This document shows positions 1 to 64,000 of a DNA stretch of 64,000 nt, piece after piece. This stretch comes from Cupriavidus oxalaticus (GTDB lineage Bacteria > Pseudomonadota > Gammaproteobacteria > Burkholderiales > Burkholderiaceae). A program made the translations under genes and the position numbers. Under the pieces are notes generated by a model. That model was not told the origin of the DNA. It was given only the letters and a program-made list of their open reading frames with translations, and did not search any database. The stretch lies in contig NZ_CP069812.1 in assembly GCF_016894385.1 (NCBI RefSeq), forward strand, positions 2,976,001 through 3,040,000, in the 5' to 3' direction. Numbering within the stretch: the first letter of the stretch is position 1; the number at the start of each line of letters is the position of its first letter.

Positions 1-1170
1 GAATGGAAGCTGGACCTGGAAGACGTCCACCTGAATATCGAGGCGCGCCTGACCGCGCTGGTCGGCGACGCCGGCAAGCGCCTGCACACCGGCCGCTCGC
101 GCAATGACCAGGTCGCGACCGACATCCGCCTGTGGCTGCGCAGCGAGATCGACGGCATCGTCGCCCTGCTCGGCGCGCTGCGCACTTCGCTGCTGGACCT
201 GGCCGACCAGAACGCCGACACCATCCTGCCGGGCTTCACCCACCTGCAGGTGGCGCAGCCGGTCACCTTCGGCCACCACCTGCTGGCCTACGTGGAAATG
301 TTCACCCGCGATGCCGAGCGCATGGCCGACTGCCGCAAGCGCGTCAACCGCCTGCCGCTGGGCGCCGCCGCGCTGGCCGGCACCAGCTACCCGATCGACC
401 GCGAGTTCGTGGCGCAGCAGTTGGGCTTTGATGGCGTCTGCCGCAATTCGCTGGACGCCGTCTCCGACCGCGACTTCGCCATCGAATTCTGTGCCGCCGC
501 CGCGCTGGTGATGACCCACGTGTCGCGCTTCTCGGAAGAACTGGTGCTGTGGATGAGCCCGCGCGTCGGCTTTATCGACATCGCCGACCGCTTCTGCACC
601 GGCAGTTCGATCATGCCGCAGAAGAAGAACCCCGACGTGCCCGAGCTGGCGCGCGGCAAGACCGGCCGCGTCAACGGCCACCTGATCGGCCTGCTGACCC
701 TGATGAAGGGCCAGCCGCTGGCGTACAACAAGGACAACCAGGAAGACAAGGAGCCGCTGTTCGACACGGTCGATACCGTCGTCGACACGCTGCGCATCTT
801 CGCCGACATGGTGCCGGGCATCACCGTCAAGCCGGAAGCGATGCGCGCCGCCGCGCTGCAGGGCTACGCCACCGCCACCGACCTGGCCGACTACCTGGTC
901 AAGAAGGGCCTGCCCTTCCGCGACGCGCACGAGGCCGTGGCCCACGCCGTGCGTGCCTGCGACAGCCGCCAGTGCGACCTGGCCGACCTGACCGTGGCCG
1001 AGTTGCGCGACGTGTCCGGCCTGGGCGACAAGGCCGCGCTGATCGGCGATGACGTGCACGCGGTGCTGACGCTGGAAGGCTCGGTCGCCGCGCGCAACCA
1101 TATCGGCGGCACCGCGCCGGACCAGGTGCGCGCTGCCATTGCCGAAGCACGCAAGGCAGTGAACGGCTGA
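1..1170 (+). CDS. argH: Argininosuccinate lyase, 5' end missing
   Basis: Catalyses the last step of arginine synthesis, splitting argininosuccinate into arginine and fumarate in the cytoplasm. The reading frame is open from base 1, so the N-terminus lies outside the window; 389 codons are visible against about 465 for the family. The fumarase/aspartase superfamily signature [15 protein letters not shown] begins at visible residue 201, and the TGRSRNDQ substrate-binding stretch lies near visible residue 30. The gene ends in TGA and is followed 43 bp later by a perfect palindromic terminator, so it is probably the last gene of its transcript. Identification is firm. Confidence 0.97.
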
Positions 1171-1481
1171 CCCACGCCAGGAGGGCGCCCACGCCCACGC
1201 CCACGCCGGTCATGACAAACGGGAGCGCGCGCTCCCGTTTGTCGTTTATGTACGCCTTCGCACCGACACTGTTGTTATTTCCACGAAGCGGTTAGCCCAC
1301 CCTGGAGGGAATGCCGCCAGAAAAATACGGAATTCGCCGCAATTCCGCGTGTATTAGAGCCTGTTCACTGCAAGCGCGGCCGCAAATGTGATGCACTGGG
1401 GATTCACCCTAAAGATGCAGGACAAGTGACGCCGTAGACTAACGCGCCACCCCTGTATCCCCCAATCCCTAGGACGATCAC
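1171..1481. other. argH-TRAP intergenic region
   Basis: This 311-bp gap holds the argH terminator and the promoter region of the TRAP genes. An inverted repeat CGGAATT (1328-1334) / AATTCCG (1341-1347) could be an operator. An AGGAC ribosome-binding motif lies just before the ATG at 1482. No binding-protein gene (dctP) or regulator gene is present in it. Confidence 0.5.
1214..1243 (+). terminator. Perfect 30-bp palindrome after argH
   Basis: Bases 1214-1228 are the exact reverse complement of 1229-1243 (half-site GACAAACGGGAGCGC), followed by a short T-containing tract. It follows the argH stop and is a likely intrinsic terminator. With no true loop it could also cruciform, or work in both directions. 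Confidence 0.75.
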
Positions 1482-2081
1482 ATGTCTCTCCTTATGAGGA
1501 TTTCGCGGCTTATCGACGCCGTGAATGAATTTATCGGGCAATGGGCGAAATGGCTGATCCTGCTGGCCGTATTGGTCTGCGCAGGCAACGCCATCGTTCG
1601 CTACACCTTCAGCATCAGTTCCAATGCCTGGCTCGAGCTGCAATGGTATATGTTCGCCGGCGTGTTCCTGCTCGGCGCCCCCTACACGCTGATGCGTGAC
1701 GAACATGTGCGCATCGACGTCATCGCCGGCCGCTTCTCCGAACGCACCCAGGTCTGGATCGACATCTTCGGCATCCTGCTGTTCATGCTGCCGATCTCGC
1801 TGATCATCCTGTGGCTGTCGATCCCCTACTTCTGGCTGTCGTATGCCGGCCATGAGATGTCCGGCAACGCCGGCGGGCTGATCCGCTGGCCGGCCAAGTT
1901 CCTCATCGTCGCGGGCTTCTTCCTGCTGATCCTGCAGGGACTGTCCGAGCTGATCAAGCGCTTTGCCTACCTGAAGGGCGAACTGCCGTTCTCCGCCTTC
2001 CGCAAGCACGCGGTCGACCCGGCACTGGAGATCGCCGCGATCGCGCAGGCCAACCAGACCGGCCCGTCCGAAAAACAATAA
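1482..2081 (+). CDS. TRAP transporter small permease (DctQ family)
   Basis: A 199-aa integral membrane protein with four hydrophobic segments, the pattern of the small (DctQ) subunit of tripartite ATP-independent periplasmic transporters. These transporters import organic acids using the sodium or proton gradient. The motif NAWLELQWYMFAGVFLLGA and the loop RDEHVRIDV, near residues 48-90, are typical of the family. The large permease follows after 12 bp, so the two form an operon. The long large subunit suggests the mannitol/chloroaromatic-type branch, but the substrate cannot be told. A periplasmic binding subunit is missing next to it. Confidence 0.9.
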   Translation: MSLLMRISRLIDAVNEFIGQWAKWLILLAVLVCAGNAIVRYTFSISSNAWLELQWYMFAGVFLLGAPYTLMRDEHVRIDVIAGRFSERTQVWIDIFGILLFMLPISLIILWLSIPYFWLSYAGHEMSGNAGGLIRWPAKFLIVAGFFLLILQGLSELIKRFAYLKGELPFSAFRKHAVDPALEIAAIAQANQTGPSEKQ

Positions 2082-2093
2082 GGGGCGCGCACG

Positions 2094-3809
2094 ATGACGC
2101 AATTCCTGATCGCGAACATGGCCCCGATCATGTTCGCTTCGCTGGTCGTATTCCTGCTGTCGGGCTTCCCGATCGCATTCGCGCTGGCCGCCAACGGCCT
2201 GCTGTTCGCCTTCATCGGCATCGAACTGGGCATGCTGCCGCCGGAACTGCTGCAGGCACTGCCCAGCCGGCTGTTCGGCATCATCGAGAACGACACGCTG
2301 CTGGCGATCCCGTTCTTTACCTTCATGGGCCTCATCCTGGAACGCTCAGGCATGGCCGAGGACCTGCTCGACACCATCGGCCAGCTGTTCGGCCCGATCC
2401 GCGGCGGCCTGGCCTACGCGGTGATCTTCGTCGGCGCGCTGCTGGCGGCGACCACCGGCGTGGTGGCGGCCTCGGTGATCTCGATGGGCCTGATCTCGCT
2501 GCCGCTGATGCTGAAGTACAAGTACGACAAGCGGCTGGCATCGGGCGTGATCGCGGCGTCAGGCACGCTGGCGCAGATCATCCCGCCGTCGCTGGTGCTG
2601 ATCGTGCTAGCCGACCAGCTTGGCCGCTCGGTGGGTGATATGTACAAGGGCGCGTTCGTGCCGGGCCTGGTGCTGACCGGCCTGTACATGGGCTACGTGC
2701 TGCTGGTCACGCTGATCAAGCCGTCCGCGGCGCCGGCGCTGCCGATCGAGGCACGCACCTTCCGCGAGCCCAGCGGCAAGAGCGGCGCGGCGTCGGTGCT
2801 GGTGCTGACCGCGCTGTCGGTCGCGGTAGGCGTGGCGGTAGACCTTCTGTACAAGCCGGAAGCACCGCTGGACGAACGGCTGGTGGTATCGGTGGGCGCC
2901 GCCATCCTGTTCGCCTTCGTGGTCGCGGTCATCAACAAGGCGCTCAAGCTGAACCTGCTGTCGCAGATGGCGGAGAAGGTCACCTTCGTGCTGATCCCGC
3001 CGCTGGCGCTGATCTTCCTGGTGCTCGGCACCATCTTCATCGGCGTGGCCACGCCGACCGAAGGCGGCGGCATGGGCGCGCTGGGCGCGCTGGTGCTGGC
3101 CCTGATCAAGCGCCGCCTGGACCTGAAGCTGACCCAGCAGGCCATGGAAGCGACGCTCAAGCTGTCGGCCTTCGTGATCTTCATCCTGATCGGCGCACGG
3201 GTGTTCTCGCTGACGTTCTACGGCGTGGACGGCCATATCTGGGTGGAGCACCTGCTGACCTCCCTGCCCGGCGGCCAGACTGGCTTCCTGGTCGCGGTCA
3301 ACGTGCTGTTCTTCCTGCTGGCGTTCTTCCTCGACTTCTTCGAACTGGCCTTTATCCTGGTGCCGCTGGTGGGCCCGGTGGCGGACAAGCTCGGCATCGA
3401 CCTGATCTGGTTCGGCGTGCTGCTGGCGGTGAACATGCAGACTTCGTTCATGCACCCGCCGTTCGGCTTCTCGCTGTTCTACCTGCGCTCGGTGGCGCCG
3501 CGCGAGGTGAAGACGTCGGACATCTACTGGGGCGCGGTGCCGTTTGTGGTCATACAGCTGATCATGGTGACGCTGATCATCGTCTTCCCGGGGCTGGTCA
3601 GCACCGGCGGCCACAAGCCCCAGGACCGCAGCATCACGCGCGACCTGAGCATCGACCTGGAACAAAGCGCACCCAGGCCGGCAGCGCCGACGCTGTCGGT
3701 GCCGGCACCGGGCGCCGAGCCCGGCGGCAGCGGCACGCTGGAGCTGCCTGGCGCCCCCGCGGACAGCGAACCGTCCGTGCCGCAGTTCGAGTTCGAGAAG
3801 AAGAACTGA
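2094..3809 (+). CDS. TRAP transporter large permease (DctM family), long form
   Basis: The transport-catalysing subunit of the TRAP system, a polytopic inner-membrane protein of 571 aa. DctM proteins are usually about 425-450 aa; this one has an extra central hydrophobic section (roughly residues 230-290) and a soluble Pro/Ala/Glu-rich C-terminal tail of about 65 residues, ending QFEFEKKN. The conserved IPPSLVLI segment and the ATPTEGGGMGALGAL segment are present. It is translated directly after dctQ and followed by a canonical terminator. The long form fits the mannitol/chloroaromatic-type TRAP group (COG4664), which is inference from length and layout. Confidence 0.9.
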   Translation: MTQFLIANMAPIMFASLVVFLLSGFPIAFALAANGLLFAFIGIELGMLPPELLQALPSRLFGIIENDTLLAIPFFTFMGLILERSGMAEDLLDTIGQLFGPIRGGLAYAVIFVGALLAATTGVVAASVISMGLISLPLMLKYKYDKRLASGVIAASGTLAQIIPPSLVLIVLADQLGRSVGDMYKGAFVPGLVLTGLYMGYVLLVTLIKPSAAPALPIEARTFREPSGKSGAASVLVLTALSVAVGVAVDLLYKPEAPLDERLVVSVGAAILFAFVVAVINKALKLNLLSQMAEKVTFVLIPPLALIFLVLGTIFIGVATPTEGGGMGALGALVLALIKRRLDLKLTQQAMEATLKLSAFVIFILIGARVFSLTFYGVDGHIWVEHLLTSLPGGQTGFLVAVNVLFFLLAFFLDFFELAFILVPLVGPVADKLGIDLIWFGVLLAVNMQTSFMHPPFGFSLFYLRSVAPREVKTSDIYWGAVPFVVIQLIMVTLIIVFPGLVSTGGHKPQDRSITRDLSIDLEQSAPRPAAPTLSVPAPGAEPGGSGTLELPGAPADSEPSVPQFEFEKKN

Positions 3810-3831
3810 CGGCCTGCCCGGCAAGTCCCGA

Positions 3832-3858
3832 AGCCCCGCTCCGACGCGGGGCTTTTTT
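3832..3858 (+). terminator. Intrinsic terminator after the TRAP operon
   Basis: Stem GCCCCGC (3833-3839) and GCGGGGC (3846-3852), loop TCCGAC, followed by six T residues. It lies 23 bp after the large permease stop codon. Confidence 0.9.
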
Positions 3859-4029
3859 CATGGTAACGAGAATTGCGAATCGGCTTATCGATCGCCCTGC
3901 GGGCATGGCGCAGACTGCCTTCACCTTCATCACATCTGCCCGGGAGCCATCCCCATGGACACCATCGCCTCTCCACACCCCCGCCGCCAGCCGGCCACGC
4001 CGTCAATCGTTACCGATCGAGCGGCACGA

Positions 4030-4047
4030 CGCTATCAATGCTAGCAT
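4030..4047 (+). promoter_or_regulatory. Candidate FitA-type operator
   Basis: A CGCTATCA stretch (4030-4037) runs into a perfect 10-bp palindrome ATGCTAGCAT (4038-4047), about 30 bp before the antitoxin start. From memory, the FitA antitoxin of Neisseria binds inverted TGCTATCA half-sites, so this may be the autoregulatory site. Only one such half-site is clear. Confidence 0.4.
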
Positions 4048-4075
4048 CGGCGCATCCGGTGATGAGGAGCGCAAG

Positions 4076-4312
4076 ATGGCAACCCTGCTTGTTCGTGGCA
4101 TCGATGAATCCCTGGTCCAGCGCCTGCGCGAGCAGGCCGCCGCCAATGGCCGCAGCGCCGAGGCCGAGCACAGGGCCATCCTGGCTTTGGCACTGGGCGG
4201 CACGCGACGGCGCAGTTTTGCCGAAGTGCTGTCCAGCATGCCAGACGTCGGCGAGGATGCCGATTTCCGACGTGGTCAGGATTCTGTTGAGGCGCCGCGT
4301 GTATTTGATTGA
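4076..4312 (+). CDS. FitA/VapB-like ribbon-helix-helix antitoxin
   Basis: A 78-aa protein whose first 45 residues match the FitA-type ribbon-helix-helix DNA-binding domain, with the hallmark GRSAEAEHRAIL at residues 25-36. It should bind its own promoter and, through the C-terminus, occlude the active site of the PIN toxin encoded next. The ATG at 4076 is chosen because GAGGAG lies at the right distance upstream and the family alignment begins here. An upstream extension of the frame is open but has no family similarity. The toxin gene overlaps its last 14 bases. Confidence 0.88.
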   Translation: MATLLVRGIDESLVQRLREQAAANGRSAEAEHRAILALALGGTRRRSFAEVLSSMPDVGEDADFRRGQDSVEAPRVFD

Positions 4313-4715
4313 TACCAATGTCATCAGCGAGGCGCGCAAGCGAGAACGCGCCAATCCGGGCGTGCGCGCGTTCTTCCGGCAGGCGGCGCGGGAGGGCTCG
4401 ACGCTCTACCTGTCCGCGCTGACCGTGGGTGAGCTGCGGCGCGGCATCGCGCTGATCCGCCATCGCGGCGACTCGGCGCAGGCCCAGGCGCTGGAGCAAT
4501 GGCTGACGGCCGTACTGCAGGATTTCGGCCGGCATGTGTTGCCGGTCGATGCCGATGTTGCCCAGATATGGGGGCGGCTACGCGTGCCGCGCCCGGAGCA
4601 AGCGCTGGACAAGTTCATTGCCGCGACGGCGCTGATCCATGACCTGACGATTGTCACGCGGAATGTGGGGGACTTCAACGGGACGGGGGTGGAGTTGCTG
4701 AATCCGTTTGGCTGA
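4299..4715 (+). CDS. FitB/VapC-like PIN-domain ribonuclease toxin
   Basis: A 138-aa PIN-domain endoribonuclease, the toxin of a type II toxin-antitoxin pair. With the GTG start at 4299 the protein begins VYLIDTNVISE, placing the acidic metal-binding residues at D5, E45, D104 and D125; this spacing is that of FitB. The TTGAGG motif 8 bases upstream supports this start, though an in-frame GTG at 4272 is possible. The overlap with the antitoxin implies translational coupling. All catalytic acids are present, so it is probably active. The cellular RNA target is unknown. Confidence 0.88.
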   Translation: MYLIDTNVISEARKRERANPGVRAFFRQAAREGSTLYLSALTVGELRRGIALIRHRGDSAQAQALEQWLTAVLQDFGRHVLPVDADVAQIWGRLRVPRPEQALDKFIAATALIHDLTIVTRNVGDFNGTGVELLNPFG

Positions 4716-4755
4716 GCCGGGCCGAGTCACCGAGTCACACAGGACCGAGTGGGTG

Positions 4756-4783
4756 CTCCCTCTCCCGCGAGCGGGAGAGGGGA
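4756..4783. repeat. REP-like hairpin between convergent genes
   Basis: A strong hairpin (CCCTCTCCCGC at 4758-4768, GCGGGAGAGGG at 4771-4781) in the gap between the toxin and the convergent decarboxylase. Bases 4771-4791 recur identically at 61190-61210, so it belongs to a dispersed intergenic repeat family. It may act as a bidirectional terminator. Confidence 0.65.
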
Positions 4784-4870
4784 GCAAACCCGCTGTATTG
4801 CGGAGGGCGTCGGCAGGAAAAAGGCTCCGCAAAGCGAAGCCCCCTGCCATTTCCAACGCAATCCACCCAC

Positions 4871-7141
4871 TCACGCACCCTGCTTCACGCAGTCGACGAA
4901 GTAAGCCTTCTTGCCGTCCACCTCGTCCTCCACCAGCCCGTGGATATCGGTCTCGAATCCCGGGAACAGCTTGTTGAACTCCCGCGCGAACTTCAGGTAC
5001 TGCACGATGGTGCGGTTGAAGCGCTCGCCCGGGATCAGCAGCGGGATGCCCGGCGGGTACGGCGTCAGCAAGATCGCGGTGACGCGGCCTTCGAGGTCGT
5101 CGACCGGCACGCGCTCGATCTCGCGGTGCGCCATCATCGCCCACGCATCCGACGGCTTCATCGCCGGTTCCATGTCCGACAGGTACATCTCGGTGGTCAC
5201 GCGCGCCACGTCGTTGGCCTTGTACACGCTGTGGATCGCATCGCACAGGTCACGCAGGCCCATGCGCTCGTACTGCGGATACTTGCCGACGAACTCCGGC
5301 AGCACGCGCCACAGCGGCTGGTTCTGGTCGTAGTCGTCCTTGAACTGCTGCAGCTCGGTCACCAGCGAGTTCCAGCGGCCCTTGGTGATGCCGATGGTGA
5401 ACATGATGAAGAACGAGTACAGGCCCGTCTTCTCGATGATGATGCCGTGCTCGGCCAGGTACTTGGTGACGATCGCCGCCGGGATGCCGCGCTCGCTGAA
5501 TTCGCCATCCACGTCCAGGCCCGGGGTGATGAGGGTGGCCTTGATCGGGTCGAGCAGGTTGAAGCCGTCGGCCAGGTCGCCGAAGCCGTGCCAGCGCTCG
5601 TTGGCCTTGAGCATCCACGCCTCGCGATCGCCGATGCCATCTTCGATCAGCGCGTCCGGGCCCCACACCTTGAACCACCAGTCGCCGTTATGGCCGGCGT
5701 CGTACTCGCCCTCGACCTTGCGCATGGCGCGGCGGAAGTCCATCGCCTCCTGGATGCTCTCTTCCACCAGCGCGGTGCCGCCCGGGGCTTCCATCATCGC
5801 CGCCGCCACATCGCACGAGGCGATGATCGAGTACTGCGGGCTGGTCGAGGTGTGCATCAGGTACGCCTCGTTGAAGCGGTAGCGGTCCAGCTTGCGCGTC
5901 TCGGAGTCTTGCACGAGGATCTGCGAGGCCTGCGACAGGCCGGCCAGCAGCTTGTGCGTGGACTGCGTGGCGAACACCAGCGCGTCCTTGCTGCGCGGGC
6001 GATCCTTGCCGATCGCGTGCATGTTGCGGTAGAAGTCGTGGAACGCCGCGTGCGGCAGCCAGGCTTCGTCGAAATGCAGCGTGTCGATCTCCGCGGCCAG
6101 CATTTCCTTGATCTGCTCGGCGTTGTACAGCACGCCGTCGTAGGTGCCCTGCGTGATCGTCAGGATGCGCGGCTTCTGGTTCCTGGCCTTGCTGGCGAAC
6201 GGGTGCGCGGCGATCTTGCGCCTGATCGTTTCCGGATCGAACTCGCTCTTGGGGATCGGACCGATGATGCCGTAGTGGTTGCGCGTCGGCATCAGGAACA
6301 CGGGAATTGCGCCCGTCATCATGATCGCGTGCAGGATCGACTTGTGGCAGTTGCGGTCCACCACCACGATATCGCCCGGCGCCACGTTGGCGTGCCACAC
6401 CATCTTGTTCGACGTCGAGGTGCCGTTGGTGACGAAGAACATGTGGTCCGAGTTGAAGATGCGCGCGGCATTGCGCTCGGACGCGGCCACCGGGCCGGTG
6501 TGGTCCAGCAGCTGGCCCAGCTCGTCCACCGCGTTGCAGACGTCGGCGCGCAGCATGTTCTCGCCGAAGAACTGGTGGAACACCTGGCCCACCGGGCTCT
6601 TCAGGAATGCCACGCCGCCCGAGTGGCCCGGGCAGTGCCACGAATACGAGCTGTCCTGCGCATAGTGGATCAGCGCCTTGAAGAACGGCGGCGCCAGCGT
6701 GTCCAGATAGGCCTTGGCTTCGCGGATGATGTGGCGCGCCACGAATTCCGGCGTGTCCTCGAACATGTGGATGAAGCCGTGCAGCTCGCGCAGGATATCG
6801 TTGGGGATATGGCGCGAAGTGCGGGTCTCGCCGTACAGGAAGATCGGCAGGTCGGAGTTGCGGCGGCGCACCTCGGTCACGAAGGCGCGCAGCTTCTCGA
6901 TGGCGGCGGCTTCCACCTGGTCGTCGCCGCGCACGAACTCGTCGTCGTCGATCGAGACGATGAAGGTCGATGCCCGGCTGGCCTGCTGGGCGAACGAGGT
7001 CAGGTCGCCATAGCTGGTCAGGCCCATGACCTCCATGCCTTCTTTCTCGATCGCCTCTGCCAGCGCGCGGATACCCGAGCCGGAGATGTTCTCGGAGCGG
7101 AAGTCTTCGTCAATGATGATGACGGGGAAGCGGAATTTCAT
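4871..7141 (-). CDS. Biodegradative-type arginine/lysine/ornithine decarboxylase
   Basis: A 756-aa PLP-dependent fold-type I decarboxylase of the bacterial basic amino acid family (AdiA, LdcC, SpeC). It removes CO2 from arginine, lysine or ornithine to give agmatine, cadaverine or putrescine, in acid response or polyamine synthesis. The N-terminal wing domain (to about residue 130) has a receiver-like fold. The PLP core has WHCPGHSGG near residue 168 and the Schiff-base lysine K397 in STHKLLAG. The length equals that of E. coli AdiA, but substrate choice cannot be set from sequence by eye. It lies 160 bp after dcd, on the same strand. Confidence 0.9.
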   Translation of the reverse strand: MKFRFPVIIIDEDFRSENISGSGIRALAEAIEKEGMEVMGLTSYGDLTSFAQQASRASTFIVSIDDDEFVRGDDQVEAAAIEKLRAFVTEVRRRNSDLPIFLYGETRTSRHIPNDILRELHGFIHMFEDTPEFVARHIIREAKAYLDTLAPPFFKALIHYAQDSSYSWHCPGHSGGVAFLKSPVGQVFHQFFGENMLRADVCNAVDELGQLLDHTGPVAASERNAARIFNSDHMFFVTNGTSTSNKMVWHANVAPGDIVVVDRNCHKSILHAIMMTGAIPVFLMPTRNHYGIIGPIPKSEFDPETIRRKIAAHPFASKARNQKPRILTITQGTYDGVLYNAEQIKEMLAAEIDTLHFDEAWLPHAAFHDFYRNMHAIGKDRPRSKDALVFATQSTHKLLAGLSQASQILVQDSETRKLDRYRFNEAYLMHTSTSPQYSIIASCDVAAAMMEAPGGTALVEESIQEAMDFRRAMRKVEGEYDAGHNGDWWFKVWGPDALIEDGIGDREAWMLKANERWHGFGDLADGFNLLDPIKATLITPGLDVDGEFSERGIPAAIVTKYLAEHGIIIEKTGLYSFFIMFTIGITKGRWNSLVTELQQFKDDYDQNQPLWRVLPEFVGKYPQYERMGLRDLCDAIHSVYKANDVARVTTEMYLSDMEPAMKPSDAWAMMAHREIERVPVDDLEGRVTAILLTPYPPGIPLLIPGERFNRTIVQYLKFAREFNKLFPGFETDIHGLVEDEVDGKKAYFVDCVKQGA

Positions 7142-7301
7142 CGGGCATCCTTATGGAAAGCAGCAGGACATAAAGGACTTGAGCCACATGGCGCGCAGGG
7201 GTTCCCTGCGACGGCGGCATGTGGCTCTCACGTCAGGTCTTGGCGCTGCGCGCGGTCATCGCGCAGCGGCCGTTCCGGCAAACGCCGGCATTGTAATGCG
7301 C

Positions 7302-7868
<567 letters not shown>

Positions 7869-7986
7869 AGTTGGGAGGTAGACACACTGGCTCGGAGTGC
7901 GCCGCATTGTACAACCATTCCGCCCGCGTTCCGTTGAGACAACGCCGCATCCGTCGCCGTGCCAGGAGGTGCCGCCTGCGCCACAA

Positions 7987-8817
7987 TCAAGCGACCGCGT
8001 CTTCGGGAATCCGGTGACGGAACCGTTCGCGCCCCGTGTAGAGCAGGAAATGCTTGCCGGTGCAGCGCGCGAACAGCGTCAGGTTGACCCGCCTGGCCAT
8101 CTGGTACCCCATCTGCGTCACGCCCGAGCGCGACAGCAGGAACGGGATGCCCATCTGCGCGCCCTTGATGACCATTTCGGAGGTCAGGCGGCCGGTGGTG
8201 TAGAAGATCTTGTCGGCGCCGGTCATGTCTTCCAGCCACATGCGCCCGGCGATGGCATCGACCGCGTTGTGGCGGCCGACGTCCTCGACGAACATCAGCA
8301 GCTCGGTCCCCTTGAACAGCGCGCAGCCATGGACCGAGCCGGCCTGCTTGTAGACCGACTGCTGCAGCCGGATGGTGTCGATGATGCCGTACAGGGTATC
8401 CTGGTCGAGCATCGTATCGACCGGCAGGCGGATGCTGTCGACCTCATCCAGCAGCGAGCCGAACACCGTGCCTTGCCCGCATCCGGTGGTCACCACGCGG
8501 CGCGCGGTGCGTTCCTCGATGCGGTCGACGCCGGTGCGGGTGGTGACGGCGGCGGATTCGGTTTCCCAGTCGACCTGCACCGCGGCGATGTCCTCGATCG
8601 ACTCGACCAGCCGCTGGTTGCGCAGGTAGCCCAGCACGAGGTGCTCGGGCGCCCCGCCCAGCGTCATCAGCGTGACCAGCTCGCGCTTGTCCAGGTAGAC
8701 CGTCAGCGGGCGCTCGCCCGGCAGGTAGGCCGCGCGCACGCGGCCCTGCTCGTCAACGACTTCGACCTCTTCGATCAGCGGAACGGCTGCCTGGGTAAGC
8801 TCGGGACGCAGGGTCAT
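7987..8817 (-). CDS. fdhD: FdhD sulfurtransferase for formate dehydrogenase
   Basis: A 276-aa protein required for active formate dehydrogenase; FdhD passes sulfur from a cysteine desulfurase to the molybdenum cofactor before insertion into the catalytic subunit. The cofactor-binding region [14 protein letters not shown] lies near residue 190. In the flexible cysteine loop this protein reads TTGCGQGT, with one cysteine instead of the CxxC pair of E. coli FdhD. It closes the formate dehydrogenase operon, 64 bp after the cytochrome gene. Confidence 0.94.
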
Positions 8818-8881
8818 GACAGGAAGGCTCAGGGCTGCTGGAAGGGGCCCCGTGCCGTCCAGGCGTGCATCGGGGCCGCGG

Positions 8882-10099
8882 TTACGGTGCCTTTGCGGGC
8901 GATTGTACTCCGCTGGCCGCGTCCGGGCCGGTCGAACGCTGCGCGGGGATCTTGCCGGACTGGATGTCGTCGTACCAGAGCTCGTGGTGCTCCTTCGCCC
9001 ACGCTTCGTCGACCCAGCCGTCGCGCATGGCGCGGTAGGCGCCTTCCATGCCGACCGTGCCCATGTAGATATGGCCGCACGCCATCGCGATCATCAGCAC
9101 GGCGGCAATGCCATGGATCACGTTGGCGATCTGCATGGTCGCGCGGTAGTAGTCCATGCCCGGCACGATCATGTCGAGCACCCAGCCCGAGGCCGACAGC
9201 ACGATGCCGAAGATAAACACGCCGACCCAGAACCACATCTTCTCGCCGGCATTGAAGCGCCCGCTGGGCACATGCTTGCCGGACGCCAGCCCGCCCAGGC
9301 GGGTGACCCAGCGCACGTCGTCGCGGTTGGGCAGGTTATCGCGCACGAACACCACGAAGGCGACGATCACCGACAGTGTGAAGATCGGCCCGATCACGTT
9401 GTGGAGGTTCTTCAGGATATAGCTCAGCCAGCCGAACAGCATGTGCCCCATCACCGGCAACAGGAAATGCTTGCCGAGCAGCATGACGATGCCCGACACC
9501 GCCAGCACCACGAACGAGATCGCCATGGTCCAGTGGACGATGCGCTCCAGCGGCGTAAAGCGTTCGATCATGCGGCCGGTGCGCGGCTCGCGCAGCGGGA
9601 TGGTGCCGCGCCACAGGTAGAAGCCGAGGATGGCCAGCGGCACCACCAGCAGCAGCCAGCCGCCCCAGACGGTGATGACGCCGTTGCGGAACAAGCGCCA
9701 GCTCTGGCCGGTGCGCTGGATCAGCACGCCGGCTTCCTTGTCCGGCAGGCTGCTGTAGTGGCGCTGGTCGGAATTGACCTCGCGCCATACCGGCGCGTTG
9801 TTGCCCGGCTGCGTGACGGTGCGCTCCTGCTGCGAGCGCGCCTCGGCGGCGATGTCGCGGGCCGGCACGTCGAAGATGTTTTGCGATGCGATGCCGGCCA
9901 GCGGCTGGGCCGGGTGCGTGGCCGGGTTGTTGGCATCGGCGCTGCCCGACGCGGTGGCCGGGCCGGTCGACGGCCCCGCTGCGGGAGCCTGGGCGGCGGC
10001 GCTTCCGGCCACGGCCATCAGTGCCAGCGCGCCGGCCGCCAGCCAGTGGCGCCATCCGGCGCCCGGCCCGCTGCGGCATGCATTGTGCGACGGCGTCAT
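8882..10099 (-). CDS. fdoI: Formate dehydrogenase cytochrome b subunit (gamma)
   Basis: A 405-aa diheme cytochrome b that anchors the periplasmic formate dehydrogenase and passes electrons to quinone. A signal peptide (cleavage near AAAQA, about residue 37) is followed by roughly 100 exported residues rich in Ala/Pro, then transmembrane helices with heme-ligand histidines in PLERIVHWTMAISF, MGHMLFGW and NVIHGIAA. E. coli FdnI is only about 217 aa; the extra N-terminal section is the form seen in many betaproteobacteria. It is preceded by a small lipoprotein gene and followed by fdhD. Confidence 0.92.
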   Translation of the reverse strand: MTPSHNACRSGPGAGWRHWLAAGALALMAVAGSAAAQAPAAGPSTGPATASGSADANNPATHPAQPLAGIASQNIFDVPARDIAAEARSQQERTVTQPGNNAPVWREVNSDQRHYSSLPDKEAGVLIQRTGQSWRLFRNGVITVWGGWLLLVVPLAILGFYLWRGTIPLREPRTGRMIERFTPLERIVHWTMAISFVVLAVSGIVMLLGKHFLLPVMGHMLFGWLSYILKNLHNVIGPIFTLSVIVAFVVFVRDNLPNRDDVRWVTRLGGLASGKHVPSGRFNAGEKMWFWVGVFIFGIVLSASGWVLDMIVPGMDYYRATMQIANVIHGIAAVLMIAMACGHIYMGTVGMEGAYRAMRDGWVDEAWAKEHHELWYDDIQSGKIPAQRSTGPDAASGVQSPAKAP

Positions 10100-10163
10100 A
10101 CGCCCTCCTTCAGGTCATCGGGAGCCTGCGCGCGGATGGCGGCGCCTGCCCACCGCGGCGCAT

Positions 10164-10400
10164 TCATTGCACGCGGTTGTACTCGTTCTGGTACTGGTTG
10201 CGCTGGCGGATCTGGTTATCCCAGCTGGTCTTGTCGCCCGCGGTCCAGCCCTTGGCGACGAAGGGGTCGTCGGGCGCGCCCTGGTAGGCCTGGGCGTCGG
10301 CCTTGCGGTGCGACTGGTTGATGGTCTGCGGCTTTTCGCCGCACGCGGCCAGCAGCGCGCCGCACAGTGTCAGCAGGGTGATGGCGCAGGCGCGGCTCAT
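10164..10400 (-). CDS. Small lipoprotein inside the formate dehydrogenase operon
   Basis: A 78-aa precursor with a clear lipobox (LLAAC, cysteine at residue 20), giving a mature lipoprotein of about 59 residues that is hydrophilic and rich in Gln, Asn and Tyr near its end. Its ATG overlaps the stop of the Fe-S subunit gene (ATGA at 10400-10397), so translation is coupled. It sits between the beta and gamma subunit genes, which suggests a structural or assembly role at the outer face of the enzyme. I do not recognise a named family. Confidence 0.8.
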   Translation of the reverse strand: MSRACAITLLTLCGALLAACGEKPQTINQSHRKADAQAYQGAPDDPFVAKGWTAGDKTSWDNQIRQRNQYQNEYNRVQ

Positions 10401-11113
10401 GATGTCTGGCCTCCGGGCATGGCGGATGTGGCCGGTGCGGCCGGTGCCGCCGGTGCAGTGCCTGCGCCAGGGGCGTCCGGCGCAGCGGGCCCCGCCGGCG
10501 CGGCGGGTGCGCCCGGCGCCGCCTTGGGCACGCCATAGGCCGTGCCCCAGCCGAACACGTCGCCGCCGGTACCGCGCTTGATCACGCGGTTGCGCAGGAT
10601 ATCGGCGATCACATCGCCGTCACCGCCCAGCAGCGCCTTGGTCGAGCACATCTCCGCGCACAACGGCAGCTTGCCTTCGGCCAGCCGGTTGCGCCCGTAC
10701 TTCTCGAACTCGGCCTCGCTGCCGTTTTTCTCCGGTCCGCCGGCGCAGAAGGTGCACTTGTCCATCTTGCCGCGCACGCCGAAGGTGCCGGTCGACGGGA
10801 ACTGCGGCGCGCCGAACGGGCAGGCGTACGAGCAGTAGCCGCAGCCGATGCAGACGTCTTTGTCGTGCAGCACCACGCCGTCGTCGGTGCGGTAGAAGCA
10901 GTCGACCGGGCACACCGCCATGCACGGCGCGTCGGAGCAATGCATGCAGGCCACCGAGATCGACTTCTCGGCGCCGACCATGCCGTCGTTGACAGTGACC
11001 ACGCGGCGCCGGTTCACACCCCAGGGCACCTCGTGCTCGTTCTTGCAGGCCGTGACGCAGCTGTTGCACTCGATGCAGCGCTCGGCGTCACAGATGAATT
11101 TCATGCGTGCCAT
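10397..11113 (-). CDS. fdoH: Formate dehydrogenase iron-sulfur subunit (beta)
   Basis: A 238-aa electron-transfer subunit with four [4Fe-4S] motifs: CIECNSCVTAC, CMHCSDAPCMAVCPVDC, CIGCGYCSYACPFG and a last CTFC...CAEMC pair. It carries electrons from the catalytic subunit to cytochrome b. The start at 11113 follows GAGGAAC and matches the family start. The C-terminus is a flexible tail of about 40 residues made almost wholly of Ala, Pro and Gly, in place of the membrane helix found in E. coli FdnH. It lies 26 bp after the catalytic subunit gene. Confidence 0.93.
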   Translation of the reverse strand: MARMKFICDAERCIECNSCVTACKNEHEVPWGVNRRRVVTVNDGMVGAEKSISVACMHCSDAPCMAVCPVDCFYRTDDGVVLHDKDVCIGCGYCSYACPFGAPQFPSTGTFGVRGKMDKCTFCAGGPEKNGSEAEFEKYGRNRLAEGKLPLCAEMCSTKALLGGDGDVIADILRNRVIKRGTGGDVFGWGTAYGVPKAAPGAPAAPAGPAAPDAPGAGTAPAAPAAPATSAMPGGQTS

Positions 11114-11139
11114 GATGTTCCTCTGCTCTGTCCTGTGGC

Positions 11140-14100
11140 TTATGCAAACCGCTCGATCTGGCAAACGGTGGTCTTGGTCTCCTGCATCATCGTCACCGAG
11201 TCATAGCCATACGTGGTGGCGGTGTTGACGGCCTCGCCCCGCACCACCGGCATCGCTCCCTGAGGGTAGTAGTCCTTCAGGTCCTTGCCCTGCCACCAGC
11301 CCGAGAAGTGGAACGGGACGAAGGCGGTATCCGGCCCGACCCGCTCGGTCACCAGCGCGCGCACCTTCAGCGCGGCGCCGGTCGGCGTCCTGACCCAGCA
11401 GAAGTCGCCGTTGCGGATGCCGCGATCGGAGGCCGCACGCGGGTTGATCTCGACAAAGTTCTCCTGCTGCAGCTCGGCCAGCCACGGGTTGGAGCGGGTT
11501 TCCTCGCCGCCGCCCTCGTACTCGACCAGCCGCCCGGAGGTCAGGATGATCGGGAACTTCTCGTAGACCTTGTTCTCGATATTGCGCTGCTGCACCGACT
11601 TGTACAGCGTCGGCAGCCGCCAGAACGCCATCTTGTCGTCGTGGGTCGGGTACTTGGCGACCATGTCGGCGCGCGTGGAATACAGCGGCTCGCGGTGTTG
11701 CGGGATCGGGTCCGGGAAGTTCCACACCACCGCGCGCGCCTTGGCGTTGCCGAACGGATGGCAGCCATGGTTCTTCAGCACCACGCGCTGGATGCCGCCG
11801 GACAGGTCGGTCTTCCAGTTCTTGCCTTCGGCCTTGGCCTTCTCGGCGTCGGTCAGGTCGTCCCACCAGCCCAGCTTCTTCAGCAGCACGTGGTCGAATT
11901 CCGGATACCCGGTGGTGATTTCCGCGCCCGCCGAATACGAGCCGTCCTCGGCCAGCAGGTTGACGCCGTCGCGTTCCACGCCGAAGTTGGCGCGGAAGTT
12001 GCCGCCGCCGTCCATCACGTGCTTGCTGGTGTCATACAGGTTGGGCGAGCCCGGGTGCTTCAGCTCCGGCGTGCCGTAGCACGGCCACGGCAGGCCAAAG
12101 TAGTCGCCGGTCAGGTCGTAGCCCGTGATGGGATCCTTGCCTTGCTTGCAGCGCAGGGTCTTGACGTCGAACATCTGCATATTGCGCATATGCGACTTCA
12201 GGCGCTCGGGCGACTGGCCGGTGTAGCCGATGGTCCAGTTGCTGGCGTTGATCTCGCGCAGGATCGACTCCGGCTCCGGCTCCATCCAGGTGCGGCCGGC
12301 GCGCTTGACCTCGATCATCTTGTAGTTCTTCGACAGCTCCTTGCCAAAGCCCAGCTTGTCGGCGAACGCCTGCATCAGCGTATGGTCGGGCATCGATTCG
12401 AACAGCGGCTCGATCACCTTCTCGCGCCATTGCAGCGAGCGGTTCGATGCCGTGCAGGAACCCGAGGTCTCGAACTGCGTGCATGCCGGCAGCAGGTACA
12501 CGGCGCGGTTCGGGTTGACCTTGTCGCCCTCCGCCGGCGGCATGTTGGCCATGGCCGCGGTCGCCGACGGATACGGATCGACCACCACCAGCAGGTCGAG
12601 CTTGTCCAGCGCCTTCTTCATCTCCAGCCCGCGCGTCTGCGAGTTCGGCGCATGGCCCCAGAAGAACACGGCGCGCACGTTGTTGTCCTGGTCGATCAGC
12701 TCGTTCTTCTCGGTGACGATATCGATCCAGCGCGACACCGTGGTGCCGGACTTCTCCATCATCGTCTGCGAGGCGAACTGCTTCTTGATCCATTCGTAGT
12801 CCACGCCCCACACCGCCGCGTAGTGCTTCCACGCGCCGGTGGCCAGGCCGTAGTAGCCGGGCAGCGAGTCGGGGTTGGGCCCGACATCGGTGGCGCCCTG
12901 CACGTTGTCATGGCCGCGGAAGATATTGGCGCCGCCGCCCGACACGCCGATATTGCCCAGCGCCAGCTGCACGATGCACGACGCGCGCACGATCGCGTTG
13001 CCGATGGTGTGCTGGGTCTGGCCCATGCACCACACCAGCGTGCTGGGGCGGTTCTTGGCCATGATCTCGGCGACCAGGTAGACCTGCGCCTCGGGCACGC
13101 CGGTCACTTCCTCGACCTTGTCCGGCGTCCACTTGGCCAGCACCTCTTCCTTGACCTTGTCCATGCCGTAGACGCGGTCGTTCAGGTACTTCTGGTCTTC
13201 CCAGCCGTTCTTGAAGATGTGGTACAGCATGCCGAACAGGAAGGCGATGTCGGTGCCCGAGCGGATGCGCACATAGTGATGCGCCTTGGCCGCGGTGCGG
13301 GTGAAGCGCGGATCGACCACGATCATCTTGCAGCCATTTTCCTTGGCATGCAGCATGTGCAGCATCGATACCGGGTGCGCCTCGGCCGCGTTCGAACCGA
13401 TGTACAACGCAGCCTTCGAGTTCTGCATGTCGTTGTACGAGTTCGTCATCGCACCGTAGCCCCAGGTGTTGGCCACGCCCGCGACGGTGGTCGAGTGGCA
13501 GATGCGCGCCTGGTGGTCGGTGTTGTTGGTGCCGAAGAACGAAACCCATTTGCGCAGCAGGTAGGACTGTTCATTGCTGTGCTTGGACGAGCCGACGAAG
13601 AACAGCGAGTCAGGACCGGTCTGCTGGCGGATCTCCTTCATCTTCGCGGTGATCTCGTCCAGCGCCTGGTCCCAGCCGATGCGCTGGTACTTGCCGTTGA
13701 CCAGCTTCATCGGGTACTTCAGCCGGTATTCGCCGTGGCCGTGCTCGCGCAGCGCGGCGCCCTTGGCGCAGTGCGCGCCCAGGTTGAGGGGCGAGTCGAA
13801 CACCGGTTCCTGGCGGATCCACACGCCGTTCTGCACCACCGCGTCGACCGCGCAGCCGACCGAGCAGTGGCCGCACACGGTGCGGCGCACGACGATGCCG
13901 CTCTTGCCATCGGCGGCGCCCTTCTTGTCGTCGGCGGCATCGGCCTTGCGCAGCAGCGTCAGCTGCGACGCCGCCAGGCCGGCACCGACGCCGATGCCCG
14001 AGCGTTTGAGGAAGCTGCGGCGGTCCATGGTCGGCATGGCGCCGGCCAGGCTTGCGGCGAGCCGCTGTGAGAGGCGTCCGGTTCCGGCTTGCGGGCCGGC

Positions 14101-14178
14101 AGGGTCGTGCCGGTTGGCGAGGCCGTCAGCGAGGCGGGCGGATGCGCCCTGCGCCGCGCGCTTGCGGGTCAAGATCAT
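11140..14178 (-). CDS. fdoG: Formate dehydrogenase catalytic subunit (alpha), Cys type
   Basis: A 1012-aa molybdenum (or tungsten) bis-MGD enzyme that oxidises formate to CO2 in the periplasm. A twin-arginine signal DRRSFLKRSG starts at residue 52 after a long n-region. The [4Fe-4S] cysteines are C102, C105, C109 and one near 137. The metal ligand is C227 in ARICHSTTV, so this is a cysteine and not a selenocysteine enzyme. The ATG at 14178 has a GAGGTGAG ribosome-binding site. The order alpha-beta-lipoprotein-gamma-fdhD downstream defines a membrane-bound respiratory complex feeding quinone. Confidence 0.95.
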   Translation of the reverse strand: MILTRKRAAQGASARLADGLANRHDPAGPQAGTGRLSQRLAASLAGAMPTMDRRSFLKRSGIGVGAGLAASQLTLLRKADAADDKKGAADGKSGIVVRRTVCGHCSVGCAVDAVVQNGVWIRQEPVFDSPLNLGAHCAKGAALREHGHGEYRLKYPMKLVNGKYQRIGWDQALDEITAKMKEIRQQTGPDSLFFVGSSKHSNEQSYLLRKWVSFFGTNNTDHQARICHSTTVAGVANTWGYGAMTNSYNDMQNSKAALYIGSNAAEAHPVSMLHMLHAKENGCKMIVVDPRFTRTAAKAHHYVRIRSGTDIAFLFGMLYHIFKNGWEDQKYLNDRVYGMDKVKEEVLAKWTPDKVEEVTGVPEAQVYLVAEIMAKNRPSTLVWCMGQTQHTIGNAIVRASCIVQLALGNIGVSGGGANIFRGHDNVQGATDVGPNPDSLPGYYGLATGAWKHYAAVWGVDYEWIKKQFASQTMMEKSGTTVSRWIDIVTEKNELIDQDNNVRAVFFWGHAPNSQTRGLEMKKALDKLDLLVVVDPYPSATAAMANMPPAEGDKVNPNRAVYLLPACTQFETSGSCTASNRSLQWREKVIEPLFESMPDHTLMQAFADKLGFGKELSKNYKMIEVKRAGRTWMEPEPESILREINASNWTIGYTGQSPERLKSHMRNMQMFDVKTLRCKQGKDPITGYDLTGDYFGLPWPCYGTPELKHPGSPNLYDTSKHVMDGGGNFRANFGVERDGVNLLAEDGSYSAGAEITTGYPEFDHVLLKKLGWWDDLTDAEKAKAEGKNWKTDLSGGIQRVVLKNHGCHPFGNAKARAVVWNFPDPIPQHREPLYSTRADMVAKYPTHDDKMAFWRLPTLYKSVQQRNIENKVYEKFPIILTSGRLVEYEGGGEETRSNPWLAELQQENFVEINPRAASDRGIRNGDFCWVRTPTGAALKVRALVTERVGPDTAFVPFHFSGWWQGKDLKDYYPQGAMPVVRGEAVNTATTYGYDSVTMMQETKTTVCQIERFA

Positions 14179-14247
14179 GTCTCACCTCAGATGCGGACGA
14201 GAGCCGTCCGGTTGCAGGCGGCGCGGCGAACCACGCCGCCCTGGCAT

Positions 14248-14463
14248 TTACACCAGTGTGGTCCGGTAGTACTTGCGAATGTGTTCCGAGACCCGGTAGC
14301 CCTTGCTGTCCGACGGGGTGTCGGCGGGTTCCGGCAGAGCGGCGGCCTGGTCCGGCAGCGCCGGTCCACGTGCTGTCAGCGCTGCCGCACCCGTTGCGGC
14401 AGCCACCACTCCAGCGCCCGCGAGAAACGAGCGGCGCGCGACCCGGGTTGGCTTCTCTCTCAT
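14248..14463 (-). CDS. Formate dehydrogenase region Tat-signal small protein
   Basis: A 71-aa protein with a twin-arginine motif ARRSFLAGAG at residues 9-18, a hydrophobic stretch rich in Ala, and a short mature part ending EHIRKYYRTTLV. It corresponds to the short Tat-target proteins repeatedly found beside betaproteobacterial formate dehydrogenase genes (TIGR02811 from memory). The function is unknown; Tat targeting next to the catalytic subunit suggests co-export or a small structural subunit. It starts 70 bp upstream of fdoG. Confidence 0.85.
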   Translation of the reverse strand: MREKPTRVARRSFLAGAGVVAAATGAAALTARGPALPDQAAALPEPADTPSDSKGYRVSEHIRKYYRTTLV

Positions 14464-14596
14464 GTGGGGGCTCCTCGGCTGTCAAAGCCCGATGGTTTTC
14501 GCCGTTATGCGTTCTTATGCATATTCTAGGAACATCTTGCAGGAAAGACCATGATATGCAAGGGTTTTTCCTGACTTCCAGCGGCCCTCGCTTCCC

Positions 14597-15229
14597 TCAG
14601 TGCATCTCCAGCGCCAGCGCCTCGACATTGGCAAAGGCGGCCAGCAATCCGGCGACACTGCGATAGAAGCGCGCCTGCGGGTGCGCGGTCACTGCATCGC
14701 ACAATGTCCCGACCCACGGCTGCAGGTGCCGCGCGTAGAAGCGCTGCTGCTCGCCGAGGTTGGACACCGACAGGTCATCGCCGGCCACCAGGAAGCGCAT
14801 CACCTCGCACAGCGTGGCGATGTGGTCTTCGGTCTCGCTCACTTCCTCATGGGGCGCCAGGCCATAGCGGGCAAGGTCTTCGCGCAGCGCCACCAGCGGG
14901 CGCTCGTTGAGGAAGCCGGTCAGGTAGAACGAGCCATACAGGAACACGTCCTGCCTGCCCACGCCGACGAACAGTTGCCGGTATTCCTCCTCAGCCTCGG
15001 CCGCCGTGGTCTCCGATGCTGCGTCGCACAACGCATTCCACGCCTTGCCCAGTACCGTATCGGCATCTTCGCCGACAGCGCGGTTGGCCGCGATGTGGTG
15101 CAGCAGCGCGGCATCGGGGGCGCGATAGAACAGCGTGGCCAGCAGGCCGTACAGGTCGGCGCGGGCGGTGTCCTCGGCATCGTCGGCGGGTGGTGCGGCG
15201 GTGAGCTGGATCGGCTGGAAATCTGTCAT
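14597..15229 (-). CDS. TorD-family chaperone for the molybdoenzyme
   Basis: A 210-aa, mostly helical protein of the TorD/DmsD/NarJ family, cytoplasmic chaperones that bind the Tat signal of a molybdoenzyme and hold it until the cofactor is inserted. The family hallmark is the region EEEYRQLFVGVGRQDVFLYG (near residues 80-100), with the E-DH motif ETEDHIATLCEVM near 135. Its place in the operon before the Tat-dependent catalytic subunit makes that subunit the likely client. Confidence 0.88.
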   Translation of the reverse strand: MTDFQPIQLTAAPPADDAEDTARADLYGLLATLFYRAPDAALLHHIAANRAVGEDADTVLGKAWNALCDAASETTAAEAEEEYRQLFVGVGRQDVFLYGSFYLTGFLNERPLVALREDLARYGLAPHEEVSETEDHIATLCEVMRFLVAGDDLSVSNLGEQQRFYARHLQPWVGTLCDAVTAHPQARFYRSVAGLLAAFANVEALALEMH

Positions 15230-15256
15230 GTCGTGATGAATTGTGTCGATGGAGGC

Positions 15257-17467
15257 TCAGCGCAGCGTGGTGCCGCTCACAGTGCCGCTCACAGTGCCGC
15301 TCATGGTGCCGCTCATGGGGCCGCTCTCGTGCTCCATCATGTCGACCACGCGGCAATCCGGGCACATCTTCAGCCGTTCGGCGGCGGCGCCGGAAAATGC
15401 CGGGTGGCCGGCCAGCCGGACCAGCATCGATTCCACCATCTGCGCCGTGCCGAACGGCCTGGCGCAGCGCACGCAATGGAACGGCTGGGACTCGTTGAGC
15501 GTGACCGGGCGGCGCGCGGCATCGCCCGCCAGCAGGCGCGGCACCAGCGTGATCGCATCTTCCGGGCAGGTCTTCTCGCACAGGCCGCACTGCACGCAGT
15601 TGCGCTCGATCAGGCTGAGCACCGGGCGCTCGGGGTTGTCGCGCAGGGCCTGCGACGGGCAGGCGCCGACGCACGCCATGCACAAGGTGCACTTGCCGGT
15701 ATCGACGGCAATCGCGCCGATCGGCGCGGCCGCGGGCAGCGGCACGATATCGGCGGGCACCGGCGCGTGGCGCACCAGGTGATCGAGCACGAAGTCCAGC
15801 ATCTCGCGCTTGGGCGCAACGGCGCCGAACGCCGCCGGCGGCAGCGCGTTGCGGCCCGGGCGCAGCGCGGACAGGCCGGCATCCAGTGCCGGTGTATCGG
15901 TCGCCTCGACCAGCGACAGCACTTCGGCGTCATAACCCAGCCCCGCCAGCAATGCGCGGCCGACTTCCATCTGCTCGCGCAGCGCGGTGCGGTATTGCGG
16001 CGCCTCGTCGCCGGTCAGCAGCACCGCCACGCGGCTGGCGCCCCAGCACAGCGCGGCCAGCCACAGCTCCAGCCCGGCCGCGGCCGGGTGGAACAGCGAC
16101 AGCGGCATCACATTGGCAGGCACGCCGGCGGCACGGCCCGCGCGCGCGGCGCGGCCCAGCGCCAGCAAGGCGGGCGTGCCATATTCCTCGCCGTGCAGCA
16201 GCACGAGCGGGTCGCGCGCACCGCCCTGCCGGTAGGCCGCCAGCAGCGTGCGCAGCCGCGTGCCGGTCGTCTCCGGGCCGGGATAGCCGTAGCTGATGGC
16301 GCCGCTGGGGCACACCGTGGTGCAGGCCCCGCAGCCCATGCAGAGGTTGGGCGTGACCTCGATGCGGCCCTTGCCGTCGTGCCAGCGCGACTGGATCGCC
16401 CGGGTCGAGCAAATGTCGATACAAGCCGTGCAGCCGGTGGTCTGGTTGCGGCCATGCGCGCACAGGCTGTCCTTGTAGCGGAAGAATTTCGGCTTCTCGA
16501 ACTCGCCTACCAGGCCCGCCAGCGTCAGCGCCAGCGCTTGCTGCCGCGCCGGGTCGGCGCCGGCGTGCAGGTAGCCTTGCGGCGGCTGGTGCATGGTGAA
16601 GGCGGGCTGGTCGCACAGGTCGAAGACCAGGTCGAAGCGGCCCTGCATGGTGCCCTGCGGCCGGTCGAAGTCGATGGCCGCGGCCGCACCGCAGGCGCGC
16701 ACGCAGTCGCGGTGCGAGCGGCAGCGCGACAGGTCCACCTGGTAGCTGAAATCGATCGCATTTTCGGGACAGGCATCGATGCAGGCGTTGCAGCGGGTGC
16801 ACAGGTCCAGGTCGATCGGGTTGCTGCGCCCCGCGCCGGTTTCCCAGCTGGCCTCGAAGGCGCCGAGCCAGCCGCTGAGCGCAGCCAGCCGGCCGCTGTG
16901 GACTGGCCAGGCGCGCTCGGCCGGCTGCGCGGCAGCGCCCTCGCCCGGTGCGCTGCCCGTCAGCAGTACCGTGACCTCGAACTGCATGGCAGCGAGACGC
17001 TCGGCCCAGGGCAGCGCGCGCTGCGCTGGGCCCAGCACCAGCACCGTGCCGTCGGAGCGGTAGTCGACCACGGGCACCGGATCGGGCTCGGGCAAGGCGG
17101 CCACCGCCAGCAGCGCGGCGATCTTGGCGTTGGCGGTCCGCGGATCGCGCCGCGCCCCCTGCGACCAGCCGCCGGTCTCGCGGATATTGACGAAGCGGAC
17201 CGGCGCGGTCACCACCGGGCGGCCATCCTGGCCCTGGGCGGTCTGCGCGGCGACTTCGGTAAACAGCGCGCGCTCCTGCGTGCAGGCCACGATGACATCG
17301 TCGGTGCCGTCCAGCGCGGCGGTGAAGGCGCCGATCTCGCGCCGGCACAGCAGGCGATGGACCTTGAGGGGGCCTTGTTGCGGACCTTGTTGCGGGTCCT
17401 GGGCTCCCGACAGCGCCGCCCCGTCAAGCGGCATGGTGTCGTTGCAATTGCAGATCAGCGTCGGCAT
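15257..17467 (-). CDS. Large polyferredoxin (4Fe-4S) accessory protein
   Basis: A 736-aa cytoplasmic-looking protein with many [4Fe-4S] motifs: CTRCNACIDACPENAI (about residue 225), a degenerate CRSHRDCVRAC set next to it, CTACIDIC, CMGCGACTTVCPSGAI (about 380), CTLCMACVGACPSQAL (about 595) and CVQCGLCEKTCPEDAI (about 625). A C-terminal pair CVRC / CPDC looks like a zinc ribbon. Between the two ferredoxin blocks lies about 200 residues without cysteines that loosely recalls the MvhD/HdrA type, which is only an impression. It ends in SGT(V/M) repeats. Probably it serves electron transfer or assembly for formate dehydrogenase. Confidence 0.8.
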   Translation of the reverse strand: MPTLICNCNDTMPLDGAALSGAQDPQQGPQQGPLKVHRLLCRREIGAFTAALDGTDDVIVACTQERALFTEVAAQTAQGQDGRPVVTAPVRFVNIRETGGWSQGARRDPRTANAKIAALLAVAALPEPDPVPVVDYRSDGTVLVLGPAQRALPWAERLAAMQFEVTVLLTGSAPGEGAAAQPAERAWPVHSGRLAALSGWLGAFEASWETGAGRSNPIDLDLCTRCNACIDACPENAIDFSYQVDLSRCRSHRDCVRACGAAAAIDFDRPQGTMQGRFDLVFDLCDQPAFTMHQPPQGYLHAGADPARQQALALTLAGLVGEFEKPKFFRYKDSLCAHGRNQTTGCTACIDICSTRAIQSRWHDGKGRIEVTPNLCMGCGACTTVCPSGAISYGYPGPETTGTRLRTLLAAYRQGGARDPLVLLHGEEYGTPALLALGRAARAGRAAGVPANVMPLSLFHPAAAGLELWLAALCWGASRVAVLLTGDEAPQYRTALREQMEVGRALLAGLGYDAEVLSLVEATDTPALDAGLSALRPGRNALPPAAFGAVAPKREMLDFVLDHLVRHAPVPADIVPLPAAAPIGAIAVDTGKCTLCMACVGACPSQALRDNPERPVLSLIERNCVQCGLCEKTCPEDAITLVPRLLAGDAARRPVTLNESQPFHCVRCARPFGTAQMVESMLVRLAGHPAFSGAAAERLKMCPDCRVVDMMEHESGPMSGTMSGTVSGTVSGTTLR
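15270..15326 (-). repeat. 12-nt in-frame tandem repeat at the polyferredoxin 3' end
   Basis: Units of 12 bases beginning GTGCCGCTCA on the plus strand at 15270, 15282, 15294 and 15306, plus a partial unit at 15318. They encode SGTV/SGTM repeats at the C-terminus. Slippage would keep the frame. Confidence 0.9.
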
Positions 17468-17566
17468 GGCGAATGCGGGCTGACCGGTCCGGACGTCCTT
17501 CTTGCGAGGATCTGCGGCCCGGCGGATTGTGGGGATGCCTATTCTAGGCTGCGCTGCCCGGTCGGG

Positions 17567-18211
17567 CTATGCGCACTTATGCGGGTCTTGCGGGCCCTGC
17601 TCTGCGTTTTGACTGGCCACCGCCGGCGGCGTTTCGGCGGCTGCGGGTATGTCCGTAGCATCGGCCGGCTCGCCTGCCACGGCGGGCGCCGCCGGCTGTA
17701 CATCGCCAGCTTGTGCGTCGGCTTGTGCGTCGGCTTGTGCGTCGGCTTGTGCGTCGGCTTGTGCGTCCGGTTGCGCGGCGGCCTGGGCTGCCGCGCGCTC
17801 CTCGTCGGTCGGCTCGAACAGCCCCAGCGACCTGGCCTGGCGCAACTGGCGCAGGATCTCGGGCGGGATCGGGGCGGGCTTGCTGTAGTCGTCGATGTAG
17901 GTATCGAGGCCATCCATCACATTGAAGTGCGGATCGGCAAACAAGGTCTTGAGCGCGGCGCGCTTGACCGATTCATCGACGCCGCGCGCGACGAAGCGGG
18001 CGATGTTGTCGCCGGGGCGCAGCGCGGCCACGTCCGCGAGAGTCGGCGGCGGGACTTCCGGCTCGGCCTCGGTCACGGCGGCCGCGGCCTCCGGTGGCAC
18101 GGGCAACGGTGGCGCCTCGGCCGGCTGCAGCGGCTCCGCGGGCACGGCCACGCCCTCCCGCACCGCGGCCTTGCGGCGCGACCAGCGTGACAGGAAGGAC
18201 GAATCGCTCAT
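17567..18211 (-). CDS. DUF3306-type protein of the formate dehydrogenase operon
   Basis: A 214-aa protein that starts MSDSSFLSRWSRRKAAVREG, the usual beginning of the DUF3306 family found with betaproteobacterial formate dehydrogenases. The conserved block (about residues 55-125) contains DVAALRPGDNIARFVARGV and the end of the block reads PPEILRQLRQARSLGLFEPTDEE split over two stretches. After it come five ADAQ repeats and an Ala/Pro-rich low-complexity end. No catalytic motif, signal peptide or membrane helix is visible. It lies 21 bp after the DUF3305 gene. Function is unknown, probably in enzyme maturation. Confidence 0.8.
   Translation of the reverse strand: MSDSSFLSRWSRRKAAVREGVAVPAEPLQPAEAPPLPVPPEAAAAVTEAEPEVPPPTLADVAALRPGDNIARFVARGVDESVKRAALKTLFADPHFNVMDGLDTYIDDYSKPAPIPPEILRQLRQARSLGLFEPTDEERAAAQAAAQPDAQADAQADAQADAQADAQAGDVQPAAPAVAGEPADATDIPAAAETPPAVASQNAEQGPQDPHKCA
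17709..17768 (-). repeat. Five 12-nt tandem repeats coding for ADAQ
   Basis: Five consecutive units of GCTTGTGCGTCG (plus strand); the last differs by one base. They lie inside the DUF3306 gene and encode an ADAQ array. The unit length keeps the frame, so copy number may vary between strains. Confidence 0.95.
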
Positions 18212-18232
18212 CGGCGTGTTCGAACAGTGGGA

Positions 18233-18781
18233 TCAGTAGCGCGCGCGGTCCTGCGGCGCCTTGAAGGATTCGGGCCGGCGCCGCTGCTTGGGCTCGGGCC
18301 GGTAATGCTCGCTGACGTAGGCCTGCAGCCAGTCGCGCTGCTCCGGCGCCAGCGGCACGTTCTCGACGGTTTCGCCGGCGTCGAGCCAGCGGCCGGCTTC
18401 GTTATACGACAGCGTGACCGTCATCGGCACCGGGTGGGCGTCTTCACCGGTGCCGCCGCCGTCCTCGTCCTCGGGCATGCGCCACAGCACGAACCAGCAT
18501 GGCGTGGTCGAGGTCAGGTTCAGGTAGTAGCCCTCGCCCTGGTCGCGGAACAGCTCGACCTCGAAGCCGGGATACAGCCAGCGCGCGCCGTGTTCATCGT
18601 GTTCCAGGCAGGCCGGGTGCGTGCCGAACTCGCCCAGGTCCGGCAGCACCGCGTCGAGTTGCCATTTCCATGGCTGCCAGCGGCTGGCCAGCGCGACCTT
18701 GCGCATCACCACGGCCATGGTGACGGCGGGACGGGCGCCGGGTGGCGGCGGCTGCGGCACGGGCGTAATTTCGGCTTCCAT
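18233..18781 (-). CDS. DUF3305-type protein of the formate dehydrogenase operon
   Basis: A 182-aa soluble protein of the DUF3305 type: VVMRKVALASRWQPWKWQL near residue 30, GARWLYPGFEVELFRDQGEG near residue 65, then a Trp/Tyr-rich sequence about ten residues on and a basic C-terminus. No cofactor motif or signal is visible. DUF3305 and DUF3306 genes occur as a pair beside formate dehydrogenase and TorD-like genes in betaproteobacteria; the pairing is known, the activity is not. It sits 27 bp after apbC and 21 bp before the DUF3306 gene. Confidence 0.8.
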   Translation of the reverse strand: MEAEITPVPQPPPPGARPAVTMAVVMRKVALASRWQPWKWQLDAVLPDLGEFGTHPACLEHDEHGARWLYPGFEVELFRDQGEGYYLNLTSTTPCWFVLWRMPEDEDGGGTGEDAHPVPMTVTLSYNEAGRWLDAGETVENVPLAPEQRDWLQAYVSEHYRPEPKQRRRPESFKAPQDRARY

Positions 18782-18808
18782 GGCTCACTGGCGCGGCAAG
18801 CCGCGCGC

Positions 18809-19897
18809 TCAGGTGTTCTGCACGACGATGCTCGGGAACTTGCTGGTCATGTCGCGCGCCTTGTCGGCGACCTTGATCGCCACCTTGCGCGCGATGCCTC
18901 GGTACAGCTCGGCCACGGGGCTGTCCGGCTCGGCCACCACGGTGGGGCGGCCCGAATCGGCCTGCTCGCGGATCTGCAGGTTCAGCGGCAGGCTGCCCAG
19001 CAGCTCCACGCCATAGTCGGCACACATCTTCTCGCCGCCGCCCTGGCCGAAGATATGCTCGACGTGGCCGCAGTTCGGGCAGCAGTACACCGCCATGTTC
19101 TCGACGATGCCGAGGATGGGGATGCCCACCTTCTCGAACATCTTCAGGCCCTTCTTGGCGTCGAGCAGCGCGATGTCCTGCGGCGTGGTCACGATCACCG
19201 CGCCGGTGACCGGCACCTTCTGCGACAGCGTCAGCTGGACATCGCCGGTGCCGGGGGGCATGTCGACGATCAGGTAGTCGAGGTCGTGCCAGTTGGTCTG
19301 ACGCAGCAGCTGCTCCAGCGCCGAGGTGACCATCGGCCCGCGCCACACCATCGGGTTGTCCTGCTCGATCAGGAAGCCGATCGAGTTGGCCTGCACGCCG
19401 TGGCCCTCCAGCGGCTCCATGGTCTGGCCGTCGGCGGATTCGGGGCGGCCGTCGATGCCGAGCATCATCGGCAGGCTGGGGCCGTAGATATCGGCATCGA
19501 GCATGCCCACGCGCGCGCCCTCGGCGGCCAGCGCCAGCGCGAGGTTGACGGCGGTGGTCGACTTGCCGACGCCGCCCTTGCCCGAGGCGACGGCAATCAC
19601 GTTCTTCACGCCCGGCAGCAGCTTGACGCCCCGCTGCACCGCGTGGGCGACGATCTTCATGGTCACGGCCACGCTGACATTGGTGACGCCCGGCACTTGC
19701 CGCACCGCAGCAACCACCAGCTTGCGGATCGGGTCCAGCTGGCTCCTGGCCGGATAGCCGAGTTCGATTTCCAGCGAAACCTCGCCACCGTCGACCCGGA
19801 TGTTCCGGGCCGAGCGCGTGGACACCAGGTCCTTGCCCGTGTTGGGGTCGATGACGGTGCGCAGGGCTTCGGTGACCTGCTCAGTGCTGACGCTCAA
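18809..19897 (-). CDS. apbC: Iron-sulfur cluster carrier ATPase (Mrp/ApbC)
   Basis: A 362-aa Mrp/NBP35-family P-loop ATPase that holds and delivers [4Fe-4S] clusters to apoproteins. The N-terminal MIP18-like domain covers about residues 1-90, the deviant Walker A GKGGVGKST lies near residue 107, and the cluster-binding pair is CPNC in the segment YCCPNCGHVEHIFG. It stands at the head of the formate dehydrogenase run, whose products carry many [4Fe-4S] clusters, although it is usually a housekeeping gene next to metG in this group. It diverges from the OmpA-family gene. Confidence 0.95.
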   Translation of the reverse strand: MSVSTEQVTEALRTVIDPNTGKDLVSTRSARNIRVDGGEVSLEIELGYPARSQLDPIRKLVVAAVRQVPGVTNVSVAVTMKIVAHAVQRGVKLLPGVKNVIAVASGKGGVGKSTTAVNLALALAAEGARVGMLDADIYGPSLPMMLGIDGRPESADGQTMEPLEGHGVQANSIGFLIEQDNPMVWRGPMVTSALEQLLRQTNWHDLDYLIVDMPPGTGDVQLTLSQKVPVTGAVIVTTPQDIALLDAKKGLKMFEKVGIPILGIVENMAVYCCPNCGHVEHIFGQGGGEKMCADYGVELLGSLPLNLQIREQADSGRPTVVAEPDSPVAELYRGIARKVAIKVADKARDMTSKFPSIVVQNT

Positions 19898-20288
19898 GAC
19901 AAACTCCGCTTGGTTTTCTCAATGTGGGGATGGCCCGGGGGGCCGGCGCAGGATGAACCCGGCACCTAATGTATCAAAGTATGAAGCTCCGGCCATCGAC
20001 TCCGGCCATCGACTCCGGCCATAGATTGCCGGCAATTGCCGGTAACGCGCGGCAAGGCCTTGTCCGAGGTGTGGGATTACAGACATTTACAAATCTCACA
20101 ACCTTGCACTTGTGCGCGCGCCGCCATATCCATATTGTAGTGCGGTTGGGCGCAGGGCACCCGGCACCGGCCACCGCGCCTGCCGCGCTGCCGCCCACGC
20201 GTACAAAGGGTTATCTGCGGTATCGCCATGGGGTTACCATCCGCATGCGGTACCACGAACATTTACGGGATCATCAGAAGGAGAAAGC
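19898..20288. other. Divergent control region apbC / OmpA-like gene
   Basis: A 391-bp gap without a gene. It contains a 13-bp tandem repeat, TCCGGCCATCGAC, at 19988 and 20001 with a third partial copy at 20014, followed by two TTGCCGG repeats (20027-20043). The ribosome-binding site AGAAGGAGA precedes the OmpA-like start. No certain promoter was found by eye. Confidence 0.5.
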
Positions 20289-20927
20289 ATGAAGATCAAG
20301 CTCGTCACTGCCTCGCTCGCCGCCGCCACCCTGCTGGCCGCGGGTTGCGCCACCGAACAGCAGACCCATACGGCGGTCGGTACCGGCGTAGGCGCCGCAG
20401 TGGGCGCGGGGCTTGGCAACCTGATCGGCGGCAATACCACCGGCACGCTGGTCGGCGCGGCCGTGGGCGGTGCCGTCGGCGGTGCGACCGGCTACAACTG
20501 GAATGCCATCCGCGGCAAGCTGAACAAGGACACCGCCGGCACCGGCACCCAGATCACCGAGCAGCCGGACGGCTCGCTGAAGGTGAACATCCCCAGCCAG
20601 GTGACCTTCGATACCGACAGCGCCAGCATCAAGCCGTCGTTCCGCTCGGTGCTCGACCAGGTCGCCCAGACGCTGGGCCAGCACCAGGAAGTCAGCGCCA
20701 ATGTCGTGGGCCATACCGACAGCACCGGCAATCCCAACTACAACATGCAGCTGTCGCAACGCCGCGCCCAGAGCGTGGCGAGCTACCTGGGTGACCGCGG
20801 CGTCTCCCGGAACCGCCTGACGGCCGAGGGCCGGGGCCAGTCCCAGCCCGTGGCGGACAACGCCACAGAGGCCGGCCGGCAACAAAATCGCCGCGTCGAA
20901 ATTTTTTTGAAACCAATTCAGGGATGA
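20289..20927 (+). CDS. OmpA-family peptidoglycan-binding lipoprotein
   Basis: A 212-aa outer-membrane lipoprotein. The signal peptide ends in the lipobox LLAAGC (cysteine near residue 20). A Gly-rich glycine-zipper segment follows (about residues 30-75), then an OmpA C-terminal domain with the peptidoglycan-binding signature from NVVGHTDSTGNPNYN to RRAQSVASYL (about residues 140-170) and the final NRRVEIFL. It ties the outer membrane to the cell wall. The ATG at 20289 follows AGAAGGAG. A YiaD/YfiB-type function is likely. Confidence 0.93.
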   Translation: MKIKLVTASLAAATLLAAGCATEQQTHTAVGTGVGAAVGAGLGNLIGGNTTGTLVGAAVGGAVGGATGYNWNAIRGKLNKDTAGTGTQITEQPDGSLKVNIPSQVTFDTDSASIKPSFRSVLDQVAQTLGQHQEVSANVVGHTDSTGNPNYNMQLSQRRAQSVASYLGDRGVSRNRLTAEGRGQSQPVADNATEAGRQQNRRVEIFLKPIQG

Positions 20928-21033
20928 CCTAGTCATAGAAACAGGTACCGCTTGCCACCGTTGCTGGCTCGCGATGGGTGGCTGACCTCCCGGGCGGTGC
21001 CTGATTTCTCCTCCTTTTCCGTTGTGGAAAGCT

Positions 21034-21061
21034 GCGCCGGCACTGACCGGCGCTTTTTTTT
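21034..21061 (+). terminator. Intrinsic terminator between the OmpA-like gene and metG
   Basis: Stem GCGCCGG (21034-21040) / CCGGCGC (21047-21053), loop CACTGA, followed by a run of eight T residues. It is 107 bp after the OmpA-like stop codon. The rest of this 300-bp gap holds a weak -10-like TAAAAT at 21142-21147 for metG and no gene. Confidence 0.85.
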
Positions 21062-21227
21062 GGCCGCTTGCAGCGAATCGCCCCGCGCCGTTTCAGAGAA
21101 TTCCGCCATGCGGAACCGGCGCACCCACGGCACTACGTTGCTAAAATAGCCCCTCCCCGGCACGCGCCCGCCCCGCGCGCAGCGCCGTCGCCACTGATAT
21201 CCCCCGCTCCTGACCGGCTCTTCGTCT

Positions 21228-23288
21228 ATGACCGCACGTCGCATCCTCGTCACATCCGCCCTGCCTTACGCCAACGGCCAGATCCATATCGGCCACCTGG
21301 TGGAATACATCCAGACCGATATCTGGGTGCGTTTCCAGCGCATGATGGGCAACGAGGTCTACTACGTCGGCGCCGACGACACGCACGGCACCCCGGTGAT
21401 GCTGCGCGCCGAGAAGGAAGGCATCACCCCGAAGCAGCTGATCGACCGCGTCTGGACCGAGCACAAGCGCGATTTCGACAGCTTCCTGGTATCGTTCGAC
21501 AACTACTACAGCACCGACGCGGAAGAAAACCGCGAGCTGTGCGAGAAGATCTACCTGGCCCTCAAGGCCGAGGACCTGATCGCCGAGCGCGATGTCGAGC
21601 AGTTCTTCGACCCGGTCAAGAACATGTTCCTGCCGGACCGCTTCATCAAGGGCGAATGCCCGAAGTGCGGCGCCAAGGACCAGTACGGCGACTCGTGTGA
21701 AGTCTGCGGCACTACGTACGTGCCGACCGACCTGAAGAACCCGTACTCGGTGGTGTCGGGCGCCACGCCGGTGCGCAAGTCGTCGACGCACTTCTTCTTC
21801 AAGCTGTCCGACCCGCGCTGCGAGACCTTCCTGCGCGAATGGGTGGCCGACCTGGCGCAGCCCGAGGCCGCCAACAAGATGCAGGAATGGCTGGGCGGCG
21901 AGGGCGAGGCCTCGACGCTGTCCGACTGGGACATCTCGCGCGATGCGCCCTACTTCGGCTTCGAGATCCCCGGCGCGCCTGGCAAGTATTTCTATGTGTG
22001 GCTGGACGCCCCGATCGGCTACTACGCCAGCTTCAGGAACCTGGCGCAGCAGCGCGGCATCGACTTCGACGCCTGGGTCGGCCCGCACTCGACCGCCGAG
22101 CAGTACCACTTCATCGGCAAGGACATCCTCTACTTCCACACGCTGTTCTGGCCGGCGATGCTGCGCTTCTCGGGCTACCGCACCCCGACCAACGTGTTCG
22201 CGCACGGCTTCCTGACCGTGGACGGCGCCAAGATGAGCAAGTCGCGCGGCACCTTCATCACCGCGCAGAGCTACATCGACACCGGCATGAACCCCGAATG
22301 GCTGCGCTACTACTTCGCCGCCAAGCTCAACGCGAGCATGGAAGACCTGGACCTGAACCTGGACGACTTCATCGCCCGCGTCAACAGCGACCTGATCGGC
22401 AAGTACGTCAATATCGCCAGCCGCGCGGCGGGCTTCCTGGTCAAGCGCTTCGAAGGCAAGGTCGACGAGGCCGCGCTGGCGCACCCGCTGCTGGAACAGC
22501 TGCGCCAGGCCGCGCCGCAGATCGCGCAGCTGTATGAAGCGCGCGAGTACAGCAAGGCGCTGCGCCAGGTGATGGAGCTGACCGACACGGTCAACGCCTT
22601 CGTCGACACCGAGAAGCCGTGGGAACTGGCCAAGGACGAAAGCAAGCGCGCCGCGCTGCATGCCGCCTGCTCGGTGTCGCTGGAAGCCTTCCGCCTGCTG
22701 ACGGTGTACCTGAAGCCGGTGGTGCCGAACGTGGCCGCCGGCGTCGAGCGCTTCCTGAACGTCGAGCCGCTCGACTGGCGCGCGATCGACAAGCAGCTGT
22801 CCGCGGCCAGCCCGGTGCAGGCCTACCAGCACCTGATGACGCGCGTCGATGCCAGGCAGGTCGATGCGCTGCTGGCGGCCAACCGCGAGTCGCTGCAGGC
22901 GACGGCGGCGCCCGCCGCCGCGGCACCGTCGATCGAGCCGGTGGCCGAGACCATCTCCATCGACGATTTCGCCAAGGTAGACCTGCGCGTGGCAAGGATT
23001 GTGGAATGCCAGAAGGTCGAAGGCTCCAACAAGCTGCTGCAGCTGACGCTGGACCTGGGCGAAGGCAAGACCCGCAATGTGTTCTCGGGCATCCAGTCGG
23101 CCTACACGCCGGAGCAGCTGGTCGGCAAGCTGACCGTGGTGGTGGCCAACCTGGCACCGCGCAAGATGAAGTTCGGCATGTCCGAGGGCATGGTGCTGGC
23201 GGCATCGGCGGCTGACGAAAAGGCCGCGCCGGGCCTGTACATCCTGGAGCCGCACAGCGGCGCCGTGCCGGGCATGCGCATCCGCTAA
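21228..23288 (+). CDS. metG: Methionyl-tRNA synthetase
   Basis: A 686-aa class I aminoacyl-tRNA synthetase charging tRNA-Met. The HIGH motif appears as HIGHL near residue 20, zinc ligands in [18 protein letters not shown] (about residues 144-161), and the KMSKS loop at residues 335-339. A linker rich in Ala (about residues 555-570) joins the C-terminal tRNA-binding/dimerisation domain, [20 protein letters not shown]. This is the full two-domain form. It has its own terminator-like hairpin downstream. Confidence 0.98.
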
Positions 23289-23304
23289 GCGCAGTACCTG
23301 CGCG

Positions 23305-23330
23305 CCGCGCTCCCGCCCACGGGAGCGCGG
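23305..23330 (+). terminator. Hairpin after metG
   Basis: Ten-base stem CCGCGCTCCC (23305-23314) / GGGAGCGCGG (23321-23330) with loop GCCCAC, 17 bp after the metG stop. It has no clear T-run, so termination efficiency is uncertain. Confidence 0.65.
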
Positions 23331-23403
23331 CTTCGCGTCCCCCTCCGGTCGCTACCATCCGGCAGCGACAAAAATCCCCCTCGCAAAACCACTCCCTCCG
23401 CGC

Positions 23404-23546
23404 TAATGCCGTTCAGTTAACCGCCGTCGTTCCCGCGCAGGCGGGAACCCAGTGGCTTTTTGTCCCCCATCGGGGGCTTTAAGACGCTGGATTCCCGCCT
23501 GCGCGGGAATGACAGTAGTGATTGATCCCTTAACTGAACGGCATTA
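23404..23546. mobile_element. MITE-like palindromic element, copy 1
   Basis: A 143-bp element bounded by perfect 17-bp terminal inverted repeats TAATGCCGTTCAGTTAA (23404-23420) and its complement (23530-23546). Inside each end lies a TTCCCGC-type inverted repeat around GCGCAGGCGGGAA and its mirror, and in the centre a small hairpin CCCCCATCGGGGG. No coding capacity. Ends in TA, as IS630/Tc1-type MITEs do. A second copy in opposite orientation lies at 43511-43634. It occupies most of the 450-bp gap between metG and the carboxylase gene. Confidence 0.85.
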
Positions 23547-23738
23547 CTCCCTTCGCGCCTTCCATGCGCGCGGCCCGGTCATGCACGCGCGGCATGTCAT
23601 ACATGGTTCCGGCGCATCGCGCTTGAAGCACTTGGGCCCGCCGCGTAGATTTTGCTGCGCAGAATCACAAACCAACAGACAGAAGCGCGCCGCGCAACAC
23701 TGGCTGCGTGAAGCCGCTTCGCACGGAAGGGGACACCT

Positions 23739-26700
23739 GTGAAGAAGCTCCTGATCGCCAACCGCGGCGAGATCGCGTTGCGCGTGCAGCGCGCCGCCCG
23801 GGACCTTGGCATCGCCACCGTGGCCGTCTATGCGGCCGACGATCACGCCAGCCGGCATCGGCTGCTCGCCGACGAAGCCGTCGCGCTGCCGGGCCAGGGC
23901 GCCGCCGCCTACCTCGACATTCCCGCCATCCTCGCCGCCGCGCGCGACACCGGCTGCGACGCCATCCACCCCGGCTACGGCTTTCTCAGCGAACGCGCGG
24001 ACTTTGCCAGCGCCTGCGCTGCGGCGGAAATCATCTTCGTCGGGCCGCAGCCCGAGCAGCTCGCGCTGTTCGGCGACAAAGGCCGCGCGCTGGCGCTGGC
24101 TGCGCGCTGTGGCGTGCCGGTGATGCCCGCCACCACGGGCGGCGCCAGCCTGGAAGCGGTCACCGCCTTCTTCGACGAGCAGGACGGCGCCGGCATCGTG
24201 CTCAAGGCCGTGGGCGGCGGCGGCGGGCGTGGCATGCGCGTGGTGCGCGAGCGCGAGGCGCTGCCCGAAGCCTATGCGCGCTGCCGCTCCGAGGCGCGCT
24301 CGGCGTTCGGCGTCGATGCGATCTATGCCGAACGGCTGGTCGCACGCGCGCGCCATATCGAAGTGCAGATCGCCGGCGACGGCCACAGCGTGATCGCGCT
24401 GGGCGAGCGCGACTGCACGCTGCAGCGCCGCTTCCAGAAGGTGGTCGAGATCGCGCCCAGCCCGGCACTGGACCCGGCGCTGCGCCGGCGCATCGTCGAG
24501 GCTGCCTGCAAGCTGGCGCGCGAGGCGCGCTACCGCAGCCTGGGCACGTTCGAGTTCCTGGTCGAAGAGCCCGAGCATGGCACCCGCCAAGACGGCGCCG
24601 CGCTGCCCTTTGTCTTTATCGAAGCCAATCCGCGCCTGCAGGTCGAGCACACCGTGACCGAACAGGTGACCGGTGTCGACCTGGTCGCCGTGCAACTGGG
24701 ACTGGCACAAGGCCACAGCCTGGCCGAGACCGGCCTCGATCCGCAGCAGCCGCCACGCGTGCGCGGCTATGCCATCCAGGTACGGGTCAATGCAGAATCC
24801 ACCGACGCGCAAGGGCTGGCACGGCCGGCGCAGGGGCGGTTGGAACGATTCGATCCGCCCTGCGGCCCCGACGTGCGCGTCGACACGCACGGCTATACCG
24901 GCTATGCGCCTTCGCCGCACTACGACACGCTGCTGGCCAAGCTGATCGTGACCTCGGCCAGCGACCGGTTCGGCGACGCGGTGCGGCGGCTGCAGCGCGC
25001 GCTGGCGGAATTCAATATCGCCGGCATCGATACCAACCTGGACCTGCTGCGCGCACTCGCGGAACGCGAAGACTTCGCCAGCCAGCAGCTGCACACCCGC
25101 TACCTGGAAGCGGCGCTGCCGGCGTTGCTGGAGCGTGCGGCGCAGATTGCCGCGCAGGACGCGGCCCGGCAAGCGCTGTCGGGCGGCGCTCCCGCCACCG
25201 TGGCGGCCGCGGCCAGCACGGCCAGCTTCGATGAACAGCTGGGCGAAGGCCTGTGCGCGGTGCGCGCGCCGATGGCCGGGCGCGTGATCGAACTGGCGGC
25301 GGAGAACGCACTGGTCAAGGCCGGCCAGACCGTCGCCGTGCTCGACGCGATGAAGATGGAGCACGCCATCGTGGCCGAGCGCGCCGGCCGCGTGATCGAC
25401 CTGCGCACCGATGCGGGCGCGCAGGTGGCCGAGGGCCAGGTCATGCTGGTGCTGGAACCGGCCGATGCCGGGGCCCATGCCGAAGGCGAGGCCGAACGCA
25501 CCGATCCGTCGGCCATCCGCGCCGACCTGCAGCGCGTGCTCGACCGCCACGCCTTCCTCTATGACGCCGCCCGCCCCGACGCGGTGGCACGACGCCGCGC
25601 ACGCGGGCAGCGCACCGCGCGCGAGAACATCGACGACCTGTGCGATGCCGGCAGCTTCCGCGAATACGGCGGCCTGGCGGTGGCGGCACAGGCCAGCCGC
25701 CGCAGCGAAGCCGACCTGATCGCCAACACCCCCGCCGACGGCCTCATCACCGGCACCGGCGCGGTCAATGGCAGCCTGTTCGCGCCCGAGCGCGCGCGCT
25801 GCGCGGTGCTGGCCTATGACGCCACCGTGCTGGCCGGCACGCAGGGCAAGCGCAACCATACGAAGACCGACCGCATCCTGGAGGTGGCGCTGCAGAACCG
25901 CCTGCCGACGGTGATCTTTGCCGAAGGCGGCGGTGGCCGTCCGGGCGATGTCGACTTCCCCACCGTGGCCGGCCTGTACCAGCCCTCGTTTGCCGCCTTC
26001 GCGCAGCTGAGCGGCGAGGTGCCGGTGGTCGGCATCGCCTCCGGGCGCTGCTTTGCCGGCAATGCCGCGCTGCTGGGCTGCTGCGACCTGATCATCGCCA
26101 CGCGCAACGCCAATATCGGCATGGCGGGCCCGGCCATGATCGAAGGCGGCGGCCTGGGCGTGTACCGGCCAGAGGACATCGGCCCGGCCGCGGTGCAGTA
26201 CCACAACGGCGTGGCCGACCTGCTGGTCGATGACGAAGCCGCCGCGGTGGCGGCCGCCCGGCATTACCTGTCGATGTTCCAGGGCCGCGTTGCGGCATGG
26301 CAGGCGCCTGAGCCGCTGGCGCTGCGCCACGTGGTGCCGGAGAACCGCCTGCGCGTGTACGACACCCGTGCCGCGATCACCGGCGTGGCAGATGCCGGCA
26401 GCGTGCTGGAACTGCGCGCGGGCTTCGGCACCGGCATCCATACCGCGCTGGCGCGCATCGAGGGCCGGCCGGTCGGCATCCTGGCCAACAACCCGCGCCA
26501 CCTCGGCGGCGCCATCGATGCCGACGCGGCAGACAAGGCCGCACGCTTCATGCAGCTGTGCAATGCGCATGGGCTGCCCATCGTCTCGCTGATCGATACG
26601 CCGGGCTTCATGGTCGGCCCCGAGGTCGAGGCGCGCGCGCAGGTGCGGCACGTGTCGCGCATGTTCGTCGTCGGCGCCAAGCTGCGCGTGCCGTTCCTGG

Positions 26701-27065
26701 CGGTGGTGCTGCGCAAGGGCTATGGCCTGGGTGCGATGGCGATGGCGGCCGGCGGCTTCCGCGCGCCGTCGTTCACGGTGTCGTGGCCGACCGGAGAATT
26801 CGGCGGCATGGGGCTGGAAGGTGCGGTCCGGCTGGGCTTCCGCAAGGAGCTGGAAGCGCTGCCGGCGGGCCCGCAGCGCGACGCGCTGTACCAGCAGCTG
26901 GTGGCGCAGATGTACGAGCGCGGCCACGCCATCAATGCCGCGGCGGCGCTGGAGATCGACGCGGTGATCGATCCCGCCGCCACGCGCCAGTGGCTGGTCA
27001 GCGGGCTGGATGCCGGCGCGGCGAATCCGGAGCGGCCGGTGCGCAGCTACGTCGACGCCTGGTAG
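23739..27065 (+). CDS. Single-chain biotin-dependent acyl-CoA carboxylase
   Basis: A 1108-aa fused carboxylase that adds CO2 to an acyl-CoA. The N-terminal biotin carboxylase domain (about 1-450) has the ATP-grasp loop GGGGGRGMRVV, the segment ERDCTLQRRFQKVVEIAPSP and EANPRLQVEHTVTEQVTG. The biotinyl domain carries the biotin lysine K539 in VLDAMKMEHAIV. The rest (about 580-1108) is a fused carboxyltransferase with both beta-like and alpha-like halves. Most bacterial acetyl- and propionyl-CoA carboxylases are split into subunits; this layout resembles the single-chain long-chain acyl-CoA carboxylase described from mycobacteria. Acyl specificity is unknown. It heads the operon with a ligase and an importer. 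Confidence 0.88.
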   Translation: MKKLLIANRGEIALRVQRAARDLGIATVAVYAADDHASRHRLLADEAVALPGQGAAAYLDIPAILAAARDTGCDAIHPGYGFLSERADFASACAAAEIIFVGPQPEQLALFGDKGRALALAARCGVPVMPATTGGASLEAVTAFFDEQDGAGIVLKAVGGGGGRGMRVVREREALPEAYARCRSEARSAFGVDAIYAERLVARARHIEVQIAGDGHSVIALGERDCTLQRRFQKVVEIAPSPALDPALRRRIVEAACKLAREARYRSLGTFEFLVEEPEHGTRQDGAALPFVFIEANPRLQVEHTVTEQVTGVDLVAVQLGLAQGHSLAETGLDPQQPPRVRGYAIQVRVNAESTDAQGLARPAQGRLERFDPPCGPDVRVDTHGYTGYAPSPHYDTLLAKLIVTSASDRFGDAVRRLQRALAEFNIAGIDTNLDLLRALAEREDFASQQLHTRYLEAALPALLERAAQIAAQDAARQALSGGAPATVAAAASTASFDEQLGEGLCAVRAPMAGRVIELAAENALVKAGQTVAVLDAMKMEHAIVAERAGRVIDLRTDAGAQVAEGQVMLVLEPADAGAHAEGEAERTDPSAIRADLQRVLDRHAFLYDAARPDAVARRRARGQRTARENIDDLCDAGSFREYGGLAVAAQASRRSEADLIANTPADGLITGTGAVNGSLFAPERARCAVLAYDATVLAGTQGKRNHTKTDRILEVALQNRLPTVIFAEGGGGRPGDVDFPTVAGLYQPSFAAFAQLSGEVPVVGIASGRCFAGNAALLGCCDLIIATRNANIGMAGPAMIEGGGLGVYRPEDIGPAAVQYHNGVADLLVDDEAAAVAAARHYLSMFQGRVAAWQAPEPLALRHVVPENRLRVYDTRAAITGVADAGSVLELRAGFGTGIHTALARIEGRPVGILANNPRHLGGAIDADAADKAARFMQLCNAHGLPIVSLIDTPGFMVGPEVEARAQVRHVSRMFVVGAKLRVPFLAVVLRKGYGLGAMAMAAGGFRAPSFTVSWPTGEFGGMGLEGAVRLGFRKELEALPAGPQRDALYQQLVAQMYERGHAINAAAALEIDAVIDPAATRQWLVSGLDAGAANPERPVRSYVDAW

Positions 27066-27117
27066 CGGCAACGGGCGGCACGGATAGTCAGAACAACAGC
27101 GAGAGGAGACAGCGGGA

Positions 27118-28854
27118 ATGAACGAGCAAGCGTTCTTCGAAGACCTGGAAGCCCGGCATCGCAAGATCTGGCCCGCCGGCCTGCCCACCGCCCCGGCCTA
27201 CCCGCACGGCGAAGCGCCGCTGGGCGACTACCTGCGCGCGTGGGCGCGCAAGCGGCCCGACCATGCCGCGCTGGTGTGGTACGGCAGCACCGTGACCTAT
27301 GCCGAGCTCGACGACCTGTCCGAGCGCTGCGCCGCGCTGCTCAAGGCCGACGGCATCGGCGCGGGCGACCGGGTCGCAGTGATGATGGGCAACTGCCCGC
27401 AGTTCCACGTGGTCTTCTACGGGATTCTGAAACTGGGCGCGGTCTACGTGCCGGTCAACCCGTTGTTCAAGGAACACGAGCTGGTCTACGAGCTGAACGA
27501 TGCCGGTGCCACCACCATCGTCGTGCAGGACCAGCTGGCGCCGCTGCTGATGTCGGTGCGCACGCAGACGCCGCTGCGCACCATCTACACCACCAGTGCC
27601 GGCGCGATGCTGCCGGACCAGCCCACGCTGCCGCTGCCGGCCGGGCTGGATGCGCCGCCGGTCGCCGTGGAAGGCGCCACCGACCTGCTGCAGGCACTGC
27701 GCCAGATCGCGCCAGCCAGCGACCTGGCGCCGATCGACCTCGATGCGCTCGCTGCCCTCAACTACACCGGCGGCACCACCGGCCTGCCCAAGGGCTGCAT
27801 GCACACGCAGCGCGACATGGTCTACACCGCGGCGGCCTCGTATGCGATGTCCGGCAGCGCCGACGCTGGCAGCCTGGCAGAAGGCTCGGACGAGGTGATG
27901 CTGAACTTCCTGCCGATGTTCTGGATCGCCGGCGAGAACCTGGGGCTGATCAGCCCGGTCTTCAGCGGCGCCACGCTCGTGCTGCTGGCGCGCTGGGACC
28001 CCGTGGCGGTGATGGCCGCGATCGAGCGCTACCGCGTCAACCGCACCTTCCTGGTGGTGGACAACGCCGTCGAGCTGATGAACCACCCGGAATGCGGCCG
28101 CCACGACCTGCGTTCGCTGCAGCACACGCGCGCCGCCTCGTTCATCCGCAAGATCACGCCCGACATCCGCCAGCGCTGGCACGCGCTCACCGGCAGCATC
28201 ATTGCCGAGGGCGCGTGGGGCATGACCGAGACCCATACCAGCGACACCTTCACCACCGGCATGCAGACCGACGACATGGACCTGCGCGGCCGCCCGGTCT
28301 TCGTCGGCCTGACCGTGCCGGGCACGCGCATCAAGATCTGTGACTTCGACACCGGCGCGGTGCTGCCCATCGGCGCGGAAGGCGAAATCGTGGTGAGCAC
28401 CCCGTCGCTGCTCAAGGGCTACTGGGGCCGCCCGGAGGTCGACGCCGAAGTCTTCCGCGACGGCTGGTTCCGCACCGGCGATATCGGCGCGTATGACGAG
28501 GCGGGCTACCTGCACTTCCTCGGCCGCCGCAAGGAGATGCTGAAGGTGCGCGGCATGAGCGTGTTTCCGTCCGAGCTGGAAGTGCTGCTGTCGCGCCACC
28601 CGGCGGTGCTGGGCTCAGCGGTCGTGGGACGCGACGATGCCGACAAGGGCCAGGTTCCCGTGGCCTTTATCCGCCTGCGCCCCGAGCACGCGGACGGCAC
28701 CACCGCCGACACGGTGCAGGCGTGGTGCCGCGAGCAGATGGCGGTCTACAAGGTGCCCGAGATCCGCATCCTGCCCGAGCTGCCGCTGACTGCCACCGGC
28801 AAGGTGCGCAAGGTCGAACTGCAGGCCTTGCTGGACGCCGAAGCCGGCCGCTGA
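27118..28854 (+). CDS. AMP-forming acyl-CoA ligase
   Basis: A 578-aa ANL-superfamily enzyme that activates a carboxylic acid to its CoA thioester through an acyl-adenylate. The phosphate-binding loop reads YTGGTTGLPKGC (about residues 218-229), the aromatic-gate region is GAWGMTETHT, the hinge is DGWFRTGDIG, and the catalytic C-terminal lysine is in LTATGKVRK. Closest in style to CaiC/FadD-like ligases of unknown substrate. It begins 52 bp after the carboxylase, behind GAGAGGAGACAG, and probably makes the acyl-CoA which that enzyme carboxylates. Confidence 0.88.
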   Translation: MNEQAFFEDLEARHRKIWPAGLPTAPAYPHGEAPLGDYLRAWARKRPDHAALVWYGSTVTYAELDDLSERCAALLKADGIGAGDRVAVMMGNCPQFHVVFYGILKLGAVYVPVNPLFKEHELVYELNDAGATTIVVQDQLAPLLMSVRTQTPLRTIYTTSAGAMLPDQPTLPLPAGLDAPPVAVEGATDLLQALRQIAPASDLAPIDLDALAALNYTGGTTGLPKGCMHTQRDMVYTAAASYAMSGSADAGSLAEGSDEVMLNFLPMFWIAGENLGLISPVFSGATLVLLARWDPVAVMAAIERYRVNRTFLVVDNAVELMNHPECGRHDLRSLQHTRAASFIRKITPDIRQRWHALTGSIIAEGAWGMTETHTSDTFTTGMQTDDMDLRGRPVFVGLTVPGTRIKICDFDTGAVLPIGAEGEIVVSTPSLLKGYWGRPEVDAEVFRDGWFRTGDIGAYDEAGYLHFLGRRKEMLKVRGMSVFPSELEVLLSRHPAVLGSAVVGRDDADKGQVPVAFIRLRPEHADGTTADTVQAWCREQMAVYKVPEIRILPELPLTATGKVRKVELQALLDAEAGR

Positions 28855-28916
28855 ACGGCAGCATCGTCCGCATACCAGAACACGCCGCATCCGACGGCGA
28901 CCCAGGAGGAGCACAC

Positions 28917-30512
28917 ATGCAACCGAAGTTGACTGCCGCCCGACGGCGGTGCCTGCTTGCCGGCATGCTGGCCGCAGCCAGCCTGCCGCTGGCCCACGCC
29001 GCCGCCCCCGCCACCGGCAGCCTCACCGTGGCGTTCGGCGCGGAATCGACCACGCTCGATCCGGTCAAGATTTCCGCCGGCGTCGACCACTATTTTGTCG
29101 GCCAGATCTTCGAGATGCTGGTGCGCCGCAATGCCGCGCTCAAGGACGAGAACTGGCTGGCGGAAAGCTGGAAGCTGGAGACCGGCAAGGACGGCAAGCC
29201 GGTGCTCGACGTGCGGCTGCGCAAGGGCGTGCGCTTCCACAACGGAGATCCACTGACCGCCGAGGACTTCGAGTTTTCCTGGCAACGCCAGCGCGACCCC
29301 AAGGGCAGCTTCTTCTCGCATTACGTGTCGTCGATCGAACGCTTTGAGATCGTCGACCCGCATCACTTCAAGCTGCATTTCAAGGAGCCCGACGCGCAGT
29401 TCATCGTCGGCAACATGCAGCTGTGGGCGATGCCAAAGAAGTACATCCAGAAGGTCGGCGAGGAAGAGTTTGCGCGCAAGCCCGTCGGCACCGGCCCGTG
29501 GAAGTTCGTCTCGCGCACGGTCAAGGACGAGCTGAAGCTGGAAGCCTTCGACGGCTACTGGAACAAGGAAAAGCGCCCGGGCGTCAAGGACCTGACCATC
29601 AAGGTGATCCCGGAAGACCTGACCCGCGTGGCGGCGTTCAAGACCGGCAAGGTCGATTTCATCGACAACGTGCCGCCCGCGATGGTCGAGGAGTTCAAGA
29701 AGATGCCGGGCGTGAAGACCGTCACGCTGGTGAGCGGCAACAACCTCTTTCTCAACTTCAACACGCAGATGCCGAAGTCGCCGTTCAATGACGTGCGCGT
29801 GCGGCAGGCGGCGGCGCATGCCATCGACGTCGACGCCATCATCAAGCGCGTGCTGTTCGGCCAGGGCGAGCGCTACGCGCAGGTGGGCAAGGAATCGAAC
29901 GGCTACGATCCCGCGCTCAAGCCCTACCCCTTCGACCAGAAGCGCGCGCGCGAGCTGCTGAAGCAGGCGGGCTATCCCAACGGCTTCGACACGCCCTGCT
30001 ACAACCTCACCACGCCGCGCGAGCCAGGCGTCAAGGAAGTCGGCGAAGCCATGTACGCTTACCTCAGCTCGGTCGGCATCCGCTGCCAGGTGCGCAACCT
30101 GGAATACGGCGCGTGGATCAGCCTCGGCAAGCGCGGCCGCACCGGCCCGCCTGAGATGGATGGCGTGCTGAGCTGGATGTGGTCGCAGGGCCTGCCCGGC
30201 GATCCCGGGCTGGCATGGTCCGGCCATCTGCACAGCTACCAGGGCGGCGGTGGCTGGGGCACGTACTCCTACACCAACGACCCCGAGGTCGACGCGCTGA
30301 TCGAAAAGCAGCGCCAGACCATGGATCCGGCGGCGCGCACCGACCTGCTCAAGCAGATCGCCAGGCTGAAGCAGGAGCGCGTGCTGGGCGGCCTGCCGAC
30401 CTACCGCCCGCTGGTCACCTTTGCCTGGCGCGACAACAAGATCGACTACGTGCCATGGCCGATCCGCGACTACTGGCGCTCGTTCCAGGAAGTGAGCTGG
30501 AAGCAGCACTGA
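28917..30512 (+). CDS. ABC importer periplasmic binding protein (peptide/nickel family)
   Basis: A 531-aa extracytoplasmic solute-binding protein of family 5 (DppA/OppA/NikA). A signal peptide with an Arg-rich n-region (ARRR) ends near AHA at about residue 28, with no lipobox, so it is free in the periplasm. Family hallmarks include RLRKGVRFHNGDPLTAEDFEFSW split around residues 98-120 and PVGTGPWKFVS near 190. The ATG at 28917 follows AGGAGGAG. Members bind peptides but also many unrelated solutes; here its neighbours suggest a carboxylic acid or short acyl peptide. Confidence 0.9.
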   Translation: MQPKLTAARRRCLLAGMLAAASLPLAHAAAPATGSLTVAFGAESTTLDPVKISAGVDHYFVGQIFEMLVRRNAALKDENWLAESWKLETGKDGKPVLDVRLRKGVRFHNGDPLTAEDFEFSWQRQRDPKGSFFSHYVSSIERFEIVDPHHFKLHFKEPDAQFIVGNMQLWAMPKKYIQKVGEEEFARKPVGTGPWKFVSRTVKDELKLEAFDGYWNKEKRPGVKDLTIKVIPEDLTRVAAFKTGKVDFIDNVPPAMVEEFKKMPGVKTVTLVSGNNLFLNFNTQMPKSPFNDVRVRQAAAHAIDVDAIIKRVLFGQGERYAQVGKESNGYDPALKPYPFDQKRARELLKQAGYPNGFDTPCYNLTTPREPGVKEVGEAMYAYLSSVGIRCQVRNLEYGAWISLGKRGRTGPPEMDGVLSWMWSQGLPGDPGLAWSGHLHSYQGGGGWGTYSYTNDPEVDALIEKQRQTMDPAARTDLLKQIARLKQERVLGGLPTYRPLVTFAWRDNKIDYVPWPIRDYWRSFQEVSWKQH

Positions 30513-30602
30513 TCCTCTGGCACTAACGGCACTACCCCGCCACCGCGCCTGCCACGCTGCAGGCGCGGCCCCCCTGCTGGCGTTATCCCCACGGAGCCTG
30601 CC

Positions 30603-31514
30603 ATGCCTATCGCGAAACGCCTGTTGCACGGGCTGATCAGCATCCTGGGCGCGAGCGTGATCATCTTCCTGATCTCGCGCCTGTCCGGCGATCCGCTCGC
30701 GCTGCTGCTGCCGGCCGATGCCCCGCCCGATGTCATCGCGCAGACGCGCCAGCACCTGGGCCTCGACAAGCCGCTGGTGGCCCAATACCTGGTGTTCCTG
30801 AGCCACGCCGTTACCGGGGACTTCGGCAACTCTTACCGCTGGCAGGAGCCGGCACTGGGCCTGATCCTGGAGCGGCTGCCGGCCACGGTGGAACTGGCGC
30901 TGGCCGCGCTGGGGTTCTCGATCGCGATGGCGGTGCCGTTCGGCGTGCTCTCGGCGGTGTACCGCGGCTCGTGGTTCGACCGCTTTGCCAAGGTTTTCGC
31001 CATGCTCGGGCAGGCCATGCCCAACTTCTGGGTCGGGCTGCTGCTGATCCTGTTCTTCGCGGTGCAGCTGAACTGGCTGCCGGCCTTCGGGCGCGACTCG
31101 TGGAACAGCCTGGTGCTGCCAGCGATCGCGCTGGGCTGGTATCCGGTGGCGGCGCAGACGCGGGTGGTGCGCTCGGCCATGCTCGACGTGCTCGACAGCG
31201 ACTACATCCGCATGGGCCGCGCCATGGGCCTGCCGGAAGGCGTGCTGGTGTGGAAATACGCGCTGCGCAACGCGGCCATCCCGCTGGTCACGATCCTCGG
31301 CGTGTATTTCGCGGCGATGCTGGGCGGCGCTTTCGTGGTGGAAGTCATCTTCGCCTGGCCCGGCGTCGGCCGCACCGTGGTGGAGGCGGTGTTCGCGCGC
31401 GATTTCCCCGTGGTGCAGGCGGGCGTGATGCTCACCTCCGTGCTGTTCGTGCTGTCCAACCTGCTGGTCGACCTGAGCTACGGCCTGATCGACCCGAGGA
31501 TCCGCCATGCCTGA
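30603..31514 (+). CDS. ABC importer permease 1 (DppB family)
   Basis: A 303-aa inner-membrane permease with six predicted helices. The N-terminal GLISILGASVIIFLISRLSG and the cytoplasmic coupling loop RTVVEAVFARDFPVVQAGVM are typical of the DppB/OppB group. Residues 60-80 form the usual periplasmic loop HLGLDKPLVAQYLVFL. It follows the binding protein by 90 bp and overlaps the second permease by 8 bases. Confidence 0.92.
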   Translation: MPIAKRLLHGLISILGASVIIFLISRLSGDPLALLLPADAPPDVIAQTRQHLGLDKPLVAQYLVFLSHAVTGDFGNSYRWQEPALGLILERLPATVELALAALGFSIAMAVPFGVLSAVYRGSWFDRFAKVFAMLGQAMPNFWVGLLLILFFAVQLNWLPAFGRDSWNSLVLPAIALGWYPVAAQTRVVRSAMLDVLDSDYIRMGRAMGLPEGVLVWKYALRNAAIPLVTILGVYFAAMLGGAFVVEVIFAWPGVGRTVVEAVFARDFPVVQAGVMLTSVLFVLSNLLVDLSYGLIDPRIRHA

Positions 31515-32400
31515 GATCGCCATCCCGCCCGCAACCACGGCGGCGCCGCCGGCGCGCAAGCAACGCCGGCGCGAGCCGGGCAGCCTGCCCTGGTTCGCGC
31601 TGGCCGTGTTCCCGCTGCTGCTGGTCTGCGCCATCGGCGGCGCAGCGCTGCTGCCGCACGATCCCAACGGCCTCGACCTCGGCCTCGCGTTCCAGCCGCC
31701 GGCATGGCTGGAAGGCGGCAGCTGGGCTTATCCGCTCGGCACCGACAACATGGGCCGCGACCTGCTCAGCCGCATCATGGCCGGCACCCGCATTTCGCTG
31801 GTGGTGGCGCTGTATGCCATCCTGATCTCGGGCGGCATCGGCACCGCCGCAGGCATGCTGGCCGGCTACTTCGGCGGGCGCCTCGATGCGCTGATCATGC
31901 GGCTGGTCGATATCCAGATGTCGATCCCGGCGCTGGCGCTGGCACTGGTGCTGGCCGCGGTGCTGGGCCCGGGCTTCGAGACCGTGGTGCTGGTCATCGT
32001 GATCACCTACTGGACCTGGTACGCGCGCATCGTGCGCGGCGAGGTGATGTCGCTGAAGCAGCGCGACTACGTGGCGCTGGCGCGCGTGGCCGGCTGCGGC
32101 ACCGTCACCATCTTCCGCCGCCACCTGCTGCCCAACCTGCTCAATACGCTGCTGGTACTGGCCACGCTGCAGGTCGGCCAGGTGATCATCTTCGAGGCCT
32201 CGCTGAGCTTCCTCGGGCTGGGCATCCAGCAGCCCGACGTGTCCTGGGGCCTGATGCTGGCCGACGCGCGCAACTACATCACCAACGCGTGGTGGGCCAT
32301 CACCATGCCGGGGCTGGCCATCATGGCGACCTGCCTGGCGTCCAACCTGCTGGGCGACTGGCTGCGCGACCACTTCGACCCGAAACGGAGGCAGCTATGA
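31507..32400 (+). CDS. ABC importer permease 2 (DppC family)
   Basis: A 297-aa partner permease. After a short basic N-terminus comes a first helix (about residues 30-50), the DppC hallmark LGTDNMGRDLLSRIMAGTR (about 78-96) and the coupling-loop sequence RVAGCGTVTIFRRHLLPNLL. It starts inside the end of permease 1 and its stop overlaps the ATG of the ATPase gene (ATGA at 32397-32400), so the importer genes are translationally coupled. Confidence 0.92.
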   Translation: MPEIAIPPATTAAPPARKQRRREPGSLPWFALAVFPLLLVCAIGGAALLPHDPNGLDLGLAFQPPAWLEGGSWAYPLGTDNMGRDLLSRIMAGTRISLVVALYAILISGGIGTAAGMLAGYFGGRLDALIMRLVDIQMSIPALALALVLAAVLGPGFETVVLVIVITYWTWYARIVRGEVMSLKQRDYVALARVAGCGTVTIFRRHLLPNLLNTLLVLATLQVGQVIIFEASLSFLGLGIQQPDVSWGLMLADARNYITNAWWAITMPGLAIMATCLASNLLGDWLRDHFDPKRRQL

Positions 32401-33437
32401 ATGGCACCAGCCAGGACATGACGCAACAACAAGCTGCCCCCGCCGCGCCGGCTGTCCGCGACGTTGCCGCGCCGATGCTGTCGGTGCAGGGCCTGACCAC
32501 GCATCTGGACCTGCGCCGCGGCCTGGTGCGCGCGGTGGACGGCGTGGACCTGCACGTGCACGAGGGCGAGACGCTGGGCGTGGTCGGCGAGTCCGGCTCG
32601 GGCAAGTCGATGACGATCCTGTCGATCCTGCGCCTGCTGCCGCGCGGCGCGCAGCTGGGCGGCAAGGTCTTGCTCGACGGCACCGACCTGCTGCAGCTCC
32701 CGGAGAAGGCCATGAGCCGCGAATACCGCGGCCGCAAGATCGCGATGATCTCGCAGGACCCGCTGACCTCGCTGAACCCGGTCTTCACCGTCGGCGACCA
32801 GGTCGGCGCGCCCTTGCACTACCACGGCCGCGCCGACAGCCGCGAGGCGCGCCGCCGCCAGGTGGTGCAGGTGCTGGAAAGCGTACGCATTCCCTCGCCG
32901 CAGACACGCCTCGACGACTATCCGCACCAGTTCAGCGGCGGCATGCGCCAGCGCGTGGTGACCGGCATGGCGATCGCCAGCGCGCCGCGGCTGCTGGTGG
33001 CCGACGAGCCGACTTCCGCGCTGGACGTCACCATCCAGGTGCAGATCATGGCGCTGTTCCGCAAGATCCAGGCGCAGACCGGCGTCGGCATCATCCTGAT
33101 CACGCACGACCTCGGCGTCGCCGCCAGCATCTGCCATCGCGTGGCGGTGATGTACGCGGGGCGCATCGTCGAGACCGGCGACGTGCGCACGCTGTACCAG
33201 CGCCCCGCCCATCCCTATACGCAAGCGCTGCTCAAGTCCATTCCTCACTTCGGCGAAAGGCAGGAGCGGCTGTATGCGATCCCCGGCAGCCCGCCCAGCC
33301 TGATCGATCCGCCGCACGGCTGCCGCTTCGCGGCGCGCTGCCCGCACCGCAAGCCGCTGTGCGACGACGCCTATCCGCCCGAGATCGAACTGGAATCCGG
33401 CCACAAGGTCAGCTGCTGGCTGGCTTCGGCCGGCTGA
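32397..33437 (+). CDS. ABC importer ATPase 1 (DppD family)
   Basis: A 346-aa ATP-binding subunit. Walker A GESGSGKS (about residue 62), signature FSGGMRQR (about 180), Walker B LLVADEPTSALD (about 200) and the switch histidine in LITHDLG are intact. The C-terminal oligopeptide-type extension has the cysteine cluster CRFAARCPHRKPLC expected of DppD/OppD proteins that bind a [4Fe-4S] cluster. The 27 residues before the ATPase domain are poorly conserved, so a later start is possible, but the ATGA overlap favours 32397. Confidence 0.92.
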   Translation: MNGTSQDMTQQQAAPAAPAVRDVAAPMLSVQGLTTHLDLRRGLVRAVDGVDLHVHEGETLGVVGESGSGKSMTILSILRLLPRGAQLGGKVLLDGTDLLQLPEKAMSREYRGRKIAMISQDPLTSLNPVFTVGDQVGAPLHYHGRADSREARRRQVVQVLESVRIPSPQTRLDDYPHQFSGGMRQRVVTGMAIASAPRLLVADEPTSALDVTIQVQIMALFRKIQAQTGVGIILITHDLGVAASICHRVAVMYAGRIVETGDVRTLYQRPAHPYTQALLKSIPHFGERQERLYAIPGSPPSLIDPPHGCRFAARCPHRKPLCDDAYPPEIELESGHKVSCWLASAG

Positions 33438-33460
33438 GCCACACGCCCTCAGGAGGCACC

Positions 33461-34423
33461 ATGCTGCTCGAAGTCCACGACCTGAAGAAGCACTTCCCCG
33501 TACGCGGCGGCGGCACGGTACGCGCCGTCGACGGCGTCAGCTTTGCCGTCGACGCCGGCCAGACCTATGCGCTGGTGGGCGAATCCGGCTGCGGCAAGAC
33601 CACCATCGCCAGGCAGTTGCTGCTGCTCGAGCGGCCCAGCGCCGGCACCATCCGCTTCGACGGCCAGGACGTGCTCACGCTCGGCCGCACGGGCGTGCTG
33701 GCCTACCGGCGCCAGGTGCAAGCGGTGTTCCAGGATCCATCCTCGTCGCTCAATCCGCGCCTGAAGGTCGGCATGCTGCTGGCCGAGCCGCTGCTGGCCC
33801 ACGGACTCGGCGGCGACCGCGCGGCGCTGCGCCGGCGCCTGCTCGAGCTGCTGGAGATCGTCGGCCTGCCGCCCGGCGCGCTCGACCTGTATCCGCACGA
33901 GTTCAGCGGCGGACAGCGGCAGCGCATCGCGGTGGCGCGCGCGCTGGCGCTGCAGCCGCGGCTGATCGTGCTGGACGAGCCGACCTCGGCGCTGGATGTG
34001 TCGATCCGCGCGCAGATCGTCAACCTGCTGGCGGACATCCAGCGCAGTTTCGGCATTGCCTATGTGATGATCGCGCACGACCTGGCGCTGGTGGAGCACT
34101 TCAGCTCGGCGGTGGGCGTGATGTACCTGGGCAGCATGGCCGAGAGCGGGCCGAGTCCGGCGGTGTTCGGCGCGCCGCGCCATCCCTACACGCAGGCGCT
34201 GCTCGGCTCGGCGCCGCGGCCGGACCCGGACCACCAGCCGGCCGAGGGGCTGATCCTCGGCGAGATCGGTTCGGCACTGAACCCGCCACCGGGCTGCAAG
34301 TTCCATCCGCGCTGCCCGCGCGCGGTGCCGGCGTGCGGCAAGGACCTGCCGCGCCTGCGCCAGCTTGCGCCGCATGGCGACGGCAAGCCGGTGCATGTGG
34401 CGGCCTGCCACCTGCTGGTGTGA
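33461..34423 (+). CDS. ABC importer ATPase 2 (DppF family)
   Basis: A 320-aa second ATP-binding subunit pairing with the DppD-type protein. Walker A GESGCGKT, signature FSGGQRQR, Walker B LIVLDEPTSALD and the C-terminal cysteine motif CKFHPRCPRAVPACG are present. The ATG at 33461 has an AGGAGG site 4 bases upstream and is 23 bp after the previous stop. It is the last gene of the operon and converges on the BamE-like lipoprotein gene. Confidence 0.92.
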   Translation: MLLEVHDLKKHFPVRGGGTVRAVDGVSFAVDAGQTYALVGESGCGKTTIARQLLLLERPSAGTIRFDGQDVLTLGRTGVLAYRRQVQAVFQDPSSSLNPRLKVGMLLAEPLLAHGLGGDRAALRRRLLELLEIVGLPPGALDLYPHEFSGGQRQRIAVARALALQPRLIVLDEPTSALDVSIRAQIVNLLADIQRSFGIAYVMIAHDLALVEHFSSAVGVMYLGSMAESGPSPAVFGAPRHPYTQALLGSAPRPDPDHQPAEGLILGEIGSALNPPPGCKFHPRCPRAVPACGKDLPRLRQLAPHGDGKPVHVAACHLLV

Positions 34424-34430
34424 CCGCCGC

Positions 34431-34449
34431 GCCCGGCCGCTGGCCGGGC
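34431..34449. terminator. Hairpin between convergent genes
   Basis: GCCCGGCC (34431-34438) / GGCCGGGC (34442-34449), loop GCT, in the 31-bp gap between two convergent stop codons. No T-run, so it is at best a weak bidirectional terminator. Confidence 0.5.
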
Positions 34450-34454
34450 CGCCG

Positions 34455-35003
34455 TCAGCCGCCCTGCATCCTCGACGGATCGTCGCTGCGCGAAGTCGTC
34501 GTCACCGTGCCCTCGCTGTTGAAATGCACGTTGAAGAAGGCCTTGTCGGTCGAGGTCTCCATCCAGCGGTAGCCCCACACCTCTTCCTGCTTCAGCGCGA
34601 AGGCCTCGACCTTGGTCGGCTTGCCCAGCAGGCGGCGGATGTCGTCCTTGCTCATGCCCGCACGCACGCGCGCGAAGTTCTCCGGCGTCAGCACCTGCTC
34701 GATGCGCGCGACCTTGCCGTCCGCGCCGATGGTGACCATCCACGTGGTCGTGCCCTCGGGCCCGCGCGGATACTCCAGCCGGCGGCCGCCGTCGGCCTCC
34801 TCCCAGACGATCTCCGGCTTGCCGGCCTGGCGCCGCAGTTCTTCCTCGGTGGACTGGCCGGGCACGATGCCCTTGAACAGCTCGCTGTCGGGCTTGATCG
34901 CGTTCCAGGTGTTGCGCGCGGTTTCGCCCGCCTTCTTCATCGCTTCATCGACCTTCTGCTGGTCGCAGCCGAACAGCGCAAGCACAGAGGCAATCAGTCC
35001 CAT
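34455..35003 (-). CDS. BamE/SmpA-like outer-membrane lipoprotein
   Basis: A protein of about 182 aa with a lipoprotein-type start, LIASVLALFGC, followed by two related units resembling the SmpA/OmlA fold: PGQSTEEELRRQAGKPEIVW (about residue 50) and RAGMSKDDIRRLLGKPTKVE (about residue 115). Such proteins support beta-barrel assembly. The ATG at 35003 is the only start near the signal peptide, but it lacks a good ribosome-binding site and removes two useful arginines, so the true start may be a little upstream. It follows tamB by 58 bp on the same strand, consistent with an envelope-assembly role. Confidence 0.75.
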   Translation of the reverse strand: MGLIASVLALFGCDQQKVDEAMKKAGETARNTWNAIKPDSELFKGIVPGQSTEEELRRQAGKPEIVWEEADGGRRLEYPRGPEGTTTWMVTIGADGKVARIEQVLTPENFARVRAGMSKDDIRRLLGKPTKVEAFALKQEEVWGYRWMETSTDKAFFNVHFNSEGTVTTTSRSDDPSRMQGG

Positions 35004-35061
35004 GGCGGCAAGGCGTCGCGGCGACGCGTAGTTGGCGGGGCGTAGGGGGGTGTGGCTTGCT

Positions 35062-38000
35062 TCAGCGGCGCACGGGCTCGGCAATGACTGACGAGGCGGC
35101 CTGCGCGGCGCTTTCGGGGTCGAGTGTCTGGCCGTCATCCTGGCTCCTCCTGGTGCCGCTGCGGTTGGAGGCGCCCGAGAACAGGATCGCCCAGCTGTCG
35201 AAGCGGCGGTTGAACAAGACCGACAATCCGTTGATGGAGCCGCCCTTGGCAATCAGCGACCAGCGCCGCGAGAATTGCCACGTCAGCTTCACCACATTGG
35301 AGGCCGAGGTCAGGCTCTGTTCATAGCCCACCGAGATCTGGTCGGTGATGGCCTTGCCCATGCTGACCACCTGCTGGTCGTTCAGGCCCGCGGTGCTGGG
35401 CCCGATCGAAAACTCGTCGATGCCGAAATGCGAGACGATGCCCTTGCCCGCCTTGCCGCCGATCAGGCCGAGCGCCGCGCCGCCCAGCGCGGCCCCGCCC
35501 AGCTGGCGCTGCTGGCCCGCGCCGGCGCTTTCGGCGCCGTAGCCGAACATCAGCCACGACAGCTTGTCCTCGTCCGGCACGTTGGGCTCCGACACCAGCC
35601 GCACGCGCGGCAGCCGCACCGTGCCGGTGACTTCGACCCCCGCCTCCACTTCCTGGTTGCGGCGCATGGCGCGGATGTTCATGTTCGGGTTGTCGATCGG
35701 CCCGTTGAAGTTGATGATGCCGCGCTCGATGTCCAGCTTGCGGCCGAAGGCCTCGTAGGTGCCGTCGGTCACGCGCACCGTGCCGGTCGCCTTGAGCGGC
35801 ACCAGCGGTTCGCTCTTGACCCCGATCTGGCCGGCCAGCAGCAGGTCGGCGCCCGCGCCGCGGAAGCGGAAGTTGTTGCCCAGGTCGACGGTCAGGTCGA
35901 TCACCGGGCTGAACTTGCTCGCCGGCCTGGTCTCGGGCACCACCGGCGTCGCGGCGGTCTTGACCGCGCGCTGGTCCTTGCGGCGGATCACCACCACGTC
36001 GTCGCCCAGCACCGGTGCGCCGGCCTTGGGCAGGTCGAACAGGCCGCGGTCGACGCGGAACTTGCCGCGGATCACGACCTGCTTGTTCTCGTTGGCGATG
36101 CTGGCGTCGCCCGACACCACCAGCGTGCGCTCCGGGCTGGCGAACAGCTGCAGCTTGTCGGCGACGATCTTGCCGGTCAGGTTGGGATCGGACTCGTCCA
36201 GCTTGACGTTGCCGGTGGCGGTGATCTTGCCGTCGCCGCCGTGGAACTCGACATGCTTCAGCTCCACCGTGTTCTGGTCGAGCGCCACGCGCACCGTGCC
36301 GTCGGTCAGGCGCAGGCCGATGTCGTACAGCGTCACGGCGAGATTGTCGCCATCGATGGTGCCGGCCAGCAGCGGCGCGCCGACCGTGCCGCCCAGCCGC
36401 AGCGCGGCGGCCAGGCGCCCGTCGAAGGCATACTGCGGCCCGCTCAGCGCCTCCAGCGACTTCAGGCGCGGCACGTCGACCGTGACGGTGCCGGCGAGCG
36501 TCGACGCCGGCCCCACCGTCTGCAGGCCCTGTTCCTGCACCAGCCCGGCCGAGGCATCGACCGCCACCTTGCCGATGCGCCCCGACACCATGCCCCCGCG
36601 CAGCGCGATGCGGTTGCCGCCCGCCTCGGCGCGCAGGCTGGTCTCGCCCAGGCCCATCGTGGTGAAGCCGCGGCCGGCATTGACCGACAGGTCGCCGCTG
36701 CGCCGGCGCACTTCGGCAAACCCGCTCGCGGTCTCGGCCAGCGCCAGGTTCCAGCGGCCGTCGATGACCAGGTCGGAGCGCACCGGCGGCTTCTCGCCGG
36801 TGATGGTTTCCATTAGTTCGAGCACGTGGCCGACCTGCAGGCCGTCCAGGCTCCCCTGCGTGCGGATGCGGCCGTGGTCCCAGTCGAGGCTGTCGATGGC
36901 GAGCGTGGCCTTGTCCAGCAGCAGCCGCGTGGCGCCCAGGCGCACGCGCTGGTCGGCGACCAGCAGCTGCGCCGGTGCGGCCAGCCGCAGGTTCACGGTG
37001 CCGCGCTCTTCCAGCGTGCGGATGGTGCCGTTCCAGCCATCCTTGCCCTTCCATGCGCCCTGCCCCGCCAGCGCCAGCTGCAGCGGCCGGCGGTTCAGGG
37101 TGCCGGCCGCCTTGACGTCGAAGGCGTGGTTGGCCTGGGTGCCGTTGAGGGTGGCGTCGAGCGTGCCGAGGCTGGCCTGCGGTCCGCGGTAGTCGCGCGC
37201 GGCCAGCTGCACCGACAGCGGTCCGTCCAGCCCGCCGCGCACTTCGGCGCGGCCGCTGGCGCTGGCCACCTTGTGCGGCCCGACCTCCAGCGCCTGCGCG
37301 TTGTAGTCGGCCACGACCTCGGGCTTCTTCAGCGTGCCGGTGATGGTGGCATCGAGCCTGAGCTTGCCGGCCACGCCGAACTTCAGGCGCTCCAGCTGCG
37401 GCGCGTCGACCGCCAGCCTGAGCTGGTCGCCGCGCGCACCGAAGCTGCCGCGCAGGTTGGCCTGGTTGCCGGCCATGTTGAGCGCGGCTTCGCTCGGCAG
37501 CAGCCGCTCGCCGGCGAGCCGCACCTTGCCGCCGCCGGTCATCGGCAGGCCGGCGTATTCGCTCTCGTGCACGGCGAAATCCAGCGCCACGCCAAGCACC
37601 GGGGCAATCTCGCCGGTGGCGCTGAAGTCGGCGTTGATGCGGCCCGCGGCCACCTTGGCCAGCCGCGACGGATCGAACGACGCCAGCTTGCCCTTGAAGC
37701 TGAACGGCTGCTTGTCCTTCAGGCCGAGCTTGCCTTCGGCGCTCAGCACGCCGGGGCCCACGGTCGCGCGCAGCGTGCCCAGCGTGACGGTGTCGGCATC
37801 GATGCTGGCGTCGGCGAACAGCTTGAGCGCCGCGCCGGACAGGTCCAGCGCCACGCTCTGCCGGCCCGGCTCCAGGCGCAGCACCACCGGGCCGGACAGG
37901 CTGGCACTGGTCAGCGAGCCGTGCAGCGCGGCCGGGTCGAGCCGGTGCACGTCAAGGTCGAAGCCGCCGCGGCCGTCGCGCAGCGTGCCGCCGCCGGTGA

Positions 38001-39201
38001 TCTCGGCCTTGCCGGTCAGGGCCACGCGCAGGTCGCTGACGGCCTGCGCCATTTCGCTCAGTTCGACATGGGCGCGCACCGAATGCACCGGCAGGCGCTC
38101 CTTGTCGAGCGGGCCGGCTTCGAGGTTGCGGATCTCGATGTCGCCGGCGACAGCTAGCGGCGCAGGCGGCGGCACCGCGGCGGGTGCGGAAGCGGGGGCG
38201 ACGGGTGCCGCGGGTGCAGAAGCGGCCGGCGGCGCCGGAGCCGCCGCCGCGCCATCCACCGGCCGCAGCTCGGCATGCACCGTCAGGTTGGCCTGCGGCG
38301 CGGTGGGGCTGAACAGCCGCGGGTTGATACGCTCGCCATCGACCAGCAGGTGCGTGAACGGCACCTTGCCGAACGGCGTCAGGTCGGCGCCGGCGCGCGC
38401 ATGGATACGGTCGCCGCTGGCCTGCAGCTCGGCGCGCAAGGCTTCGAGCGTGCCCCTGGCAGTGGCGTTGACGGCAAAGGATTCCTTCTGCCAGCTTGCC
38501 TCCAGCAGCGCCTCGGCGCCGAGCGGGAACGGCGCGCGCGCGCCGATCTGGGCGTTGGCTGCAAGCTTGCCGTACGGCGTCTCCAGCTTGTCGACGCTGA
38601 CGCGGTGGTGCTGGCCGTCGCTGTGCAGCGCGCCGGACAGGTTGGCGAACACCAACGGCTCGGCGGTGGGCGACGTGCCCTGCCACAGCGCCAGCCGCTC
38701 CAGCGTCAGCGCGTCGACGTCGATCGCCAGCGGCAGTTCCAGCGATTTCGGCATCTGCGCCGGCTCGGTGCTCGGCTCCGACGGGCCCAGCCGGACCTCG
38801 GCCTTGCCGATGCGCAGGTAGTCCAGGTGCAGGCGGCGCGGCTGCCAGGTCATGGCCCAGCTGCCATCGACGCGGTCCACCGTCACGCGGGTCTGGCCGC
38901 TGGCAAAGACCACGTCGCGCAGCCGCAGGCCATGCGCCACCGTGCCGCCTTCGAGCCGACCACTGAGCATGCCGGCCGACAGCCGCGTGGCCAGCGTCCA
39001 CAGGTGGCGCGTGCCGGCCTCGGTGGTCAGTGCCGCCACGCCCGCGCCGACCAGCGCCACCACCAGCAACACCAGCACGCCGGCCAGCCAGGCGAGCGCG
39101 CGCCATATGGACCATAGGCGCCGGCGCTTGCGCGGCGCGGGCGGGTTCGGCTCATTGGGCGTGCCCTCGCCGGGCACGTCGGGCAGGTCGTGGGCGCTCA
39201 T
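35062..39201 (-). CDS. tamB: TamB, inner-membrane subunit of the translocation and assembly module
   Basis: A 1379-aa protein with one N-terminal membrane anchor (about residues 28-55, LAWLAGVLVLLVVALVGAGV) and a very long periplasmic part of repeating beta strands, ending in the conserved DUF490/TamB C-terminal domain with IERGIINFNGPIDNPNMNI near residue 1160. TamB spans the periplasm and works with TamA in outer-membrane protein assembly; AsmA/TamB-type proteins are also linked to phospholipid transport. A low-complexity Ala/Pro segment (about residues 325-352) interrupts the strands. It starts 28 bp after tamA and the pair is clearly an operon. Confidence 0.93.
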   Translation of the reverse strand: MSAHDLPDVPGEGTPNEPNPPAPRKRRRLWSIWRALAWLAGVLVLLVVALVGAGVAALTTEAGTRHLWTLATRLSAGMLSGRLEGGTVAHGLRLRDVVFASGQTRVTVDRVDGSWAMTWQPRRLHLDYLRIGKAEVRLGPSEPSTEPAQMPKSLELPLAIDVDALTLERLALWQGTSPTAEPLVFANLSGALHSDGQHHRVSVDKLETPYGKLAANAQIGARAPFPLGAEALLEASWQKESFAVNATARGTLEALRAELQASGDRIHARAGADLTPFGKVPFTHLLVDGERINPRLFSPTAPQANLTVHAELRPVDGAAAAPAPPAASAPAAPVAPASAPAAVPPPAPLAVAGDIEIRNLEAGPLDKERLPVHSVRAHVELSEMAQAVSDLRVALTGKAEITGGGTLRDGRGGFDLDVHRLDPAALHGSLTSASLSGPVVLRLEPGRQSVALDLSGAALKLFADASIDADTVTLGTLRATVGPGVLSAEGKLGLKDKQPFSFKGKLASFDPSRLAKVAAGRINADFSATGEIAPVLGVALDFAVHESEYAGLPMTGGGKVRLAGERLLPSEAALNMAGNQANLRGSFGARGDQLRLAVDAPQLERLKFGVAGKLRLDATITGTLKKPEVVADYNAQALEVGPHKVASASGRAEVRGGLDGPLSVQLAARDYRGPQASLGTLDATLNGTQANHAFDVKAAGTLNRRPLQLALAGQGAWKGKDGWNGTIRTLEERGTVNLRLAAPAQLLVADQRVRLGATRLLLDKATLAIDSLDWDHGRIRTQGSLDGLQVGHVLELMETITGEKPPVRSDLVIDGRWNLALAETASGFAEVRRRSGDLSVNAGRGFTTMGLGETSLRAEAGGNRIALRGGMVSGRIGKVAVDASAGLVQEQGLQTVGPASTLAGTVTVDVPRLKSLEALSGPQYAFDGRLAAALRLGGTVGAPLLAGTIDGDNLAVTLYDIGLRLTDGTVRVALDQNTVELKHVEFHGGDGKITATGNVKLDESDPNLTGKIVADKLQLFASPERTLVVSGDASIANENKQVVIRGKFRVDRGLFDLPKAGAPVLGDDVVVIRRKDQRAVKTAATPVVPETRPASKFSPVIDLTVDLGNNFRFRGAGADLLLAGQIGVKSEPLVPLKATGTVRVTDGTYEAFGRKLDIERGIINFNGPIDNPNMNIRAMRRNQEVEAGVEVTGTVRLPRVRLVSEPNVPDEDKLSWLMFGYGAESAGAGQQRQLGGAALGGAALGLIGGKAGKGIVSHFGIDEFSIGPSTAGLNDQQVVSMGKAITDQISVGYEQSLTSASNVVKLTWQFSRRWSLIAKGGSINGLSVLFNRRFDSWAILFSGASNRSGTRRSQDDGQTLDPESAAQAASSVIAEPVRR

Positions 39202-39229
39202 GCCGGCATCCCATGCGCGCGGGCGGCCA

Positions 39230-41074
39230 TCAGAACGCCACCCCCAGCGAGATATGCGGACGGAACTGCTGTTCCTGGATGCCGTAGCCGACGTCCAGCT
39301 GCAGCGGGCCCACCGGCGTGCGCCAGCGCACGCCGACGCCCACGCCGTTGTAGATCGTCACGCCGCGCAGGTTGTCGGCGGCCGTGCCCAGGTCCCAGAA
39401 CACCGCCACGCCCCAGTCAGGCTTGAACCAGTACTGGTACTCCAGGCTGCCGGTGCCGAGGTACTTGGCCGGCAGGATACTGGAGCCGCTGGGCGTGCCG
39501 ATCGACTGGTAGGTATAGCCGCGGATCGAATCGGTGCCGCCGGCGCGGAAGCGCAGCGTTGCCGGGATCTGGCTCGAACTGTCGCCGGTCAGGTCCGCGC
39601 CCAGTTCCAGCCGCGCCACCACCAGGTCGCGCTTGCCCACGGGGATGTACTGGCGGATACGGCCATAGAGGCGCAGGAAGGTGGCGTCGCTGAGGAAGCC
39701 CCGGGCGGCCACGCCGATCTGGGTATTGATCACGTTGCCCCGGCGCGGAAACACCGGGTTGTCGACATCGCGCCGCGTCCAGGCGAAGGCCGGCACCAGC
39801 GCCTTGCTGATCTGGGCGGGCTGGCCCTCGGGCAGCAGCTTGTCGTAGTAGAAATCGAGCGAGGTGGTGACGTCGTACTTCTCGCGCGAGCGCGAGCGCT
39901 TCAGGCCCGCGCGCAGGCTGGTGGTGTCGGTGTTCTCGATGTCGATGGTGCGCTCGTAGCTGCTGTACACGCTGTTGCGGTAGGCGCCCCGGGTCGGCGG
40001 CATTGCCGCCTCGGCAAACAGGTAGGAACGCTTCTGTTCCAGCCGCGCCTGCGAGTCGAAGGTCCAGGCGCGGTTGAACAGGTTGTAGTAGGAATAGCGC
40101 CCTTCCACCTGGGCGCCGGTGTCGGTGGTAAAGCCGACGCCGCTGTTGAGCCGGTGCACCGGGTATTCGCGCACGCGCACCGAGACCGGCGCGGTGACCA
40201 CGCCGTCCGGCGCCTTGTCGGCATCCGGGGGCGGTTCCAGGTCGACCTGCACGTTGGAGAAATACGGCTGGTTCTGGATGGCGCGCTGCAGCTCCAGCAG
40301 CCGCTCCACGCGGTAGGGCTCGCCCTCGCTGAGCGGGTTGACGTTGTAGACGATCTGCTCGGGGTAGCGGCGCGTGCCGGTGACCTTGAGCGGCCCCAGC
40401 AGATAGGCCGGGCCGCTGGCGTAGTGCGCCGACAGGTCGGCACGCAGCTCGTCCGGCTCCACCCGCGCCTGCGATGCGGCCAGCCGCGCGCCGTAGTAGT
40501 TGTGGCTTTGCAGCGTCACCAGCGCGTCTTCCTTGGCCTTGTCCCAATCCGCCTGGCGGAACGGGTCGCCCACCGGCAGGCCCCACTTGGCCTGCATCTC
40601 GGCCACCTGCCCGGGCGAGCGCGTCGCCGCCGGACCGGTCACCTGGACTTCGACATTGCGGATCAGCGTGCGCGCGCCGGGGTCCACGGTGACGTGGACC
40701 ACGCGCTTGTCGCCCTCGCCCTCCACGCGGGTGGTGGTGACCGGGTCGAAATAGCCTTCGGTCGAGGTGAACTGGCGCACCTGCTCGCCCACGGTCTCGA
40801 CCATGTAGTCGAACTGGTCCTGCGACAGGTCGGCGCGGTCCTGGTAGCGCGACAGGTCCAGGTGCTCTTCGAGCATCTCCTTGATCGGCTTGGGGGCCTC
40901 GACCTCGACCTTGTAGGCGCCATGGGCGGCAAGCGGCAGCAGCAGCATCGCGGCGAGCGCATACGCGGCCGCGCGCGCCCGCACGAGGGTCGGGACGAAC
41001 GGGGCCGGATGCGCCGCATCATGCACGTCTGTGCGGCCCGGGCGGGCTGTCGTCCTGGCCAGGTCGATCCTCAT
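39230..41074 (-). CDS. tamA: TamA, outer-membrane beta-barrel of the translocation and assembly module
   Basis: A 614-aa Omp85-family protein. A signal peptide (hydrophobic core AAAYALAAMLLLPLAAHGA, about residues 34-52) is followed by POTRA-like domains (to about residue 290) and a 16-strand barrel, with the family motif GGTDSIRGYTYQSIG near residue 510 and a C-terminal phenylalanine (HISLGVAF). It inserts or assists outer-membrane proteins together with TamB. The long n-region leaves the exact start uncertain; a later ATG near residue 43 would be too short to work as a signal. Confidence 0.93.
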   Translation of the reverse strand: MRIDLARTTARPGRTDVHDAAHPAPFVPTLVRARAAAYALAAMLLLPLAAHGAYKVEVEAPKPIKEMLEEHLDLSRYQDRADLSQDQFDYMVETVGEQVRQFTSTEGYFDPVTTTRVEGEGDKRVVHVTVDPGARTLIRNVEVQVTGPAATRSPGQVAEMQAKWGLPVGDPFRQADWDKAKEDALVTLQSHNYYGARLAASQARVEPDELRADLSAHYASGPAYLLGPLKVTGTRRYPEQIVYNVNPLSEGEPYRVERLLELQRAIQNQPYFSNVQVDLEPPPDADKAPDGVVTAPVSVRVREYPVHRLNSGVGFTTDTGAQVEGRYSYYNLFNRAWTFDSQARLEQKRSYLFAEAAMPPTRGAYRNSVYSSYERTIDIENTDTTSLRAGLKRSRSREKYDVTTSLDFYYDKLLPEGQPAQISKALVPAFAWTRRDVDNPVFPRRGNVINTQIGVAARGFLSDATFLRLYGRIRQYIPVGKRDLVVARLELGADLTGDSSSQIPATLRFRAGGTDSIRGYTYQSIGTPSGSSILPAKYLGTGSLEYQYWFKPDWGVAVFWDLGTAADNLRGVTIYNGVGVGVRWRTPVGPLQLDVGYGIQEQQFRPHISLGVAF

Positions 41075-41325
41075 CCGTTGTTGTCGCCCGGCGCCTCGGG
41101 CGCAGGGTCAGCAGTGATAGCGGTGTCTTTCGGCATCGCTCTTTGTCCACACATACGAAGTCGGTATTTGACCACACACCGACCCGCGGCCGGAACCTTC
41201 CTGCCCCGGGACGCCGCCAACAGGCCCACCGGCAGGCCAAATTACGTCATCGCACCGGGCCGATACTGTAAAATCCTGCCCCACTGTATCCATTACGCGT
41301 CCCCAGCGGCGCATACGGTTTCACC

Positions 41326-41517
41326 ATGGCCATGTACGAATCCGAGATCACCCAGTTCCTGAAGCAGCTCAAGCAAGAGCGCCCGACGCTCGAGGCCGAG
41401 CAGCGCGACGGCCGCGCCCTGCTGTGGGACAAGGCGCCGATCGACCTGGAAGAGCGCGCCCGCGCCCAGGCCTCGCGCGTGGCCCAGAAGCCGTACGTCT
41501 ACTCGCAGGACAACTGA
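41326..41517 (+). CDS. DUF3460-type small protein
   Basis: A 63-aa soluble protein, MAMYESEITQFLKQLKQERP at the start and QASRVAQKPYVYSQDN at the end, the pattern of the DUF3460 family found upstream of scpA in Burkholderiales. Charged and probably helical. A -10-like TAAAAT lies at 41269-41274. Function unknown. The conserved link with scpA and panC suggests co-transcription (28 bp to scpA). Confidence 0.85.
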   Translation: MAMYESEITQFLKQLKQERPTLEAEQRDGRALLWDKAPIDLEERARAQASRVAQKPYVYSQDN

Positions 41518-41545
41518 TCCCCGCCAGCACGCCCGGTCACCGGCG

Positions 41546-42445
41546 ATGAGCACAGCCGACCAGGACAAGCTGCCGCCACCCGTCGCGGTCGCCGGCGCCG
41601 CCGACAACCTTGCCGGACCGGCCGGAGCCGGGGGTCCCGCCGACATGGTCGACGGGATGGCGTTCGCGCGCCTGTACGGCGAGCCGCTGTTCAAGCTGCC
41701 GCAGGACCTGTACATCCCGCCCGATGCGCTCGAAATCTTCCTGGAAGCGTTCGAAGGCCCGCTCGACCTGCTGCTGTACCTGATCCGCAAGCAGAACTTC
41801 AACGTCCTCGACATCCCGATGTCGCAGGTCACGCGCCAGTACCTGTCGTACATCGAGCAGATCCGCAAGACCAACCTGGAGCTGGCGGCGGAATACCTGC
41901 TGATGGCGGCCATGCTGATCGAGATCAAGTCGCGCATGCTGCTGCCGGTCAAGAAGGCCGATAGCGACGAAGACGCCGAAGACCCGCGCGCCGAACTGGT
42001 GCGCCGCCTGCTGGAGTACGAGCAGATGAAGCTGGCCGCGCAGCGCCTGGACACGGTGCCGCAGCTCGGCCGCGACTTCCTGCGCTCGCAGGTCTATATC
42101 GAGCAGAGCCTGGCGCCGCGCTTCCCGGAAGTCGAGACCATCGACCTGCAGGCCGCCTGGGCCGACGTGCTCAAGCGCGCCAAGCTGAACCAGCACCACA
42201 AGATCTCGCGCGAGGAGCTGTCGGTGCGCGAGCACATGAGCCAGATCCTGCGCCGGCTGCAGCATGCGCGCTTCATGGAGTTCTCGGAGCTGTTCGAGGA
42301 CGCGATCCGCTCGGGCAAGGGCGTGCCGGTGGTGGTGGTCAACTTTATCGCCATGCTGGAGCTGTCGCGCGAGTCGCTGGTCGAGATCACCCAGGCCGAG
42401 CCGTTCGCGCCAATTTATGTGCGATTGGCGTACAGCCCTTCCTGA
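41546..42445 (+). CDS. scpA: Segregation and condensation protein A
   Basis: A 299-aa kleisin subunit of the bacterial SMC condensin complex, which organises and helps segregate the chromosome. The kleisin N-terminal helix region FEGPLDLLLYLIRKQNFNV begins near residue 69, and the winged-helix C-terminal part has FIAMLELSRESLVEITQAEP (about 270-289). The N-terminal 40 residues are Ala/Gly-rich and not conserved, so a start at a later ATG such as 41645 is possible. scpB is not next to it, which is common in this group. Confidence 0.93.
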   Translation: MSTADQDKLPPPVAVAGAADNLAGPAGAGGPADMVDGMAFARLYGEPLFKLPQDLYIPPDALEIFLEAFEGPLDLLLYLIRKQNFNVLDIPMSQVTRQYLSYIEQIRKTNLELAAEYLLMAAMLIEIKSRMLLPVKKADSDEDAEDPRAELVRRLLEYEQMKLAAQRLDTVPQLGRDFLRSQVYIEQSLAPRFPEVETIDLQAAWADVLKRAKLNQHHKISREELSVREHMSQILRRLQHARFMEFSELFEDAIRSGKGVPVVVVNFIAMLELSRESLVEITQAEPFAPIYVRLAYSPS

Positions 42446-42483
42446 CCCACCCTTGCGGCAGGGTCCGCCTCCGCCTCACTTGA

Positions 42484-43461
<978 letters not shown>

Positions 43462-43494
43462 GCGCGGGCGCAGGTTCGCGGGTTCGCAGAAGAA

Positions 43495-43651
43495 AAGCAG
43501 GCCGGCGGCCTAATGCTGTTCAGTTAATGCATCAAGCACCACTGTCATTCCCGCGCAGGCGGGAATCCAGCGTCGTTTGAAGTCACTGGGTTCCCGCCTG
43601 CGCGGGAACGACGGTGGTTAACTGAACGGCATCAAGGCCGCCGGCCTGCTT
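43495..43651. terminator. Bidirectional terminator split by a MITE-like insertion
   Basis: AAGCAGGCCGGCGGCC (43495-43510) and its exact complement GGCCGCCGGCCTGCTT (43636-43651) flank the repeat element at 43511-43634. Together they would form a 16-bp stem, with A-rich bases on one side and T-rich on the other, as for a terminator serving both panC and the convergent PepSY gene. The element now forms the loop. Confidence 0.7.
43511..43634. mobile_element. MITE-like palindromic element, copy 2
   Basis: About 124 bp with ends TAATGCTGTTCAGTTAA (43511-43527) and TTAACTGAACGGCATCA (43618-43634), two mismatches from perfect inverted repeats. The inner TTCCCGC inverted repeats match copy 1 (23404-23546) in opposite orientation; copy 1 has about 20 more bases at its centre. 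No coding capacity. Confidence 0.85.
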
Positions 43652-43654
43652 CTT

Positions 43655-44848
43655 TCATGCCCGGTGCATGGCCGCGCGCTGCGCCGTCTTCACCACATGG
43701 CGGCGGTGCCCCCGCCGCCGCTTCCACCAGATCAGCACGCCGGTCAGGGCAAAGGCCAGCGGCGCCAGCCCGAACAGCGTGATGAAGATCCGTCCCGGCA
43801 GGCCGAACGCCTCGCCGGTATGCAGCGGGAACAGCCAGCTCAGCAGCGTGTCGCCGGCGGGCGCATCGAGCGGGTCCTTCACGCCCAGCCGCGTGCCGGT
43901 CCAGGCGTCGAGCCAGAGCCGGGTCGCGCCGCTGTCCTTGCGCACCTCGCCCGGCTGGCGCAGCCGCACTTCGAAGGCATCGCCAGGCTTGCGCGGGAAG
44001 CTGATGCGGGTGATGCGCGCGTCGGGATACTGGGACTGCGCCGCCGCCAGGATCTGGCCGGCATCGAGCGGGCGGGCATCGGGCGCGGGCGGCGCCGAGG
44101 CATGCTTTGCCGGCGGCGTCACCGTCATCACCCCCGCCACGATCGGCGTCACCCATTTCGGCAGATTCAGGTACCAGCCCGAAAAGGCAATGATGGCCAG
44201 CACCGGCGCCGCCACGATGCCGCCGGCCCGGTGCAGCGAATAGTTGAAGCGCGACCACGAGCCGCCATGGCTCACCCGGAACGCCTGCGCCCACGCGCGC
44301 AGTTTCGTCTTGGGCCACCACACCACCACGCCCACCAGCGTGGTCAGCAGCAGCAGCATGCCGGCCACCCCGATGATGGTCTTGCCGGTCTCGCCGCTGA
44401 GCAGGTAACGGTGCAGGTGGAACAGCGTCGGCAGCAGCAGCCGGCGCGAGACGCCGGGCTCGCCCCACACGCGCTCGCCCTTCACTGCCAGCGTCACCGG
44501 ATCGACCATCACCTGCCGCGAGCGGCCCTGCACCACGCCCTCCGGCCCCTTGACCGGATACCAGGCGGTAAAGACGCCATCGTCATGGGTCGGCAGCATC
44601 AGCAGGTTGGGCCGGCCGTACGGGGGCGCGGCCAGGCGTTCGGTCACGGCCTGGACCGTGGCCGGCGTCACGGGGCCGGCAGCGGGCGCCGAGGCGACCA
44701 GCAGGTCCGGGTTGAGCCAGGCGTCGAGCTCGTCGCGCCACGCAATGGCCATGCCGGTCAGTCCCAGCAGGACAAAGAGCAGGCCGAGGGTCAGCCCGAT
44801 ATAGAGGTGCAGCTTGACAAGGACGACGCGCAGGCGGCCGGTGACCAT
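43655..44848 (-). CDS. PepSY-associated membrane protein (PiuB type)
   Basis: A 397-aa inner-membrane protein with four long hydrophobic helices: near residues 12-34, 150-173, 198-218 and 350-375. The PepSY_TM family pattern is visible in HLYIGLTLGLLFVLLGLTG, the ending of the second helix VVVWWPK, and the C-terminal FPLHTGEAFGLPGRI, with a basic tail. Such iron-regulated proteins often sit with siderophore receptors and are thought to be ferric reductases. A Fur-box-like sequence lies about 70 bp upstream, supporting an iron role. It is convergent with panC and lies downstream of cobQ on the same strand. Confidence 0.85.
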   Translation of the reverse strand: MVTGRLRVVLVKLHLYIGLTLGLLFVLLGLTGMAIAWRDELDAWLNPDLLVASAPAAGPVTPATVQAVTERLAAPPYGRPNLLMLPTHDDGVFTAWYPVKGPEGVVQGRSRQVMVDPVTLAVKGERVWGEPGVSRRLLLPTLFHLHRYLLSGETGKTIIGVAGMLLLLTTLVGVVVWWPKTKLRAWAQAFRVSHGGSWSRFNYSLHRAGGIVAAPVLAIIAFSGWYLNLPKWVTPIVAGVMTVTPPAKHASAPPAPDARPLDAGQILAAAQSQYPDARITRISFPRKPGDAFEVRLRQPGEVRKDSGATRLWLDAWTGTRLGVKDPLDAPAGDTLLSWLFPLHTGEAFGLPGRIFITLFGLAPLAFALTGVLIWWKRRRGHRRHVVKTAQRAAMHRA

Positions 44849-44915
44849 GGCTTGTGTTGTGAATGTGGGGCGCTGCAGCGTGCGGCCATATGCGCCAAAA
44901 GGCCTATGACCGCAG

Positions 44916-44943
44916 AATGCAAATGCGAAAGATTCGCAATTCT
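44916..44943 (-). promoter_or_regulatory. Candidate Fur box upstream of the PepSY gene
   Basis: AATGCAAATGCGAAAGATTC and the next eight bases form an imperfect palindrome centred on TGCGA-AAGAT-TCGCA, resembling the AAATGCGAATNATTCGCATT-type Fur sites of betaproteobacteria. It lies 68-95 bp before the PepSY start. Confidence 0.55.
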
Positions 44944-45005
44944 AACAGGGGATGTTGCGTGGAGACGTCATGATCCGCGCAGTGGCGGATCAGGCACTGG
45001 GCGGG

Positions 45006-46514
45006 TCAGCGCTGCAGCGGCGCGAACATCGCCCCCAGGTCGAGGTGCGCCGCCAGGGTATCGGCGAGCCGCTCGATCGACGCTTCGCGCAGCGCATCGA
45101 GGTCCACTGCCTGCGCCTTGTCGAGCCCTGCCCAGCGCAGCAGCGCCTGGCAGCCGGCCGGGTCGTCGAACAGGCCATGGACGTAGGTCGCCAGCACCTG
45201 GCCATCGGCCGAGCAGGCGCCGTCGGGGCGCAGGGTGCCGTCGCCGCGGTCCAGCCACAGCGCGGGCCGCTCCAGCCCGGCGCCAGTGGTGACGCCGAGA
45301 TGGATCTCGTAGCCGCGCACCGGCGCGTCCGCGTCCGCCAGCCGCCCGCTGACCTGGCGCAGCTGCTTCTCGGCGGCGAGCGTGGTCTCGTAGTCGAGCC
45401 ATCCCAGGCCCGCGCTGCTGCCGGCAGGGCCTTCGCGGCCGTCGGGGTCATGCACCTGCCGGCCCAGCATCTGCATGCCGCCGCAGATACCGACCAGCTT
45501 GCCGCCGTAGCGCAGGTGCCGCTGCAACGCGGCTTCCCACCCGTTGGCGCGCAGGAAGGCCAGGTCGGCACGCACGCTCTTGCTGCCGGGCAACACCATC
45601 AGGTCAGCGGGCGGGACCGGCATGCCGGGGCCGATGAACCGCAGGTCCACCTGCGGATGGGCGCGCAGCGCGTCGAAATCGGTATGGTTGGCGATGCGCG
45701 GCAGCACCGGCACGATCACGCGCAGCCGCTGCGCGTCGGACTCGATGGCCTGCGTGCCGATGATGGCGTCCTCCGCGTCCAGGTGCAGGCCGTGCAGGTA
45801 TGGCAGCACGCCGAACACCGGCTTGCCGGTGCGCGCGGTGAGCCAGTCCAGGCCCGGTTCGAGCAGGCCGATGTCGCCGCGGAAGCGGTTGATGATGAAG
45901 CCGGTCACGCGCGCGCGTTCGCTGCCGGACAGGCAATCGAGCGTGCCGACCAGGTGCGCGAACACGCCGCCGCGGTCGATATCGGCAACCAGCACCACCG
46001 GGCAGTCGACCCGCTCGGCAAAGCCCATGTTGGCGATATCGCGCTCGCGCAGGTTGATCTCGGCGGGGCTGCCGGCGCCTTCCACCAGCACCACGTCATG
46101 GGCCTGCTCCAGCCGCGCATGCGAGGCCAGCACCGCCTTCATCGCCTCGGGCTTGTAGGCGTGGTAGGCGCGGGCATCGAGGTCGAGCCGCGCGCGGCCG
46201 TGGATGATCACCTGCGCGCCGGTGTCGCTGCTGGGCTTGAGCAGCACCGGGTTCATGTCGGTATGCGGCGCCAGCCGGGCGGCCTGCGCCTGCAAGGCCT
46301 GCGCGCGGCCGATCTCGCCGCCGTCGGCGGTCACCGCGCTGTTCAGCGCCATGTTCTGCGGCTTGAACGGCGCCACGCGCGTGCCGGCGCGCGCCAGCAC
46401 GCGGCACAGCCCGGCGACCACGGTGCTCTTGCCGGCATCGGAGGTGGTGCCCTGGACCATCAGCGTGCCGCGCAGGGCACCCGGCGCCAGGGAAAGCGGG
46501 AAATCGGTATGCAT
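45006..46514 (-). CDS. cobQ: Cobyric acid synthase
   Basis: A 502-aa amidotransferase that amidates four carboxylates of adenosylcobyrinic acid diamide with glutamine. The ATP-binding N-terminus has [19 protein letters not shown] (about residues 19-37) and [16 protein letters not shown]; the class I glutaminase-like domain has the catalytic cysteine in [11 protein letters not shown] (about residue 345). The ATG at 46514 begins the conserved part. The gene diverges from cobU with only 72 bp between starts. Confidence 0.95.
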
Positions 46515-46574
46515 CGGCGGATTATCGCACCGGCCTCCAGGCGAAGGCGGGATGCGAGGGTGGGATGCGGCGGC

Positions 46575-46580
46575 TACAAT
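46575..46580 (+). promoter_or_regulatory. -10 element placing cobU as a possible leaderless mRNA
   Basis: TACAAT ends 6 bases before the cobU ATG at 46587, so transcription would begin at or next to the start codon. No ribosome-binding motif is visible and the -35 region is poor. Confidence 0.4.
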
Positions 46581-46586
46581 ACGCGG

Positions 46587-47252
46587 ATGGAAACCCCGGC
46601 CATCGCCCCTGAATCCGCCACCGCCAGCGCGGCGAAGCCGCTTGCCACCGGCACGTCCGGCGCGCGGCAGCTGACGCTGGTGCTGGGCGGCGCGCGCTCC
46701 GGCAAGAGCCACTACGCCGAACAGCTGGCGAGCGACCACGCCGGCATCACCGGCGGGCCGGTCACGTATATCGCCACCGCGCGCCAGGATCCCGCCCTGG
46801 CCGACCAGGAACTCGAAGTCCGCATCGCGCTGCACCGCGCCCGCCGCCCCGTCGACTGGCGCCTGGTGGAAGAGCCGGTGCGGCTGGCCGATGCGCTCTA
46901 TGCCAACGCGCGCCACGACGGCTGCATCCTGGTGGACTGCATGACGCTGTGGATGAACAACCTGCTCTTCCCCGACGGCCGCAGCTATCCCGACCACGGC
47001 GTGATCACGCCGCCCGATGCCTTCACCGAAGAAATCGAGTCGCTGCTGGCCGCGCTGCCCACGCTGCCCGGCCACGTGATCCTGGTCTCCAACGAGATCG
47101 GCTTCGGCGTGGTGCCGATGGGCGCAATCACCCGCTTCTACGTCGATGAACTGGGACGCCTGAACCAGAAACTGGCCGCCGCCGCGGATCGCGTGCGGCT
47201 GCTGGTGGCGGGCATCCCGGTCCCGGTCAAGGGCGCCGATCCCGCATGCTGA
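46587..47252 (+). CDS. cobU: Adenosylcobinamide kinase / guanylyltransferase
   Basis: A 221-aa bifunctional enzyme that phosphorylates adenosylcobinamide and then attaches GMP, activating it for nucleotide-loop assembly. The P-loop [15 protein letters not shown] lies near residue 33; [11 protein letters not shown] and the segment [12 protein letters not shown] are the family hallmarks. A non-conserved Ala/Thr-rich leader of about 28 residues precedes the P-loop domain. The stop overlaps the start of cbiB. It heads the plus-strand arm cobU-cbiB-cobD-btuF. Confidence 0.95.
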
Positions 47253-48229
47253 TGCAGGCCTGGCAGGCCTGGCCCGCTTGCGTGGCCGCGGCGCTGGCCG
47301 GCGTGCTGCTTGACCAGTGGCTGGGCGAGCCGCGCCGCTTCCATCCGCTGGTGGGCTTTGGCCGCCTCGCTGCGGCCCTCGAACGGCGCTGCAACGATCC
47401 CGGACGCCGCGGCACGCCGTGGCGGCAGCGCGTGGCGGGCCTTGCCGGCTGGTGCGTACTGGTGCTGGTGCCGGCGGCGCTCGCATGGTGGCTGGTCGCT
47501 GCGGCAGCGCGCTGGCACCCGCTCGCGGCACTGGCGCTGCATGCCATCGCCCTGTACGCCGCGCTCGGCGCGCGCAGCCTGCACCAGCATATCGCCCCGA
47601 TTGCCGACGCCCTCGCCGCCGCGGACCTGCCCACCGCGCGCACGCTGACCGCGCGCATCGTCTCGCGCGATACCGCCGATGCCGATGCCGAGGCCCTGGC
47701 GCGCGCCGCCTGCGAATCGGCGCTGGAGAACGGCAACGATGCCGTCTTCGGCGCGCTGTTCTGGTTCCTGCTCGGCGGCGCGCCGGCGGTGATCGTGTTC
47801 CGGCTGGCCAATACGCTCGATGCGATGTGGGGCTACCGCACGCCGCGGCTGCAATATTTCGGCTGGGCGGCGGCGCGCATCGACGATGCGCTCAACCTGG
47901 TTCCCGCGCGGCTGACTGCGCTGTCGTACGCGCTGCTGGGCGCCACCGCGCAGGCGCTGCGCTGCTGGCGCACGCAGGCGCCGGCATGGTCCAGTCCCAA
48001 TGCCGGCCCGGTGATGGCGGCGGGCGCCGGCGCGGTCGGCGTGCAGCTTGGCGGTCCGGCGCGCTATCACGGCGAGCTGGAACAACGTCCGCCGCTGGGT
48101 GCCGGCAGCGCGCCGCAGGCCGAGCACGTGATGGCGTGCCTGCGGCTGGTCCATCGCACCTTGTGGCTGTGGCTGGCGCTCGCGGGCGCCGGCGCGCTGG
48201 CCGTTCTTGCCGTGTCCGCACCGACGTGA
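47246..48229 (+). CDS. cbiB: Adenosylcobinamide-phosphate synthase
   Basis: A 327-aa membrane enzyme joining the aminopropanol (phosphate) arm to adenosylcobyric acid. The start [19 protein letters not shown] (about residues 19-37) and the segment [20 protein letters not shown] (about 132-151) define the CbiB/CobD family; several hydrophobic helices follow. It overlaps cobU by 7 bases and cobD by 4 (GTGA), so the three are translationally coupled. Confidence 0.94.
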
Positions 48230-49245
48230 GCCCTGCCCTCCCCCCGATCCGCCATGGCGGCAACCTGCTGGCCGCGGTGCGCCGCTACGGCCGCGCCGAA
48301 GCCGACTGGCTCGACTTGTCCACCGGCATCCATCCCGACGGCTATCCCGTGCCGGCGCTGCCCGCTTCCGCATGGCAGCGGCTGCCGCAGGACGGCGACG
48401 GGCTCGCCGAACTGGCCGCCCAGGCCTTCGGCGCGCCGCAGGCGTTGCCGGTGGCCGGCTCGCAGGCCGCGATCCGTACGCTGCCAGGCCTGCTGCGGCC
48501 GGGGCGCGTCGGCATTGCCGCGCTCGGCTACAGCGAGTACGCACCGGCCTTCGCCTCGGCCGGCCACACGGTAGTGCCGCTGGACGAAGCGGACTTCGCC
48601 CGCGCGGACCTGGCCGACGCGCTCGACCATCTGGTCGTCGTCAATCCCAACAACCCGACCGCCCGGCTGCTGCCGCCGGCAACGCTGCTGCGCTGGCATG
48701 CCGCGCTGGCCGGACGCGGCGGCACGCTGCTGGTCGATGAGGCCTTTATCGATTGCCTGCCCGCGGCATCGGTCGCCGCCCACAGCGGCGCTGAAGGGCT
48801 GGTGGTGCTGCGCTCGATCGGCAAGTTCTATGGTCTCGCCGGCATCCGCTGCGGCTTCGTGCTGGCGCACCAGCCGTTGCTCGATGCCCTGCATGCGCGG
48901 CTGGGCCACTGGACCGTCTCGGGGCCGGCGCGCGCCGTCGCCCGGCATGCGCTGGCGGACCGCCGGTGGCAGGAAGCCACGCGGGCGCAGCTGGGCCTGT
49001 CCGGCGCACGGCTCGGCACGCTGCTGGCGCGCCACGGGCTGACCGCCGTCGTGCACCCGCTGTTCTGCTGGGTGCCGCATGCCGACGCGCTAACGCTGCA
49101 CGAAGCGCTGGCGCGCGAGGGCGTCTGGACCCGATACTTCGAGGCCGCCGGCGGCTGCCTGCCGAGCCTGCGCCTCGGCCTGCCGCCTGACCGGCCGGCA
49201 TGCTGGCAACGGCTCGATGCCGCGCTGGCCGCCGTGACCGCCTGA
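48226..49245 (+). CDS. cobD: Threonine-phosphate decarboxylase
   Basis: A 339-aa PLP enzyme (aminotransferase fold) that makes the aminopropanol phosphate linker from threonine phosphate. Typical features are [14 protein letters not shown] (about residue 9), [22 protein letters not shown] and the PLP lysine in [17 protein letters not shown] (about residue 203). The start is GTG at 48226, overlapping the cbiB stop. It is called cobC in the alternative nomenclature. Confidence 0.93.
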
Positions 49246-49253
49246 CCCTCACC

Positions 49254-50168
49254 ATGCACGCCTTGAAATTCGCCATTGCCCCGGCGCTGGCCGCCACCGC
49301 CCTGCTTGCCGTACCCTCTGCACAAGCCGCCGTATCGGTAGTCGACGACGCCGGCCAGACCATCACGCTGGCCCAGCCGGCACGCCGCGTGGTCTCGCTG
49401 GCGCCGCACGTGACCGAGATGATCTTTGCCGCCGGCGGCGGCGACCGCATCGTCGGCACGGTCCACTACAGCGACTACCCGCCGCAGGCGCGCGCCATCC
49501 CGCGCGTGGGCGACAACAAGGCGCTGGACCTGGAGCGCATCGCCGCGCTCAAGCCCGACCTGATCGTGGTCTGGCGCCATGGCAATGCGCAGAAGCAGAC
49601 CGACCGCCTGCGCGCGCTCGGCCTGCCGCTGTTCTACAGCGAGCCGCGCAAGCTGGCATCGATCCCGGAAAACGTGGAGAAGCTGGGCACGCTGCTGGGC
49701 ACGGAAGCGACCGCGCGGCGCGCCGCCGACAATTTCCGCCAGCAGGTGGAGACGCTGCGCAAGACCTACGCAACGCGGCCTCCGGTGACCGTGTTCTACC
49801 AGGTCTGGCAGCAACCGCTGATGACGCTCAACGGCCAGCACCTGGTCAGCGACATGCTGGCGCTGTGCGGCGGGCGCAATCTGTTCGGGGCCGAGACGCC
49901 GCTGGTGCCGACCGTGTCGGTCGAGGCGGTGGTGGCGGGCAATCCGGAAGCGATGCTGACCGCCGGCATGGGCGCCACGCGCTCGGACCAGCCGCTGCCC
50001 GACTACGCGATGTGGCAGCGCTGGAAGCAAATCACCGCGGTGGCGCGCAACAACCTGTTCGTGATCGACGGCGACCTGGTCAATCGCGCCGGTCCGCGCG
50101 TGGTGCAAGGCATCGAACAGATCTGCAAGGACCTCGATGTGGCGCGCAGCCGGCGCCCGGCGCGCTGA
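49254..50168 (+). CDS. btuF: Cobalamin ABC transporter binding protein
   Basis: A 304-aa periplasmic binding protein of the BtuF/FhuD type. A signal peptide ends near PSAQA (about residue 23); the N-lobe starts PARRVVSLAPHVTEMIFAAG and the linker helix region lies about residues 140-165. It hands corrinoids to BtuCD, which here are encoded on the opposite strand. The ATG at 49254 is 8 bp after cobD. Its stop codon abuts the stop of the convergent cobC, with no spacer. Confidence 0.92.
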   Translation: MHALKFAIAPALAATALLAVPSAQAAVSVVDDAGQTITLAQPARRVVSLAPHVTEMIFAAGGGDRIVGTVHYSDYPPQARAIPRVGDNKALDLERIAALKPDLIVVWRHGNAQKQTDRLRALGLPLFYSEPRKLASIPENVEKLGTLLGTEATARRAADNFRQQVETLRKTYATRPPVTVFYQVWQQPLMTLNGQHLVSDMLALCGGRNLFGAETPLVPTVSVEAVVAGNPEAMLTAGMGATRSDQPLPDYAMWQRWKQITAVARNNLFVIDGDLVNRAGPRVVQGIEQICKDLDVARSRRPAR

Positions 50169-50750
50169 TCAGCCGCCTCGGTTCCACCATTCGAGCCGCG
50201 CTCCATCCGCACCCAGCCGGAAGCGACAGCTCGCGCCGAAGCCCAGCGCCCAGTTGACCGTCACCGACAGCGGCACGCCGAGCCAGTGCGCGGCCAGCAT
50301 GCGCATCGGACCCGCATGGCCGACCACCCACAGGCAGCGATCGTCGCGCACATCGAGAGAATCGGCCCAGCCAGCCACGCGCGCCATCGCCTGCGCCGGC
50401 GACTCGCCGCCGTGCGGGCGCGCATGCAGCAGGTCCGCTGCCCACTGGTCCAGCGCGGCGCGGTCGATCGCGTCCCACGCAACACCTTCCCAATTGCCGA
50501 AGTCCAACTCGCGCAACAGCGGTTCGGTGGCGATGGCCGGCACGCCGGCCGGCAAGGTCTGCACCAGCGCCTGCGCGGTCCCGAGCGCACGCGCCAGCGG
50601 GCTGCTGACGATGCGCGCCGGCGCCGGCAGGCCCGCCACGATCTGTGCGGCAACCGGCATCAGTGGCGACACCAGCGGCAGGTCGAGGCAGCCGTAGCAA
50701 GTGCCCGCGGCCACCTCCGGCTGCGCATGGCGGATCAGGACCAGGTCCAT
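50169..50750 (-). CDS. cobC: Alpha-ribazole phosphatase (histidine phosphatase family)
   Basis: A 193-aa phosphoglycerate-mutase-like enzyme that dephosphorylates alpha-ribazole phosphate (or adenosylcobalamin phosphate) at the end of nucleotide-loop assembly. The catalytic histidine is in LVLIRHAQPEV (His 8 or so), and the second in VVGHAGPMRMLA (about 142). LRELDFGNWEG (about 82-92) is typical. It overlaps cobS by 16 bases and is the last gene of the riboswitch-controlled arm. Confidence 0.92.
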   Translation of the reverse strand: MDLVLIRHAQPEVAAGTCYGCLDLPLVSPLMPVAAQIVAGLPAPARIVSSPLARALGTAQALVQTLPAGVPAIATEPLLRELDFGNWEGVAWDAIDRAALDQWAADLLHARPHGGESPAQAMARVAGWADSLDVRDDRCLWVVGHAGPMRMLAAHWLGVPLSVTVNWALGFGASCRFRLGADGARLEWWNRGG

Positions 50751-51550
50751 GCCGATGCCACCAGGTAGATCAGGATCTCGGCGCACTGCTGGGCCATGCC
50801 GAGGCAATCGCCGGTATAGCCGCCGATGCGGCGCACGAAGTAGCGGCCGAGCAGCACGCGCAACACGAGCAGCGCCACTGCGGCAGCCGCGAAGAAAGAC
50901 GGCGATACCAGCCACAGCGGCACCACCCCGCACAGCAGCGCGAACCCCAGCCCTGCACCGGCGAGCCGCTGCGCCACCGGCTTTGCCTTGCCTTCCGGAC
51001 GCACGTATTGCAGCGTGGCAAGGTAGCTGACCGCCATCGTGCGGCTGGCGGCGTGCGCTGCCACCAGCACCCCCAGCAATATCGCCGGACCGTGCTGCGT
51101 GCCGATCGCCACCAGCAGTTGCCACTTGAGCAGCAGCGCCACCACCAGCGCGATGGCGCCGAACGCGCCGATGCGGGAGTCGTGCATGATGCGCAGCACG
51201 TCTTCGCGCTGCCATGCGCCGCCGAAGGCATCGACGCAGTCGGCCAGGCCGTCCTCATGGAAGGCGCCGGTCAGCAGCAACGTGGCCGCCATGCCCAGCA
51301 GCACCGCCACGCCGATCGGCCACCACTGCAGCGCGCCCCACGTGACCAGCGCCCCGGCGCCGCCGACCAGCAAGCCCACCAGCGGGAAATAACGCGCCGC
51401 GGCATGCAGGTAATGCGGCTCGAATCCGACCCATCGCGCCAGCCAGCCAGGCAGCGGCACACGCGTGAAATAGCCCAGCGCTGTAAAAAAATAGCGCAGC
51501 TCACCACCGAAGCCGGCGGGCGTGGGCGCGGGGTCGGACGGCACGCTCAT
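50735..51550 (-). CDS. cobS: Cobalamin (5'-phosphate) synthase
   Basis: A 271-aa integral membrane enzyme that joins adenosylcobinamide-GDP with alpha-ribazole or its phosphate. The acidic signature FHEDGLADCVDAFGG (about residues 88-102) binds the metal; RIMHDSRIGAFGAIALV follows directly. Six or so hydrophobic helices are evident. Its ATG overlaps the cobT stop (ATGA at 51550-51547). Confidence 0.95.
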   Translation of the reverse strand: MSVPSDPAPTPAGFGGELRYFFTALGYFTRVPLPGWLARWVGFEPHYLHAAARYFPLVGLLVGGAGALVTWGALQWWPIGVAVLLGMAATLLLTGAFHEDGLADCVDAFGGAWQREDVLRIMHDSRIGAFGAIALVVALLLKWQLLVAIGTQHGPAILLGVLVAAHAASRTMAVSYLATLQYVRPEGKAKPVAQRLAGAGLGFALLCGVVPLWLVSPSFFAAAAVALLVLRVLLGRYFVRRIGGYTGDCLGMAQQCAEILIYLVASAWTWS

Positions 51551-52587
51551 GCCGAGGCCGTGCTGACGCCGGCGCCGCTGAAGGTTGCCATCTCGTTGAG
51601 GAACGCGACCGCGGACGCGAGCAGCGGCCACGCCAGCGCGGCGCCGGTGCCCTCGCCCAAGCGCAGGTCCAGCGCCAGCAGCGGCTCGGCGCCGAAGTGG
51701 TCCAGCAGCGCGCGGTGGCCGCGCTCGTGCGAGCAGTGCGTGAACACGCAGTACTGCAGCACGCTGGGGTCGATGCGCTGCGCCACCAGCAGCGCGGCCG
51801 AGGCGATAAAGCCGTCGACCAGGATCACCATGCGGCTGGCCGCGGCGGCAAGGAAGGCGCCGGCCATCATCGCGATCTCGAAGCCGCCGAACGTCGCCAG
51901 CACGTCCAGCGGCGCCTGCGCATCGGCGTGCAGCGTGAGCGCGCCTTCCAGCACCTCGCGCTTGCGTGCCAGCCCGGCATCGTCGAGCCCGGTGCCGCGG
52001 CCGATGCAGTCCGCCAGCGGCAGCCCGGTCAGCCGCTGCATCAGGCACGCGGCGGCCGAAGTATTGGCAATGCCCATCTCGCCGAAGCCGATCACGTTGC
52101 AGCCCTGCTGGGCATGGCGCAGCACGCGCGCCATGCCGGCGGTCATCGCCGCCGCGGCCTGTTCCGGCGACATCGCCGGTTCCTGCGCGAAGTTGCGGGT
52201 GCCGTCGGCGATGCGGCAGTTGACCAGCCCGGGTGCCGCCGGCAGCGGCGCGCGCACGCCGGCGTCGACGATTTCCAGCGCAATGCCGTGCTGGCGCGAG
52301 AACACATTGATCGCCGCGCCGCCGGCCAGGAAATTCCTGACCATCTGCGCGGTGACCTCGGCCGGATAGGCGCTGACGCCCGCGTCAGCCACGCCGTGGT
52401 CGGCGGCAAAGACGATCACCGTCGGCCGCTGCAGCACGGGGCGCTGCGTGCCGAGGATCAGCCCCAGTTGCAGCGCCAGCGATTCGAGCCGGCCGAGCGC
52501 GCCGAGCGGCTTGGTCTTGTCGTCGATGGCGGCCTGCAGCGCGGGGCGCAGCGTGTTGTCGAGGGGAGTGATTTCGGGAAACTGCAT
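51547..52587 (-). CDS. cobT: Nicotinate-nucleotide-dimethylbenzimidazole phosphoribosyltransferase
   Basis: A 346-aa enzyme that activates the lower-ligand base (usually dimethylbenzimidazole) to alpha-ribazole phosphate. Hallmarks are FAADHGVADAGVSAYPAEVT (about residues 60-79), IGFGEMGIANTSAAA (about 168-182) and the catalytic glutamate region DLRLGEGTGAALAWPLL near residue 310. Length matches the family. It lies 32 bp after cobO. Confidence 0.96.
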   Translation of the reverse strand: MQFPEITPLDNTLRPALQAAIDDKTKPLGALGRLESLALQLGLILGTQRPVLQRPTVIVFAADHGVADAGVSAYPAEVTAQMVRNFLAGGAAINVFSRQHGIALEIVDAGVRAPLPAAPGLVNCRIADGTRNFAQEPAMSPEQAAAAMTAGMARVLRHAQQGCNVIGFGEMGIANTSAAACLMQRLTGLPLADCIGRGTGLDDAGLARKREVLEGALTLHADAQAPLDVLATFGGFEIAMMAGAFLAAAASRMVILVDGFIASAALLVAQRIDPSVLQYCVFTHCSHERGHRALLDHFGAEPLLALDLRLGEGTGAALAWPLLASAVAFLNEMATFSGAGVSTASA

Positions 52588-52619
52588 GATGCTGTGGTTC
52601 TTGTGGTCTGGATCGGGGA

Positions 52620-53252
52620 CTACATTTCCACGCCGCGCTGCGCCTTGATGCCCTGCTGGAAGGCGTGCTTGACCGGCGTCATGTCGGTGACGGTATCGGC
52701 CGCCTCCACCAGCGCCGGCGGTGCGCCGCGGCCGGTGATGACCACGTGCTGCATCGGCGGGCGCGCGCGCAGGTCGGCGATGACCTGGTCCACATCAAGA
52801 TAGTGCAGCTTGAGCGCGATGTTGAGTTCGTCGAGCAGCACCAGCCCGATGGCGGGGTCGCGCAGCATGCCGCGCGCCACTTCCCACGCGGCCTCCGCCT
52901 TGGCCACGTCGCGCGCGCGGTCCTGGGTGTCCCAGGTGTAGCCCTCGCCCATCACGTGGAACGCGCATTCATCGGGAAAGCGGCGCAGGAACATCTCTTC
53001 GCCGGTCGGCTGTGCGCCCTTGATGAACTGGACCACGCCGGCACGCATGCCGTGCCCGAGCGCGCGCACCACCATGCCGAAGCCGGAGCTGGACTTGCCC
53101 TTGCCGTTGCCGGTGGTGATGACGATCACGCCGCGCTCGTCCTGCGCGGCTGCGATCTTCGCGTCGATCACTTCTTTCTTGCGCACCATGCGCGCCTTGT
53201 GGCGCGCGTCGCGCTCCGGGTCATCGGTGGCGGGAGTGTGGGAATCGGTCAT
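52620..53252 (-). CDS. cobO: Cob(I)yrinic acid a,c-diamide adenosyltransferase
   Basis: A 210-aa CobA/BtuR/CobO-type ATP:corrinoid adenosyltransferase that puts the upper adenosyl ligand on corrinoids, including salvaged ones. The P-loop GNGKGKSSSGFGMVVRALGH lies near residue 48; MGEGYTWDTQDR and LVLLDELNIALK complete the family pattern. The start at 53252 overlaps the btuD stop (ATGA). Confidence 0.94.
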   Translation of the reverse strand: MTDSHTPATDDPERDARHKARMVRKKEVIDAKIAAAQDERGVIVITTGNGKGKSSSGFGMVVRALGHGMRAGVVQFIKGAQPTGEEMFLRRFPDECAFHVMGEGYTWDTQDRARDVAKAEAAWEVARGMLRDPAIGLVLLDELNIALKLHYLDVDQVIADLRARPPMQHVVITGRGAPPALVEAADTVTDMTPVKHAFQQGIKAQRGVEM

Positions 53253-54097
53253 GGGTTCGGGTCTTGCGTAAAAGGTCGCGGCGCCGTGGCACCGTCGGGA
53301 ATCAGTGCCGTATGCACGCCGTCGCTGACGCTGACGATGCGGGTTCGCAGCGCGCGCGAGCAATGCTCGGGAGTCAGTACCTGTGCCGCCGGGCCATGCA
53401 GCGCGGTGCCGTCTTCGGCCATCAGCAAGGCATGGGTGGCATAGCGCAGCGCCAGCGTCAGGTCGTGCAGGATCACCACCACGGCGTGGCGGCCGGCGCG
53501 GGCCAGCGCGGCAAGCTGCTCCAGCACCAGGATCTGGTGGCGCAGGTCGAGGTGCGAGACCGGCTCGTCGAGCAGCAGCAGCGGCGCCTGCTGCGCCAGC
53601 GCGGCGGCCAGCGACGCGCGCTGCCGCTCGCCGCCGGACAGCGTCAGCACATCGCGCGCGGCGAGTGCCTCGATGTCCATGGCGCGGATCGCCTCGTGCA
53701 CCACGCGGTCATCCTCGCGCCCGGCCCAGCCCCAGCCGGACAGGTGCGGGTGGCGGCCCACGCGCACCGCATCGAGCACCGACATCGAGAACGTATCGTG
53801 CACGGCCTGCGGCAGGTAGGCGCGCTGGCGCGCCAGCGCCGACGGCGCCACCTGGGCCGCCGGCTTGCCGTCGATCTCGACGCTGCCGCCGTCGACGTGG
53901 CGCAGGCCCGCCAGCGCGGTCATCAGCGTGGACTTGCCGGCGCCGTTGGGCCCGGCGATGCACCATAGCTGGCCCGGGCCGATGTCCAGCGTCAGGCCCT
54001 CGACCAGCACGCGCTGGCCGTTATGCAGCCGCACATCGCGCAGCGCCAGCACGGGGCAGGCCGCAAGCGGCTGCGACCAGTCGGCGCCCGCGTTCAT
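53249..54097 (-). CDS. btuD: Cobalamin ABC transporter ATPase
   Basis: A 282-aa ABC ATPase energising BtuC. Walker A GPNGAGKST (about residue 44), signature LSGGERQRASLA (about 152), Walker B LLLLDEPVSHLD (about 172) and switch histidine in VILHDLTLAL. The FecE/BtuD iron-cobalamin group fits best. Coupled by ATGA overlaps to btuC upstream and cobO downstream. Confidence 0.93.
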   Translation of the reverse strand: MNAGADWSQPLAACPVLALRDVRLHNGQRVLVEGLTLDIGPGQLWCIAGPNGAGKSTLMTALAGLRHVDGGSVEIDGKPAAQVAPSALARQRAYLPQAVHDTFSMSVLDAVRVGRHPHLSGWGWAGREDDRVVHEAIRAMDIEALAARDVLTLSGGERQRASLAAALAQQAPLLLLDEPVSHLDLRHQILVLEQLAALARAGRHAVVVILHDLTLALRYATHALLMAEDGTALHGPAAQVLTPEHCSRALRTRIVSVSDGVHTALIPDGATAPRPFTQDPNP

Positions 54098-55101
54098 CGC
54101 GGCCTCCGCAGCAGCAGGTAGAGGAAGGTCGGCACGCCCAGCAGCGCGGTGATCACGCCCACCGGCAGCTGTGCCGGGGCGATCACGGTGCGCGCGACCA
54201 GGTCGGCCGCCATCAGCAGCGCACCGCCCAGCAGCACCGCTGCCGGCAGCAGCAGGCGCTGGTCGTTGCCCCACGCCAGCCGCACCAGGTGCGGCACGAC
54301 CAGGCCGATAAAGCCGATCGAACCGGCGGTAGTGATGGCGACAGCGATGCACACCGAGGCCAGCAGGAAGGTCAGCAGCCGCACCCGGCCCACGCGCACG
54401 CCCAGCGACTGCGCCACGGTCTCGCCCAGCAGCATCACGTTGAGCGCGCGCGCCATCGGCATGGCCAGCAGCAGCGCGACGATCATCGTGGCGAGCGCGC
54501 CGCCATAGCTGGCGGTGCCGCCCAGGTCGCCGGTCAGCCAGAACAGCATGCCGCGCAGCCGGGATTCCGGTGCCACGGCAAGGATCAGCGTGATCACCGC
54601 GCCCCACCCTGCGGCGAGGATCACGCCCGTCAGCAGCAAGCGCGCACCGGCTTCACGATGGCCGCCCTGCACCTGCGGGTGCAGCAGGTCGCGCCGCGCC
54701 AGCGTTGCCACCAGCAGCATCGAGCACAGCGCGCCGACCGCGGCGGCCGCCTGCACGCCCCACCACGGGGCCAGCACCAGCATCGCCAGCAAGGCACCGA
54801 CCGACGCACCGCCGGAAACGCCCAGCACATAGGGTTCGGCCAGCGGGTTGCGCAGCAGCACCTGCATCAGCGCACCGGACAGCGCCAGCAGCCCGCCGCA
54901 GGCAAAGGCCGCGGCCGCGCGCGGCAGGCGCAGCTCGCGCACGATGGCGCCGGCGGTGCCCGTATCGGCGCCGCTGAGCGCCTGCCACAGCTCGCGCATA
55001 TCGAGCGAGACGCTGCCCAGTGCAAGCGAGGCCGCAAAGACTACGACTGATGCCAGCGCGAGCGCCAGCCACAACGCCAGGGCGCGCCGGAACTCAGACA
55101 T
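54094..55101 (-). CDS. btuC: Cobalamin ABC transporter permease
   Basis: A 335-aa FecCD/BtuC-type permease with about ten helices. Typical are the beginning of the core ELRLPRAAAAFACGGLLALS (about residue 60), NPLAEPYVLGVSGGAS (about 89-104) and GFIGLVVPHLVRL (about 263). It starts 15 bp after btuB and overlaps btuD by 4 bases. Confidence 0.94.
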   Translation of the reverse strand: MSEFRRALALWLALALASVVVFAASLALGSVSLDMRELWQALSGADTGTAGAIVRELRLPRAAAAFACGGLLALSGALMQVLLRNPLAEPYVLGVSGGASVGALLAMLVLAPWWGVQAAAAVGALCSMLLVATLARRDLLHPQVQGGHREAGARLLLTGVILAAGWGAVITLILAVAPESRLRGMLFWLTGDLGGTASYGGALATMIVALLLAMPMARALNVMLLGETVAQSLGVRVGRVRLLTFLLASVCIAVAITTAGSIGFIGLVVPHLVRLAWGNDQRLLLPAAVLLGGALLMAADLVARTVIAPAQLPVGVITALLGVPTFLYLLLRRPR

Positions 55102-55116
55102 GGCGCGCCCGTGCGC

Positions 55117-57024
55117 TCATCGCTGGCGCCAGCCCAGCGTGATGAAGCCCGCGCGCCCCTGCGTGTTGTAGGGGTAGGCGAGCTGGTAGTCCTTGTCGAA
55201 CAGGTTTTCGACGCGGGCGGCAACGAACCATTGCTTGTCGATGTTGTAGCGGGCGTTGAGGTTGACGATACCGTATCCGCCCAGGCGGCGCGAGCCGGCA
55301 TCCATGCGCGACGACGATACCAGCCATTCGCCGCCGAAGCGCCAGTTGCCGAAGTTGCGGCCCACGTCCAGCGCGGCATGGCGGCGTGCGCGGCGCAGCA
55401 GCTGGGTGTTGTTCTGCTCGTCGACCGGATTCTGGAAGGTCACGCTGGCGCCGAGGTCGGTGCCGTACACGGTGGCGCGCCACGACGCCTCGATGCCCTG
55501 CACCTTGGCCTTGTTGACGTTCTCCGCCAGGAACAGGCCACTGGGCTGCAGCGCCGATACGATCAGGTCGTCGTAGCGGGTCTCGAACGCGGTCACGCGC
55601 AGCAGGCCCGCGCGGGCCGTGGTGTACTGCACGCCCGCCTCGACCGACCTGGCGCGCTCGGGCTGCAGGTTGGGCTGGCCGAAGTTGGGGAAGTACAGCT
55701 CGTTGAAGGTCGGCGCGCGGAAGGCGTTGCTGACGCTGGCGATCAGCTTGAACGCATCGGTCACGTTATAGCCGTAGCCGGCGAAGAAGCTGCCCTGGTT
55801 GCCGAAGTCGGAATAGTGGTCGTTGCGCGCGTTGAGCTGCAGCTGGTGCTTGCCGATGCGCCCGTCGTAGCCGCCGAACACCGAGAACACGTTGCGCGTG
55901 GGCGCGCCGTAGGAACTCGACACCAGCTCCTGCTGCAGGTAGTCGGTGCCGAACAGCAGCGTGTGGCCCGCGGCGACCGCATACTCGTTCTGCCAGTTGA
56001 ACTGGCGGTTGCGGGTATTGAAGGTGCCGTTGGGGCGCCCGTTGAGGAAGGTGTCGCTGTTGTCCGCGCTCTGCGACAGCTTGAAGTGCGTGGTCCAGTC
56101 GGCGCCGACCTTGCCGTTGACAAAGGCCGACAGCGCGTACAGCTCGCTGTTGGTGCGGTTGTCGTCGGTCGGCCGGCCGAAGGCGCTGTCGAACGACAGC
56201 TTGCTCTTCGAGTAGTAGCCGCTGAAGCCCGCATCCCAGTCGGGCGTGAAGCGGTGCTTCACCTGGCCCGACACGCTCTGGTTCTCGTACGGGTTGTCGT
56301 TGGGGTTGGCGCGCGGCGCCTGCTGCGTATTGATCGACGAGAAGCCATCGGTCTTGAACGCCGAACCGGTCAGGTTGAACGAGGTATCGCCTACCTGCCC
56401 GCCGTAGCCCACCGTGCCCTGGCGCGTATTGTTGCTGCCGTACTCCACCGACGCATTGGCCGCCGGCGCCTGGCCCGCGCCGCTCTTGGTAAAGATCTGC
56501 ACCACGCCGCCGATCGCGTCCGAGCCGTACAGCGCCGACACGTTGCCGCGCACCACTTCGATCCGGTCGATCTGGTCGGGCAGGATGTTGGCGAGCTGCG
56601 CGGTGCCGCTGCTGACGGCCGACACGCGCACGCCGTCGATCAGGATCAGCGTCTGGTTGGAGTTGGCGCCGCGCATGAACAGCGAGGTGTTGGTGCCCAT
56701 GCCACCGTTGGCCGTGAGCTCCACGCCGGCCTGGTTGCGCAGCAGCGTGCGCAGGTCGGGCGCCTGCGAATTGACGATATCTTCCTGCGTCACCACCGTC
56801 GTGTGCGGCAGCGCCTCGGTAATGGATTGCGCGGTGCGGGTGGAAGTCACCACCACCGGGGCCAGCTGTTGGGCGCTGCCGCTGTCGGCGGCTTGCGCGA
56901 ACGAGGTGGCCGGAACCAGGGTGAACGAGGCAAGGGCTGCCGCAATCGCAGACGAGGTTGCGGGTACGAGCGGACGCACCGCCGGGGCTGCCGGGCGGGT
57001 CGACCTGTGGAGCGATGAACGCAT
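55117..57024 (-). CDS. btuB: TonB-dependent cobalamin receptor
   Basis: A 635-aa outer-membrane barrel with a signal peptide (to about AQA, residue 45), a TonB-box-like PVVVTSTRT (about residue 55), a plug domain (QAPDLRTLLRNQAGVEL, about 85-101, and RIEVVRGNVSALYGSDAIGG, about 143-162) and a 22-strand barrel. The nearby riboswitch and btuCD identify the ligand as a corrinoid. The ATG at 57024 is chosen from the signal peptide; the open frame upstream runs into leader RNA. It is the first gene of the seven-gene minus-strand arm. Confidence 0.93.
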   Translation of the reverse strand: MRSSLHRSTRPAAPAVRPLVPATSSAIAAALASFTLVPATSFAQAADSGSAQQLAPVVVTSTRTAQSITEALPHTTVVTQEDIVNSQAPDLRTLLRNQAGVELTANGGMGTNTSLFMRGANSNQTLILIDGVRVSAVSSGTAQLANILPDQIDRIEVVRGNVSALYGSDAIGGVVQIFTKSGAGQAPAANASVEYGSNNTRQGTVGYGGQVGDTSFNLTGSAFKTDGFSSINTQQAPRANPNDNPYENQSVSGQVKHRFTPDWDAGFSGYYSKSKLSFDSAFGRPTDDNRTNSELYALSAFVNGKVGADWTTHFKLSQSADNSDTFLNGRPNGTFNTRNRQFNWQNEYAVAAGHTLLFGTDYLQQELVSSSYGAPTRNVFSVFGGYDGRIGKHQLQLNARNDHYSDFGNQGSFFAGYGYNVTDAFKLIASVSNAFRAPTFNELYFPNFGQPNLQPERARSVEAGVQYTTARAGLLRVTAFETRYDDLIVSALQPSGLFLAENVNKAKVQGIEASWRATVYGTDLGASVTFQNPVDEQNNTQLLRRARRHAALDVGRNFGNWRFGGEWLVSSSRMDAGSRRLGGYGIVNLNARYNIDKQWFVAARVENLFDKDYQLAYPYNTQGRAGFITLGWRQR

Positions 57025-57112
57025 GATGCAGGACTGGGTAGGAACGGCCGGGCCCGTTCCCCCGCGGACCATATGGCGATGAGGCGTGCCGCGCACGGGC
57101 GGCAGCCCGCGT

Positions 57113-57365
57113 TCAGGCCGGTATCCGGGCTGGCGACTCGGAACCGGCGCCTTCCCGAACCCGAGGTTCAGTGGCGTGTGGCCGGTCCTGCGTGGACATG
57201 TGGCCGGGATCGGATCCCGGTCGTTGCCGGCGGCCCTTCCGGCAGGCTGGCTGCGGAAGTGGCTGACACTGGCGGATGCGCACGCGGTCGCTTACCGTTG
57301 CGGGGGCAGCACAGGTTGGCCCGTCCGGCGCGCGGCCGGCAAGGCTCCCTGTTTCCCGTTGAACT
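57113..57365 (-). ncRNA. Cobalamin riboswitch in the btuB leader
   Basis: Read on the minus strand: an AACGGGAAACAGGGAGCC start (57343-57360), the core GCCCCCGCAACGGTAAGCGA (about 57288-57307), the B12-box GCCACTG (57169-57175) and the closing GAGTCGCCAGCCCGGATACC (57120-57139). These are the conserved pieces of AdoCbl/MeCbl riboswitches. It should switch off btuB and the downstream transport and cob genes when cobalamin is plentiful. About 90 bases remain before the btuB start. Confidence 0.93.
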
Positions 57366-57411
57366 GCCCTTTCGCCAGGGACGAAAAGGGCGAGCACCTG
57401 GAACGTGCGCG

Positions 57412-57440
57412 AGTGTAGGGAGTTTCGCAACCCGCGTCAA
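57412..57440 (-). promoter_or_regulatory. Sigma-70 promoter of the btuB operon
   Basis: On the minus strand TTGACG (57440-57435), a 17-base spacer, and TACACT (57417-57412). Transcription would start near 57405, about 40 bases before the riboswitch. Confidence 0.8.
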
Positions 57441-57562
57441 CGCGGCGCCCGTAGTGTTTTGTCACAACTCTGCGGGGGTTTTGGGTGCAGAAGACTGCAA
57501 CTTCCGTGCAGGTCCCCGGTCACAAACGCTTTCCTTCGCATTGTGCGCGGCGGCGCATCGGC

Positions 57563-57568
57563 TAGAAT
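57563..57568 (+). promoter_or_regulatory. -10 element upstream of the zapB-like gene
   Basis: TAGAAT at 57563-57568 with a poor -35 (TTGTGC, 57541-57546, 16-base spacer). The predicted start leaves a leader of about 20 bases. Confidence 0.45.
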
Positions 57569-57593
57569 CGCGTTACCTGACCTTTATCCCATC

Positions 57594-57923
57594 ATGACAG
57601 GCCCTATGCTCAACGAACTCGAACAACTGGCCGCGAAGATCGGGCGCGTGCTGCACCATGCGGACACCCTGGCGGCGGAAAACCAGCGGCTGCGCGACGA
57701 GATCGCCCGGCTGGAGGGTGAAGCCGCGCAGTTGCGCAGCGAGCGCGAGGCCATGGCAGCCGACCGCGAGTTGCTCAACATCAAGATCGAGGAAGCGCAG
57801 CTGCGCATCCAGTCCATCCTTGACAAGCTGCCGACGGCCAGCGACACGCGCCAGCTCGACCTGCTGGGCGAGGGCGCCGCGGCAGGCGCTGAGCCGCACA
57901 AGGCCTCCGGAGAACACGCATGA
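57594..57923 (+). CDS. ZapB-like coiled-coil protein
   Basis: A 109-aa protein with one long coiled coil (about residues 5-80, ending QLRIQSILDKLPT), rich in Glu, Arg, Ala and Leu. Its ATGA overlap with zapA and the coiled coil suggest a ZapB-type or other divisome partner of ZapA. Residues past 85 are low in complexity. A second ATG at 57606 could also be the start. No certain family can be named. Confidence 0.75.
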   Translation: MTGPMLNELEQLAAKIGRVLHHADTLAAENQRLRDEIARLEGEAAQLRSEREAMAADRELLNIKIEEAQLRIQSILDKLPTASDTRQLDLLGEGAAAGAEPHKASGEHA

Positions 57924-58252
57924 GCAACAAGCAAGTCGAAGTCAACATCGCCGGCCAGCCGTACCGCTTTGCCATCGCGCCCGAGAACGAGGCCGCGCTG
58001 CTCGAGGCCGTGGCACTGGTCGACACGCAGATGAACAAGCTGCGCAACGGCATCGCTGCCAAGGGCGTCGAGCGCGTGGCGGTGATGGCCGCCATTTCGA
58101 TCGCGTCCGATCTGCTGGCCCTGCAGCGCAAGCAGCAGGCCGAGGGCACGATCCCGGTCGAGGCCATCCACGCGCGCATCCGCGAACTGAACGAACGCGC
58201 CGACGAAGCGTTGCGGCAATACGCGCACGTGGGTACCGGCACGCGGGGCTGA
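57920..58252 (+). CDS. zapA: Cell division protein ZapA
   Basis: A 110-aa FtsZ-binding protein that bundles FtsZ filaments at the division site. The N-terminal EVNIAGQPYRFAIAPENEA (about residues 6-24) and the helix with AAKGVERVAVMAAISIASDL (about 45-64) match the family, followed by a C-terminal coiled coil. Coupled to the gene before it, and upstream of 6S RNA, the order also known from E. coli. Confidence 0.95.
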   Translation: MSNKQVEVNIAGQPYRFAIAPENEAALLEAVALVDTQMNKLRNGIAAKGVERVAVMAAISIASDLLALQRKQQAEGTIPVEAIHARIRELNERADEALRQYAHVGTGTRG

Positions 58253-58360
58253 GCGGGCCGCTTGAGGCCCGCCCAGGCAGCCCCATATACCGTGAAAATG
58301 GAGGGATGTGCAGCGGATGCCGCGCTGTCGCGCAAAATGTAACGATACGCGCGTGTGGAC

Positions 58361-58389
58361 TTGGTAAGGCCTGCGACGCGGTGTATAGT
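58361..58389 (+). promoter_or_regulatory. Strong promoter upstream of 6S RNA
   Basis: TTGGTA (58361-58366), a 17-base spacer and TATAGT (58384-58389), predicting a start near 58396. That is about 160 bases ahead of the mature 6S 5' end, which would make it a distal, processed promoter. Confidence 0.65.
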
Positions 58390-58558
58390 GTAGCCAGACT
58401 GCACGAGGCACTACAGAAGTGCAGCCAACTGGTCAGGTTATCGCGCCCGGCCGCCGTTTTCATCCCATCCTAGTTAGAAACGGCAAACGTCTGACATCCC
58501 GCAGGCAGGTCATCTACCCGGCCGGTCGAAGCGGTTGTAGCGTCAGACGTTTGACAGT

Positions 58559-58771
58559 TTCCCTGCCTGGTTCGTGAGGGTCATAAACTCCTTGAACCGA
58601 TATGCATTGCATGGTGCGGGATCATGTCGCGTGGGCGAGCGCGTCGTCGCATTCATAGTCCGGGCCTGGCTTGGACTCCCTGAGTGGATGATGTACCCGA
58701 AATGCGACTTCCGCAGCCACTCTGAACCTCACTTGGGTTCAGGATGCCGACCCAGCGGCCGAGGCGGGGAC
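58559..58771 (+). ncRNA. ssrS: 6S RNA
   Basis: About 213 nt between zapA and the EVE gene, the usual synteny. The 5' part (TCCCTGCCTGG, then CTCCTTGAACCGATATGC) and the 3' part (TGAACCTCACTTGGGTTCAGG, here cited in two halves, then CCGAGGCGGGGA) correspond to the conserved 6S segments and pair to form the closing stem and the long rod with a central bubble. 6S RNA mimics an open promoter and holds sigma-70 RNA polymerase in stationary phase. Exact ends are estimated from the pairing. Confidence 0.85.
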
Positions 58772-58776
58772 CCCCT

Positions 58777-58816
58777 AAAAAGGCGGTGGTTTTCTGAACC
58801 ATCGCCTTTTTTCTTT
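58777..58816 (+). terminator. Intrinsic terminator after 6S RNA
   Basis: AAAGGCG-TGGTT arm and AACCA-CGCCTTT arm with loop TTCTG, then a run of T (58809-58816 region). One bulge/mismatch in the stem. Confidence 0.88.
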
Positions 58817-58872
58817 GCGCACGCGCGTGGCCACGCCCGCGCACCCCGCCCCCTTCATCCACGAGCCGCGCC

Positions 58873-59355
58873 GTGAGCCCGAACCAGAACAAACGCGCCC
58901 GCCAGTACTGGCTGATGAAATCGGAACCGGACGAGGCCAGCATCGACGACCTCGCCCGCGAGGGAACGTTGCCCTGGACCGGCGTGCGCAACTACCAGGC
59001 ACGCAACTTCATGCGCGACACCATGCAGATCGGCGACGGCGTGCTGTTCTACCACTCGTCGTGCCCCGAGCCCGGCATTGCCGGCCTGGCCGAGGTCTGC
59101 TCCACGCCCTACCCCGACCCGACCCAGTTCGATGCCAGGAGCCCGTACTACGACGCCGCGTCGAAGCCCGATGCGCCGCGCTGGCTGCTGGTCGACGTGC
59201 GCTACGAACGCAAGAGCACGCTGATTCCGCTGGCCGCGCTGCGCGAGCATGAGGAACTGGCCGACATGGTGGTGCTGCGCCGTGGCAACCGGCTCTCGAT
59301 CACGCCGGTCACGCCGGCGGAATGGCGCTTCATTACCGGCAAGCTGATGCGCTGA
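58873..59355 (+). CDS. EVE-domain protein
   Basis: A 160-aa single EVE (PUA-like) domain protein, a fold that reads modified bases in DNA or RNA. The family pattern RQYWLMKSEPDEASIDDLAR (about residues 9-28), WTGVRNYQARNFMRDTMQIG (about 36-55) and the FYHSSCPEPGIAGLAEV region (about 59-75) is complete. In this group it always follows 6S RNA, taking the place of ygfA of enterobacteria; a direct link with 6S is not shown. The start is GTG at 58873. Confidence 0.92.
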   Translation: MSPNQNKRARQYWLMKSEPDEASIDDLAREGTLPWTGVRNYQARNFMRDTMQIGDGVLFYHSSCPEPGIAGLAEVCSTPYPDPTQFDARSPYYDAASKPDAPRWLLVDVRYERKSTLIPLAALREHEELADMVVLRRGNRLSITPVTPAEWRFITGKLMR

Positions 59356-59366
59356 GGCCTGAACCT

Positions 59367-60191
59367 ATGCAGCTTGCTACCCTGCCGGTGCTGGTCCCTG
59401 CGCTGCTGGCCCTCGGCGCCTTTACCGGCTTCTGCGCCGGGCTGCTCGGCGTCGGCGGCGGCATGATGATGGTGCCGTTCCTGACGCTGCTGTTCACGGC
59501 GCTGGGCTTTCCCACGGAAGCCATCGTCCATATGGCGATCGCCACCTCGATGGGCACCATCCTGTTCACGTCGCTGTCGTCGGTACGCGCGCACCACCAG
59601 CGCGGCGCGGTGCGCTGGCCGGTGGTGCTGGCGCTGGCACCGGGCATCGTGCTCGGCGGCATGGTCGGGGGCGGCAAGGTCTTTGCCGCGCTCAAGACCA
59701 GCTGGCTGTCGCTTGCCTTTGCCGTGTTTGTCGGGTTTTCCGCGCTGCAGATGCTGCGCAGCCGCCGCCCCGTCCCGAGCCGGCAACTGCCGGGCGCGGC
59801 GGGCATGCTGGGCACGGGCGGCGTGATCGGGTTCCTGTCGAGCCTGGTCGGCGCGGGCGGCGCCTTTGTCTCGGTACCGTTCATGACCTGGTGCAACGTG
59901 CCGATCCACAACGCCGTGGCAACGTCGGCGGCACTGGGCTTCCCGATCGCTGCCGCCAGCGTGGCGGGCTATGTCTGGAGCGGCTGGCAGATGCCGGGAC
60001 TGCCGTCGGGATCGGTCGGCTACATCTACCTGCCGGCGCTGCTCGTCATTGTCGCGGCCAGCATGCTGACCGCGCCGCTGGGGGCGCGCACCGCGCACCG
60101 GATGGATGTCGGGCAGCTGCGCAGGGCCTTTGCCGTGCTGCTGCTGTGCCTGGCGTCCTACATGCTGTGGAAGGCCTGGCAGGCGTTCTGA
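59367..60191 (+). CDS. TauE/SafE-family membrane permease
   Basis: A 274-aa protein with about eight hydrophobic helices and the two TauE/SafE signature glycine-rich motifs GAFTGFCAGLLGVGGGMMMV (about 17-36) and GFLSSLVGAGGAFVSVP (about 152-168). The family exports sulfite, sulfonates or related organosulfur anions. The ATG at 59367 is preferred over one at 59322 (inside the EVE gene) because GAGG lies nine bases before it. It follows the EVE gene by 11 bp. Confidence 0.9.
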   Translation: MQLATLPVLVPALLALGAFTGFCAGLLGVGGGMMMVPFLTLLFTALGFPTEAIVHMAIATSMGTILFTSLSSVRAHHQRGAVRWPVVLALAPGIVLGGMVGGGKVFAALKTSWLSLAFAVFVGFSALQMLRSRRPVPSRQLPGAAGMLGTGGVIGFLSSLVGAGGAFVSVPFMTWCNVPIHNAVATSAALGFPIAAASVAGYVWSGWQMPGLPSGSVGYIYLPALLVIVAASMLTAPLGARTAHRMDVGQLRRAFAVLLLCLASYMLWKAWQAF

Positions 60192-60285
60192 CGGCACCGG
60201 GTCCGCAACATTCGTTTGCAATCTCGCGGAACGTTTCAGGCGCCGGTTCCGTCTGACAGCCATTACGTTTTTTCGGGAGAACAAG

Positions 60286-60984
60286 ATGAAACAATGGCTT
60301 GCCGCCACCCTGCTGGGTACCACCGCCATCGTCGCTTCGGCGCATGGCGGGCCGACCGAGACGCCGTCCGGCGTGCTGTCGCTGTCGGCACAGGCCGCAA
60401 GCGAAGTGCCGACCGACATCGTGCACCTGACGCTCGCCGCCGAACAGGAAGGCGCGGAGCCCGCGGCGATCTCGACGGCACTGTCCACGCGCACCCAGGC
60501 CGTGCTGGCACAGGCCAAGCGCACGCAGGGCGTGACCGCGGAATCGGGCGGCTTCACCATCCACCCGAGCACCGACCGCAACGGCCGCATCAGCACGTGG
60601 CGCGGGCGTTCCGAGGTCATCCTGAAGTCGCGCGATTTCTCCGCGGTATCGAAGCTGGCGGGCGAGCTGGCCAGCCAGATGCAGGTGCAGAACATCGCCT
60701 TCTCGCTGTCGCGTGAAGCGCGCGAAGCGGCCGAGGCCAAGCTGGCCGAACAGGCCGTTGCGTCGTTCCGCAACAAGGCGCAGTCGACCACCAAGCTGTT
60801 TGGGTACAGCAGCTACACCATCCGGGAAGTCAATGTGAGCGAAAGCGGCGTGGTGCCGCCGATGCCGCGCATGTACGGCGCAGCCAAGGCGATGATGGCC
60901 GATGCCGCGGTGCCGGTGCCGGTGGAAGGCGGCAAGACGCAGGTGACGGTATCGGTGAACGGGTCGGTGCAGATGCTGAAGTGA
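60286..60984 (+). CDS. SIMPL-domain periplasmic protein (DUF541)
   Basis: A 232-aa exported protein: signal peptide to about residue 20 (ASA-HG), then the SIMPL fold with LSLSAQAASEVPTDIVHLTL (about 31-50), GRSEVILKSRDF and FSLSREAREAAEAKLAEQAV. In E. coli the relative YggE lowers oxidative stress; the precise activity of the family is unknown. The ATG follows CGGGAGAAC. It converges on matB. Confidence 0.9.
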   Translation: MKQWLAATLLGTTAIVASAHGGPTETPSGVLSLSAQAASEVPTDIVHLTLAAEQEGAEPAAISTALSTRTQAVLAQAKRTQGVTAESGGFTIHPSTDRNGRISTWRGRSEVILKSRDFSAVSKLAGELASQMQVQNIAFSLSREAREAAEAKLAEQAVASFRNKAQSTTKLFGYSSYTIREVNVSESGVVPPMPRMYGAAKAMMADAAVPVPVEGGKTQVTVSVNGSVQMLK

Positions 60985-61050
60985 TCATCCACAATAGGGC
61001 CGACGGTTTTGGGTGCTCCCAAGCCGCCAGAGCTGGCCCAAGCAAGGTGT

Positions 61051-61210
61051 TCTCCCTCTCCCCTCACGGGGAGAGAGTTGGGGTGAGGGGTGGATTAGCT
61101 GGGTGCCACATCAAGCAAGGCCTTCGGTTTTAACCCACCGGCGTCAGCCTTTGACCCTCCTGCCCTCACCCCCGGCCCCTCTCCCGCACGCGGGAGAGGG
61201 GAGCAAACCC
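61051..61210. repeat. REP-like double hairpin between convergent genes
   Basis: Hairpin 1: CTCTCCCC (61056-61063) / GGGGAGAG (61068-61075). Hairpin 2: CCCCTCTCCCG (61176-61186) / CGGGAGAGGGG (61191-61201). The two are mirror-related (GGGGTGAGGG near 61080, CCCTCACCCC near 61163), as in paired REP elements. Bases 61190-61210 equal 4771-4791. They fill the gap between the SIMPL gene and matB. Confidence 0.7.
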
Positions 61211-61238
61211 TCGGCACGGCAAGCGTACGAAAAGCCCG

Positions 61239-62792
61239 TCACAGCGCCGCAAACTGCTGACGCAACACGTTCTTCTGCACTTTCCCCATCGTATTGCGCG
61301 GCAGCTCTTCCACCACGTGCACGCGCTTGGGCACCTTGAAGTTGGCGATGCGTCCCTTCAGCGTACCGATCATCTCCGATTCATCGATCTGCGCGCCCGG
61401 CTTCTTCACCACCACCGCCACCACCGCCTCACCGAAGTCCGCGTGCGGCACGCCGATCACCGCGCTCTCGGCCACGCCCGGCATCTCGTCGATAAAGCTT
61501 TCGATTTCCTTCGGGTAGACGTTGTAGCCGCCCGAGATGATCAGGTCCTTGCTGCGGCCGACGATGGTCAGGTAGCTGTCCGGCACCTGGCGCTCGCCCG
61601 CCTGGCTGGCGACGGCGCCGCCGAAGCGGCCGACGTCGCCGGTCTTGAACCAGCCGTCCGCGGTGAACTCTTCCTTCGTTTTTTCCGGCATGCGCCAGTA
61701 GCCATGGAACACGTTGGGGCCCTTCACCTCGACATTGCCGATCTCGCCCGGCGCGCAGGACTTGCCTTCGCCATCGACCACGCGCACCGACACGCCCGGC
61801 AGCGGCATGCCGACGGTGCCGCCGATACGCTCGCCCAGCGCGGAGTCATACGGGTTGGACACCAGCATCACCGTCTCGCTCATGCCGTAGCGCTCGAGGA
61901 TGGTGTGGCCGGTGCGCTCGCGGAAGGCGTCGAAGGTTTCCAGCAGCAGCGGCGCCGAGCCCGACACGAACAGCCGCATGCGGCGGCAGGTGTCGTCGTC
62001 GAAGCGCGGCTCCTGCAGCATGCGCACGTAGTAGGTCGGCACGCCCATCATCACGGTCGAGCGCGGCAGGAATTTCAGCACCTGCGCCATGTCGAGCCTG
62101 GGCGCCCAGATCATCTTGGCGCCGGCCAGCAGCGCGCCGTGCGAGGCTACGAACAGGCCGTGCACGTGGAAGATCGGCAGCATGTGCAGCAGCACGTCGT
62201 CGCTGCGCCAGCCCCAGTATTCGTGCAGCGTCTGCGCGTTGGACGCCAGGTTGCGGTGCGTCAGCATCGCGCCCTTGCTGCGGCCGGTGGTGCCGGAGGT
62301 GTAGAGGATGGCCGCAAGGTCATCGTCCTGGCGCTCGGCCGTGGCAAACGTGTCGTCCTTGCCGGCGGCGCGCGCCAGCAGCGAGCCGCTGCGGTCATCG
62401 TCCAGCGTAAAGACGTGGTTGACGCCGTGGCGGAATGCCACCTTGGAGACCCAGCCGAAATTCTTGCTGCTGCACACCACCACCGACGGCTCGGCGTTGC
62501 CGACGAAGTAGTCGATCTCCGCCTCCTGGTAGGCGGTGTTCAGCGGCAGGTAGACATAGCCCGCGCGCAGCGTGGCCAGGTACAGGAACAGCGCCTCGGG
62601 CGACTTCTCGACCTGCACGGCCACGCGCGCGCCGTCGGGCAGCTTCAGCGAGGCCAGCAGGTTGGCCAGCTTGGCGGTGGCGCGGTCGAGGTCGTCCCAG
62701 CTGTAGTACAGGCCGTCATGGGTCTCGATGCAGCAGGCGGTGCGGTCGGCGGGAAAGCGGGATGCGAACAGGGCGAACAGGTTGGCGTTCAT
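61239..62792 (-). CDS. matB: Malonyl-CoA synthetase (MatB type)
   Basis: A 517-aa ANL-superfamily ligase that makes malonyl-CoA from malonate, CoA and ATP. The P-loop AILYTSGTTGRSKGAMLTHR (about residues 160-179), ILERYGMSETVMLVSNPYDS (about 293-312), WFKTGDVG and the C-terminal lysine in LPRNTMGKVQKN fit the MatB/RpfA group, in particular MSETVMLVSNP. The next genes downstream in the window are unrelated. Another dicarboxylate or short acid as substrate is possible. Confidence 0.88.
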   Translation of the reverse strand: MNANLFALFASRFPADRTACCIETHDGLYYSWDDLDRATAKLANLLASLKLPDGARVAVQVEKSPEALFLYLATLRAGYVYLPLNTAYQEAEIDYFVGNAEPSVVVCSSKNFGWVSKVAFRHGVNHVFTLDDDRSGSLLARAAGKDDTFATAERQDDDLAAILYTSGTTGRSKGAMLTHRNLASNAQTLHEYWGWRSDDVLLHMLPIFHVHGLFVASHGALLAGAKMIWAPRLDMAQVLKFLPRSTVMMGVPTYYVRMLQEPRFDDDTCRRMRLFVSGSAPLLLETFDAFRERTGHTILERYGMSETVMLVSNPYDSALGERIGGTVGMPLPGVSVRVVDGEGKSCAPGEIGNVEVKGPNVFHGYWRMPEKTKEEFTADGWFKTGDVGRFGGAVASQAGERQVPDSYLTIVGRSKDLIISGGYNVYPKEIESFIDEMPGVAESAVIGVPHADFGEAVVAVVVKKPGAQIDESEMIGTLKGRIANFKVPKRVHVVEELPRNTMGKVQKNVLRQQFAAL

Positions 62793-62865
62793 GGCGTGGA
62801 TCGAACGAAAGGCTGGGAACGGATATCGGAAACGCTGGATTCAGGACGGGACAGGATCGGCGACG

Positions 62866-63648
62866 CTATTCTCCCCGGAACTGCGGCGGCCGGCGCGCCA
62901 GGAAGGCGGCCACGCCCTCGGCATGGTCGGCGCCCTCCGCATAGGCGAAATGCGCGTCGAGCTCGGCCGGCGACAGGGGTGCCGGGATCGGCGCCAGGCG
63001 GTGGATGGTGGCCTTGTTGATGCGCGCCGCGGCGGGTGCGCCGGCGGTGATGCGGCGCACCGCGGCGTCGACTTCGGCGGCCAGCGCACCCGGCTCGACC
63101 ACGCGCGTCAGCAACCCCTTGGCACGCGCCTCGGCGGCGTCGAAGACGCGGCCTTCCAGCAGGATCTCGAGCGTGGCGGCGCGCCCGGCCAGCGTCAGCA
63201 GGCCTTGCAGCTCCCCCGGCGCCATCGGGAAACCGAGCCGGTTGATCGGCACCCCGAAGCGGCTGTCCGAGGCGGCGATGCGCAGGTCGCAATGGCACGC
63301 AATCTCCAGGCCGCCGCCTACGCATACGCCCTCGATCATCGCCACGGTCGGGTGCGGGCATTGCGCCACGGCGGCCAGCGCGGGCGCGATGGTGGCCATG
63401 TGGTAGTGCCGCACCGCCGCCTCGTCGCCGCGTTCGTGGGGAAACTCGGCGATGTCGGCGCCGGCGGCAAAGTTGCCGTCGGCGCCGCGCACCACCACGC
63501 AGCGCAGCGCAGGATCGGCAGCCAGCCGGGTGAAGCCCGCGGCCAGCTCGCGCCACATCTGCGCGGAAATGGCATTGAGCTTGCCGGCGTGCGACAGCGT
63601 CACGGTCGCCGTGGTGCCCTGCGTGGCAAGGAAGACGGTGCCGCTCAT
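62866..63648 (-). CDS. Enoyl-CoA hydratase/isomerase family protein
   Basis: A 260-aa crotonase-fold protein. The oxyanion-hole segments are AGKLNAISAQMWREL (about residues 21-35) with GNFAAGADIAEF (about 59-70), and the second block MIEGVCVGGGLEIACHCDLR (about 98-117). ADSRFGVP-type sequence follows. The catalytic Glu pair of true hydratases is partly replaced (GELQG), so isomerase or other crotonase activity is possible. An ATG at 63666 would add six residues. It lies 73 bp upstream of matB and probably shares its transcript. Confidence 0.88.
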   Translation of the reverse strand: MSGTVFLATQGTTATVTLSHAGKLNAISAQMWRELAAGFTRLAADPALRCVVVRGADGNFAAGADIAEFPHERGDEAAVRHYHMATIAPALAAVAQCPHPTVAMIEGVCVGGGLEIACHCDLRIAASDSRFGVPINRLGFPMAPGELQGLLTLAGRAATLEILLEGRVFDAAEARAKGLLTRVVEPGALAAEVDAAVRRITAGAPAAARINKATIHRLAPIPAPLSPAELDAHFAYAEGADHAEGVAAFLARRPPQFRGE

Positions 63649-63692
63649 CGCGGCGCCCCGTTGCATCGGATCAGCATGGCCTGGTCGCTCCG

Positions 63693-64000
63693 TCAGTCCA
63701 TCCTGGCGCCGGACTGCTGCACCACCTGCGCCCAGCGGCGGATCTCGGCATGCTGGAACTGCGCGAACTGCTCCTGCGTGAAGGCTGGCGTCTCGGAGCC
63801 GTTGTTGAGCCAGACCTGCTTCATTTCCGGGGTGTTCAGCGCCTTCTGGGTCTCGGCGTACAGGCGGTCGACGATCTCCTTGGGCGTACCCTTGGGCATC
63901 CACATCGCATACCAGGTCGAGACCTCGTAGTTCGGCACCCCGGCCTCGGCCGCGGTCGGCACATTGGGGAAGGCCGGCGAGCGCTTGCTGGAAGCCACCG
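63693..64000 (-). CDS. Bug/TctC-family binding protein, N-terminus outside window
   Basis: The last 102 codons of a tripartite tricarboxylate transporter-type periplasmic binding protein, recognised from SPAFPNVPTAAEAGVPNYEV (about 20 residues), WYAMWMPKGTPKEIVDRLY and the C-terminal ALNTPEMKQVWLNNGSE. Reading continues past base 64000, so it is incomplete here, not a broken gene. Bug proteins are very numerous in Cupriavidus and bind diverse carboxylates. It lies 44 bp before the hydratase start. Confidence 0.92.
   Translation of the reverse strand, partial: VASSKRSPAFPNVPTAAEAGVPNYEVSTWYAMWMPKGTPKEIVDRLYAETQKALNTPEMKQVWLNNGSETPAFTQEQFAQFQHAEIRRWAQVVQQSGARMD

Follow-up and report, generated by a model that had tools for sequence, protein, structure and literature searches.

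Single-chain biotin-dependent acyl-CoA carboxylases have been described with structure and kinetics as long-chain acyl-CoA carboxylases (LCC). According to the part of that description available (PMC6491548), an LCC of the kind considered here accepts acyl-CoAs from C2 to C16, its Km being lowest for long chains, namely palmitoyl-CoA, and has a proposed role in carbon and nitrogen metabolism; an operon with a ligase and an importer is absent from the same part of the text. In the portions of the literature searched, no natural substrate of LCC-type carboxylases was found. The routes through geranyl- and methylcrotonyl-CoA carboxylase likewise form an acyl-CoA that is then carboxylated with biotin (geranyl-CoA carboxylase: PMC4673880, in the part available); however, these enzymes are two-subunit α6β6 complexes, whereas the locus reported here encodes one chain with a linked importer. 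On the side of uptake, pimFABCDE of R. palustris and a neighbouring fatty- and dicarboxylic-acid ABC importer also combine uptake with an adjacent CoA ligase and further acyl-CoA enzymes, but pimFABCDE encodes β-oxidation without a carboxylase (Giuliani 2011, PMC3223731, in the part available). The same part reports on a single COG0747 (Dpp-type) binding protein that bound long-chain fatty acids and is left unnamed there. The parts of our locus are known; their combination was not found described in the literature searched, in which, judged mainly by titles and abstract openings, no paper on a coupling of ligase, LCC and importer was found.

The locus was examined in a 64,000-nucleotide stretch (the window) of the chromosome of Cupriavidus oxalaticus, whose genome comprises 6.69 Mb in two contigs. 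The original prediction of a same-strand carboxylase, ligase and complete Dpp-type importer was borne out by coordinates, which are exact at the outer ends, and by Pfam support for every one of the seven genes (Table 1). For the binding protein and both ATPases the longest open reading frame is too long at the 5′ end, and their starts (~28917, ~32397 and ~33461) were judged from the signal peptide, Pfam positions and relatives. With these starts the intergenic spacings are 52, 62, 90, −8, −4 and 23 nt. The metG gene ends 450 nt upstream of the carboxylase, and the genes downstream of the importer lie on the opposite strand. Terminator-like sites (3 versus a shuffle mean of 4.6) showed no excess, and promoter-like sites numbered 0 versus a shuffle mean of 0.6. 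The spacing suggests that the seven genes would form one transcript. Between metG and the carboxylase lies a MITE- or REP-like element of ~140 bp (23404-23546), which is bounded by inverted repeats of 17 nt (TAATGCCGTTCAGTTAA) and encloses a 42-nt hairpin; a second copy is present at window positions 43511-43634.

Table 1. Genes of the carboxylase-ligase-importer locus (window coordinates).
Feature	Position	Strand	Remarks
Single-chain biotin-dependent acyl-CoA carboxylase (BC-BCCP-CT), LCC kind	23739..27065	+	1108 aa, GTG start; five Pfam domains
AMP-forming acyl-CoA synthetase, NCBIfam PRK06178	27118..28854	+	578 aa; AMP-binding, AMP-binding_C; 958.9 bits
Periplasmic solute-binding protein family 5 (Dpp/Opp-type)	28917..30512	+	531 aa, signal peptide; SBP_bac_5 263.9 bits; start judged
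ABC permease 1	30603..31514	+	BPD_transp_1
ABC permease 2	31507..32400	+	BPD_transp_1
ABC ATPase 1	32397..33437	+	346 aa; ABC_tran + oligo_HPY; start judged, longest ORF from 31704
ABC ATPase 2	33461..34423	+	320 aa; ABC_tran + oligo_HPY; start judged, longest ORF from 33359

The carboxylase combines Biotin_carb_N, CPSase_L_D2, Biotin_carb_C, Biotin_lipoyl and Carboxyl_trans domains (Pfam) in one chain, and it thereby differs from the geranyl/methylcrotonyl-CoA type, which divides these functions between an alpha (BC-BCCP) and a beta (CT) subunit. The closest solved structure is 4rcn, 'long-chain acyl-CoA carboxylase' (1107 bits), which has the same domain order in one chain and aligns over residues 3-1087; 5fif and 5h80, pieces of single-chain carboxylases, are also among the nearest known systems. 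The motifs AMKM and EANPRLQVEH, which we take to be the biotin site and a motif of the biotin carboxylase half, respectively, are apparently intact. The single-chain layout proved less rare than originally claimed, as LCC-type matches (E ≤ 1e-200) occur in 39 of the 398 Pseudomonadota genomes in our sample, which includes the present one, and our genome carries a second LCC on the other contig. This second LCC is 73% identical to that of the window. According to Pfam, its neighbours are a separate carboxyltransferase, a CaiB-type CoA-transferase with a doubled domain, a receptor of the TctC type and an MFS protein. Two further observations were made near LCC loci. In three alphaproteobacterial loci (L247:18450-19400; also L215, L249), the gene directly after the LCC encodes a conserved protein of ~317 aa without a Pfam match, which is also found nearby in L251 and L046; on visual inspection it looks similar to dehydratases or thioesterases of the hot-dog fold, and it could act on the carboxylation product. 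A gammaproteobacterial MAG carries two tandem LCC-like genes, 44% and 45% identical to that of the window (L150:4238-10955), and a similar pair occurs in L111.

The score of the window ligase lies above the curated cut-off of 782 bits for the NCBIfam family PRK06178, which makes it a member of a family whose name carries no substrate. The next-best families among the matches listed are long-chain fatty-acid ligases, all below cut-off. TGGTTGLPKG and TGKVRK, presumably the functional motifs of the ligase, are apparently intact. The string PRK06178 had no occurrence in the 5.39 million papers covered by the literature search.

The importer has the five-part make-up and the fold of the Dpp/Opp/Nik-type (family-5) systems, with an SBP_bac_5 binding protein, two BPD_transp_1 permeases and two ABC_tran + oligo_HPY ATPases, in both of which apparently intact Walker A and signature motifs, as we take these ATPase motifs to be, were read. 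It is unlike them in its linkage to a ligase and a carboxylase and in the replacement of an aspartate found in peptide binders. None of the NCBIfam equivalog cut-offs for named peptide, nickel and glutathione importers was reached by the binding protein (best score 143.1 versus 594 for GsiB), and the permeases and ATPases likewise remain under the cut-offs of the named systems in the matches listed. A model of the binding protein (mean pLDDT 90.4) has the family-5 fold. Assigning the ligand by fold was tried and dropped, as the structure comparison favours none: proteins that bind peptides, glutathione, opines or other ligands differ by no more than a few Z units.

In peptide binders, the aspartate of the WTGDNGDP motif holds the amino end of the peptide. 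This residue aligns with a leucine in the window binding protein (alignment with GbpA, 3m8u, and thus by alignment only), where the motif reads SWMWSQGLPGDP, as it does in most of 59 relatives. The alpha-type binding proteins of alphaproteobacterial loci carry an arginine at this site, and the eight LCC-linked ones examined with the motif read WTGRPDP; four unlinked family-5 proteins retain GDNGDP. Our findings suggest that the label 'peptide transporter' would be wrong for LCC-linked importers. Because of the C2-C16 range of LCCs, the ligase scores, the loss of the aspartate and the binding protein in the available part of Giuliani 2011, we lean towards a hydrophobic carboxylic acid as the putative imported substrate.

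Conservation within the genus was analyzed in 60 Cupriavidus genomes, own included. A window-type carboxylase (at least 79% identity) was detected in 20 and a window-type binding protein (at least 87%) in 19 of them. Carboxylase, ligase and importer form one cluster in 16 genomes (16/20 LCC-bearing, 16/19 importer-bearing), among them G048, whose contig stops inside the binding protein, and the cluster adjoins metG in 13 of the 16. The four LCC orthologues without a window-type importer are those of G040, G005, G036 and G030, and in the latter two the ligase is followed by a TctC-type receptor (Pfam). Such a receptor is also located at the ligase-importer junction in G033 (Pfam) and G019 (92% match) and, by spacing, probably in G031. 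Three genomes (G057, G049 and G047) have the importer without a window-type carboxylase orthologue; in G047 the importer is cut off by the end of the contig. In 12 of the 16 clusters, ligase and binding protein are separated by an almost complete IclR regulator gene. It has no match at window positions 28855-28916 or in G013 and G048, and in G007 44 residues are left; the best match elsewhere in our genome is 41% identical. Most likely, therefore, ligase and importer lie so close together in the window because a regulator was lost.

The PRK06178 ligase is strictly tied to LCC genes in the two samples scanned, for which the best 3 or 6 candidates per genome were scored. Six of the 398 genomes of the phylum sample (own included) contain a total of seven matches over cut-off, all located 34-154 bp from an LCC and six of them on its strand. 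In the 198 genomes of the alphaproteobacterial family of G424 (probably the Nitrobacteraceae, G424 grouping with Bradyrhizobium and Afipia in a tree), 27 genomes yielded 31 matches, all 34-218 bp from an LCC and all on the LCC strand. Pooling gave 38 matches, 37 of them on the same strand as the LCC; with three occurring in both samples, 35 distinct ligases remain, all 35 within 218 bp of an LCC. The converse is looser, since 31 of the 48 LCCs in the family of G424 have a PRK06178 ligase and 17 do not. On a Haematobacter plasmid, ~6.8 kb separate a PRK06178 ligase from the LCC, the importer being located between the two, and the 218-bp rule is therefore valid for the two samples alone. This case and that of G057, described below, show that the adjacency is not absolute.

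Linkage of the importer cannot be judged by raw counts. The phylum sample gave 42 LCC matches, of which 38 were inspected with their flanks (omitting two each from our own genome and from G014); three of these 38 loci have a complete Dpp-type importer in the fetched flank and 35 have none. As our genome alone contains 11 SBP_bac_5 matches (about 3% per 20 kb) and the other whole genomes searched contain 2-37, three of 38 is not clearly above the expectation from importer density, and we abandoned this count as evidence. A test by subfamily was therefore needed. The binding protein of the Bradyrhizobium locus L094 (alpha-type) was used as query against the 198 genomes and gave 36 matches in 32 of them. 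Of the 25 matches with at least 59% identity, 23 share the strand of an LCC and lie no more than 8 kb away from it, compared to 0 out of 11 at 43-48% identity; the genomes of one family are related and do not represent independent trials. The two misses are G642, at a contig end, and G607, where the binding protein adjoins a carboxyltransferase that stands alone and shares 54% identity with the one in the second Cupriavidus cluster.

The window binding protein as query found matches in a single one of the 198 genomes, again G607, with two matches. This genome has a one-strand run of binding protein, two permeases, two ATPases, double CaiB and LCC, with importer parts 61-70% identical to those of the window. 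A tree, which carries a long-branch warning, separates the Cupriavidus importers from the alpha-type importers, and importers of both subfamilies sit in alphaproteobacterial LCC clusters. The Haematobacter plasmid combines LCC, a GntR gene, importer and PRK06178 ligase in an order unlike that of the window; in Haematobacter, a paralogue of the alpha-type binding protein adjoins annotated fatty-acid (β-oxidation) genes. An earlier view of the importer as confined to Cupriavidus (0 of 88 sampled other-genus genomes, and the tree) was dropped, as relatives at 59-70% identity occur in Vineibacter, Bradyrhizobium, Crenalkalicoccus and Acuticoccus, plus the two in G607. Five pairs of a binding-protein relative and a ligase relative agree in the length of their longest contig (63 and 57 relatives compared, out of at least 120 listed for each protein), which is no more than suggestive. 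Among 116 LCC loci, composed of the best 80 of 586 loci in a named-genome scan and 36 of the phylum sample, a complete importer is present in eight, an AMP-forming ligase no further than 2.5 kb away in 26 (in 13 of these with at least 45% identity to the two query ligases) and a double CaiB in nine, all counted from tblastn or HMM matches. In the same set the importer goes with an activating enzyme (6/8 versus 29/108, p 0.009). What carries the argument is that different genera and two classes agree and that parts have been swapped.

Such exchanges were observed for the carboxylase and for the ligase. In G057 three genes follow the importer on its strand; they encode a PRK06178 ligase (938.7 bits), a separate carboxyltransferase (346 bits with Carboxyl_trans) and a biotin carrier of 74 aa. 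The ORFs predicted in the flank of this split version included no biotin carboxylase; they come from a crude gene caller, which also gives some antisense and over-long ORFs. In G049 the importer is followed by a ligase (65% identical) and the start of a separate carboxyltransferase at the contig end. Importer and ligase are kept here with a differently built carboxylase, so that uptake, activation and carboxylase stay together. The ligases of Haematobacter, G057 and L055 are also PRK06178 members by cut-off. A double CaiB CoA-transferase stands in place of the ligase in L094, L145, L147, L205 and G607. Upstream of the LCC, double CaiB and importer cluster of L147, a small biotin-carrier-like ORF (L147:581-841) recalls the 74-aa carrier of G057. 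We also considered ligase and double CaiB as strict alternatives and rejected this, since their lack of overlap (0 of the 116 loci with both; 26 and 9 loci, best 80 of 586 plus 36) gave p 0.20 and the Haematobacter plasmid has both.

Taken together, the coupling of ligase, LCC and importer is real and conserved but not universal. The parts co-occur elsewhere, in the same-genus clusters, in the ligases beside LCCs and in alphaproteobacterial clusters with two importer subfamilies; this co-occurrence, a check named in the original prediction of a self-contained import-activate-carboxylate unit, upholds that prediction in part, whereas the importer is missing in 4/20 same-genus and 35/38 phylum-sample loci. 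As the importer is often absent, the core seems to consist of ligase and carboxylase, with the importer as a third part that can be exchanged. The analysis shows the domains, the order of the genes, their conserved coupling and the exchange of single parts with the others retained, and on this basis we consider it somewhat probable that the operon is dedicated to the uptake and carboxylation of a carboxylic acid. Binding protein and ABC importer would take up the acid, the PRK06178 ligase would convert it into the CoA thioester with ATP, and the LCC would transfer biotin-bound CO2 to the acyl-CoA, yielding a carboxylated (malonyl-type) acyl-CoA for enzymes encoded elsewhere; a product-using enzyme is not present in the operon. 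We infer the action of importer, ligase and LCC in series on one molecule, the direction of the reaction, the carbon that would be carboxylated and the fatty-acid-like rather than peptide nature of the acid. As a prediction from sequence, the route is plausible.

Alternatively, ligase and carboxylase might form one unit while the neighbouring importer is an ordinary importer for peptides or another solute that shares the locus by chance. Its frequent absence beside LCCs would fit, as would the abundance of family-5 importers, which leads one to expect some adjacency by chance, the IclR gene between ligase and importer in most Cupriavidus clusters and the peptide binders among the nearest fold matches. 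However, two importer subfamilies separated in the tree are each linked to LCCs across classes, the importer remains with the ligase when the carboxylase is exchanged, and the aspartate that holds peptides is not retained, which makes a chance neighbour unlikely in our opinion.

Less probable still is a unit for building rather than growth, in which external fatty-acid-like acids would be scavenged and converted to substituted malonyl-CoA building blocks. The preference for long-chain acyl-CoA reported for LCCs (PMC6491548, in the part available) and the absence of a degradative enzyme from the operon are in line with such a function, but the loci annotated by family search showed neither a polyketide synthase nor a lipid synthase, and the alpha-type paralogue in Haematobacter neighbours genes for degradation by β-oxidation. 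The pathway might also run in the reverse direction, with a malonate-type diacid being imported, converted to the CoA ester and then decarboxylated in a biotin-dependent step. In favour of this, the best-scoring family for the separate carboxyltransferase of G057 is methylmalonyl-CoA decarboxylase alpha, although far under the cut-off (367.7 versus 998.8). Nevertheless, the LCC retains its whole biotin carboxylase half, which a decarboxylase is not known to need, and we regard this direction as very improbable.

The preferred reading of an uptake-and-carboxylation unit can be extended to a modular nutrient pathway of Pseudomonadota, in which an ABC importer for a non-peptide acid would feed a PRK06178 ligase and a single-chain carboxylase. 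Each part would be exchangeable: a double CaiB could replace the ligase, a separate carboxyltransferase could take over from the LCC, and the importer could give way to one of the second subfamily or to a TctC-type receptor; to this wider proposal we give an even chance. The question of the substrate is directly testable, as the ligase was found only beside LCCs in the two samples and the binding protein is open to a simple binding assay. LCC-type carboxylases, with a solved relative, are present in about one tenth of the sampled Pseudomonadota genomes, and the modular pathway, if true, would give these enzymes and the PRK06178 ligases their cellular role.
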